Below are positions 1 to 40,704 of a stretch of DNA of 40,704 nucleotides, piece after piece (position 1 is the first letter of the stretch; the number at the start of each line of letters is the position of its first letter). The position numbers and the translations under genes are program-made. The stretch covers positions 1 through 40,704 of the forward strand of contig JAAYNS010000016.1 in NCBI GenBank assembly GCA_012520755.1. The letters run 5' to 3'. The notes beneath the pieces were generated by a model. It had not been told where the DNA came from. It saw only the letters and a list, made by a program, of their open reading frames with translations, and ran no database searches. This DNA is from Tissierellia bacterium. Its GTDB lineage: Bacteria; Bacillota; Clostridia; Tissierellales; Tissierellaceae.

Positions 1-2
1 AA

Positions 3-1484
3 AATGACATAGATGTTGATGTTGCAATTGTAGGTGGTGGAATGGCAGGGGTATTGTGTGGGTATCAGCTCCATAAGGAGGGGTTAAAGATCGCTATTCT
101 TGAAGCTAGTAAGATCCTTAATGGGACTACATCCCATACTACTGCAAAAATAACTTCTCAACATGATTTGTTCTACAATAAACTAATTAATTCTATGGGC
201 GATAAGTTAGCTAAGCAATATGCAGAAGCAAATGAGATGGCTATTAATGAGATTAAAAATATTGTTGAAGCAAACAATATTGACTGTGGATATTCTACAC
301 AGGATTCATATGTTTATACACAGGAAGATGATTTTGTTGCACAGATCCAAGATGAAGCCAAGGCTGCATCGACCTTTGGTATTAAAGCCAGCTTTGTGAA
401 TGAAATTCCACTGCCTATTAAAATAAAGGCGGCTGTGAAATTTGAAAATCAGGCTCAATTTCACCCGGGAAAATTTCTTATGGCTTTAGTTGAAAAAATG
501 CAAAAGCTTGGCGTTCAAATATACGAAAACTCAAGAGTAGTAAAAATTGATAAACATGTAATGGACAGCTATATATTAACAACAATAGACAATAAAAAAA
601 TAAAGGCAAAAAAGGTTATAGTTGCCTCCCACTATCCATTTTTCAACAAGCCAGGGATCTACTATTCAAGAATTTATGTTGAAAGGTCCTATATCATAGC
701 AATTAAAGCAAAAGAAAAGTTCCCAGGCGGTATGTATATTTCTGCAGAAGAAGCTACTAGATCCTTTAGAGGACTAGATACTCAAGATGGTGAACTAATA
801 TTAGTTGTTGGGGAAAACCATAAAACAGGTCAAGCTGAAGACACTAGTCAATATTATAGGAGACTTTTATACACTGCTAATGAATTATTTACTGTTGAGG
901 ATGTGCCTTATTGGTGGTCTGCACAAGATTGTAAGACTGTAGATGAAATCCCTTATATTGGTCAATTTACTCCTGAATATAAAAATCTATATCTTGCTAC
1001 TGGATTTAAAAAATGGGGTATGACCCATAGCATGGTCTCATCTTTATTGATTAAAGACCTGATTATAAAAGGGAAAAGCAAATGGCAAGAAGTATATGAT
1101 CCATCTAGAAAAACAATCATGCCTTCATCTAAAAACTTTATTATAGAAAATGCAAATGTTGCTAGTAATTTAATTGAAGGAAAACTCTCTAAAGGAGAAG
1201 ATGAGCTTAATATTAAAAGTAATGAAGCTCAATTAATTAAGATTGAAGGTAAACGTGCTGGAGCTTATAAGGATGAAAATGGGGATTTACATATTATAAA
1301 CACCACATGTACCCATATGGGTTGTCAAACCAACTGGAATAATGCCGAAAAATCATGGGATTGCCCTTGCCACGGCTCTAGATTTAATATTGATGGAAAG
1401 GTAATAGAAGGACCTGCTGTAAAAGATTTGAAATTTGGAGAGGATGTCAATACACTGAAGAAACTTATACAAGAAGAGTTTTGA
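3..1484 (+). CDS. FAD-dependent oxidoreductase with C-terminal Rieske [2Fe-2S] domain (5' partial)
   Basis: The reading frame is open to the left edge: codons before the first ATG (position 42) encode NDIDVDVAIVGGG, the beta strand and start of the GxGxxG dinucleotide-binding motif, so the true start lies outside the window. The N-terminal ~370 residues resemble the DAO/glycine-oxidase-like FAD family. Residues about 380-480 form a Rieske domain: CTHMGC and CPCHGS supply the two Cys and two His cluster ligands, 15 residues apart between His and the second Cys. The fusion is known in Firmicutes as a FAD-dependent oxidoreductase of unknown substrate. No signal peptide can be judged because the start is missing. 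It is a soluble-looking protein, probably passing electrons from an amine or other substrate to the iron-sulfur cluster. Family assignment is firm, substrate unknown. Confidence 0.88.
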   Translation, partial: NDIDVDVAIVGGGMAGVLCGYQLHKEGLKIAILEASKILNGTTSHTTAKITSQHDLFYNKLINSMGDKLAKQYAEANEMAINEIKNIVEANNIDCGYSTQDSYVYTQEDDFVAQIQDEAKAASTFGIKASFVNEIPLPIKIKAAVKFENQAQFHPGKFLMALVEKMQKLGVQIYENSRVVKIDKHVMDSYILTTIDNKKIKAKKVIVASHYPFFNKPGIYYSRIYVERSYIIAIKAKEKFPGGMYISAEEATRSFRGLDTQDGELILVVGENHKTGQAEDTSQYYRRLLYTANELFTVEDVPYWWSAQDCKTVDEIPYIGQFTPEYKNLYLATGFKKWGMTHSMVSSLLIKDLIIKGKSKWQEVYDPSRKTIMPSSKNFIIENANVASNLIEGKLSKGEDELNIKSNEAQLIKIEGKRAGAYKDENGDLHIINTTCTHMGCQTNWNNAEKSWDCPCHGSRFNIDGKVIEGPAVKDLKFGEDVNTLKKLIQEEF

Positions 1485-1506
1485 TATATATATAGCTTCT
1501 TTTTTA
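1471..1506 (+). terminator. Candidate intrinsic terminator after the FAD-Rieske gene
   Basis: AAGAAG pairs with CTTCTT across a 19-base AT-rich loop and is followed by a T run. The left arm lies inside the last codons of the gene. The stem is only 6 bp, so strength is uncertain. Confidence 0.4.
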
Positions 1507-1534
1507 GTCAATCTACTTTAAAGCTTATTCAGTT

Positions 1535-1561
1535 TTGATTATTGTAAAAATATGATATGAT
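1535..1561 (+). promoter_or_regulatory. Weak candidate promoter for the M20 amidohydrolase gene
   Basis: TTGATT and TATGAT with a short 15-base spacer lie 39 bases before the start codon. Spacing is below the optimum; alternative registers exist. The ribosome-binding site AAAGGAGGGG follows and is clear. Confidence 0.25.
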
Positions 1562-1599
1562 ATTTATTGTGATAAGATAATCAATAAAGGAGGGGTTTT

Positions 1600-2784
1600 A
1601 TGAGAATTAAAGAATTAGCTGAAAAGTATGATGACTATATTATCGAGCAAAGACGTTGGTTCCATGCTAATCCTGAGCTTAGTTTACAGGAAGAAAATAC
1701 AACAAAACATATAGTCGAAGAATTAGAGAATATGGGCATTGAAGTTATTTCTTTTCCTGATTATTATGGATGTGTAGGCATTATAAAAGGTGGAAAACCT
1801 GGCAAAACAGTGATGCTTCGTGCTGATATTGATGGTCTACCTGTAGAAGAGCATACTGGCCTTCCATACGCTTCAACTAATGGAAACATGCATGCTTGTG
1901 GTCATGATACTCATATGGCAACACAATTAGGAGCAGCTAAGATATTAGTTGATTTAAAGGACGAGCTAGAAGGTACTGTAAAACTTCTGTTCCAATCAGG
2001 TGAAGAAGTCGGTCATGGTTCCAAGTATTATGTTGAAAAAGGATATTTAGACGATGTTGATGCTGTTTATGGAACCCATATATGGTCTGGCTTAGAGGCT
2101 GGTAAGTTTAGTCTTGAGCCTGGTGAAAGAATGGCTTCTTGTGATACTTTTAAGATAATTGTAGAGGGAATATCATCCCATGGTTCAGCTCCACACTTAG
2201 GAAATGATGCATTATTTGCTGCAGCTTCCATTGTTATGAACATCCAGTCCTTTGTAAGTAGAAGATTAGACCCACTTGAGTCTGCTGTTGTTTCTATTGG
2301 CACTATAAATGGTGGTCAAAGGTTTAACATTATTGCTAACCATATTGAAATGGAAGGTACGACTAGAGCATTCAATAAGAATGTAAGGGATGTAATCGAA
2401 GATGAACTTAGAAAGATAGTTGAAAATACAGCAATAGCTTTAGGTGTAACTGCTAAGCTTGAGTACAATTATTTGACAGATCCTGTTGCAAATAATGATG
2501 AGACTTTAAATAGTATTGTACAAAATGCCGCTGTTAAGCTTTATGGGGAAGATGTCCTTCAACCAATGACAAAGGTTATGGGGGCAGAGGATTTCTCACA
2601 TCTTATGAGTATGAAAAATATACCTGGTTTCTTTGGATTCACTGGATGTTATAATGAAGAAATTGGTGCTATTCACAATAATCATAGTGATATGTTCTTA
2701 GTGGATGAAAGCGCATTGCATATGACTTCAGCCTTGGCAGCACAATTTGCATATGATTATTTAAAAGAAACAGCTGAGAAATAA
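1600..2784 (+). CDS. M20 family metallo-amidohydrolase (N-acyl-amino acid hydrolase type)
   Basis: This 394-residue protein has the length and motifs of the M20D amidohydrolases (hippurate hydrolase, IAA-amino acid hydrolase, AbgB-like). Visible landmarks are RADIDGLPVEE (about residues 74-84), the metal-binding HACGHDTH at 98-105, the GEEVGHG segment with catalytic and metal Glu at about 135-136, a dimerisation domain in the middle third, and MGAEDFSHL near the C-terminus. It hydrolyses an N-acyl or peptide-like amide bond in the cytoplasm, releasing an amino acid. The start is set by AAAGGAGGGG seven to ten bases upstream. It stands as a single gene between two terminator-like hairpins. The exact substrate cannot be read from sequence; N-acetyl- or N-acyl-amino acids are the usual guess. 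Confidence 0.9.
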   Translation: MRIKELAEKYDDYIIEQRRWFHANPELSLQEENTTKHIVEELENMGIEVISFPDYYGCVGIIKGGKPGKTVMLRADIDGLPVEEHTGLPYASTNGNMHACGHDTHMATQLGAAKILVDLKDELEGTVKLLFQSGEEVGHGSKYYVEKGYLDDVDAVYGTHIWSGLEAGKFSLEPGERMASCDTFKIIVEGISSHGSAPHLGNDALFAAASIVMNIQSFVSRRLDPLESAVVSIGTINGGQRFNIIANHIEMEGTTRAFNKNVRDVIEDELRKIVENTAIALGVTAKLEYNYLTDPVANNDETLNSIVQNAAVKLYGEDVLQPMTKVMGAEDFSHLMSMKNIPGFFGFTGCYNEEIGAIHNNHSDMFLVDESALHMTSALAAQFAYDYLKETAEK

Positions 2785-2802
2785 TTCTCAGCTGTTATTT
2801 TT
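2771..2802 (+). terminator. Bidirectional intrinsic terminator
   Basis: CAGCTGAGAA and TTCTCAGCTG form a perfect 10-bp stem around the loop ATAA, which contains the M20 stop codon. T-rich tracts flank both sides, so it can also end transcripts of the converging OadG-like gene on the minus strand. Confidence 0.75.
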
Positions 2803-2813
2803 ATTTATTAATA

Positions 2814-2945
2814 TTACTCATTGCCACGTCCACTTCCTAGATTTTGGGCAATACTTACCACTAAATAAATAGCAATTATTACTACGAAAATTGCTACCAT
2901 GCCTTTCCACATAAGCTCTAAGGAAGCATAAAAATTATTCATCAT
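2814..2945 (-). CDS. 43-aa OadG-like small membrane subunit of a sodium-pumping decarboxylase
   Basis: A short frame that starts ATGATG six bases after AGGAGG and encodes 43 residues. It has a short N-terminal part (MMNNFYASLELMWKG), one transmembrane helix (about residues 16-33, MVAIFVVIIAIYLVVS) and a short polar tail. This is the layout of the gamma/OadG-type subunits of Na+-translocating decarboxylases, in a minimal form that is often found beside oadB in Clostridia. It lies 70 bases downstream of the beta-subunit gene on the same strand, which supports the assignment. It lacks the long Pro/Ala-rich and metal-binding tail of full OadG. With its neighbour truncated, it may be a remnant of a pump rather than a working part. 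Confidence 0.7.
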   Translation of the reverse strand: MMNNFYASLELMWKGMVAIFVVIIAIYLVVSIAQNLGSGRGNE

Positions 2946-3015
2946 ATGATTTTCCTCCTATAACGAGGCTAACTACCACTATAAAGATGTGGTTAATATC
3001 CCCTTGTTATCATTA

Positions 3016-3903
3016 TTATAATAGTGTAGGAATTAAGCTAATTATAACTCCACCTGCCACAACTGATGCTATCTGACCTGAAACATTTGCAGCTACTGCA
3101 TGCATTAGTAAATGATTTTGTGAATCTGCTTCTAATCCCATTTTTTGTACTACTCTTGCTGACATAGGAAAAGCTGATATTCCTGCCGCTCCTACCATTG
3201 GATTAATTTTTTCTTTACTAAATATATTCAATATTTTTGCAAACAAAACTCCTGCTATTGTGTCAAATACAAATGCTAATAGACCTAAGCCCATAATTAA
3301 AAAAGTTTCAAAAGTCACAAATGTTTCCGCCTGCATACTTGCTGAAATCGTGATTCCTAAAAATAAGGTAATCAGATTTGCTAAAGCATTTTGAGCTGTA
3401 TCTGATAATGAATTAAGTACTCCACATTCTCTTATTAAATTACCAAACATCAAAAATCCTACTAATGCAATTGAAGCTGGTGCGACTAATCCTGCAATAA
3501 AGGTTACTATTATAGGAAATAGAATCTTAGTTCTTTTTGTTACACTCTTAGGATTGTATTTCATCCTAATAGCTCTTTCATTTTTTGTAGTAACTAATTT
3601 TATAGCCAAGGGTTGAATAATAGGAACAAGAGCCATATAAGAATATGCAGCTACTGCAATTGCCCCTATGTAATTGCTTCCTAGAATCTGAGATACCAGA
3701 ATAGATGTAGGTCCATCAGCTGCACCAATTATTCCTATTGAAGCTGCATCTGTTAAATTAAAACCCAATAGTGTAGCTACTGTGATTGTTGCAAATATTC
3801 CAAATTGGGCTGCTGCTCCAAATAATAGTAATTTGGGATTTGCTAAAAGAGGACCAAAATCTATCATTGCTCCAATTCCAACAAATACATCTTTCAAACA
3901 CAT
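3016..3903 (-). CDS. oadB: Sodium ion-translocating decarboxylase beta subunit (OadB/GcdB family), N-terminally truncated, probable pseudogene
   Basis: The protein matches the membrane beta subunit of Na+-pumping oxaloacetate/glutaconyl-CoA/methylmalonyl-CoA decarboxylases: GIGAMIDFGPLLANPKLLLF, GIIGAADGPTSI, AVAAYSYMALVPIIQP and the C-terminal VSGQIASVVAGG are recognisable. The family is usually about 370-400 residues; this frame has 295 and begins directly at the segment that normally follows the first ~90 residues. An in-frame TGA sits only three codons upstream of the ATG, and no ribosome-binding site precedes it. The J-domain gene ends 23 bases upstream, leaving no room for the missing first helices. 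No biotin carrier or carboxyltransferase gene is nearby. What remains of the frame is intact, so loss may be recent. The OadG-like gene follows. Confidence 0.8.
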   Translation of the reverse strand: MCLKDVFVGIGAMIDFGPLLANPKLLLFGAAAQFGIFATITVATLLGFNLTDAASIGIIGAADGPTSILVSQILGSNYIGAIAVAAYSYMALVPIIQPLAIKLVTTKNERAIRMKYNPKSVTKRTKILFPIIVTFIAGLVAPASIALVGFLMFGNLIRECGVLNSLSDTAQNALANLITLFLGITISASMQAETFVTFETFLIMGLGLLAFVFDTIAGVLFAKILNIFSKEKINPMVGAAGISAFPMSARVVQKMGLEADSQNHLLMHAVAANVSGQIASVVAGGVIISLIPTLL

Positions 3904-3926
3904 GAATTGAATTCATATATAGTATT

Positions 3927-4709
3927 CTATTTATTAATATTCTTATACCTTTCTATATTGGCATCGTTTAAAAATTCGTATGCATCATTAATCACCTGGA
4001 ATTTTGTTGTTGCATCTGGGGCCTTATTTATATCTGGATGGTATTCTTTTGCCTTTTTTCTATATGCTAATTTTATTTGGTATTTATCTGCATCTGTTCC
4101 TAGTCCTAAGATTTGACAAGATTTTTCATATTTACTTACAAAATCCGTAGTTGGGTTTACATATGTTTGTCCGCCATATCCAGTGTACTGCCCACTTCCC
4201 CAATAGCCACCATAGTATTGTTGTTGGGACTTTTGGTATTCATTCCATTGTCTGAATCGTTCTTCCCACTGTCTTTGCTCTTCTTCTCGTCTCCTCTGCT
4301 GTTCACGCCTACGTTGTTCCTCTTGCATCCTTCTATACTTTAAACCATATTCATTGAATCTTTTCTTTCTATTTCTACCTTTGATTAAATCATCTGATAA
4401 ATCAAATAAGTATTCAGTAAAAATATATTTTAAATATTTAAGCCAGGATACAAACTTTGTACCTAATATAGGAAATACAACAAAAAATAGCACTAATAAA
4501 AGTGTTGCTGGATTTAATAGAAAATAAAGTCCAAATGGACCCAAGAGAAAAATAAAAAGACATCCCCCTGCACCTATTAATGCCGCTAACCCACTTGATA
4601 GGGTTGCTACTACTGTAACGACAAAGTTTACTATATTTATTATTAAATCAAGTATGAAAGATATGCCCTCTGTTATTTTATGCAATCCTTTACCGATTAT
4701 TTTTTTCAT
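3927..4709 (-). CDS. Membrane-anchored J-domain protein with C-terminal J domain
   Basis: A 260-residue protein with an inverted layout compared with DnaJ. Residues ~20-90 are strongly hydrophobic and glycine-rich, giving two or three membrane segments. Residues ~115-165 are an Arg/Glu/Gln-rich coiled coil with runs such as RRREQQRRREEEQRQ. A Tyr/Gly/Gln-rich linker follows (~165-185). The C-terminal ~60 residues are a J domain with helix II basic residues and the essential HPD at 224-226 (KEYHPDIN). No Gly/Phe-rich region or zinc-finger follows. By family knowledge the HPD loop stimulates Hsp70 (DnaK) ATPase, so the protein probably recruits DnaK to the inner face of the membrane. Start: GAGGTGATGG ten bases before the ATG. 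Clients are unknown. Its 3' end abuts the truncated oadB. Confidence 0.8.
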   Translation of the reverse strand: MKKIIGKGLHKITEGISFILDLIINIVNFVVTVVATLSSGLAALIGAGGCLFIFLLGPFGLYFLLNPATLLLVLFFVVFPILGTKFVSWLKYLKYIFTEYLFDLSDDLIKGRNRKKRFNEYGLKYRRMQEEQRRREQQRRREEEQRQWEERFRQWNEYQKSQQQYYGGYWGSGQYTGYGGQTYVNPTTDFVSKYEKSCQILGLGTDADKYQIKLAYRKKAKEYHPDINKAPDATTKFQVINDAYEFLNDANIERYKNINK

Positions 4710-4743
4710 TAATATCCATCACCTCGTATTCTCATCCCTAAGA

Positions 4744-4752
4744 ATTATATCA
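4744..4752 (-). promoter_or_regulatory. Candidate extended -10 promoter for the J-domain gene
   Basis: TGATATAAT (TGn plus TATAAT) on the minus strand, 35 bases before the start codon. No good -35 element is visible, which is tolerated by extended -10 promoters. Confidence 0.4.
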
Positions 4753-4809
4753 AGTCTTTATGAAGAGAATATTACATTTATCAATCTTTTTCAAATATTA
4801 TTGCCAAAT

Positions 4810-4858
4810 TAAAAAAATAAACCAAGTTTTTCACTTTATTTATGAATACTTGGTTTAT
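4810..4858 (-). terminator. Intrinsic terminator of the trpXYZ-type operon
   Basis: ATAAACCAAGT and ACTTGGTTTAT form a perfect 11-bp stem with a 20-base loop. On the minus strand it is followed by a run of T, four bases after the stop codon of the ATPase gene. Confidence 0.75.
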
Positions 4859-4862
4859 TATA

Positions 4863-5609
4863 TTAGTATATAGACAAAATTTCTCCTGCTGTAATCTTAT
4901 TCTTTTTTTCATCTTTTTCATCTAATATGATTTCTCCTTGATTCATCATGAGTAATCTATTACCGTATTCTAGGGCATAATTTATATTATGGGTTACCAT
5001 AATTGTGGTTAATTTTTTTTCTTTTACAATCTTTTCTGTTAATTTCATAATAATATCTGCCACTTTTGGATCTAAAGCCGCTGTATGTTCATCTAAAATA
5101 AGGTATTCTATAGGAGTCATTGTTGCCATTAATAGAGCCATAGCTTGCCTCTGACCTCCAGATAATTCTCCTACTCTTACATTTAGTTTATTTTCTAAGT
5201 CTAAATCAAGATCTCTTAATCGATCTTTATAAAATTCTATACGATTTTTTCTGATTCCCCTTGTTAAGTTATATGACTTCCCCTTATTATCTGCCAAGGA
5301 CATATTCTCCAATACAGTCATATCAGTACATGTACCAACAGATGGTTCCTGATATACCCTTCCTATCTTGCTATATCTTTGAAAATCTTTTTTATTTGTT
5401 ATATCTTCATTATCTAAGATAACTTGACCACTGTCTATTTCTAAACTGCCACAGATTATATTTATTAATGAGGTTTTTCCACTCCCATTGTTACCAATTA
5501 CGGAGATAAAGTCATTTTTCTCTACTTTTAAATTGAAATCATGAAATAATTCTGATTCATGCTTGGTTCCCTTATTAAATGTTTTATATATTTTCCTTAA
5601 TTCAAGCAT
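4863..5609 (-). CDS. trpZ: ABC transporter ATP-binding protein (TrpZ type)
   Basis: A 248-residue nucleotide-binding subunit. Walker A GNNGSGKT is at 39-46, the ABC signature LSGGQ at 149-153, Walker B LILDEHTAALD around 170-180 and the switch His in MVTHN near 206. It energises import by the permease encoded just upstream, whose 3' end it overlaps by 8 bp, indicating translational coupling. It belongs with the permease and substrate-binding lipoprotein of the group predicted to import tryptophan. It is the last gene of a three-gene operon that starts with a T-box leader and ends in a strong terminator. ATPase assignment is certain; the symbol rests on operon context and the UGG specifier, not on direct proof. 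Confidence 0.88.
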   Translation of the reverse strand: MLELRKIYKTFNKGTKHESELFHDFNLKVEKNDFISVIGNNGSGKTSLINIICGSLEIDSGQVILDNEDITNKKDFQRYSKIGRVYQEPSVGTCTDMTVLENMSLADNKGKSYNLTRGIRKNRIEFYKDRLRDLDLDLENKLNVRVGELSGGQRQAMALLMATMTPIEYLILDEHTAALDPKVADIIMKLTEKIVKEKKLTTIMVTHNINYALEYGNRLLMMNQGEIILDEKDEKKNKITAGEILSIY

Positions 5610-6519
5610 CTACTTTCACCTTTTTCTTTTTACCTTCACTAAAAATTAAGATTAGCAAAAACAAAATTGCTGTTATTAGTTTCATATCGCTTGCCCTTGC
5701 AAACCTAATATCCATTGCAGCAGACATTGCAGCCTTATAAATTATAGAGCCAAATATGACTGATGTTGTAGCTTTTACAAATTTAATCTTTTTAAATACA
5801 TTTATACCTATGATTACTGACGCTAAGCCCAATACCATTGCACCAGTTCCCATGGTAATTTCAAAAAAACCTTGCTGTTGCATCAAGATGCTGCCAGATA
5901 ATGCAACTATTCCATTGCCTATAACTAAGCCTAATATTTTAATATTTCCATTGTCTTTTGCTAAGGTAGTTACTAATATTTCATTATTACCAACTGCTCT
6001 TAACAAGAATCCAGACTTTGTTTTTAAGTATAAGTCCAATATTATCTTTGTAGCTATTGTAATAATTGTTGCAATTATTATTACCTTGTACCTTAGTAAA
6101 GACTCAGGGAATATCATATCCATTGTACTATTTGAAAATATAGTATCTAAATTAAATATAGGTACATTTGCACTTCCTGCTATTCTAAGATTTATGGAAT
6201 ATAGACCAGTCATGGTTATTATTCCTGATATTAAGTCCCTAATATTAAATTTTACATGAATGATTCCTGTAACTAGTCCTGCAATAGCCCCAGCCATAAG
6301 TGCATATAAACAAATTATATAAGGATTGTGACCCAAGCTAATAGTAGCTACAAGGTCTCCTGTATTAGTCATTAAGTATGCAGTGACGGCAGCTCCCAAA
6401 GGGAAGCTTCCGTCTACTGTTAAATCCGGGAAGTTTAATATCCTATATGTTATATATAAGCCTAAGGCCAAAATGGCATAAATCATTCCTTGTTCTAGTA
6501 TTCCTATAAAAATATCCAT
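5602..6519 (-). CDS. trpY: ABC transporter permease (TrpY type)
   Basis: A 305-residue, strongly hydrophobic protein of the BPD_transp_2 (branched-chain amino-acid/ribose permease-like) group, with about eight to nine transmembrane segments. The N-terminus (GMIYAILALGLYITYRILNF) and the motif PDLTVDGSFPLGAAV are typical of permeases paired with ABC_sub_bind lipoproteins. The loop near residues 210-250 (QQGFFEITMGTGAMVLGLASVIIG) carries the conserved Gly-rich segment facing the ATPase. The start follows AAGGAGAAGATA. It sits 13 bases after the substrate-binding protein gene and overlaps the ATPase gene. Role: inner-membrane pore of the predicted tryptophan importer. The gene is intact. Confidence 0.87.
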   Translation of the reverse strand: MDIFIGILEQGMIYAILALGLYITYRILNFPDLTVDGSFPLGAAVTAYLMTNTGDLVATISLGHNPYIICLYALMAGAIAGLVTGIIHVKFNIRDLISGIITMTGLYSINLRIAGSANVPIFNLDTIFSNSTMDMIFPESLLRYKVIIIATIITIATKIILDLYLKTKSGFLLRAVGNNEILVTTLAKDNGNIKILGLVIGNGIVALSGSILMQQQGFFEITMGTGAMVLGLASVIIGINVFKKIKFVKATTSVIFGSIIYKAAMSAAMDIRFARASDMKLITAILFLLILIFSEGKKKKVKVDA

Positions 6520-6532
6520 TATCTTCTCCTTA

Positions 6533-7510
6533 TTACTCCGCTACATCCATCGCCCTATCCATGTATTCTTGTGCTAATGAAAGATTAAACTCCTCCATTA
6601 CATGGCTATTTATATAAAGACTGCTTTTTTCTATTATTTCATAAGCTATTTCATCAGCTGTTTTTTCCCCACTTAATATTTGAGCTGCCATTCTTCCAGT
6701 TTGTTTTCCAAGCTCTACATATTCTATTCCTTCTGAAGCTATACAACCTAGTTTAACCTGCTCTATTTCACTTCCAAATACCGGAACACCCTTGGCATTT
6801 GCTTTTTCTAAAATTACTGGTAATGAGCCAACTACTGTATTGTCTGTTAAGTTTGTCATGGCATCAACTTGTGGCAATATCCTATCTACTGCTAGTGGTA
6901 CATCTGCTGTAGCCGAAACTCCCATATCTACTATTTCAAAGCCATAGTTGCCTGCAAGTGCCTTATATTCTTCTATTGTGGAAAGAGAGTTTACTTCACT
7001 TGTAGTATAAAGTATCCCAATATTTTTCGCTTGTGGAAGCATGGCTCTAATTAATTTCAATTGAGCTTCAACTGGTAGTTTGTCACTAGTTCCTGTTACA
7101 TTTCCTTCTGTAAGCATTGCTGCTACAGGATCTGTAACTGCTGTGAATACTACTGGTATATCTTTATCCTTTGCTGCATTAAATGAGCTTTGAGCTACTG
7201 GAGTTGCAATTGCTCCTATTAGATCAACTTTCTTAGATACAAAGCTTTGCGCTATTTGATTAGATATTCCATTATCAAACTGAGCATTTTCATATATTAT
7301 TGTCAAATTTTCCCCTTCAATAAATCCTTCTTCTGCAAGTCCAGCTATGAATCCTTCCCTACAGTTATCAAGGGATGCATGCTCACCAAATTGTGTAATT
7401 CCTATTGTATATTGGTCTACTTCTATGTCTGTTGCCTGAGTATCACTACTACATCCTGTAAACAAGCCTATTGCTAATATTAAAACAAGTCCTATTATTA
7501 TCTTTTTCAT
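6533..7510 (-). CDS. trpX: Tryptophan ABC transporter substrate-binding lipoprotein (TrpX type)
   Basis: A 325-residue periplasmic-binding-type protein (ABC_sub_bind family). The first 20 residues are a lipoprotein signal with lipobox LFTGC, so it is anchored to the outer face of the membrane by its Cys-20 lipid. The body shows the two Rossmann-like lobes of the family, with YTIGITQFGEHASLDNCREGF at the start, VDLIGAIATPVAQ, and GILYTTSEVNS at the hinge. It captures the substrate for the permease and ATPase that follow. A T-box leader with a UGG (Trp) specifier lies directly upstream, which is the main evidence for tryptophan. AGGAGGAAATAAAA precedes the ATG. Confidence 0.88.
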   Translation of the reverse strand: MKKIIIGLVLILAIGLFTGCSSDTQATDIEVDQYTIGITQFGEHASLDNCREGFIAGLAEEGFIEGENLTIIYENAQFDNGISNQIAQSFVSKKVDLIGAIATPVAQSSFNAAKDKDIPVVFTAVTDPVAAMLTEGNVTGTSDKLPVEAQLKLIRAMLPQAKNIGILYTTSEVNSLSTIEEYKALAGNYGFEIVDMGVSATADVPLAVDRILPQVDAMTNLTDNTVVGSLPVILEKANAKGVPVFGSEIEQVKLGCIASEGIEYVELGKQTGRMAAQILSGEKTADEIAYEIIEKSSLYINSHVMEEFNLSLAQEYMDRAMDVAE

Positions 7511-7616
7511 TTTTATTTCCTCCTAGTTATATTGTTTTTTATCTATAGCACCACCAACCATTATCCATAAAACCATCTCCTTTTCTTTCATTGACTAGTC
7601 TAAAAAGTAGCAGTCA

Positions 7617-7659
7617 AATAAAAAAGTCCCAAGTTTTTGCATTCACAAAAACTTGGGAC
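7617..7659 (-). terminator. T-box regulated terminator before trpX
   Basis: GTCCCAAGTTTTT and its complement form a perfect 13-bp stem with an 8-base loop, followed on the minus strand by TTTTTT. The 5' side of the stem lies in the T-box antiterminator segment, so the two folds are mutually exclusive. Confidence 0.9.
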
Positions 7660-7900
7660 GAAATATCTTTTCGCGGTACCACCCAATTTGGCTTCAAAAG
7701 AAACCCACTTAAGTCACATACTATCATATGTGCCGCTTCTTAACAGGTGCGGTACCCGTCAGCTCCTACTTTATACATTTCAGGCTGCCCTCAAAAGTCC
7801 ATTCAACAAATATCTATATATCGCAATTTCACCACCAGCGACTCTCTTTTATATAGGAGAATTTGTCTACTACTCTTTTTCAAAGGTTTAATTCTTATAT
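7622..7900 (-). promoter_or_regulatory. T-box leader (tRNA-Trp sensing)
   Basis: On the minus strand the leader contains the invariant T-box core GGGTGGTACCGCG (7672-7684), which pairs with the NCCA end of uncharged tRNA, followed by the terminator. Upstream is a long Stem I with AGAGAG and GGTGGTGAAA landmarks. In the specifier loop the usual GAA-NNN-x-CUUUGAG context reads GAA-UGG-A-CUUUUGAG, giving UGG at 7801-7799, a tryptophan codon. Uncharged tRNA-Trp should stabilise the antiterminator and switch on trpXYZ. T-box identity is certain; the specifier reading rests on alignment of the local context by eye. Confidence 0.92.
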
Positions 7901-7907
7901 GAAGCTT

Positions 7908-7936
7908 AGTTTATAATAATTTATTAAAATTGTCAA
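7908..7936 (-). promoter_or_regulatory. Promoter of the T-box/trpXYZ operon
   Basis: On the minus strand TTGACA, 17 bases, TAAACT (or TATAAA with a 15-base spacer). The predicted transcript starts near 7900, just before Stem I of the T-box. Confidence 0.65.
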
Positions 7937-7950
7937 TATCTATTTTAATT

Positions 7951-8697
7951 TTAATCATCATTTCCGTTTAATATCCTATACAAAAATTCTTTTGTTCTCT
8001 TTTCTTTTGGATTATTAAAGATTTCTTCAGGCTTTCCTTCTTCAGCTATGACACCTTTATCCATAAATATAACCCTATCTGAAACTTCCCTAGCAAAGCC
8101 CATTTCATGTGTAACCACTAGCATGGTAAGTCCTGATTTTGCAAGGTCTTTCATTACCTTTAGTACCTCTCCTACAGTTTCCGGATCTAATGCACTTGTT
8201 GGCTCATCAAAAAGCATAACATCGGGCTCCATAGACAATGCTCTAGCAATGGCCACACGTTGTTTTTGCCCTCCAGAAAGCTGCTTTGGCATTGCATTAA
8301 TATATTGTGCCATACCTACATTTTCTAAATATTGTAAGGCTATTTTTTCTGCTTCTTCCTTGTTTCTTTTCAGTACTTTTATTTGTCCAACGGTACAATT
8401 GCTTAGTACATTGTGGTTGTTAAATAGATTAAACTGTTGAAACACCATACCAAGTTTAGTTCTATAGGTATATATATTGTGCTCATCATCTAATATATTT
8501 TCTCCATTATATATTATTTCTCCACTAGTGGGTTTTTCTAGAAGGTTGATGCATCTGAGTAGAGTGGATTTACCAGAACCAGAGGATCCTATTATACATG
8601 CTACTTCTCCCTTGTTTACAGAAAAATCTATGTCTTTTAATACTTCATTGCTACCAAACCATTTGCTTAAATGACGAACCTCTATTACTTTTTCCAT
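7951..8697 (-). CDS. Polar amino-acid ABC transporter ATP-binding protein (GlnQ/HisP family), probable lysine importer
   Basis: A 248-residue ATPase. Walker [10 protein letters not shown] is at 37-45, the Q-loop VFQQFNLF follows near residue 90, then the signature LSGGQKQR, Walker [13 protein letters not shown] and the switch [12 protein letters not shown] longer frame begins at a GTG nine bases upstream, but that GTG lies inside the ribosome-binding site AGGAGGTGG, so the ATG beginning MEKVIEV is the start. It is the last gene of a binding protein-permease-ATPase operon headed by a lysine riboswitch, so import of lysine, or lysine with other basic amino acids, is the likely role. Family is certain; substrate is inferred from the riboswitch. 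Confidence 0.9.
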
Positions 8698-8709
8698 GGT
8701 TCCCACCTC

Positions 8710-9480
8710 CTACCTATCCCTATTCTTTTTATATACTATATCTTCAGGTCTCTCAACTTGCATTTGATTGCCAGCCATAATAAAATTCGCTGGCCCATCC
8801 ATTCTCCGTTCAATACAGCGAAGTATTCTAGTAATTGTTATGGTCATTATTAAATATATAATACTTGCTATAAAGTATGGTTCGAAAAACTTAAATGTTG
8901 CTCCAGCTATAGATTTTGTTTGGAAAAATAATTCAGTAACTGAAATTACATTTAATACGGATGTATCTTTTACATTAATTACGAACTCATTTCCTGTTGC
9001 AGGCAAGATATTTCTAATAACTTGTGGCATAACTACATTTATCATTGTTTGCATATGGTTCATACCAATTGCATGTGATGCTTCAAATTGACCATTATCT
9101 ATTGAAACTATTCCTCCACGAACAATTTCTGACATATATGCACCTGTATTTATGGAGACTATTAGAATACCAGCATATATCCTATTCATCTGTATGCCAA
9201 AAGCTTGAGCTGTCCCATAAAAAATCACCATAGATTGTACTATCATTGGCGTTCCACGGAAGAATTCTACATATATAGCTAGTAGTTTGTTTATAATTTT
9301 TAATACTGTTCTCTTTGTCCCCTTTTCAGGCATAGGAATTGTACGGACTATACCAACAAGTATTCCTATAATAAGACCTATTATAGTACCAATCATTGAT
9401 ATTAGAAGCGTCATTCCTGCTCCACGTAAGAACATTTGCCAGTTATTGGCGAATATATCTGCCATGAGTTGTAGGCTCAT
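8710..9480 (-). CDS. Polar amino-acid ABC transporter permease (HisM family), probable lysine importer
   Basis: A 256-residue membrane protein with about five transmembrane helices and the HisM/GlnP landmarks: FLRGAGMTLLISMIGTIIGL at the N-terminus, YVEFFRGTPMIVQ, AYMSEIVRGGIVSIDNGQFEASHAIGM containing the EAA loop that contacts the ATPase, and PQVIRNILPATGNEFV. The longest frame begins at a GTG 21 bases upstream, but AACAGGAGGGG lies after that codon, so the ATG of MSLQLMADIF is the start. It is separated from the ATPase gene by 12 bases and from the binding-protein gene by about 70 bases that hold a hairpin. It probably forms the membrane channel as a homodimer. Confidence 0.9.
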   Translation of the reverse strand: MSLQLMADIFANNWQMFLRGAGMTLLISMIGTIIGLIIGILVGIVRTIPMPEKGTKRTVLKIINKLLAIYVEFFRGTPMIVQSMVIFYGTAQAFGIQMNRIYAGILIVSINTGAYMSEIVRGGIVSIDNGQFEASHAIGMNHMQTMINVVMPQVIRNILPATGNEFVINVKDTSVLNVISVTELFFQTKSIAGATFKFFEPYFIASIIYLIMTITITRILRCIERRMDGPANFIMAGNQMQVERPEDIVYKKNRDR

Positions 9481-9507
9481 AAAACCCCTCCTGTTAAACA
9501 CGTTAAG

Positions 9508-9538
9508 GGCTGTCCCACCATCATTAAGCGGGCCAGCC
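9508..9538 (-). other. Intercistronic hairpin between binding protein and permease genes
   Basis: On the minus strand GGCTGGCCCGC and GTGGGACAGCC pair with one mismatch and one G-T pair around a 9-base loop. It has no T run, so it is not a terminator; such stems often protect the upstream binding-protein message from 3' decay. Confidence 0.55.
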
Positions 9539-9551
9539 TCATATAACTAAT

Positions 9552-10403
9552 TTATTGTGCTGCTGGTTGATTCAATATTGCATTATCCATTATTTCTTGT
9601 CTTTCTTCATCTGTAATTCCTGCAAGCACTTCATTTATTTGCTCTGTTAATTCGCTTCCTTTTACTATACCAACTGCTATAGCTGTATCATCTGGAGATG
9701 TTTCAAAGCCATCTTCAAATTCAACAAATGTAAAGTTTTGGTTTGCAGCTGATGCACTAACTGCCTCTGGACGTTCGGAAATGTATCCATCAATAATTCC
9801 TGATTCCAGTGCTACTCTCATAGCTGGGAAGTTATCCATTGCTGTTTCTTTTACTACTCCTTCTATTTGGTCTATTACTGTATAGTGGAAAGTATTTAAT
9901 TGAGCAGTTACCTTAGCTCCACTGAAGTCTTGAATGGATGTAGCATTTTCATATGGTCCACCTGCTTTTACTACCATTACTAAGTCTGAATTATAATAGT
10001 TGTCTGAGAAGTCAATAGACTGAGCACGTTCAGCTGTTGGTGACATACCTGCTATAATTGCATCTATCATTCCTGATGTCAAAGCTGGTAATAGTCCATC
10101 CCATTCAATTTTAACAACAACTAATTCCTTTCCTAAACCTTCTGCTATTCTTTTTGCAATCTCAACATCATATCCTCCAGCAAATTCTTGAGCATCTGAT
10201 ATAGGTACTGCTCCATTAGAATCATCCATTTGTGTCCAGTTAAATGGTGGATATCCTGCTTCTAGTCCTACTACAAATGTATCCTTTTGAGTTCCTTGGC
10301 CTTCTGTTGCAGCTGGTGCTGACTCCTGTGTTGATGAACAAGCTGTAAACACAGGTACTAGCAAGATTGCTAATACTAGTAGTATTGATATTCTTTTCTT
10401 CAT
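9552..10403 (-). CDS. Amino-acid ABC transporter substrate-binding lipoprotein (probable lysine-binding)
   Basis: A 283-residue family 3 solute-binding protein. The N-terminus is a lipoprotein signal with lipobox VFTAC around residue 22, followed by an Ala/Thr/Gln-rich linker. The domain shows FVVGLEAGYPPFNW, GGYDVEIAKRIAEGLG, WDGLLPALTSGMIDAIIAGMSPTAERAQSIDFS (ligand-contact region) and a C-terminal VLAGITDEERQEIMD helix. It delivers substrate to the permease and ATPase encoded downstream. The gene is preceded by a lysine aptamer and a terminator, so expression should fall when lysine is abundant, which argues for lysine as substrate. Start: AAGGAGAGATAATAAA before the ATG. Confidence 0.9.
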   Translation of the reverse strand: MKKRISILLVLAILLVPVFTACSSTQESAPAATEGQGTQKDTFVVGLEAGYPPFNWTQMDDSNGAVPISDAQEFAGGYDVEIAKRIAEGLGKELVVVKIEWDGLLPALTSGMIDAIIAGMSPTAERAQSIDFSDNYYNSDLVMVVKAGGPYENATSIQDFSGAKVTAQLNTFHYTVIDQIEGVVKETAMDNFPAMRVALESGIIDGYISERPEAVSASAANQNFTFVEFEDGFETSPDDTAIAVGIVKGSELTEQINEVLAGITDEERQEIMDNAILNQPAAQ

Positions 10404-10445
10404 TTTATTATCTCTCCTTAAATTTTATAATATTCTTTTAGCTTA

Positions 10446-10481
10446 ACAAAAAAATAACACCTAACAGGTATTGTCAGGTGT
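10446..10481 (-). terminator. Lysine riboswitch expression-platform terminator
   Basis: On the minus strand ACACCTGACA and TGTTAGGTGT form a 10-bp stem (one G-T pair) with a 5-base loop, followed by TTATTTTTTT. It lies between the lysine aptamer and the binding-protein gene. Confidence 0.85.
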
Positions 10482-10533
10482 GAATTTACGTATAGTAAAA
10501 ATTAAGACAATCCTCTCTCCTTTCTTACTCTTA

Positions 10534-10711
10534 GTGAGATAGCACAACATTACAGTACGAGTAAATACTGTAATGACAGTTCCATATTTATTAGATATGG
10601 TCCCAGCAACAGATTTTGGTATCTGAAGCTTCGGCGATTGCTCCTTTCACTATACTTCTTTGGATTCCGTCCTCCATATAGTTACTCTTAGAAACCGCAC
10701 CTCTACCTCAC
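10534..10711 (-). promoter_or_regulatory. Lysine riboswitch (L box) aptamer
   Basis: The minus strand carries the L-box signature in order: GTGAGGTAGAGGTGC (P1 5' side and start of the core), AAGAGTAA, GTGAAAGGAGCAATCGCCGAAG (the most conserved core segment), GCTGGGACC, two peripheral hairpins with complementary loops, and GTGCTATCTCAC, which closes P1. P1 pairs 10703-10711 with 10534-10542. Lysine binding should favour the downstream terminator and shut off the ABC importer. The class is clear from the core segment. Confidence 0.93.
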
Positions 10712-10763
10712 CCAAAGGATGAGGATTTTTATTAACTTGTAATTAGTTCACTTACTTTTTAGT

Positions 10764-10792
10764 ATGATAACATTAATATTCTTATATGTCAA
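10764..10792 (-). promoter_or_regulatory. Promoter of the lysine riboswitch/ABC operon
   Basis: On the minus strand TTGACA, 17-base spacer, TATCAT, placing the transcript start near 10757, about 45 bases before the aptamer. The -35 box lies in one arm of a 7-bp inverted repeat (10786-10808). Confidence 0.75.
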
Positions 10793-10822
10793 GTTTTTAT
10801 ATTGACATTTTTTGCAACTTTC

Positions 10823-12658
10823 CTACTCTAGTTCTATACTTCCTGTGTTAAGTGCATAATATCTTCCACGGTTTTCCATTAGCTCATTATGGTCTCCTCG
10901 CTCGATAATCTCTCCCTGTTCAAGTACCATAATTGCATTTGAATCCCTTACTGTGGACAATCTATGGGCAATTACAAAAGTAGTCCTTCCTTCCATTAGC
11001 TTATCCATACCTTCAGATATTAGCTTTTCTGTTCTGGTATCAACAGATGATGTGGCTTCATCTAGTATTAATATTATTGGATCTGCTATTGCTGCCCTTG
11101 CTATGGAGAGCAGTTGCCTTTCCCCTTGTGATAAGTTTCCTCCATCTCTAGATAAGACAGTATCATAGCCTTGAGGCAAATGCTGTATAAAATAATCAGC
11201 ATTGGCAAGTTTTGCTGCCTTTATCACTTCCTCATCAGAAGCATCTAGTCTTCCATATCTTATATTGTCTGCTACTGTCCCTTCGAATAAGTGTACATCT
11301 TGCAGTACTATACTCATTGTACTCCTAAGGTCTTTTTTATTAATCCTATTGATTTCCACTCCATCATATAGGATTGTTCCATTATTTATTTCATAAAACC
11401 TATTGATTAAATTTGTAATTGTTGTTTTTCCAGCTCCTGTTGAACCTACTAAAGCAATTTTCTGTCCAGGTTTGGCATAGATGTCTATATTCTTTAATAC
11501 TTTTTGATCAGACACATAGCCGAAGTCAACATCCTTGAATTTTATATAGCCCTCTACTGGTACGTATTCAAACTTATTATCACTAACTGGTACCTTCCAG
11601 GCCAATTCCTTTTTGCCATTGTATTCCTTGACTAGCCTTACATCTCCATCATCTATTTCAACATCTTCATCTAATATGTCAAATATTCTCTCTGCCCCTG
11701 CTATTGCAGCAAACAGCATATTAAGCTGATTTGAAACATTGGTTATAGGCCTAGATATTGTTCTAGTATACTGTAAAAATGCTGCAATATTTCCAATTGT
11801 TAAGATATTTCTTACTACTAGTAAGGCACCTGCCATAGAAACTAATGCATATAAGACAAATGTTAAACTCCCCATTATAGGCATTAGCATTACACCATAA
11901 GTTGAAGCTTCTGTACTAGACTTTCTTAGCCTTTCGTTTCTTTCACCAAATTCTTCTATGGCACGTTCTTCATAATTGAATACTTTTACAACTTTTTGTC
12001 CTGACATCATCTCTTCTATATAACCATTCATTTCAGATAGTGTAGCCTGTTGAACACGAAAATTCCTAGCTGATTTCTTTCCAATAAATTTTGTCGCTAA
12101 CAACATTACAATTAGCATTACTACCACAAGTAATGTAAGCAAAGGACTAATTATAAACATAATTACAAAGGCCCCTATTATTGTAACTGCTGCTATTACT
12201 ATCTGTGATACACTTTGTTCTAATGCTTGATTTAGTATATCTACGTCATTTGTAAAGGTAGACATTAATTCACCATGTGAATGGGTATCAAAATATGAAA
12301 CTGGCAGTTCTTCCATATGAGAAAACATGTCTTCACGGATTTTATGAACAGTCTTTTGAGCAAGTCTTCCCATAAAGAGATTCCCTACATATTGTGCTAG
12401 GGATACGAATACAACTAACCCACCCATAATTAAGAGATATTTGACAAATAGAGCTTTGTCAAAATTAGTACCCAACAAATCTACTATAGGACTTAGCATA
12501 CCATTGGCTAAAACCTGTGCAATTGAACTTACAAATATAAATACTAATCCTCCGTAGAATAAAGCTCTATTGAATTTAAAATAAGCGAAGAGTCTAATTA
12601 ATGTTTTTCTAGCGTTCTTTGGCGCAACTCCACTGTTTCCTTTCATTCTCGTTCTCAT
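10823..12658 (-). CDS. ABC exporter half-transporter, catalytic-site subunit (heterodimer partner B)
   Basis: A 611-residue fused membrane-ATPase protein of the type IV (multidrug/lipid) exporter family: six transmembrane helices in residues ~30-330, then a nucleotide-binding domain. Walker A is GSTGAGKTT, Walker B LILDEATSSVD with the catalytic Glu, and the switch IAHRLS with His are all canonical, but the signature is LSQGERQLL rather than LSGGQ. The upstream partner gene overlaps by 4 bp (ATGA), and its ATPase has the opposite set of substitutions, so the two form one heterodimeric exporter with one working and one degenerate ATP site, as in TM287/288 and BmrCD. A ~30-residue insert between transmembrane and ATPase domains (ELAWKVPVSDNKFEYVPVEG) is notable. 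Substrate unknown; drugs, lipids or peptides are possible. Confidence 0.9.
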   Translation of the reverse strand: MRTRMKGNSGVAPKNARKTLIRLFAYFKFNRALFYGGLVFIFVSSIAQVLANGMLSPIVDLLGTNFDKALFVKYLLIMGGLVVFVSLAQYVGNLFMGRLAQKTVHKIREDMFSHMEELPVSYFDTHSHGELMSTFTNDVDILNQALEQSVSQIVIAAVTIIGAFVIMFIISPLLTLLVVVMLIVMLLATKFIGKKSARNFRVQQATLSEMNGYIEEMMSGQKVVKVFNYEERAIEEFGERNERLRKSSTEASTYGVMLMPIMGSLTFVLYALVSMAGALLVVRNILTIGNIAAFLQYTRTISRPITNVSNQLNMLFAAIAGAERIFDILDEDVEIDDGDVRLVKEYNGKKELAWKVPVSDNKFEYVPVEGYIKFKDVDFGYVSDQKVLKNIDIYAKPGQKIALVGSTGAGKTTITNLINRFYEINNGTILYDGVEINRINKKDLRSTMSIVLQDVHLFEGTVADNIRYGRLDASDEEVIKAAKLANADYFIQHLPQGYDTVLSRDGGNLSQGERQLLSIARAAIADPIILILDEATSSVDTRTEKLISEGMDKLMEGRTTFVIAHRLSTVRDSNAIMVLEQGEIIERGDHNELMENRGRYYALNTGSIELE

Positions 12659-14379
12659 TCTGAAATTGCCCCCTTTTTCTGCGATTCATATATTTCTCTA
12701 TATATTTTTGATTCCTTCAATAGTGTTTGGTGATTTCCAAATGAATCTATTTCCCCTTCATGCATTACTAGTATTCTATCTGCATCTTGGATAGATTGGA
12801 TTCTTTGACCTATAATTATAGTTGTAATATCTTTTAGTTCTTCCCTAAATACTTTTTGTATTTTAGCATCAGTAGTCATATCTACTGCACTTGTAGAATC
12901 ATCAAGAATTAATATTTTCGGTGATTTAATTAAGGCTCTTGCTATAGTAAGCCTTTGTTTTTGCCCACCTGAGAAGTTTTCTCCACCTTGTTCAACCCTG
13001 TGGTCAAGTCCATCTTCAAATTCTGATACAAACTCCCATGCTTGAGAATATTTTAGAGCTTGAATAATTTCTTCATCTGTAGCATTTTCATTTCCCCACT
13101 TCATATTATCCCTTAGTGTTCCTGAAAATAGTACATTTTTTTGTAATACAAAAGCAACCTGATCTCTTAAGGCCTTAATGTCATATTCTTTAACATCTCT
13201 ACCACCAACAATTACTTTTCCTCTTGTAGCATCATAAAGTCTCGGTATTAGTTGAACCAGGGTAGATTTTGAAGAGCCTGTAGACCCTATAATACCTAAA
13301 ACCTCTCCTGACTTGATTTCAAAGTTAATATTTTTTAATACTAAGTCTGCACTTTTTGGATAACAAAAACAAACCTCTTCAAACTTGATTGAACCATCCA
13401 TTAATTCTTGTTTTGCGTCTGGGATTTCAATTATTTCTGATTCTGTATTAAGAACTTCTACGATTCTGGTCACAGATGCAGAAGCCCTTAGTAACTGCAT
13501 AAAGAACATGGACATTAGCATTAAGGAAATCATAATTTGAGTGATATAAGTTATAAATGATATTAATTCTCCACTACCCATTGTTCCAGCTAAAACCTGA
13601 TAACCGCCAAACCACAAGGCAGCCATTATTGTACCGTAAATTATTAGAAAGAGTATTGGCATTAATAAGATAATAATAGAGACTGCCTTTAATGCTACAT
13701 CTCTTAAATCATCATTTCTTTTCTTAAACTTTTCCTCTTCAAATTCTTCCCTATTAAATGATTTCACAACCTTTATACCTGTTAAGTTCTCTTGAATCAT
13801 TGCATTTACCTTATCTACTTTTGTTTGAAATGCTAGGAATAATGGTCTAGCCTTAGACAAAATTGCAATTATAGATATAAGTGTAACAGGTATTGCAATC
13901 ATAAATACCCTTGCTAGTGAGCTATTGATTTTTATAGCCATCATAAGTGCAAATATCATCATAAAGGGCGCTCTAACTGCTAGACGTAAAGTCATCATGG
14001 TAACTTGACCAAGAGTATTACAGTCATTAGTTAGTCTAGTAATCAAGGATGATACTGAAAAATCATCAAGATTTGCAAAGGAAAAGCCTTGTATTTTCTT
14101 AAACAATTCTTTTCTTACTTCCGATGCAAAACCGTACCCAGCTTTTGCTCCAACATGAGAACTTAATACACCAAATACCATTGCTAAAAGGGCTGAGCCA
14201 ATCATAATAAGTCCTAATCTTAAAATATAATCTATATCTCTATTTGCTATACCCACATCTACTATTAATGACATAAGGTATGGAATAAAAATATCAGAAA
14301 ACACTTCTAATATCATCAATATAGGGCTTGCTATAGCAAACAAAATATATTTTTTCATAAATGGTAGTAACTTCTTCAA
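12655..14379 (-). CDS. ABC exporter half-transporter, degenerate-site subunit (heterodimer partner A)
   Basis: About 574 residues: six transmembrane helices followed by an ATPase domain. The ATPase departs from consensus at three places: Walker A is GSTGSSKST (Ser in place of the Gly before Lys), Walker B is LILDDSTSAVD (Asp in place of catalytic Glu), and the switch is IIGQRIQS (Gln in place of His). Its own signature, FSGGQKQR, is canonical. These are the marks of the non-hydrolysing half of heterodimeric exporters. A TTG 18 bases upstream opens a longer frame, but AAGGAGG lies after it; the TTG six bases after that motif (protein MKKLLPFMKKYIL) is chosen as start. No strong promoter was identified in the ~200 bases upstream. 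Confidence 0.88.
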   Translation of the reverse strand: MKKLLPFMKKYILFAIASPILMILEVFSDIFIPYLMSLIVDVGIANRDIDYILRLGLIMIGSALLAMVFGVLSSHVGAKAGYGFASEVRKELFKKIQGFSFANLDDFSVSSLITRLTNDCNTLGQVTMMTLRLAVRAPFMMIFALMMAIKINSSLARVFMIAIPVTLISIIAILSKARPLFLAFQTKVDKVNAMIQENLTGIKVVKSFNREEFEEEKFKKRNDDLRDVALKAVSIIILLMPILFLIIYGTIMAALWFGGYQVLAGTMGSGELISFITYITQIMISLMLMSMFFMQLLRASASVTRIVEVLNTESEIIEIPDAKQELMDGSIKFEEVCFCYPKSADLVLKNINFEIKSGEVLGIIGSTGSSKSTLVQLIPRLYDATRGKVIVGGRDVKEYDIKALRDQVAFVLQKNVLFSGTLRDNMKWGNENATDEEIIQALKYSQAWEFVSEFEDGLDHRVEQGGENFSGGQKQRLTIARALIKSPKILILDDSTSAVDMTTDAKIQKVFREELKDITTIIIGQRIQSIQDADRILVMHEGEIDSFGNHQTLLKESKIYREIYESQKKGAISE

Positions 14380-14550
14380 TATGGTCCTCCTTGTCAATTA
14401 TTTTATTGTCAATCTATATACTATCAATTCTAATAAGACATTGTGAACATAATGTGACCTTATAGTATTTTTGTGTTTATATACATTTGTGGCAACATTA
14501 TTATGCTATCTTAAATAAGCTACCATGTCAATTTATAAGCTTTTGCATTT

Positions 14551-14593
14551 GAAATCTAAAAGATAATCTATCATGAATTTATGATAGATTATC
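14551..14593 (-). terminator. Intrinsic terminator after the leucine-dehydrogenase-family gene
   Basis: GATAATCTATCAT and its exact complement form a 13-bp stem with a 6-base loop; on the minus strand it is followed by CTTTT. It lies 16 bases after the stop codon. Confidence 0.75.
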
Positions 14594-14608
14594 CTAACTT
14601 AAGATATT

Positions 14609-15673
14609 TTACTTATTATATATAGACTTTACCTTCCTTACTGCTGCTATTCTTTCTTCTGCCATTATATCAGCCGCCTTGTATGTTGGGATATTATCTC
14701 TCTTAGCTATTGCAAATACTTTCTTACAGGAGTCATAGATTTTTGCAGCGTTTGCTAAAGTCTTTTCTCTATTGTATTTACGTCCTAGTATATCGTCAAT
14801 TACATTAATAACTCCACCACTATTTACAACATAATCCGGAACATAGAGTATTCCTTTTTCATCAAGAATATCCCCATGTCTTGATTCTGCTAATTGGTTG
14901 TTAGCTGAACCAGCTATGATTTTGCATTTTAATTGTTCAATACTTGAATCATTTATTATGGCACCTCTTGCACATGGTGAAAAGACATCACATTCTACAC
15001 CATATATTTCATCAAGGCCTACCCCTGTGGCACCTAGTTCTTCTTCAGCCTTTGCAATTGTTTCTTGATCCCTTGTAGTTACAATTAATTTAGCACCAGC
15101 TTCATGTAAAAGCTCTGCTAAAGGCCAACCAACAGCACCTAACCCTTGAATTGCCACAGTTTTCCCATTTATATCATCGCTACCATAAAGCTCATTTAGT
15201 CCTGCTTGTATTCCTTTAAAGACTCCAAAAGCTGTTACAGGAGAAGGATTTCCACTATTTTCTTCTAAACCTACTAGATAATTTGTTTCACGATTAATAT
15301 ATGACATGTCTTCTGTTGTTACATTCATATCTTCTCCAGTTATATATCTACCATTTAATCCTTCAACGAATCTACCAAAGGCCCTAAATAATTCCTCACT
15401 CTTAATCTTCTTTGGATCCCCTATTATAACTGCCTTTGCTCCTCCAATATCAAGTCCTACTGCAGCATTTTTATATGTCATGCCTCTGGCCAATCTTAAT
15501 GCATCTTCTACTGCTTCTTCTTCTGTTTCATAATCCCAAATCCTAGTTCCACCAAGAGCTGGTCCCAATGTTGTGTCATGAATTGCTATTATTGCCTTTA
15601 ATCCAGAGCTTTTATCTTGGCAAAAGATCAATTCTTCATAATCATATTCTTCTAATTTCTTAAATATTTCCAC
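14609..15673 (-). CDS. Leucine dehydrogenase family (Glu/Leu/Phe/Val dehydrogenase)
   Basis: A 354-residue NAD(P)-dependent amino-acid dehydrogenase that aligns along its length with leucine dehydrogenase: [36 protein letters not shown] with the catalytic-site Lys segment GGAKAVI, the Rossmann motif [43 protein letters not shown] and [13 protein letters not shown]. It reversibly deaminates a branched or aliphatic amino acid to its 2-oxo acid. A frame of 412 codons is open upstream, but AGGAGG sits eight bases before a GTG that gives the family N-terminus [15 protein letters not shown]; that GTG is taken as the start. The end of beta strand 2 reads IVTTRD where leucine dehydrogenases have IVTDIN, which may alter cofactor preference. 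It has its own promoter and terminator. Confidence 0.9.
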
Positions 15674-15761
15674 TAATAACTCCTCCTCATATATGTTAAG
15701 TTTGCTTATTTGAATTATTATTCTCTCTTGGTAATTCTTCTTGGGTGAATTTATGTTATCA

Positions 15762-15790
15762 ATTATATACTTTTTGTTATATAATGACAA
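15762..15790 (-). promoter_or_regulatory. Promoter of the leucine-dehydrogenase-family gene
   Basis: On the minus strand TTGTCA, 17 bases, TATAAT. Transcription should start near 15755, giving a leader of about 80 bases. The -35 overlaps the T run of the preceding terminator. Confidence 0.75.
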
Positions 15791-15828
15791 GAAAAAAACA
15801 GATAAATCATTACTGAAATATCTGTTTT
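15788..15828 (-). terminator. Intrinsic terminator of the pirin gene
   Basis: AAAACAGATA and TATCTGTTTT form a perfect 10-bp stem with a 14-base loop, followed by T residues on the minus strand. Confidence 0.7.
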
Positions 15829-15859
15829 CATTTATCTTTATAATCAATTTATTGACATT

Positions 15860-16702
15860 CTATTTCTTGATAAATGTCCCTTTATCTAAGTCATTAAAGG
15901 CTTGCCTTAACTCTTCTCTTGTATTCATAACTATTGGACCACCCCACGCAACAGGTTCATTAATTTTTTTGCCAGCTAAGAATATGAATCTTGCAACCTT
16001 ATCTCTTGTATTAATTCTTACCCTGTCACCCTCTTCATACAGCACTCCTTGGGGATAAGCTACGATATTTTCCTTTTCCACATCGAAATTTGCTTCTCCT
16101 CGTATAAGGAATGCATAGGCATTGAACTCAGAATTTAAATCGAAAACAAATTCACTATTTGGACTTAACTCAACATCAAAGAAGATTGGCTCAATTTCTT
16201 TTCCACCTTCCATTGGACCTTTTAATCCATTGTATTCTCCTGCAATAATGTGGACAAGTTCAGTTTCCTTTTCATATACAGGAATCATATCCTTTGTAAT
16301 ATCTCCATACTTAGGATCTATCATTTTGTCCTTTGCATGTAAGTTTAACCATATTTGAACCCCTAACATCTTTGGAGCTGGCTTTGGCATTTCTTGATGT
16401 AGTATTCCTGATCCAGCAGTCATCCACTGACAATCACCATCTCTTATTACTCCCTTATTGCCTAAACTATCCTCATGTTCAATTATTCCAGAAACAAGAT
16501 ATGTTACTGTTTCAATTCCTCTGTGTGGGTGCATGGGAAATCCCTTTATATAGTCCTCTGGATTAGTTGAATCAAAGAAGTCCATCATCAAAAAAGGGTC
16601 AAAATCAGGGATATCAGCACTTCCAAAAGTCCTAAACAACTTTACACCTGCACCATCTTGTGCAGCCCTTCCTATAAAGTATTTCTTTATCCTTCTATCC
16701 AT
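15860..16702 (-). CDS. Pirin family protein
   Basis: A 280-residue bicupin. The N-terminal cupin holds the metal ligands of pirins: MHPHRGIETVTY (two His) and GILHQEMP (His and Glu), with QWMTAGSG between; a pirin C-terminal domain follows and ends with VMNTREELRQAFNDL, the usual C-terminal signature. Family members bind Fe(II) or similar metal; some are quercetin 2,3-dioxygenases and others act as redox-linked regulators, so the exact role is open. The longest frame adds 19 residues, but GGAGAGGAGG lies directly before the inner ATG of MDRRIKKYFIG, which also matches the family start. The gene is divergent from a catalase gene, suggesting oxidative-stress linkage. Confidence 0.9.
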   Translation of the reverse strand: MDRRIKKYFIGRAAQDGAGVKLFRTFGSADIPDFDPFLMMDFFDSTNPEDYIKGFPMHPHRGIETVTYLVSGIIEHEDSLGNKGVIRDGDCQWMTAGSGILHQEMPKPAPKMLGVQIWLNLHAKDKMIDPKYGDITKDMIPVYEKETELVHIIAGEYNGLKGPMEGGKEIEPIFFDVELSPNSEFVFDLNSEFNAYAFLIRGEANFDVEKENIVAYPQGVLYEEGDRVRINTRDKVARFIFLAGKKINEPVAWGGPIVMNTREELRQAFNDLDKGTFIKK

Positions 16703-16729
16703 AACTGGCCTCCTCTCCTTAATATTCAT

Positions 16730-16759
16730 ATAATACCCTGAATTTAAGTTGAGTAACAA
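16730..16759 (-). promoter_or_regulatory. Candidate pirin promoter
   Basis: On the minus strand TTGTTA, 18 bases, TATTAT, starting transcription about 21 bases before the start codon. Confidence 0.5.
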
Positions 16760-16800
16760 GATCTATATAAAGCTTATTGTTCCCATATCCTTTTCTTTGT

Positions 16801-16827
16801 TTGCCAATACAGTTTTAGGGGTATAAC
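16801..16827 (+). promoter_or_regulatory. Weak candidate catalase promoter
   Basis: TTGCCA and TATAAC separated by 15 bases, about 60 bases before the catalase start. No clear PerR box was found nearby, so regulation by peroxide cannot be claimed. Confidence 0.3.
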
Positions 16828-16886
16828 ACTTGTACATTGATTTGTTTTTTGTTTGGTATGCTTTTATTGAAGAAGGGGGGATTATT

Positions 16887-18593
16887 ATGAAAGATGATAA
16901 TAGGAAAGACTTTGAAAACCCAATGGATAAAAACAAACTAGGGGATTCATTATCTAGTAAAAATGACAGAAAGGGAGAAGTTCCTATATTAAGAACTGCA
17001 GCAGGAGCTCCGGTAGATAACAACCAAGATACTATGACTGCTGGAAGAAGAGGGCCTACCTTGATGCAAGATGTATGGTTAATGCAAAAATTAGGTCATT
17101 TTAACAGAGAAGTAATTCCAGAGAGAAGAATGCATGCTAAAGGCTCTGGTGCTTTCGGTACTTTTACTGTTGAACATGATATTACTCAGTATACAAAGGC
17201 TAAAATCTTCTCAGAGATAGGTAAGAAAACTGAAATGTTTGCACGTTTTTCTACTGTTGCAGGCGAAAGAGGTGCTGCAGATGCAGAAAGGGATATTAGG
17301 GGCTTTGCTTTAAAGTTTTACACAGAAGAGGGTAACTGGGATATGGTAGGAAACAATACACCAGTATTCTTCTTTAGAGATCCTATGAAATTTATTGATT
17401 TAAATCATGCTGTTAAGAGAGATCCACGTACTAATATGAGGAGCCCCAATACTAACTGGGACTTTTGGACATCCCTTCCTGAATCACTTCATCAAGTAAC
17501 TATTACTATGAGTGACAGAGGTATCCCATCCTCATATAGATATATGCATGGATTCTCAAGTCATACTTTTTCCATGATAAATTCAAAAAATGAGCGTGTA
17601 TGGGTTAAATTCCACTTTAGGAGTCAACAAGGAATTCAAAACCTAACAGACCAAGAGGCTGAAAGAGTAATAGCTGTTGATAGGGAAAGTCATCAAAGAG
17701 ATTTATACGAAGCAATTGAAAAGAAAGAATATCCAAGGTGGAAAATGTACATCCAAGTAATGACTGAAGAAGAAGCAGAAAATATGCCTTATAATCCATT
17801 TGATTTAACTAAAGTATGGTATAAAAAGGACTTCCCATTAATTCCAGTGGGTACTTTTGAATTAAACAGAAATCCTGAAAATTATTTTGCTGATGTTGAA
17901 CAAGCAGCTTTTAGTCCTTCTAATGTGGTTCCTGGAATTAGCTTTTCTCCAGATAGAATGTTACAAGGAAGACTTTTTGGCTATGAAGATGCTCAAAGAT
18001 ATCGTTTAGGCGTTAATTATCATCAGATTCCTGTTAATGCTCCTAGGGGAGTTAAAAATCCACATTCATTCCATAGAGATGGATACATGAGAGTAGATGG
18101 TAATCATGGATCTGAAAATCACTATGAACCAAATAGCTATGGTAACTGGACAGAAACTCCTGAAGCTGCGCTTCCAATGGAAAAAGCAGGAGATGCTTTC
18201 AGATATGACTTCCGTGCAGATGATCATGATTACTACACTCAAGCAGGTATGCTTTGGAATGCCATGACTGAAGACCAGCAAAAGGTTCTTTGTGCAAATA
18301 CTGCAAGAAATATGGGAGATTCAACCTTGCAAATCAAGCATAGGCATATAAATAATTGTTATCATGCTGATCCTGAGTATGGAAAAGGTGTAGCTAAGGC
18401 ACTAAACATCGACATTGAAGATGTAGATTTAAATCTTCCAAAGAGAGATTCAAAAGACAATAATTATAAGGCAAACAATGCTCATCCAGAACTTGATGTA
18501 GAATCAAATGCAATCTCTGATATAGCTGAGATAAAAACTGATTACAATCCTAAGAAATTCATTGACCCAATGGATGACCCATATCTACTATAA
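16887..18593 (+). CDS. Haem catalase (monofunctional)
   Basis: A 568-residue clade-type monofunctional catalase that disproportionates hydrogen peroxide in the cytoplasm. The distal His lies in [13 protein letters not shown] (His-83), the distal Asn in [12 protein letters not shown] (about 156), the Ser/Arg haem segment in [18 protein letters not shown], and the proximal haem Tyr in [14 protein letters not shown]. The protein is longer than the ~480-residue small catalases because of a polar N-terminal extension of about 30 residues and a C-terminal tail of about 50 residues rich in Asp and Asn; no flavodoxin-like domain of large catalases is present. An upstream ATG extends the frame by 19 codons, but the ribosome-binding site AGGGGGG precedes the inner ATG of MKDDNRK. 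Divergent from pirin, followed by a strong terminator. Confidence 0.93.
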
Positions 18594-18614
18594 AAGCTAT
18601 ACCGCATAGTATTA

Positions 18615-18659
18615 AGGCGACAAGAATGAAACATATAATTCTTGTCGCCTCTTGTTTTT
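18615..18659 (+). terminator. Strong intrinsic terminator of catalase
   Basis: AGGCGACAAGAAT and its exact complement form a 13-bp stem with a 10-base loop followed by CTTGTTTTT. It separates the convergent catalase and cobT genes; its reverse side has little T run. Confidence 0.85.
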
Positions 18660-18670
18660 CCTAAGAATAT

Positions 18671-19792
18671 TTACTTGGTTTTAAATTCCCCTGTGCTTAC
18701 TCCTGAGTTTTCGAAAGTAGCCATTTCATCAGCAACCTTTATTGCTGCTTCTACTATTGGAAACATAAGTGAAGCCCCTGTCCCTTCTCCCAATCTCATA
18801 TTAAAGAATAATCTTGGTTCTAATCCCATTTCTCCTAATGCTACTAACTCGCCTTTTTCTTCAGAGCAATGAGAGGTAATCATGTATTCTATGGTTAGGG
18901 GATTTAATTTTGAGGCTACTAAGGCAGCTGCAGAAGATATAACCCCATCTAATATGGTTGGAACATTTTGAGCTGATGCTTGTAGGATTGCACCTACTAT
19001 TGCGGCAATTTCCAATCCCCCTACCTTTGTTAACACATCTATTGGATCATTAGGATTAGGCTTATTTATTTCAATTGCTTTTTTTATTATACTCTGCTTA
19101 TGTGCTAAGGCGTCATCTTTAAGACCTGTTCCGCTGCCTGCGACTTCCTCTACACTACAGCCAGTAAATACTGAAATTATAGCTGCACTAGGTGTGGTGT
19201 TCCCGATTCCAACTTCTCCAGTGGCTAATAGATTGTAGCCTGATCCTATAGCATCTGACGCTATTTTTGCACCTGTTAGCATTGCCTGAAGGGCTTCTTT
19301 CCTTGTCATTGCTGGCCCTTGTCCTATATTGTCAGTTCCGTTTTTTATTCGATTTTTCATAAGCTCTGGTGGATTAAGTGGTCCGGCCATACCTATATCA
19401 GTGCTAATTACTTCAGCTCCTGCATGATTAGATAGTATATTGATTCCCCCACCACCATTCAAGTAGCTGTAAAAAAGTTGAACTGTTACTTCTTGGGGTG
19501 CTGCACTTACTCCTTCTTTTACAACTCCATGGTCTCCTGCCATTAGCAAAACTGCTTTGCCCTTGATTTTAGGGTATGGAGTAGCTTGTATTGCTGCAAC
19601 TTGAATTGCTATATCTTCTAAAACACCCAAACTCCTGGTTGGTTTAATTTTTTCATTTAACCTTTTTTCCATACCCATAGCAGCGGCTTCATCAGGTTTT
19701 TGGATAGCATTAACGATTTCATTTAATGCTAATTCTAACTCTTTTTCATCTGCATCTTTAATACTTAGTTTTTGAAATAATTCCTTGTTCAT
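18671..19792 (-). CDS. cobT: Nicotinate-nucleotide-dimethylbenzimidazole phosphoribosyltransferase
   Basis: A 373-residue CobT enzyme. It transfers phosphoribose from nicotinate mononucleotide to dimethylbenzimidazole, making the alpha-ribazole phosphate needed for the lower ligand of cobalamin. Visible motifs are TRSLGVLEDIAIQVAAIQ, VLLMAGDHGV, YLNGGGGINIL, the GEVGIGNTTPSAA loop, and the C-terminal MRLGEGTGASL with the catalytic Glu. Length is slightly above the usual ~355. Start: GGAGGG six bases before the ATG. The gene stands alone, with its own promoter and a cobalamin riboswitch, and no other cob/cbi gene is within the window. That layout suits a salvage or lower-ligand role rather than a full local pathway. 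Confidence 0.93.
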   Translation of the reverse strand: MNKELFQKLSIKDADEKELELALNEIVNAIQKPDEAAAMGMEKRLNEKIKPTRSLGVLEDIAIQVAAIQATPYPKIKGKAVLLMAGDHGVVKEGVSAAPQEVTVQLFYSYLNGGGGINILSNHAGAEVISTDIGMAGPLNPPELMKNRIKNGTDNIGQGPAMTRKEALQAMLTGAKIASDAIGSGYNLLATGEVGIGNTTPSAAIISVFTGCSVEEVAGSGTGLKDDALAHKQSIIKKAIEINKPNPNDPIDVLTKVGGLEIAAIVGAILQASAQNVPTILDGVISSAAALVASKLNPLTIEYMITSHCSEEKGELVALGEMGLEPRLFFNMRLGEGTGASLMFPIVEAAIKVADEMATFENSGVSTGEFKTK

Positions 19793-19811
19793 ACTTATCC
19801 CTCCAGTTTTT

Positions 19812-19862
19812 AGATAAAAAAAGAAAGTCCCACCATAAAAAATACATTATGGTCGGGACTTT
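19812..19862 (-). terminator. Cobalamin riboswitch expression-platform terminator
   Basis: AAAGTCCC-ACCATA pairs with TATGGT-CGGGACTTT (one bulged base) and is followed on the minus strand by CTTTTTTT-type sequence. Between it and the aptamer lies an 8-bp hairpin (19878-19896) that may take part in switching. Confidence 0.85.
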
Positions 19863-19904
19863 ACCGTCATCACCGAGGCTTTCAGTAGCTGAAAGCAATC
19901 TCTC

Positions 19905-20057
19905 TATCATAGGCAGGTCTCCTGACTTAGACTTAAAACATCACTTTACTCCTTCCCAGCATAGGCCAGTGGTATAGTAAGGACTCGTCTTTACAGTGTC
20001 GGGTACGTACTGGATTTGCACCAGTTTCCCTATTCTCCCAAAAGGGCACCTAAGATA
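19905..20057 (-). promoter_or_regulatory. Cobalamin (B12) riboswitch aptamer
   Basis: The minus strand follows the B12 aptamer consensus: AGGTGCCC, GGGAAACTGGTGCAAATCC, CCCGACACTGTAA, CCACTGG, AAGTCAGGAGACCTGCC (the B12-box region). P1 pairs TATCTTAGG with CCTATGATA with one mismatch. Binding of adenosylcobalamin should promote the downstream terminator and reduce cobT expression. Confidence 0.93.
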
Positions 20058-20080
20058 TATTTAATTATTTACTAGTTATT

Positions 20081-20109
20081 ATTGTAATACATTATTTTGT
20101 TTAGGTCAA
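20081..20109 (-). promoter_or_regulatory. Promoter of the cobT leader
   Basis: On the minus strand TTGACC, 17 bases, TACAAT. The transcript would start near 20074, just ahead of the aptamer. Confidence 0.75.
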
Positions 20110-20119
20110 TTCATAATTT

Positions 20120-21256
20120 CTATATTGCAAACTTTAAATCTTGAATAACATATTTAACATCTGTGTATTCTAAATCTAAAGAATTTGCTAAACTTTCTAA
20201 GGTACATTTACCTCTCATGACATTAACGCCTTTTCGTAAACTCTCATCTTTTGCTAGTGACTCATATAATCCATTATCAGCAATTTCCATTACATATGAT
20301 ATGGTTGCATTTGTTAAAGCATAGGTAGAAGTCTTGGCATAAGCTCCAGGCATATTTGGTACTGTATAATGAATTACTCCATGTTTTACATAAACTGGAT
20401 CATCATGAGTTGTAGCATGGGTTGTAGTTTCTACACAACCACCTTGGTCTACTGCCACATCCACAATAACAGAACCAGGTTTCATACTCTTGACCATATA
20501 CTCCTTAACTAATTTTGGAGCCTTTCCTCCTGGAACAAGTATACCACCTATTAGTAAATCTGCATTCTTTACTGATTCTGCAAGGGTCAACTCATTTAAA
20601 GCCAATGTCTTAATTCTTGAATCATATATATCCTCGATATATTTTAGTTTTCCAGGGCTCTTGTTTAGCAAGGTCACATCAGCGCCAAGTCCAACTGCAA
20701 TTTTTGCAGCATTTAACCCTACTGATCCTGCCCCTAGTATTGTCACCTTAGCAGGCTTAACACCTGGTACTCCTGATATAAGTATTCCTTTTCCACCCTT
20801 TGCCTTTGATAGGTATTCACCACCAACAATAACTGCTATTCTTCCAGCAACTTCACTCATAGGAGTTAATAGGGGAAGGGAACCATCTTTTAATTGAACA
20901 GTTTCATATGCAATACCAGTAATATTCTTTTCCATCAATCTCTTAGTTAGCTCAGGCTTTGCTGCTAAATGTAGGTAAGTTAGTAAGATCTGATCTTCCT
21001 TCATCATATCTACCTCATTATCTTGAGGTTCCTTAACTTTTACAATCATATCCGATAGTTGATAAACTTCTTCAGAGCTTTCACAAATTTCCGCCCCTAC
21101 TTTAGTATAATCAGTATCATCAAAGCCACTTCCTAGTCCTGCATTTGTTTCTATAATTACCCTGTGACCCTTTTGACTCAAGGAGAACACACCGGCTGGG
21201 GTCATACCTACTCTATTTTCATTGTTTAGTATTTCTTTTGGTACTCCTATAATCAT
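20120..21256 (-). CDS. ald: Alanine dehydrogenase
   Basis: A 378-residue NAD-dependent alanine dehydrogenase converting L-alanine and pyruvate plus ammonia. Family residues are visible: MIIGVPKEILNNENRVGMTP with the substrate Arg, the substrate Lys in MIVKVKEPQ, catalytic His in LLTYLHLAA, the Rossmann GAGSVGLNAAKIAVGLGA, and catalytic Asp in VIVDVAVDQGGCVETT; the C-terminal HYTVPNMPGAYAKTSTYALTNAT is diagnostic. Start: AGGAGTGATAGT before the ATG. It is a single gene. Two promoter-like sites and a palindrome lie upstream, implying regulation. In an amino-acid fermenter it would deaminate alanine to pyruvate, or run in reverse to make alanine as an end product. Confidence 0.95.
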   Translation of the reverse strand: MIIGVPKEILNNENRVGMTPAGVFSLSQKGHRVIIETNAGLGSGFDDTDYTKVGAEICESSEEVYQLSDMIVKVKEPQDNEVDMMKEDQILLTYLHLAAKPELTKRLMEKNITGIAYETVQLKDGSLPLLTPMSEVAGRIAVIVGGEYLSKAKGGKGILISGVPGVKPAKVTILGAGSVGLNAAKIAVGLGADVTLLNKSPGKLKYIEDIYDSRIKTLALNELTLAESVKNADLLIGGILVPGGKAPKLVKEYMVKSMKPGSVIVDVAVDQGGCVETTTHATTHDDPVYVKHGVIHYTVPNMPGAYAKTSTYALTNATISYVMEIADNGLYESLAKDESLRKGVNVMRGKCTLESLANSLDLEYTDVKYVIQDLKFAI

Positions 21257-21290
21257 ACTATCACTCCTAGAATATTGATATTAATATAAT

Positions 21291-21319
21291 ATAATACAAC
21301 GAAAGAACAAATGTGTAAA
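21291..21319 (-). promoter_or_regulatory. Proximal candidate promoter of ald
   Basis: On the minus strand TTTACA, 17 bases, TATTAT, giving a leader of about 28 bases. A 15-base palindrome lies 21 bases upstream of the -35. Confidence 0.55.
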
Positions 21320-21340
21320 TTCTATTGCTAACTATCATAA

Positions 21341-21355
21341 ATTCCTAATAGGAAT
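21341..21355. promoter_or_regulatory. Palindromic candidate operator upstream of ald
   Basis: ATTCCTAATAGGAAT: two 7-base arms around one central base. It lies just upstream of the proximal promoter and inside the transcript of the distal one. The binding protein is unknown. Confidence 0.4.
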
Positions 21356-21424
21356 AAGAAGATTGCTGTACATGGCTTTATTGCTTTTGTTAACAAGTAT
21401 AGGGTAAAATTAAAGTTACGCAAT

Positions 21425-21453
21425 ATTCTATTATAAATTTCCCCTTATGTCAA
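21425..21453 (-). promoter_or_regulatory. Distal candidate promoter of ald
   Basis: On the minus strand TTGACA, 17 bases, TAGAAT. It would give a leader of about 160 bases, in which no known riboswitch class was recognised. Confidence 0.6.
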
Positions 21454-21502
21454 ATGATTTCAAGCTTTTAAAGACATTGTAAAATACAGACTTGATTAAT
21501 CT

Positions 21503-21543
21503 AAAGAAAAAAGCCTTAAACTTTTTAGATAAGTTTAAGGCTT
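21503..21543 (-). terminator. Intrinsic terminator of the SLH protein gene
   Basis: AAGCCTTAAACTT and its exact complement form a 13-bp stem with a 7-base loop, followed on the minus strand by TTTTTTCTTT. Confidence 0.85.
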
Positions 21544-21549
21544 AGTATC

Positions 21550-23088
21550 TTAATTAATCCTATTAAATATTGCTGCTACTTCTGCCCTTGTTATACCATT
21601 TGTTGGTTTAAATGTTCCATCTGGATAGCCTGAGATCAAGCCTATGTCTACAAGCCTTTTAATCTCTGGACTATACACTGATGCATTTATATCTGTAAAG
21701 GAAGTGTTCAAATTGGGATTATATCCTATGCCTAATTCTATAGCATTATCTACTAAAAATGCTACTTCTCCCCTATTTATTGGCCTATCTAAATTCATAT
21801 AGTTAAACCTATATAGGGCTGCAGTTGATAATCTATCTAGAATTGATTTGGACTCAATATATCCCCAAGAGCTAGGATCAATATATAATCCTACATCTCC
21901 CACTACTGGCTTTGCTTTATCTGGAGACATTGCTATTTGTCGGCTTAATATTGTCATAAATTCTTTGACAGTTATATTTCCAGAAGGATTAAAGCTTCCA
22001 TCTGGATAGCCTGATAACAAACCTTTAGATACCAGTGAATTTATAGCCTCTCTTGCCCAATGTCCTTCATATATATCTTTAAAATCCTTATTTTTTGACT
22101 GTAACTTTTCCTGCCTCATCACATAGATATTTTGTTGTGAATTGTCCTCAAAATTTAATAGCCTTAGGCAGTATGGCTTATTAAGGTCAAGATTTATCTG
22201 ATCGTTTACCCCAAATAATTGATCTGTATTCACGTTATATCCTAGAAGGTATGTAGTATCTACTTTAGTCTTTTTCGTATTAGTACTTGCTTCATCTTCA
22301 TATCTTAAATAATCTGCAAGCCTAACTCTATCATTATATACTATATATGGACTTATATTGCTAATAGCCCTAGTTTCCCTAGTTTTTTTCCAATCTGGTT
22401 TTATAAGGATATATGCTGTTTCTTCAAAGGTTTTATCCTTGTTATGTGTAATAACAACCTTAAATACACCAAACTTATCAAGTTTGATATTGCCATCTTT
22501 ATCACTTGACAAGCCACCGTAGTTAAATTTTATGTCTGCCTTGCTGTAAGTCCTATATGTTTTACTTATAATTTTATTAAATAAATCAAATGAATCTGCT
22601 ACCTTTCCATATTCTAGCTCAAAGATATTACTATATCCAGGAATCCTGTCAACATCAGACTGTCTACCTTCAGCTAACCTCTCTAAAACCTTTTGTGGAA
22701 CATCCTTAGTTAATGCAAAGTAATCTTCTTTAATGGAAAAGTTTTGAGTTATTTTGCTCTCACCATCATCAATGGTTATTGAAATAGTAGATGGTATTTC
22801 AACATCAATCTCATATACCCTACCCTCATCTTTTCTATTATCATACTCATCATACTCAATTTCATGGATACGAGTTTCTTTATCAATTTTATATTCTATA
22901 TCGAACCAGTAAGAACCTCTTTCTATTTTTAATACTAAAGTTTCATCCTCTACATAGGCATATTTTAGTACTGGTTTTTCATAAGCTTCTACTTCTGAAG
23001 CATATCCTATTAAAGGCATAGTTCCAAACAAGATTATAATTGCAAGGCCTAAAGTAATAATTCTTTTTCTTTTGCTTTCTGGCATCAT
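21550..23088 (-). CDS. S-layer homology (SLH) domain surface protein
   Basis: A 512-residue exported protein. Residues 1-30 are a signal peptide (basic KRKR, hydrophobic core, cleavage near GYAS-E). Residues ~35-340 are a unique region with no family recognised; it is rich in charged and beta-type sequence, with a possible Ig-like segment near FGVFKVVITHNKDKTFEETAYILIKPDW. Three SLH repeats occupy ~345-512: DIYEGHWAREAINSLVSKG...GYPDGSFNP, a more divergent middle one, and FTDINAS...GYPDGTFKP with the final TRAEVAAIFNR. SLH domains bind pyruvylated cell-wall polymer, so the protein should sit on the cell surface. Two adjacent ATG codons follow AGGAGG; the second has the better spacing. Single gene, ending in a strong terminator. 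Confidence 0.88.
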   Translation of the reverse strand: MMPESKRKRIITLGLAIIILFGTMPLIGYASEVEAYEKPVLKYAYVEDETLVLKIERGSYWFDIEYKIDKETRIHEIEYDEYDNRKDEGRVYEIDVEIPSTISITIDDGESKITQNFSIKEDYFALTKDVPQKVLERLAEGRQSDVDRIPGYSNIFELEYGKVADSFDLFNKIISKTYRTYSKADIKFNYGGLSSDKDGNIKLDKFGVFKVVITHNKDKTFEETAYILIKPDWKKTRETRAISNISPYIVYNDRVRLADYLRYEDEASTNTKKTKVDTTYLLGYNVNTDQLFGVNDQINLDLNKPYCLRLLNFEDNSQQNIYVMRQEKLQSKNKDFKDIYEGHWAREAINSLVSKGLLSGYPDGSFNPSGNITVKEFMTILSRQIAMSPDKAKPVVGDVGLYIDPSSWGYIESKSILDRLSTAALYRFNYMNLDRPINRGEVAFLVDNAIELGIGYNPNLNTSFTDINASVYSPEIKRLVDIGLISGYPDGTFKPTNGITRAEVAAIFNRIN

Positions 23089-23205
23089 ACTCCTCCTTCC
23101 ATGGTCTTCCCATAATCATTAATAGATTTACAAGTAAATTCTACTAAGGGAATTTGAAAACCTAATAATATATATCGTCAAGAAATTAGAAAATTTAAGC
23201 CATCC

Positions 23206-24807
23206 TTATCTAGGAAATTCTAAATCATGCTCTGCTTTTATCATGATTACTTTATCATCCTCTAGGAGCAAAGTATCGCCAATTGGTACAATAATATCAC
23301 TGCCTTTTCGTTGTAGCATGATGATAAGTCTGTCAGAAGCTAATCCTAAATCTTTGATATGCTTGTTTACCCATTTATGTCCTTTTGGAATTGTAAATTC
23401 AATAAGATCATGGTCACTTTCATCAAAATGGGTTTCACCACCTAATATGATTAGGTCATTTTCTTCGATAGTTACATGTCCTCTTGGGACAATAGTTCTC
23501 CCGTCACGTTCAATCTTTGCAACAATAAAGTCGAAAGTAAGATTCAAATCCTTTACCTTACTACCAATTAAATAGCTATTGGGATGTATTCTTGTTTCTA
23601 AAAAACCAATCTCAGCTTTGTCTTGATAGTAGTTAAATGTCTGTAATACTGTATCGTTGGGGTCAAGCATATCCCAACGTTTTGCCGCAGGAGGCATAAA
23701 GGAACCTTGAACCAATGATGATAGGACACAAATACCAAATACAATATGATAAACATCAACAGAAACAACAGCATCACTATTCACTGCCATAATAGCAAAA
23801 GCTATAGCAGCCGCCCCCCTAATTCCAGCCAATGAAATCATCTTTAGTTGATTGCTCTTTAGGCGCATTGGAAACATAAGGCCATAAACTGTTACAGGGC
23901 GACCAATTATAGTCATAAATATCATAATAGCAAGTGCTATAGGGAAAGCATCAAGAAATTTTGTCAAATTAGACAATAATCCCAAGATGAAAAACAAACC
24001 GATTTGCATAATTTCAGTAAAACCGTCAAAGAAAAAGACGACGTCACGCTTACCTCGAAATTCCATATTCCCAAGATAAATCCCTAAAATATACAAAGCC
24101 AAGTAGCCATTGCCACCGATAAGTCCTGTAGCTCCGTAAGTAATAAGCATTGCAGCAGACATAAAGACTGCATAAAGTCCATCTGCATCTAAACGAAGAT
24201 TCCTAATCAATTTGCCAATAAGAAATGCAGAAACAAAACCAACAAGAATACCTAGGACTACCTGGGATAGAATTAAAATGGGGATAGACACTTCCGAACC
24301 TATAATGACGGAAAGAAATACCATTGTCATTGTATAAGCAGTTGGGTCATTTGAACCACTTTCAAGTTCAAGTAGTGGTGCTGTATTGTATTTTAAATTC
24401 AAGTTTTTAGAACGTAAAATGTTGGATACGCTGGCATAGTCAGTTGAACCTACAATAGAACCAATAAGCATACCTTCTAGTAATTGAAGTCCTAATACAA
24501 AATAGCAAAACAATCCTGTTAATAATGCTGTTGCAACAACACCTAATGAGCTAAGTATAATAGCCTCTTTTGCAACTGGTTTAGCCATTCTCCAATTAGT
24601 TCCAAAACCACCATAAAACATTATGACCATAAGTGCCACTGTTGCAAAGTTGTCTGCAAACTTATAATCATCAAATTCAAATCCTATTACACCAAAAGCC
24701 ATTCCAAGAACAATAAATAATAATAGTGCAGGTATCCCATGTTTATTGGAAAAACGAATTGCAAATAGGGCTAGTATTAGGATAAGGCCTATAACTAAAT
24801 AATTCAT
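23206..24807 (-). CDS. Potassium/proton (or sodium/proton) antiporter, NhaP2-like CPA1 family
   Basis: About 533 residues: a CPA1 sodium/hydrogen-exchanger domain of ~12 transmembrane helices (1-390) followed by a cytoplasmic RCK_C (TrkA-C) domain (about 420-530, with LNLTFDFIVAKIERDGRTIVPRGHVTIEENDLIIL). The ion-binding region shows GSIVGSTDYASVSNILRS and LESGSNDPTAY, the ND pair of CPA1 exchangers, and the late helix LAGIRGAAAIAFA. The C-terminal end looks like a second copy of the RCK_C fold (DLGLASDRLIIMLQRKGSDIIVPIGDTLL). This layout is that of NhaP2/CvrA, a cation efflux antiporter for K+ or Na+. The frame extends 25 codons upstream, but AAAGGAG precedes the inner ATG of MNYLVIG, which is chosen. 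Confidence 0.88.
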   Translation of the reverse strand: MNYLVIGLILILALFAIRFSNKHGIPALLLFIVLGMAFGVIGFEFDDYKFADNFATVALMVIMFYGGFGTNWRMAKPVAKEAIILSSLGVVATALLTGLFCYFVLGLQLLEGMLIGSIVGSTDYASVSNILRSKNLNLKYNTAPLLELESGSNDPTAYTMTMVFLSVIIGSEVSIPILILSQVVLGILVGFVSAFLIGKLIRNLRLDADGLYAVFMSAAMLITYGATGLIGGNGYLALYILGIYLGNMEFRGKRDVVFFFDGFTEIMQIGLFFILGLLSNLTKFLDAFPIALAIMIFMTIIGRPVTVYGLMFPMRLKSNQLKMISLAGIRGAAAIAFAIMAVNSDAVVSVDVYHIVFGICVLSSLVQGSFMPPAAKRWDMLDPNDTVLQTFNYYQDKAEIGFLETRIHPNSYLIGSKVKDLNLTFDFIVAKIERDGRTIVPRGHVTIEENDLIILGGETHFDESDHDLIEFTIPKGHKWVNKHIKDLGLASDRLIIMLQRKGSDIIVPIGDTLLLEDDKVIMIKAEHDLEFPR

Positions 24808-24964
24808 ATATACTCCTTTCAAATGGATATTATTGAAGACAATCCCAGAAGATTGCCTTTTCTTATCTATTATTAAAACCACCTATTTTTTTACCAATTA
24901 TTATTCTATCATAAAACAAGCAATTTTTGAGTATTTAATATAATAATCCACTATTCTGAAAATT

Positions 24965-25005
24965 GTATAAAAAACATAAAAACTTAAGTTAACTTAAGTT
25001 TTTAT
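24965..25005 (-). terminator. Intrinsic terminator of the EAL-HDOD gene
   Basis: ATAAAAACTTAAGTT followed directly by its exact reverse complement, a 30-base perfect palindrome; on the minus strand it runs into GTTTTTTAT. It lies 7 bases after the stop codon. Confidence 0.75.
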
Positions 25006-25011
25006 CGGTCA

Positions 25012-26217
25012 TTAATAATCTGAATTTGTCACCCATGTTAAGGCTTCAATATATCTATTCATAAACTTTTCTTGACTGATGTCGGTATCTGTAAGCTTGC
25101 TTTCCATCTCCATCCATCTTAGGTTTTCATAGTTTAGAATCATATCTAGCATTTCTCTAATTTCATTACATTTCCCAAGCAATGCATCTTTTACATCATC
25201 ACTTAAAGGTAATTCATCTAATATTTCCTTCATATCTCGATTTGTAAGAACATCAATAGAGGAAAACATTCCTGTTAAGAAATAATCTAATTTTTTATTC
25301 CTCATACCAATATCGATTGCCAATAACTCCATGAGCTTGGCTCTTATCAAACAAGTTTTGATTAGTTCTTTGTTTTCTACAGTCTGTACATCTCTTAATA
25401 ACAATACATAGATCCATTTACTGATTTCAATTATGCCCAATTGAACTAATGCGTGTTTTATAGAAATTATCTTATTTCTTGTACCAAGAAGGGCAGAATT
25501 GGCCAATTTCAATAATTTATAAACCAGACCTAAATCCGATTGAATAACCTCCGCCATCTTTTGAAAGTCTGGTTCTTTTTGATTTAGCATCTCTAATATC
25601 AGAATTAGGTTTACATTCAGATTATCTACTTCTTTACTTTTTATTATCACTGGCTTACTAAAGAAATATCCTTGGAAATAGTCATATCCCATATCTAAAG
25701 CTAATTTATACTCTTCTCTTGTTTCTACTTTTTCAGCCAAGAACTTTATCCTATTTTTATACTTACTTATTAGTTTTCTTTGTATTTCATGCTCTACAAA
25801 AGGAAACTCAACTTTTACAATATCTGCGATTTCTAATAAGGGAAGACTAGATTCATCAAATATGTAATCGTCAAGGGCTATGGTATATCCTTTATCACTT
25901 ATTTTTTTACATGCTTCAATAAGCTCATCAGTAATTTCAACTCTCTCTAAGATTTCCACAACAGTTAATTCTTTAGGCAGTATTAAGGGAATTTGCTCAA
26001 TAAGCATTTTCTCAGAAAAGTTAATAAAACCCTTGGTTCCATCGGTAAGTTCAGAAAAATGCATGTTTAGGTATGAATTACTAATTAATTCTGCTGTAGC
26101 TTGATTATCATCAGATCCCTCATAAAGATTGTTCATACCTCTACGATATAATAACTCATATCCCAATACATTCATTTTTCTATCAAAGATTGGTTGTCGG
26201 GCTACATAGATATCCAT
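25012..26217 (-). CDS. EAL-HDOD domain signalling protein (YuxH-like)
   Basis: A 401-residue protein. Residues 1-200 are an EAL domain of the divergent kind found with HDOD: MDIYVARQPIFDRKMNVLGYELLYR, FINFSEKML, VVEILERVEI, TIALDDYIFD, ADIVKVEF, LAEKVETREE and FQGYFFSKP. Several metal/substrate residues (Glu, Asn, Glu, Asp-Asp, Lys, Glu, Gln) are in place, but the DFGTG loop 6 is replaced by DYIFDE, so cyclic-di-GMP hydrolysis is doubtful. Residues ~205-400 are an HDOD domain (MAEVIQSDLGLVYKLLKLANSALLG, ISIKHALVQLGIIEISKWI), which lacks HD-phosphodiesterase residues and is thought to be a protein-interaction module. The frame opens at a GTG nine bases upstream that overlaps the ribosome-binding site; the ATG matching the family start is used. 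Confidence 0.87.
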   Translation of the reverse strand: MDIYVARQPIFDRKMNVLGYELLYRRGMNNLYEGSDDNQATAELISNSYLNMHFSELTDGTKGFINFSEKMLIEQIPLILPKELTVVEILERVEITDELIEACKKISDKGYTIALDDYIFDESSLPLLEIADIVKVEFPFVEHEIQRKLISKYKNRIKFLAEKVETREEYKLALDMGYDYFQGYFFSKPVIIKSKEVDNLNVNLILILEMLNQKEPDFQKMAEVIQSDLGLVYKLLKLANSALLGTRNKIISIKHALVQLGIIEISKWIYVLLLRDVQTVENKELIKTCLIRAKLMELLAIDIGMRNKKLDYFLTGMFSSIDVLTNRDMKEILDELPLSDDVKDALLGKCNEIREMLDMILNYENLRWMEMESKLTDTDISQEKFMNRYIEALTWVTNSDY

Positions 26218-26333
26218 AGCACTCACCTTTCCTTATGTATTCCATCTCTAAGGCTTACTCCTTTTATCTATAAATAATCTTTACCCAATATTTTACACTT
26301 TTATCCTGTGCTTTTATTAAATAATTAATTATT

Positions 26334-26792
26334 TTACCCTTCTTCGGAAAAATCATCTTCTTCAAAATTCGTACTGACTTCAATTCGAACTAAAGCACGT
26401 CGTACCCCTACGCCTAAGCTTTGATAGCGAAGCTCTTCTGTTCTTTCTAATATACCTGCTTCTGCTTCTTCACGATCTCTTATAGCGCGTTCTAGGTCTA
26501 TTTCTTCAGGTTTTTGTGCTATGGTGCTATATATGTTTACACTTGTATTGTCCACCTCAACTACACCGCCAAATACGGCTAATTTTTTCTCCATACCATC
26601 GTTAATAATTCGAAGGATACCGTCACCTAGTACTGTGGAGACTGGTTCATGACCAGGCAATACACCAAAATCACCGTCTACACAACGCATAATAACCATA
26701 TCAGCTTCTTCAGATAATTTTAATCCTCGAGGTGTAGTTATATTTAAGATTATTTTTTTTGCCTCTAATAAACTGGTCTCTTGTTCCATCAT
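26334..26792 (-). CDS. atpC: ATP synthase F1 subunit epsilon
   Basis: About 152 residues. An N-terminal beta-sandwich (IILNITTPRGLKLSEEADMVIMRCVDGDFGVLPGHEP) and a C-terminal two-helix domain (DLERAIRDREEAEAGILERTEELRYQSLGVGVRRALVRIEV). Epsilon links the gamma stalk to the c-ring and inhibits ATP hydrolysis. It is longer than the usual 130-140 residues owing to a short acidic tail (STNFEEDDFSEEG). An upstream in-frame GTG lies within the ribosome-binding site AAGGTGG; the tandem ATGATG after it is the start, one base beyond the atpD stop codon. Last gene of the operon; only a weak AT-rich inverted repeat follows. Confidence 0.93.
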   Translation of the reverse strand: MMEQETSLLEAKKIILNITTPRGLKLSEEADMVIMRCVDGDFGVLPGHEPVSTVLGDGILRIINDGMEKKLAVFGGVVEVDNTSVNIYSTIAQKPEEIDLERAIRDREEAEAGILERTEELRYQSLGVGVRRALVRIEVSTNFEEDDFSEEG

Positions 26793-26793
26793 A

Positions 26794-29053
<2,260 letters not shown>

Positions 29054-29065
29054 ATTAGTACCTCC

Positions 29066-31100
<2,035 letters not shown>

Positions 31101-31113
<13 letters not shown>

Positions 31114-31655
31114 TGTGAATCCTCCATCTTAGCTAGAGTTTCCTCAAAAATCTTATCTTGAGTGTCATTGTCCATATTTTCAGTAATATATTTTTTGGCC
31201 ATAAGAGAAGCTAGTTCGATTATATATTGACGCGTTTCATCTTGTAAACGCTTTTTCTCAGCTACTATACTATCTAATGAGCGTTTTTTCAACTCAGATG
31301 CCTCTTCTCTGGCTTCATCAATAATTAACTTGCTCTCAGCAACAGCCTTGATGCGAGCATCCTCAAGGATTTCCATTCGCTCTTTATCTATTTCTTTTAT
31401 TTTTTTGTCATATTCTGCAATAAGCTCATTTGCTTTAGCCATAGTTGCATCTGAATCATCAATCTTGTTTTGAATCTTATTAGTTCGTTCTTCCAAAAAT
31501 TCTTTAACTGGTTTATAAAGAATAAAGGTTAGGGCAATAGCTAAAATAATTGCGTTTAACAATTGGATGCCACTACTAATAAAGGTTTGGTTATCCAATG
31601 CAAAAACACGACCTTCAGGCAGAGCTTGAGCTAAAAACACAATCTCACTACGCAA
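31101..31655 (-). CDS. atpF: ATP synthase F0 subunit b
   Basis: 184 residues. One N-terminal transmembrane helix (about 30-48, LLNAIILAIALTFILYKPV) and a long charged coiled coil forming the peripheral stalk (EERTNKIQNKIDDSDATMAKANELIAEYDKKIK and onward). The N-terminus before the helix is longer than usual, with ~27 residues. The start is a TTG nine bases after AGGAGG; no in-frame ATG precedes the membrane helix. Overlaps atpH. Confidence 0.92.
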
Positions 31656-31705
31656 TTCAAATGACCTCCTTTCCTCTGTCTTGTTTCAGATTTATAAAAC
31701 ACATT

Positions 31706-31978
31706 TTATCCAAGAAGACTCATTAAAATATCTACCAATGGATTTGCAAAAAGCATGATAATAGAAACTAAAAGTCCGTAAATACCAGACGTTTCACACA
31801 TTGCTAAACCAACAAACATAGCACTTCTAATATCATCAGCAGCTTCTGGCTGTCTTGCTATTGACTCCATCGCCTGACAAGCAACTCTTGACTGCCCAAA
31901 TGTAGTTGTCACCCCGTTAAGAAGTGCAATTGCTGATGCAATATGAATTATACCAATAACTAATGCTACTGTTTCCAT
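31706..31978 (-). CDS. atpE: ATP synthase F0 subunit c (probable Na+-binding type)
   Basis: 90 residues, two membrane helices joined by the polar loop ARQPEA that contacts gamma and epsilon. The ion-carrying Glu is E62 in MCETSGIY. Around it are Q29 in helix 1, T63 and Y67, which match the Na+-ligand set of Ilyobacter tartaricus c (Q32, E65, S66, Y70) with the Ser-to-Thr exchange seen in other Na+ enzymes. Helix 1 reads GVTTTFGQS where most c subunits have a GxGxGxGxG repeat. An in-frame TTG five codons upstream lies in the ribosome-binding site GGAGG; the ATG of METVALV is the start. Confidence 0.94.
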   Translation of the reverse strand: METVALVIGIIHIASAIALLNGVTTTFGQSRVACQAMESIARQPEAADDIRSAMFVGLAMCETSGIYGLLVSIIMLFANPLVDILMSLLG

Positions 31979-32050
31979 AATAATTTCCTCCAATCAAATT
32001 TTTATTGTATTTTATTTTTTATATTATTTGACAATTTATTCACTAATAAC

Positions 32051-32728
32051 TTATGAGGCAGCACTTTCAACATACATAATACTTATGATAACAAATATAT
32101 AGGTCTGTATAGTACCAAATATAACATCAAAGAAGCCATGTAATAATGCAGGTATGCCAAACTGGACAAATAAGGGCGTTAGTGAATAATATAGTGTCAG
32201 AATGATTGTTCCTGAAAGCATATTACCAAAAAGCCTGAAACTTAACGAAACAGGCTTTGCTAATTCTCCAATCAGATTTAAAGGGAAAAATACAAAATGT
32301 GGATTAAAAAAACTTTTCAGATATTGGCCTTTTTGATGTTTAAAACCCATAATGATCATGAGTGAGAAACTAGCAAAGGCCAGTGCAAACGTAGTTGCCC
32401 AATCTGCTGTTGGAGCCCTAAGCCCAAAAATACTGAACATACTAGATGAGAAAATGAATACAAACACCATAAAGTACCATGGCGCTATATAGGATAAATT
32501 TTTACCCAAGGCATTTGTAGCAAAATTGTCAAAAACCTCCACAATAATTTCTACTACATTTTGAAAACCTGTGGGTACAAGTTTGAAACTTTTTAGTTTA
32601 ATACGTGCGATAATTGCAAGAGCTATAATAATCGACATAATAATCCATGTGTTAAATATTGTTTCTGTAATCCAAATTTCAGTCCCTGCCACATCCAAAA
32701 CCCAAAGATTATCTATGTTTAAATTCAA
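32051..32728 (-). CDS. atpB: ATP synthase F0 subunit a
   Basis: 225 residues with five to six membrane helices. The essential Arg of helix 4 lies in SLSFRLFGNMLSG; FNPHFVFFPLNLIGELAKPVSL precedes it, and the C-terminal helix IFGTIQTYIFVIISIMYV follows. It forms the two ion half-channels beside the c-ring. The frame starts with TTG after AGGTGGTGA; the residues that follow (MNLNIDNLWV) fit the family N-terminus, so a TTG start is accepted. Downstream gap to atpE holds only a short AT-rich stretch. Confidence 0.94.
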   Translation of the reverse strand: MNLNIDNLWVLDVAGTEIWITETIFNTWIIMSIIIALAIIARIKLKSFKLVPTGFQNVVEIIVEVFDNFATNALGKNLSYIAPWYFMVFVFIFSSSMFSIFGLRAPTADWATTFALAFASFSLMIIMGFKHQKGQYLKSFFNPHFVFFPLNLIGELAKPVSLSFRLFGNMLSGTIILTLYYSLTPLFVQFGIPALLHGFFDVIFGTIQTYIFVIISIMYVESAAS

Positions 32729-32749
32729 TGATTATCACCACCTATGTTT

Positions 32750-33163
32750 TTATTCATTCTTCCAAGTCCTAATAGTATACAATGACAACTGGAAAGCAAA
32801 TACGCCAGCTACCACACCCAACAGACTAATCTGTGGCACAACAGCACCTATAAAGAAGGCTATACCAGAAATTAAAAGTCTTAGTATATGTTGCAAACCA
32901 GCATAGTTACCAACCTTTTTTTTCTCCATTGACATTATATTGTCCACGGTACGCTCTAACATAAAAACTTTAAGGATACTAGTAGTTGAGCTTATGAGGA
33001 CGCCTAAAAAAAACGGAAGAAAAGCCACTGAACGATAATAGATTACAGAAATTATAATGCATATCAATGATATAATTAGAATTGATGTGACCATCCTCTT
33101 TGCTAAACCAGATATTTTCATGATACCCCTCTTCTTTATAATCTGCCCCTTGTCCTCTGTCAT
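32750..33163 (-). CDS. atpI: ATP synthase subunit I
   Basis: Up to 137 residues with four membrane helices (SILIISLICIIISVIYYRS; FLPFFLGVLISSTTSILKVFML; LLISGIAFFIGAVVP; LGVVAGVFAFQLSLYTI). AtpI is an F0 assembly factor that helps c-ring formation and may affect Mg2+ uptake. The first ATG overlaps the atpZ stop by 4 bases. A second ATG 42 bases on, after GAGGGG, would give 123 residues starting MKISGLAKR, and cannot be excluded. Confidence 0.88.
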   Translation of the reverse strand: MTEDKGQIIKKRGIMKISGLAKRMVTSILIISLICIIISVIYYRSVAFLPFFLGVLISSTTSILKVFMLERTVDNIMSMEKKKVGNYAGLQHILRLLISGIAFFIGAVVPQISLLGVVAGVFAFQLSLYTIRTWKNE

Positions 33164-33405
33164 TTTTCATCCTTTTGGTCCTTAGATATGTTGAACAAGA
33201 CCCTAATAGCTGCACCTACTCCTAGTAGAGAAAAAATCAATAATAACCAGGGAGATGTGCCTAAAAAACCATCTAGGTACTTGCCTAACATGACGCCAAC
33301 AAATACTGATGATGCCATTGTTACTCCAATCTGTGAGAAGTTGGCTAAGCCACGCAGAGTTCCTCTATTCTTAGTTCCTTTATCTTTATTTGGCTCCTTA
33401 GTCAA
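33160..33405 (-). CDS. atpZ: AtpZ/AtpI-type small F0 accessory protein
   Basis: 81 residues, two membrane helices (QIGVTMASSVFVGVMLGKYLD and WLLLIFSLLGVGAAIRVLFNI), a lysine-rich N-terminus and tail. The Gly-rich GKYLDGFLGTSPW turn is typical of the AtpZ family that precedes atpI in Firmicutes; AtpZ and AtpI are thought to act together in F0 assembly or Mg2+/Ca2+ handling. AGGAGG is six bases before a TTG, the only plausible start. First gene of the operon, coupled to atpI by a 4-base overlap. Confidence 0.88.
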   Translation of the reverse strand: MTKEPNKDKGTKNRGTLRGLANFSQIGVTMASSVFVGVMLGKYLDGFLGTSPWLLLIFSLLGVGAAIRVLFNISKDQKDEK

Positions 33406-33451
33406 AATAGCCTCCTAATAACACCAATAATAGTGTCCCTAACATAATTTT

Positions 33452-33480
33452 GGTGCTCAAAAGTTAAATAAATGAGCACC
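33452..33480 (-). other. 5' hairpin in the atp operon leader
   Basis: GGTGCTCA and TGAGCACC form a perfect 8-bp stem with a 13-base loop, about 16 bases from the predicted transcript start. There is no adjacent T run, so it looks like a message-stabilising or regulatory stem. Confidence 0.55.
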
Positions 33481-33502
33481 CTAGCATAATACATTGTCAT
33501 AA

Positions 33503-33532
33503 ATTTTATCACAAAATTTGAGAAATTGTCAA
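33503..33532 (-). promoter_or_regulatory. Promoter of the ATP synthase operon
   Basis: On the minus strand TTGACA, 18 bases, TAAAAT. Start of transcription expected near 33496, giving a ~90-base leader before atpZ. Confidence 0.7.
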
Positions 33533-33827
33533 GTTTTAACCCTTTACAAGTTCTATCTATAAAGCTCATCATTTAGAGCTTTAGGGATCATTATTTATCA
33601 AATAAAATAATATGTTAAAAATTTGTCTACCTAGAATCAACATATTGACTTCATAGGTATTCTTCTTTTCGACATAAATAAAACCATAAATATCTTTAGC
33701 TTTTATAGAAAAAGACCTTTATGGTTTATATTCTGTATATTAATTTAATTTTATTCTATTTAAAAGCTATTATTTACTTTGTATAGTAAACTTTACTTCT
33801 TTAATTAAGTAGAGATAAGTATTTGGA
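33533..33827. other. Non-coding interval between the bactofilin gene and the atp promoter
   Basis: About 295 AT-rich bases. It holds a terminator-like hairpin (33681-33727), a 7-bp inverted repeat AAAGCTC/GAGCTTT (33561-33582) and a loose TACCTA/TAGGTA pair. Only tiny frames of about 12 codons exist; none has a convincing ribosome-binding site. No known RNA class was recognised. Confidence 0.5.
33672..33727 (-). terminator. Candidate terminator of the deacetylase-bactofilin operon
   Basis: AAACCATAAA and TTTATGGTTT form a perfect 10-bp stem with a long 27-base loop, followed on the minus strand by TATTTATG. The long loop and weak T run lower confidence. Confidence 0.4.
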
Positions 33828-34490
33828 TTATTCATCCCTGCCATCTTCATCACTAAATACATTCAATGAGCCTTTAATCTTAGCCCCTTCTTCAATTGAT
33901 ATTGATTTTGATGATACATTTCCCTTAACCACTGAATTTGAACCCATAATAACAGAAGTTGAAGCATTTATATCGCCAATAATTTTGCCATCTAAAAATA
34001 GTGTAGTACAGTTTGCATTTCCTGTTATTTGTGAGTCTTTGGATATAGTTATCTTACCACCGTTGGTAATATTTCCATTCACCGTGCCTTTTAAGGAAAT
34101 GGTACTACCACCCTTTACATCCCCTTCAATATGCCCACTTATTATTATATCGTTTTCCCCTGAAACATCCCCATTAATACTGCCTTTGATAACTAAGTTT
34201 TCTTTAGAAGAAATTGAACCGTCAATAACAGTGCTTTCAGAAATAATAGTAGCTTCTTTTTGGGTACTAGTATTAATTTCTTTATTTACATTTTTAAAAT
34301 CAATTTTTGATGGAGGATTTACTTTCTTTTCAGGTATATCAGCTTCTTTGTTTTCAAGAACAGTTTTAGATTCTTCATCCTCGCCTATCTTGTTTTTCAC
34401 ATTCATAATTTCATCTAGCGCTATGAAAAAATTACTTTTCTCCTTTGATTTATCCTTTTCATTCATACCATTTTGTGGCTCTTTACTCAT
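33828..34490 (-). CDS. Bactofilin (polymer-forming cytoskeletal protein)
   Basis: About 220 residues. The N-terminal ~100 residues are charged and disordered (many Lys, Glu, Asn). Residues ~95-210 form the right-handed beta-helix of bactofilins, seen as short repeats: ESTVIDGSISSKENLVIKGSINGDVSG, GHIEGDVKGGSTISLKGTVNGNIT, GKITISKDSQITGNA, GKIIGDINASTSVIMGSNSVVKGNV. Bactofilins self-assemble into filaments, often at the membrane, and position wall-modifying enzymes. The longest frame begins 12 codons upstream, inside the end of the deacetylase gene; GGGGAGGG seven bases before the inner ATG of MSKEPQNG sets the start. Cotranscribed with the deacetylase. Confidence 0.88.
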   Translation of the reverse strand: MSKEPQNGMNEKDKSKEKSNFFIALDEIMNVKNKIGEDEESKTVLENKEADIPEKKVNPPSKIDFKNVNKEINTSTQKEATIISESTVIDGSISSKENLVIKGSINGDVSGENDIIISGHIEGDVKGGSTISLKGTVNGNITNGGKITISKDSQITGNANCTTLFLDGKIIGDINASTSVIMGSNSVVKGNVSSKSISIEEGAKIKGSLNVFSDEDGRDE

Positions 34491-34509
34491 GTTCTTTCCC
34501 TCCCCTTTT

Positions 34510-35454
34510 TTAATCTCTATATGCAAAAATTATTGGAATAACAGTACTATCAAGCTTCTCAACCCTATAATTGTTTTCTTTATAATAATCAATTATCATT
34601 GGCAAGGCTTGGTAGGTTTCTTTTTTAGAATTTGAATCATGCATTAAAACAATAATTCTATTATAATGAATGCTACGTGTTTTTACAGCTTCCATTATAC
34701 TGGATTTTGTAGAACCCTTAAGTCCATCGCCAGTATCTACATTCCAGTCATAGTAAGTAAAACCTCTTCTGAGCATTTCAGAGATAATTTCCTTATATAT
34801 AGTGTTGTTATAAGTATTTACACTTCCTCCAGGAAATCTAAAAATCTCTGCCCTTACTCCAGTAATTTCATATATATGGTTATAAATTTTATAGAAATCA
34901 TCTAAATATGCATCTACAGAATTATATATTTCATCATAAACATGAGTTGCTGTATGTATACCTATAGCATGTCCACGATTTACGATCTCTTTATAAATGG
35001 ATATGCTCAAGTCATCATCTTTGTAAGTTACAAAAAATGTTGCTTTAATATTATGTTCATCTAAGGTGTCTAATATTTTTAGGGTCAATGAGGATGGTCC
35101 ATCGTCAAAAGTCAAATATGCAATTTTTTCATTGGATTCACTAGGAATAAAAGCTTTCCTTTCAACATATAAGTCATCATACTTTTTTTGATAAGGCAAG
35201 CTATCTTTAATGAGCTTGATAGTATTCAAATCATAGTATTGTGAAGGTGAACTTACAACTGACGGCATAATAATTGAATCCAAAGAAAAAACACTAGTAT
35301 AATCTAATGAATTATCAGCGCTATGTAATTGCTCCTTGAGTAAAAGATTGCTTCTGAATAAAAAAGCAACTAAAATATAAGGTGCAAATATAATAATAAG
35401 AATTACTGTTATTATTAGATGTTTATAAAATCTGACGCTTCTAAAATAGCCCAC
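34510..35454 (-). CDS. Membrane-anchored polysaccharide deacetylase (NodB domain)
   Basis: A 314-residue protein. Residues ~12-34 are one membrane helix (HLIITVILIIIFAPYILVAF) with a short basic cytoplasmic N-terminus, so the catalytic domain faces outward. The NodB fold carries TFDDGP (catalytic Asp and metal Asp), HTATH (metal His pair), FRFPGGSVN, YYDWNVDTGD and IVLMHDS (catalytic His). It removes acetyl groups from GlcNAc or MurNAc in the cell wall, as do PgdA-type enzymes. The start is a GTG with only a weak ribosome-binding site (GGATGGGA), but no better in-frame start precedes the membrane helix. The bactofilin gene begins 20 bases after its stop. Confidence 0.87.
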   Translation of the reverse strand: MGYFRSVRFYKHLIITVILIIIFAPYILVAFLFRSNLLLKEQLHSADNSLDYTSVFSLDSIIMPSVVSSPSQYYDLNTIKLIKDSLPYQKKYDDLYVERKAFIPSESNEKIAYLTFDDGPSSLTLKILDTLDEHNIKATFFVTYKDDDLSISIYKEIVNRGHAIGIHTATHVYDEIYNSVDAYLDDFYKIYNHIYEITGVRAEIFRFPGGSVNTYNNTIYKEIISEMLRRGFTYYDWNVDTGDGLKGSTKSSIMEAVKTRSIHYNRIIVLMHDSNSKKETYQALPMIIDYYKENNYRVEKLDSTVIPIIFAYRD

Positions 35455-35523
35455 AATATCCCATCCATTTTTTATAGTTCTTTATTCAATTAATAGTCAA
35501 AAAGAACGTACCAATAATTAGAA

Positions 35524-35552
35524 ATTATATATCATATTATGATATTAGTCAA
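35524..35552 (-). promoter_or_regulatory. Promoter of the deacetylase-bactofilin operon
   Basis: On the minus strand TTGACT, 17 bases, TATAAT; leader of about 60 bases. Confidence 0.75.
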
Positions 35553-35594
35553 GATGTTACAAGCTTCGACTATTTCTATTATAGAAGGGTTAGG

Positions 35595-35632
35595 CAAACA
35601 CAAAAAGTAGAGCATTATTTTACTCTACTTTT
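35595..35632 (-). terminator. Intrinsic terminator of the iron-chelate ABC operon
   Basis: AAAAGTAGAG and its exact complement form a 10-bp stem with a 10-base loop followed on the minus strand by a T-rich run, 7 bases after the ATPase stop codon. Confidence 0.8.
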
Positions 35633-35639
35633 GTAATAA

Positions 35640-36392
35640 CTAATATATGGCTACTGGCCCGTGGGGACCATCTATTATTTCTATTTTAGTTTCAAAAATA
35701 TCTGATAAGAGTTCTGAGTCCATAACCTCTTCTACCCTTCCAAAGGCAGCGATTTGTCCATTCTTCATAGCACAAATTCTATCGGAATATTTGGCTGCAA
35801 AATTTATATCATGCATAACAGTCAGGATTGTTCTTCCAAATTCATTAGATGCACGTCTTAAGTGCTCCATCATTTGAACAGATCGGGCAACATCTAGATT
35901 GTTCAAGGGTTCATCCAAAAGTACATATTCCGTCTCTTGGCACAAAACCATTGCTACATAGGCCCTTTGTCTTTGACCTCCAGAAAGCTCATCTAAATAT
36001 CTATTTTCTAAGTCACTTAAACCCAAAAAATCAATATATTTTGAAACAATCTCCTCATCTTCATTTGTTAATCTTCCTCCTGAATAAGGAAAACGTCCAA
36101 ACCCAGCTAATTGTCTAACAGTAAGTCTAGTTATAAAATGATTTTCTTGTCGAAGGATAGTCAAAATTTTTGCTAAGTCTTGTGATTTAGAACTCGAAAC
36201 ATCCATATTTGCCACCTTAATTTGCCCTTCATCCATATCCAAAAGCCTTCCAATCATCAAAAGGCTGGTAGATTTTCCAGCACCATTTGGTCCAATTAAA
36301 GAAGTTAGACCAGCTTTTGGTATGTTGATATTTAAAGGTCCTATTTGTACCTCATCAGTATATGTCTTTTTAGCATTAGTAATTTCTATCAT
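35640..36392 (-). CDS. Iron-chelate (siderophore) ABC transporter ATP-binding protein, FepC/YclP type
   Basis: 250 residues. Walker A GPNGAGKST at 34-42, Q-loop LRQENHF, signature LSGGQRQR, Walker B YVLLDEPLNNLD, switch His in VMHDINFAAKYSDRI. It powers siderophore import through the two FecCD permeases encoded upstream. The ATG overlaps the preceding permease stop by 4 bases, and AAGGAAGGGG precedes it. Last gene of a four-gene operon with a Fur site at its promoter. Order and sequence resemble the Bacillus YclNOPQ petrobactin importer, but the chelate cannot be named from sequence. Confidence 0.91.
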   Translation of the reverse strand: MIEITNAKKTYTDEVQIGPLNINIPKAGLTSLIGPNGAGKSTSLLMIGRLLDMDEGQIKVANMDVSSSKSQDLAKILTILRQENHFITRLTVRQLAGFGRFPYSGGRLTNEDEEIVSKYIDFLGLSDLENRYLDELSGGQRQRAYVAMVLCQETEYVLLDEPLNNLDVARSVQMMEHLRRASNEFGRTILTVMHDINFAAKYSDRICAMKNGQIAAFGRVEEVMDSELLSDIFETKIEIIDGPHGPVAIY

Positions 36393-37450
36393 AGAGTCCC
36401 CTTCCTTAATATTACAATTAAAAATGTTATCCCACCAAACATTTCGATGATAACGGAAATCACACCTTGGGCGTTAAATACATGGTACATAAAGAAGTAT
36501 GCACCTGTAATTATCAAAAAACCTATGGCAAGAGCCATTGGAAAAATATATTTATGATCATAGGTTGGGGCTGCTTGATAGGTTAAAGTTGCAACTAAAA
36601 ATCCATAGAAAGTAAGGGGCCCAACCAAAGCCGTTGATATAGACATCAAAACTGAAACTAGTATAAGGGTAAAAATCACCCTATATTTATGATTTATTCC
36701 CAAAGAAGTACAGACATCCCTTCCTAGGGATAATACATTTATCCTCTCAGAATAAAGAAAAAGCATTAAGACAGTAACTATTACTATTGGTATTGCTATA
36801 GGAAAATACTCAAAGTCTGCATTATTAACAGAGCCGAACAATCTTGCTTGTAAAATGTCAAATTCAGAAGGTGCTAATAGTCTTCTCATAAAAGTTGACA
36901 AGGACTTTAAGCCTGTTCCAATAATTACTCCAACCAAAAGCATAAGTTGTAAATCTCCATACTTGCCACCTAGCAACCACCCGTACAATATGAGGCTCAT
37001 TATAACCATGGCAGCAACTTGAAGTAAGAAGGGACCTACACCGGTAAAACCAATAAATGTACTGGCACCTAAAAAGAACATTGTACTAGTGTGAATAGTT
37101 GAGTATAGGGCTTCAAAACCTAAAAGAGAGGGAGTTATAACCCTATTATTAGTAATAGATTGGAAGGCAACAGTAGATAAACTCTGGCAAACTGCTGCAA
37201 CAAGCATTGCAATAAGAGCTACTAATCTTCTCCTAACAACTGGAATAAATGAAGGAGAAGCTACAGGAACTGGGTTATTATAAACTAATAGTCCATAGGA
37301 AGCAAGAATACTTAAAACAATCAATGATGTCAACAAAAGCCAATACCGCTTTTCCTCTTTTTCACAACGAAAAGCACTAGCTGACCTATTTGTACAAGGA
37401 AGATCACAATTTATTATTGCACTTTGTTTATTATCAAATCCTAATTCCAT
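36389..37450 (-). CDS. Iron-chelate ABC transporter permease (FecCD family, YclO type) with Cys-bearing N-terminal extension
   Basis: 353 residues with about nine to ten membrane helices. FecCD landmarks include RRRLVALIAMLVAAVCQSLSTVAFQSITNNRVITPSLLG, LGRDVCTSLGINHKYRVI (the ATPase-contact loop) and PLTFYGFLVATLTYQ. Ahead of the first helix lies a ~40-residue polar cytoplasmic segment with three cysteines, C15, C19 and C29 (NCDLPCTNRSASAFRC). AGGAGG eight bases before the ATG shows this segment is translated. It pairs with the permease encoded just upstream, which ends on the base where this gene begins, to form the heterodimeric pore. Confidence 0.89.
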   Translation of the reverse strand: MELGFDNKQSAIINCDLPCTNRSASAFRCEKEEKRYWLLLTSLIVLSILASYGLLVYNNPVPVASPSFIPVVRRRLVALIAMLVAAVCQSLSTVAFQSITNNRVITPSLLGFEALYSTIHTSTMFFLGASTFIGFTGVGPFLLQVAAMVIMSLILYGWLLGGKYGDLQLMLLVGVIIGTGLKSLSTFMRRLLAPSEFDILQARLFGSVNNADFEYFPIAIPIVIVTVLMLFLYSERINVLSLGRDVCTSLGINHKYRVIFTLILVSVLMSISTALVGPLTFYGFLVATLTYQAAPTYDHKYIFPMALAIGFLIITGAYFFMYHVFNAQGVISVIIEMFGGITFLIVILRKGTL

Positions 37451-38463
37451 TATCTTAGCCTCCTTTGTCTCAGTAAAATAACAATAAATACCACTGCCCC
37501 TACCGTTCCAAGTATCAAGGACACTGGCACTTCAAAGGGCTTAATGATTGTTCGAGAAATTATGTCAGTAAGAGTTATAGTGCCCATCCCTAAGAGGCAT
37601 ACCCAAGGTAGGTTGCTTCTAAGATCATCGCCCCTATACATAGAAACAATATTTGGCACAATAAGACCTAAAAAGGGCAAACTTCCAATAACTGCCGCAA
37701 CAATTCCAACTGCAAGAGAAATAAGACCTGTTCCTATAATAAGTATCCGGTTATAATTCACTCCAAGACTTGTTGCAACATCTTCCCCTAGTCCAGCCAA
37801 AGTCAATCTATCAGCATAGATAAATATAAAAATAGTTACTATGACAATTAGCCATAAGTATTCATATCTCCCTATTTGAACAGATGCAAAAGAGCCTACA
37901 AACCAAGTTTCAATGTTTTGAGTCATTTGAAAAGTCAAACCAATAAAAGTAGAAACTGCTGAGATGACCGCTCCAAGCATCATTCCAATAATAGGTACAA
38001 TTAAGGAAGAGCGTAGTTTAATCTTTCTTAAAAACAAAAAGAAAACCATTGTTCCTATAAATGAAAAAATAATTGCACCAGTCATTCTTTCAACCAAAGT
38101 CGGTGCAGGAAATAATAAGTAAACGAAAATCAGACCCAGACCTGCCCATTCGATAGTTCCCGTTGTTGTTGGTTCAACTAAACGATTCTGTGTGATAAGC
38201 TGCATTACCAAGCCAGACATTGACATTGCAGCACCAGTAAGCATTAGGGCAGCAGTTCTTGGAACCCGAGTTATAAAAAACATTCTCATTCCATCCTCTT
38301 GCTCCCTAATATCATAGGCTCCAGTAAACAGTGATATAATAGCTAAAATTATTACAAGCATGATGGCTAGTATAAAGCTCTTTGTCCATATTCTATTTTT
38401 ATTGTAAACTTGAGGCTGAGATTTCTCAGCCCAAGTACTTCTTCCAATTGTACTTTTTTGCAC
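37450..38463 (-). CDS. Iron-chelate ABC transporter permease (FecCD family, YclN type)
   Basis: 337 residues, nine to ten membrane helices. TRVPRTAALMLTGAAMSMSGLVMQLITQNRLVEPTTTG is the classical FecCD N-terminal motif, LAGLGEDVATSLGVNYNRI the ATPase-contact loop, and GSLPFLGLIVPNIVSMYRG the conserved helix near the end. The frame opens with a GTG nine bases after AAAGGGG; no ATG lies before the first helix, so the GTG is used. It lies 19 bases after the binding-protein gene and forms the pore with the second permease. Confidence 0.9.
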   Translation of the reverse strand: MQKSTIGRSTWAEKSQPQVYNKNRIWTKSFILAIMLVIILAIISLFTGAYDIREQEDGMRMFFITRVPRTAALMLTGAAMSMSGLVMQLITQNRLVEPTTTGTIEWAGLGLIFVYLLFPAPTLVERMTGAIIFSFIGTMVFFLFLRKIKLRSSLIVPIIGMMLGAVISAVSTFIGLTFQMTQNIETWFVGSFASVQIGRYEYLWLIVIVTIFIFIYADRLTLAGLGEDVATSLGVNYNRILIIGTGLISLAVGIVAAVIGSLPFLGLIVPNIVSMYRGDDLRSNLPWVCLLGMGTITLTDIISRTIIKPFEVPVSLILGTVGAVVFIVILLRQRRLR

Positions 38464-38482
38464 TCTTATTAACCCCTTTACA

Positions 38483-39505
38483 CTATTTGACTAAAGTCTT
38501 TGCAATCTTGTCAAATAATTCTAAATATGTTTGTATTGATTCATTTGTATAGGTATCATCTGGTGCATAAATAATCTTAGCTTGAGATACAGCATTAGTG
38601 TTTTGAAGGGCAGGTGAATTGTCAATAACATCCTGTGCTGGTACTGCATCGCTTGTAGAAGAGGTTGCAGCATCACGATCTAGTACTAATATCCAATCTG
38701 GATTGCTTTGTGCAATGGCCTCAACAGAGATGTCGTCACCTTGATGATCTGAAGATGTGTTCTCAACTTCTAAAGCTGGAACCCAACCAAAGATTTCATA
38801 CATAGGTCCCCAAACACGACCAGAAAGGGGAGCTGAGAAACCAATATTCCCTCCAGAAACTACAAGACTCATAATAGTATCTCTTCCGTTATATGCTGAC
38901 TTAGCCTCTTCTATAGCCTGATCAAAATCAGCAATTAATCTTTCAGCCTCTTCATTTTTATCAAATATCTTGCCTAAAGTAATCGTAGCATCCTTAAGTC
39001 CGTTTTTAAGGTTCTCTCCAGGTGTATCAGCTGCTTCAGAAACATCAAAGTCAAGATCAATAACAGCCGCATTTGGAACTATGGCTTTAATATCATCATA
39101 GAAGTTTGCAAACCTCTGACCAACAATTACAAGTTCAGGTTCTACAGCTGCTATTATTTCTAGATTTGGCTCTCTATGATTTCCAATATCTAAGACTGAA
39201 TGGTCAGATACATATGGTGAATCTGCTGGCATTATAGGTTTTGGAGCAGCAAGTAATTTAATTCCCCAATCAGATAATGTTTCAAAAGTTCTACTATCTA
39301 AAGAAACTACATTCTTTGGATTTACAGGCACAGTGACCTTTCCACGAGCATCAATTATTTCGACGGTTTTGTCTTCAAGATCATCATTTATTTCTTCAAT
39401 AACTTCAGCTCCAGAAGCTTCATTGCTTGTAGTTGAACAAGCTGTTAACATCAAAGCAAAGATTCCTATAAAGATAGTTAATTTTATAAAACTTGATTTC
39501 TTCAT
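38483..39505 (-). CDS. Iron-chelate ABC transporter substrate-binding lipoprotein (FepB/YclQ type)
   Basis: 340 residues of the periplasmic-binding (helical-backbone) metal/siderophore receptor family. The signal peptide ends in lipobox LMLTAC at about residue 23, so the protein is a surface lipoprotein. Landmarks: VTVPVNPKNVVSLDSRTFETLSDWG, NLEIIAAVEPELVIVGQR (chelate cleft), GGNIGFSAPLSGRVWGPMYEIFG, and the C-terminal YLELFDKIAKTLVK. It captures an iron chelate and docks on the two permeases. First gene of the operon; AAAGGAG precedes the ATG. A consensus promoter and a Fur box lie ~130-190 bases upstream. Confidence 0.91.
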   Translation of the reverse strand: MKKSSFIKLTIFIGIFALMLTACSTTSNEASGAEVIEEINDDLEDKTVEIIDARGKVTVPVNPKNVVSLDSRTFETLSDWGIKLLAAPKPIMPADSPYVSDHSVLDIGNHREPNLEIIAAVEPELVIVGQRFANFYDDIKAIVPNAAVIDLDFDVSEAADTPGENLKNGLKDATITLGKIFDKNEEAERLIADFDQAIEEAKSAYNGRDTIMSLVVSGGNIGFSAPLSGRVWGPMYEIFGWVPALEVENTSSDHQGDDISVEAIAQSNPDWILVLDRDAATSSTSDAVPAQDVIDNSPALQNTNAVSQAKIIYAPDDTYTNESIQTYLELFDKIAKTLVK

Positions 39506-39544
39506 AAATTCTCCTTTATAAATAAGTATTTTTGACTAATAAAT

Positions 39545-39566
39545 TATTGAGTTGAATAACTCAATA
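39545..39566 (-). other. Leader hairpin upstream of the iron-chelate binding-protein gene
   Basis: TATTGAGTT and AACTCAATA form a perfect 9-bp stem with a 4-base loop inside the ~155-base leader, about 40 bases before the start codon. No T run, so not a terminator. Confidence 0.45.
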
Positions 39567-39637
39567 TCTACTGCTTATTACTGTGGGCGTGGGTACAATA
39601 TAGAGTTGTTATTAATGTTTATAATAAGTATATAATT

Positions 39638-39656
39638 GATAATGATTATCATTATC
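39638..39656. promoter_or_regulatory. Fur box
   Basis: GATAATGATTATCATTATC matches the 19-base Fur consensus (GATAATGATAATCATTATC) at 18 of 19 places, the difference being the central base. It covers about +6 to +24 of the predicted iron-importer transcript, so iron-loaded Fur should block it. Confidence 0.92.
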
Positions 39657-39668
39657 ATCGTCTAGTTA

Positions 39669-39697
39669 ATTATAACTATGCAAGATAATAATGTCAA
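39669..39697 (-). promoter_or_regulatory. Promoter of the iron-chelate ABC operon
   Basis: On the minus strand TTGACA, 17 bases, TATAAT: a perfect consensus promoter, suited to strong expression when Fur repression is lifted. Confidence 0.88.
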
Positions 39698-39773
39698 CAA
39701 CTTTTATTATTAAAGTTGCAAAGGATTAGTAAGCTAACTCCTATTAGGCTTGTTATAAACATTTGTTCTGAAC

Positions 39774-39802
39774 TTGCTTATATGGTACAATAAGCATAAT
39801 AT
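39774..39802 (+). promoter_or_regulatory. Candidate promoter of exonuclease III gene
   Basis: TTGCTT, 17 bases, TAATAT, starting transcription about 33 bases before the start codon. Confidence 0.5.
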
Positions 39803-39841
39803 AAATCATTAGCGATATATTATTTATTAGGAGGAAGATCA

Positions 39842-40669
39842 TTGAAGTTTATTTCATGGAATATTGATTCATTAAATGCTGCATTAACGGGAGATTCAGC
39901 CCGTGCCTTATTATCTAGAAATGTATTAGATACGATAATTCAAGATAACCCTGATGTTATCGCCTTACAGGAAACAAAATTGCCAAGTAAGGGTCCTACT
40001 AAAAAACATTTAGAAATTCTAAAGGAAAAATTCTCTAATTACGAAATTGTTTGGAATAGTTCAGTAGAGCCAGCTCGCAAGGGTTATGCAGGTACCATGT
40101 TTTTATATAAGAAGGACTTAAAACCAACTGTTAGCTATCCAACAATTGGTGCCCCTAGTACCATGGACCTGGAAGGTCGAATCATTACATTGGAATTTAA
40201 AGATTTCTTTTTAACTCAAGTTTATACACCAAATGCTGGTGATGGTCTCAATCGTTTGGAAGAACGCCAAATTTGGGATATAAAATATGCTGATTATCTA
40301 GCAGGACTTGATAAAGAAAAGTATGTTATTGCAACAGGTGATTTTAACGTAGCACACAAAGAAATAGATTTGGCTCATCCTGAAAATAACCGTCGTTCTG
40401 CTGGCTTTACCGATGAAGAACGCCAAGGTTTCACAAATCTATTGGAAAGAGGATTCACTGATACTTTTCGCTATATTCACGGAGATGTTGAAGGCTCTTA
40501 TACTTGGTGGGCTCAGCGTGTTAAAACAAGTAAAATTAATAATTCTGGTTGGAGAATTGATTATTGGCTAGTAAGTAATCGCATTGCAGGTAAAATTATT
40601 AAATCTGAAATGATTGATTCAGGTCCAAGACAAGACCACACACCAATATTACTTGAAATTGATTTGTAG
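39842..40669 (+). CDS. Exodeoxyribonuclease III / AP endonuclease (ExoA type)
   Basis: 275 residues, the usual length for the ExoA/XthA family of base-excision repair enzymes, which cut DNA at abasic sites and trim 3' ends. Active-site residues are visible: N7 in ISWNIDS, the metal Glu E44 in ALQETKLP, Tyr/Asn in QVYTPNAGDGLNRLEER, Asp/Asn in ATGDFNVAHKEIDL, the Asp of WRIDYWLVS, and the Asp-His pair in RQDHTPILLEI (SDH in many relatives). The start is a TTG seven bases after AGGAGG, giving the family N-terminus MKFISWNID. Divergent from the iron-importer operon; only 35 bases follow in the window. Confidence 0.93.
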   Translation: MKFISWNIDSLNAALTGDSARALLSRNVLDTIIQDNPDVIALQETKLPSKGPTKKHLEILKEKFSNYEIVWNSSVEPARKGYAGTMFLYKKDLKPTVSYPTIGAPSTMDLEGRIITLEFKDFFLTQVYTPNAGDGLNRLEERQIWDIKYADYLAGLDKEKYVIATGDFNVAHKEIDLAHPENNRRSAGFTDEERQGFTNLLERGFTDTFRYIHGDVEGSYTWWAQRVKTSKINNSGWRIDYWLVSNRIAGKIIKSEMIDSGPRQDHTPILLEIDL

Positions 40670-40704
40670 TTTATGGGTCTATGAATTTTTGAGAGTTTCT
40701 ATAT

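What the first reader, a model, noticed from the sequence alone, without database searches (positions are those of the whole stretch)
31706..31978. ATP synthase c subunit carries a sodium-binding residue set
Q29, E62, T63 and Y67 line up with the Na+ ligands Q32, E65, S66 and Y70 of Ilyobacter tartaricus c when the shared ESIARQPEA loop and GIY are aligned. Seen: the residues. Known: this set distinguishes Na+- from H+-coupled rings. Inferred: the operon encodes a Na+-translocating ATP synthase, so the cell would keep a sodium gradient. The oadB remnant and the CPA1 antiporter are in keeping with sodium use.
Basis: partly seen in the sequence, partly recalled or inferred. Interest (0 to 1): 0.6.

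Follow-up and report, generated by a model that had tools for sequence, protein, structure and literature searches.

The report
Sodium ATP synthase with unusual rotor
This anaerobic bacterium's ATP-making rotary motor carries the amino acids that bind sodium instead of protons, which is common among its relatives, but it belongs to a separate family whose rotor's inner wall is rewritten in a way that could change how many sodium ions are needed per ATP.

Summary
Confirmed: window 31706-31978, minus strand, is an intact atpE in a complete atpZIBEFHAGDC operon. Q29, E62, T63, S64 and Y67 fall exactly on the I. tartaricus Na+ set Q32, E65, S66, T67, Y70, by sequence and by structural alignment. 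A Na+-coupled F-type ATP synthase is the best reading (about 0.8). On its own this is ordinary: all 41 ordinary clostridial c subunits compared here carry the same set.

It belongs to a separate, strongly supported ATP synthase clade (beta tree 100/99; 27 distinct c sequences, scattered over many Clostridia families). In it the inner-helix GxGxGxG motif, which sets ring size, is replaced (GxTxTxG here, mostly GxLxTxG) and the helix-kinking Pro28 is Thr, while the Na+ ligands stay nearly invariant. A sister species has other genes at the operon's site, and two congeners carry the ordinary enzyme, so it was probably acquired horizontally. Widened-rotor reading: about 0.35-0.4, untested.

Better support: a second, V-type Na+ ATPase and Rnf genes in the genome.

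The parts
31706..31978 (-). atpE, c subunit (rotor), 90 aa; carries the Na+ site and the altered helix-1 motif
31892..31894 (-). codon of Gln29 (= I. tartaricus Gln32, side-chain Na+ ligand)
   Evidence: read; alignment; 26/27 in clade
31787..31795 (-). codons of Glu62-Thr63-Ser64 (= Glu65, Ser66, Thr67)
   Evidence: Glu62 and Thr63 invariant in 27 clade members
31778..31780 (-). codon of Tyr67 (= Tyr70, second-shell hydrogen bond to Glu)
31895..31915 (-). helix-1 motif G22-V-T-T-T-F-G28 (GxTxTxG) where ordinary rings have GxGxGxG with Pro at the fourth place
32051..32728 (-). atpB, a subunit (225 aa) with the essential Arg in SFRLFGN
   Evidence: PF00119; alignment
31101..31655 (-). atpF, b subunit
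   Evidence: PF00430
30574..31113 (-). atpH, delta subunit
   Evidence: operon position; tblastn to relatives
29066..30577 (-). atpA, alpha subunit
   Evidence: TIGR00962, 794 bits
28184..29053 (-). atpG, gamma subunit
   Evidence: operon position
26794..28203 (-). atpD, beta subunit; used for the tree
   Evidence: TIGR01039, 795 bits; tree
26334..26801 (-). atpC, epsilon subunit
   Evidence: operon position
32750..33163 (-). atpI
   Evidence: PF03899
33160..33405 (-). atpZ-like first gene of the operon
   Evidence: PF09527
33503..33532 (-). promoter-like site TTGACA-N18-TAAAAT upstream of the operon (consensus match only)
24980..33720 (.). approximate block (EAL-domain gene plus atp operon) that sister species G026 lacks; G026 has a different 2.7 kb there

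Best explanation
The operon encodes a Na+-coupled F1Fo-ATP synthase. In each c-ring site Na+ would be held by Glu62 and Gln29 of one subunit and by Thr63 and the backbone of Met60 of its neighbour, with a water held by Ser64 and Tyr67 locking the Glu (shown: the residues and their register; inferred from I. tartaricus, F. nucleatum and A. woodii structures: the coordination). A Na+ gradient, most likely made by the Rnf complex, would drive synthesis; the second, V-type Na+ ATPase of the cell could run as an ATP-driven Na+ pump (inferred). The enzyme belongs to a distinct clostridial clade whose inner rotor helix has lost the GxGxGxG motif. I expect its rotor helices to be spaced more widely than in the c11 Na+ rings, so that more Na+ is used per ATP and a weaker gradient suffices (inferred; confidence in this sub-claim about 0.4).
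For: Ligand register by sequence and structure. Closest solved chains by sequence are the Na+ rings of A. woodii, I. tartaricus and F. nucleatum. Purifying pattern over 27 clade members: Glu62, Thr63 and Tyr67 invariant, Gln29 26/27, position 64 Ser/Asn in 25/27, while helix 1 as a whole is twice as variable as helix 2 (mean entropy 1.14 against 0.57 bits). The same set in 41/41 ordinary clostridial c subunits. Intact operon with a-subunit Arg. Cell context: V-type K subunit aligned end to end with E. hirae Na+-ATPase subunit K (E = 3.2e-45) keeping LPGTQ, Gln and Glu; RnfC and RnfD at the end of a contig, RnfA/E in all three congeners; no PF00361 antiporter-like subunit. Motif bulk: side volume at the four motif positions 352 A^3 in the window against 240 in ordinary rings, 354 in the c13 alkaliphile ring and 297 in the c17 N-type ring; papers tie such replacements to wider or larger rings (PMC2914638, PMC4453477, PMC5376962). 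Precedent for Gln binding Na+ without Pro and with a bulky residue before it: E. hirae NtpK reads G-L-F-S-G-I-A-Q110, the window G-V-T-T-T-F-G-Q29.
Against: No activity data. Pro28, said to kink helix 1 so that Gln32 reaches the Glu (PMC2914638), is Thr25, so Q29 may sit differently; the monomer model draws helix 1 as one unbroken helix (2-42). A ring with a similar partial set is H+-specific (B. pseudomallei N-type, PMC5376962). RnfA/E were not found in this MAG (contig ends after RnfD), and Rnf can be H+-coupled in some species (C. ljungdahlii, reference listed in PMC7414866). Ring size cannot be read from the motif alone: by my reading the c14/c15 photosynthetic rings keep most of the glycines.
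Confidence: 0.78

Rival explanations
1. The ring is H+-coupled (or H3O+/mixed): the polar residues are an inheritance from a Na+ ancestor, and loss of Pro28 and the glycines has moved Gln29 so that Na+ selectivity is lost.
For: Pro28 to Thr and loss of the glycine motif; H+-specific N-type ring with Glu30/Thr62/Tyr66 (PMC5376962).
Against: Gln29, Thr63 and Tyr67 would be free to drift in an H+ ring, but are invariant or nearly so over 27 sequences while neighbouring helix-1 positions vary; one member swaps Gln for Asp, the two-carboxylate type of change, not for a hydrophobic residue (L169); a Na+-type V-ATPase in the same cell.
Confidence: 0.15
2. The helix-1 rewriting does not change ring size: the ring stays near c10-c11 and the bulky residues are absorbed by local repacking or a wider central pore.
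For: Motif and stoichiometry are only loosely tied; no ring of this clade has been solved (one search lists only ordinary rings as nearest).
Against: In OF4 two Ala-to-Gly changes at this motif are enough to shift c13 to c12 (PMC4453477); here the replaced positions carry Thr, Leu, Phe or Ile.
Confidence: 0.45
3. The enzyme works in cells as an ATP-driven Na+ pump rather than a synthase.
For: A cell with a fermentative outfit and two Na+-type rotary enzymes would not need both as synthases.
Against: Standard atpIBEFHAGDC synthase gene order with delta and full-length epsilon; the V-type enzyme is the more natural pump; Rnf can supply a gradient.
Confidence: 0.2

Closest known systems
Ilyobacter tartaricus Na+ F1Fo-ATP synthase c11 ring (1yce, 2wgm)
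   Same: All Na+ ligand positions in ungapped register (offset 3); ARQPEA loop; hairpin superposes, Z 10.2, rmsd 2.5 over 86 residues.
   Different: About 40% identity; Thr for Ser66, Ser for Thr67, Met for Val63; GxGxGxG and Pro28 replaced by GxTxTxG and Thr.
Acetobacterium woodii Na+ ATP synthase c2/c3 ring (4bem)
   Same: Best sequence and fold match; Thr at the Ser66 place; Rnf-driven Na+ economy in an anaerobic clostridium.
   Different: Window has a single c gene, no two-hairpin c1; helix-1 motif differs.
Fusobacterium nucleatum two-carboxylate Na+ ring (3zk1)
   Same: Na+ site layout.
   Different: Window has Gln29, not Glu32; one clade member (L169) has Asp there.
N-type ATPase (Burkholderia pseudomallei c17, H+)
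   Same: Altered glycine motif in helix 1; carboxylate/Thr/Tyr near the site.
   Different: Different operon order and family; window is not N-type (alt_F1F0 models below cut-off); window keeps the hydroxyl at the Thr67 place.
Enterococcus hirae V-type Na+-ATPase K ring (2bl2)
   Same: Gln-Glu-Thr-Tyr site; bulky residue and Ser, not Gly-Pro, before the ligand Gln.
   Different: Two hairpins per subunit and V-type stator; the window protein is F-type.
Bacillus pseudofirmus OF4 c13 ring (AxAxAxA)
   Same: Replaced glycine motif with a similar side-chain bulk.
   Different: OF4 is an H+ ring without the Na+ ligands.

Membership tests
F-type ATP synthase c subunit | Two-helix hairpin with R-Q-P loop and conserved acidic residue in helix 2 | tested here: met
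   PF00137 over cut-off; TIGR01260 55 bits against 43.95; model H2-42, H44-77
F-type ATP synthase c subunit | Encoded in an operon with a, b, delta, alpha, gamma, beta, epsilon | tested here: met
Na+-coupled c ring | Complete ligand set Gln/Glu32, Glu65, Ser/Thr66, polar residue at 67, Tyr70 | tested here: met
   Q29, E62, T63, S64, Y67; definition from PMC2359735
Na+-coupled c ring | Pro28 kink and GxGxGxG inner helix as in the solved F-type Na+ rings (a structural correlate, not part of the ligand definition) | tested here: not met
   T25 and GxTxTxG
Na+-coupled c ring | Na+ stimulates ATPase and protects from DCCD | not testable with these tools
   needs protein
N-type (alternate) F-ATPase | alt_F1F0 subunit models over cut-off | tested here: not met
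   TIGR03322 57 bits against 130.85; TIGR03305 607 against 752; TIGR03324 620 against 750
Ordinary clostridial F-ATP synthase of the same family and genus | Beta subunit groups with those of the same genus | tested here: not met
   Window sits in a separate clade, 100/99 support; congeners G025 and G027 lie outside it
Larger-than-c11 ring | Subunit count | not testable with these tools
   only the motif was compared

The most novel reading that the evidence does not exclude
A so far undescribed clade of Clostridia ATP synthases builds a Na+-specific rotor ring without the GxGxGxG inner packing motif and without the Pro kink. The inner wall is of Thr/Leu/Phe, the ring has more than 11 subunits, and the Na+/ATP ratio is raised to run on small Na+ gradients. 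It spreads between families by operon transfer.
Probability: 0.35. Interest if true: 0.62.

Novelty: new variant of a known kind. Interest (0 to 1): 0.4.

Why it matters
The Na+ set alone would be one more entry in a long list. The clade is useful because it separates two things that the solved F-type Na+ rings have together: the ligand set and the glycine/Pro helix-1 architecture. A ring from it would show whether Gln can ligate Na+ in an F-type ring without the Pro kink, and whether bulky residues at the packing motif enlarge a Na+ ring, which sets how much Na+ an anaerobe pays per ATP (for example 3.7 Na+/ATP at c11, 5 at c15; arithmetic). Operon replacement would then be a route by which anaerobes change their coupling ratio.

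Tried and rejected
Misbinned contig: rejected; window 10.8-25 kb is collinear with congener G026 at about 80% DNA identity. N-type ATPase: rejected by model scores and gene order. oadB and CPA1 as support for sodium use: rejected. Na+ riboswitch near the operon as independent support: none at gathering scores in the window or in twelve related or own-genome loci. Deciding Na+ or H+ for the membrane PPase of the genome: the nearest chains of both kinds score alike; left open. Literature on this c type: three searches for c-ring motif and stoichiometry papers found no description of it; the library holds open-licence papers only.

Full report
What was checked. The interval 31706-31978 read on the minus strand is an intact 90-residue F-type c subunit. 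It is the fourth gene of a ten-gene operon, atpZ-I-B-E-F-H-A-G-D-C, 33405 down to 26334, with short gaps or overlaps and all reading frames open. The five side chains of the Na+ site sit in register with I. tartaricus: Q29, E62, T63, S64 and Y67 on Q32, E65, S66, T67 and Y70. An AlphaFold model of the monomer (pLDDT 91.5) superposes on the I. tartaricus chain at the same offset of three.

Is the Na+ inference sound? The complete set (Gln/Glu32, Glu65, Ser/Thr66, a polar residue at 67, Tyr70) is the published criterion (PMC2359735). T. maritima is a case where the motif, Na+ dependence and Na+ transport go together with Rnf (PMC7414866). A caution is the B. pseudomallei N-type ring, H+-specific although it has Glu30, Thr62 and Tyr66; it has Met where the window has Ser64 (PMC5376962). 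In the window's clade the ligands are under strong constraint. In the same genome a V-type ATPase has a K subunit that aligns end to end with the E. hirae Na+ K subunit and keeps LPGTQ, the ligand Gln and the ligand Glu. RnfC and RnfD lie at the end of contig C209. RnfA/E were not found in this 96%-complete MAG, but all three congeners have them. No PF00361 protein was found. A membrane pyrophosphatase is present, ion unknown.

What is unusual. The c subunits of most family members are the ordinary clostridial kind and only about 40% identical to the window's. In a sample of 199 genomes of the order, eight others have a c subunit 75-82% identical to the window's, and the next best is 46%; in a class-wide sample of 391 genomes ten more have 59-78%; GTDB contigs add further members, several from MAGs filed as Defluviitaleaceae and Oscillospiraceae. 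In 27 distinct sequences of this type, the four glycines of GxGxGxG (I. tartaricus 25, 27, 29, 31) read G (26/27), Leu/Phe/Ile/Thr (26/27), Thr/Val/Cys/Ala (27/27), G (27/27), and Pro28 reads Thr (26/27) or Val. In 41 ordinary clostridial sequences they read G, G, G, G and Pro (39/41). The beta-subunit tree puts the window with five genomes of genus g30 of another family of the order and further MAGs in a clade of 8 rows (100/99), inside a clade of 13 rows (100/99) that excludes its own congeners G025 and G027. The whole operon follows: alpha 79-87%, beta 85-89% and a 72-80% identity within the inner clade, against about 60-67%, 70% and 31-40% to ordinary clostridial enzymes.

How it got there. 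The window contig is collinear with congener G026 (about 80% DNA identity), so it is not a binning error. In G026 homology runs out of the antiporter gene to about window 24,980 and resumes at about 33,720 before the bactofilin gene. Between them G026 has a 2.7-kb stretch with a membrane protein and a P-II-like protein, where the window has an EAL-domain gene and the atp operon. G026 has no F-type c match. Replacement by a horizontally acquired operon explains this and the tree; loss in G026 with differential sorting is not excluded.

Meaning of the motif. Replacement of GxGxGxG by AxAxAxA goes with a wider c13 ring, two Ala-to-Gly reversions give c12, and AxGxAxAxG goes with c17 (PMC2914638, PMC4453477, PMC5376962). 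The window's motif is as bulky as AxAxAxA (352 against 354 A^3), and most clade members are bulkier (mean 403). Hence the inference that this Na+ ring is wider than c11; it is an inference from a motif and not a measurement. Pro28 is described as kinking helix 1 so that Gln32 reaches the Glu (PMC2914638); here it is Thr25. The E. hirae K subunit shows that a Gln preceded by a bulky residue and Ser (GLFSGIAQ110) can still ligate Na+, so the loss of Pro is a doubt, not a refutation.

Verdict. Residue claim confirmed. Na+ coupling likely (about 0.8), ordinary by itself. The enzyme is a member of the F-type ATP synthases with a Na+ ligand set, in a clade with a rewritten rotor helix that I did not find described. 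Ring size and ion specificity need experiment.

Noticed in passing
window 7651-7892, 10532-10713, 19895-20068 (minus): T-box leader before an ABC substrate-binding/permease set, lysine riboswitch before an amino-acid ABC transporter, and cobalamin riboswitch near cobT, all well over gathering scores.
   Followed up: no
window 3016-3903 (minus): OadB lacks its first ~65 profile positions; the DnaJ-domain gene ends 24 bases upstream, and no partner alpha subunit is adjacent.
   Followed up: partly
L004 (G000 C168) 2121-6768: Second rotary ATPase of the genome, V-type, with a complete E. hirae-like Na+ site in its K subunit.
   Followed up: yes
L031/L032 (congeners G027, G025): The ordinary-lineage c subunits of the window's own genus have also lost the glycine motif (GxFxAxG and GxLxAxG, Pro28 to Gly, Asn at the Thr67 place), apparently independently.
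   Followed up: partly
L169 (G239 C1:732618-732881): Clade member, genome held as one 3.1-Mb contig, with Asp in place of the ligand Gln: a possible Asp/Glu two-carboxylate Na+ site.
   Followed up: no
L034 (G013 C102:1-10615): N-type ATPase gene order (beta, epsilon, small genes, a, c, b, alpha, gamma) in a family member that also has an ordinary F-type operon; c has Gln32 and EST-Y.
   Followed up: no
window 32571-32906 (+): 111-codon open frame antisense to atpB/atpI; no evidence that it is a gene.
   Followed up: no
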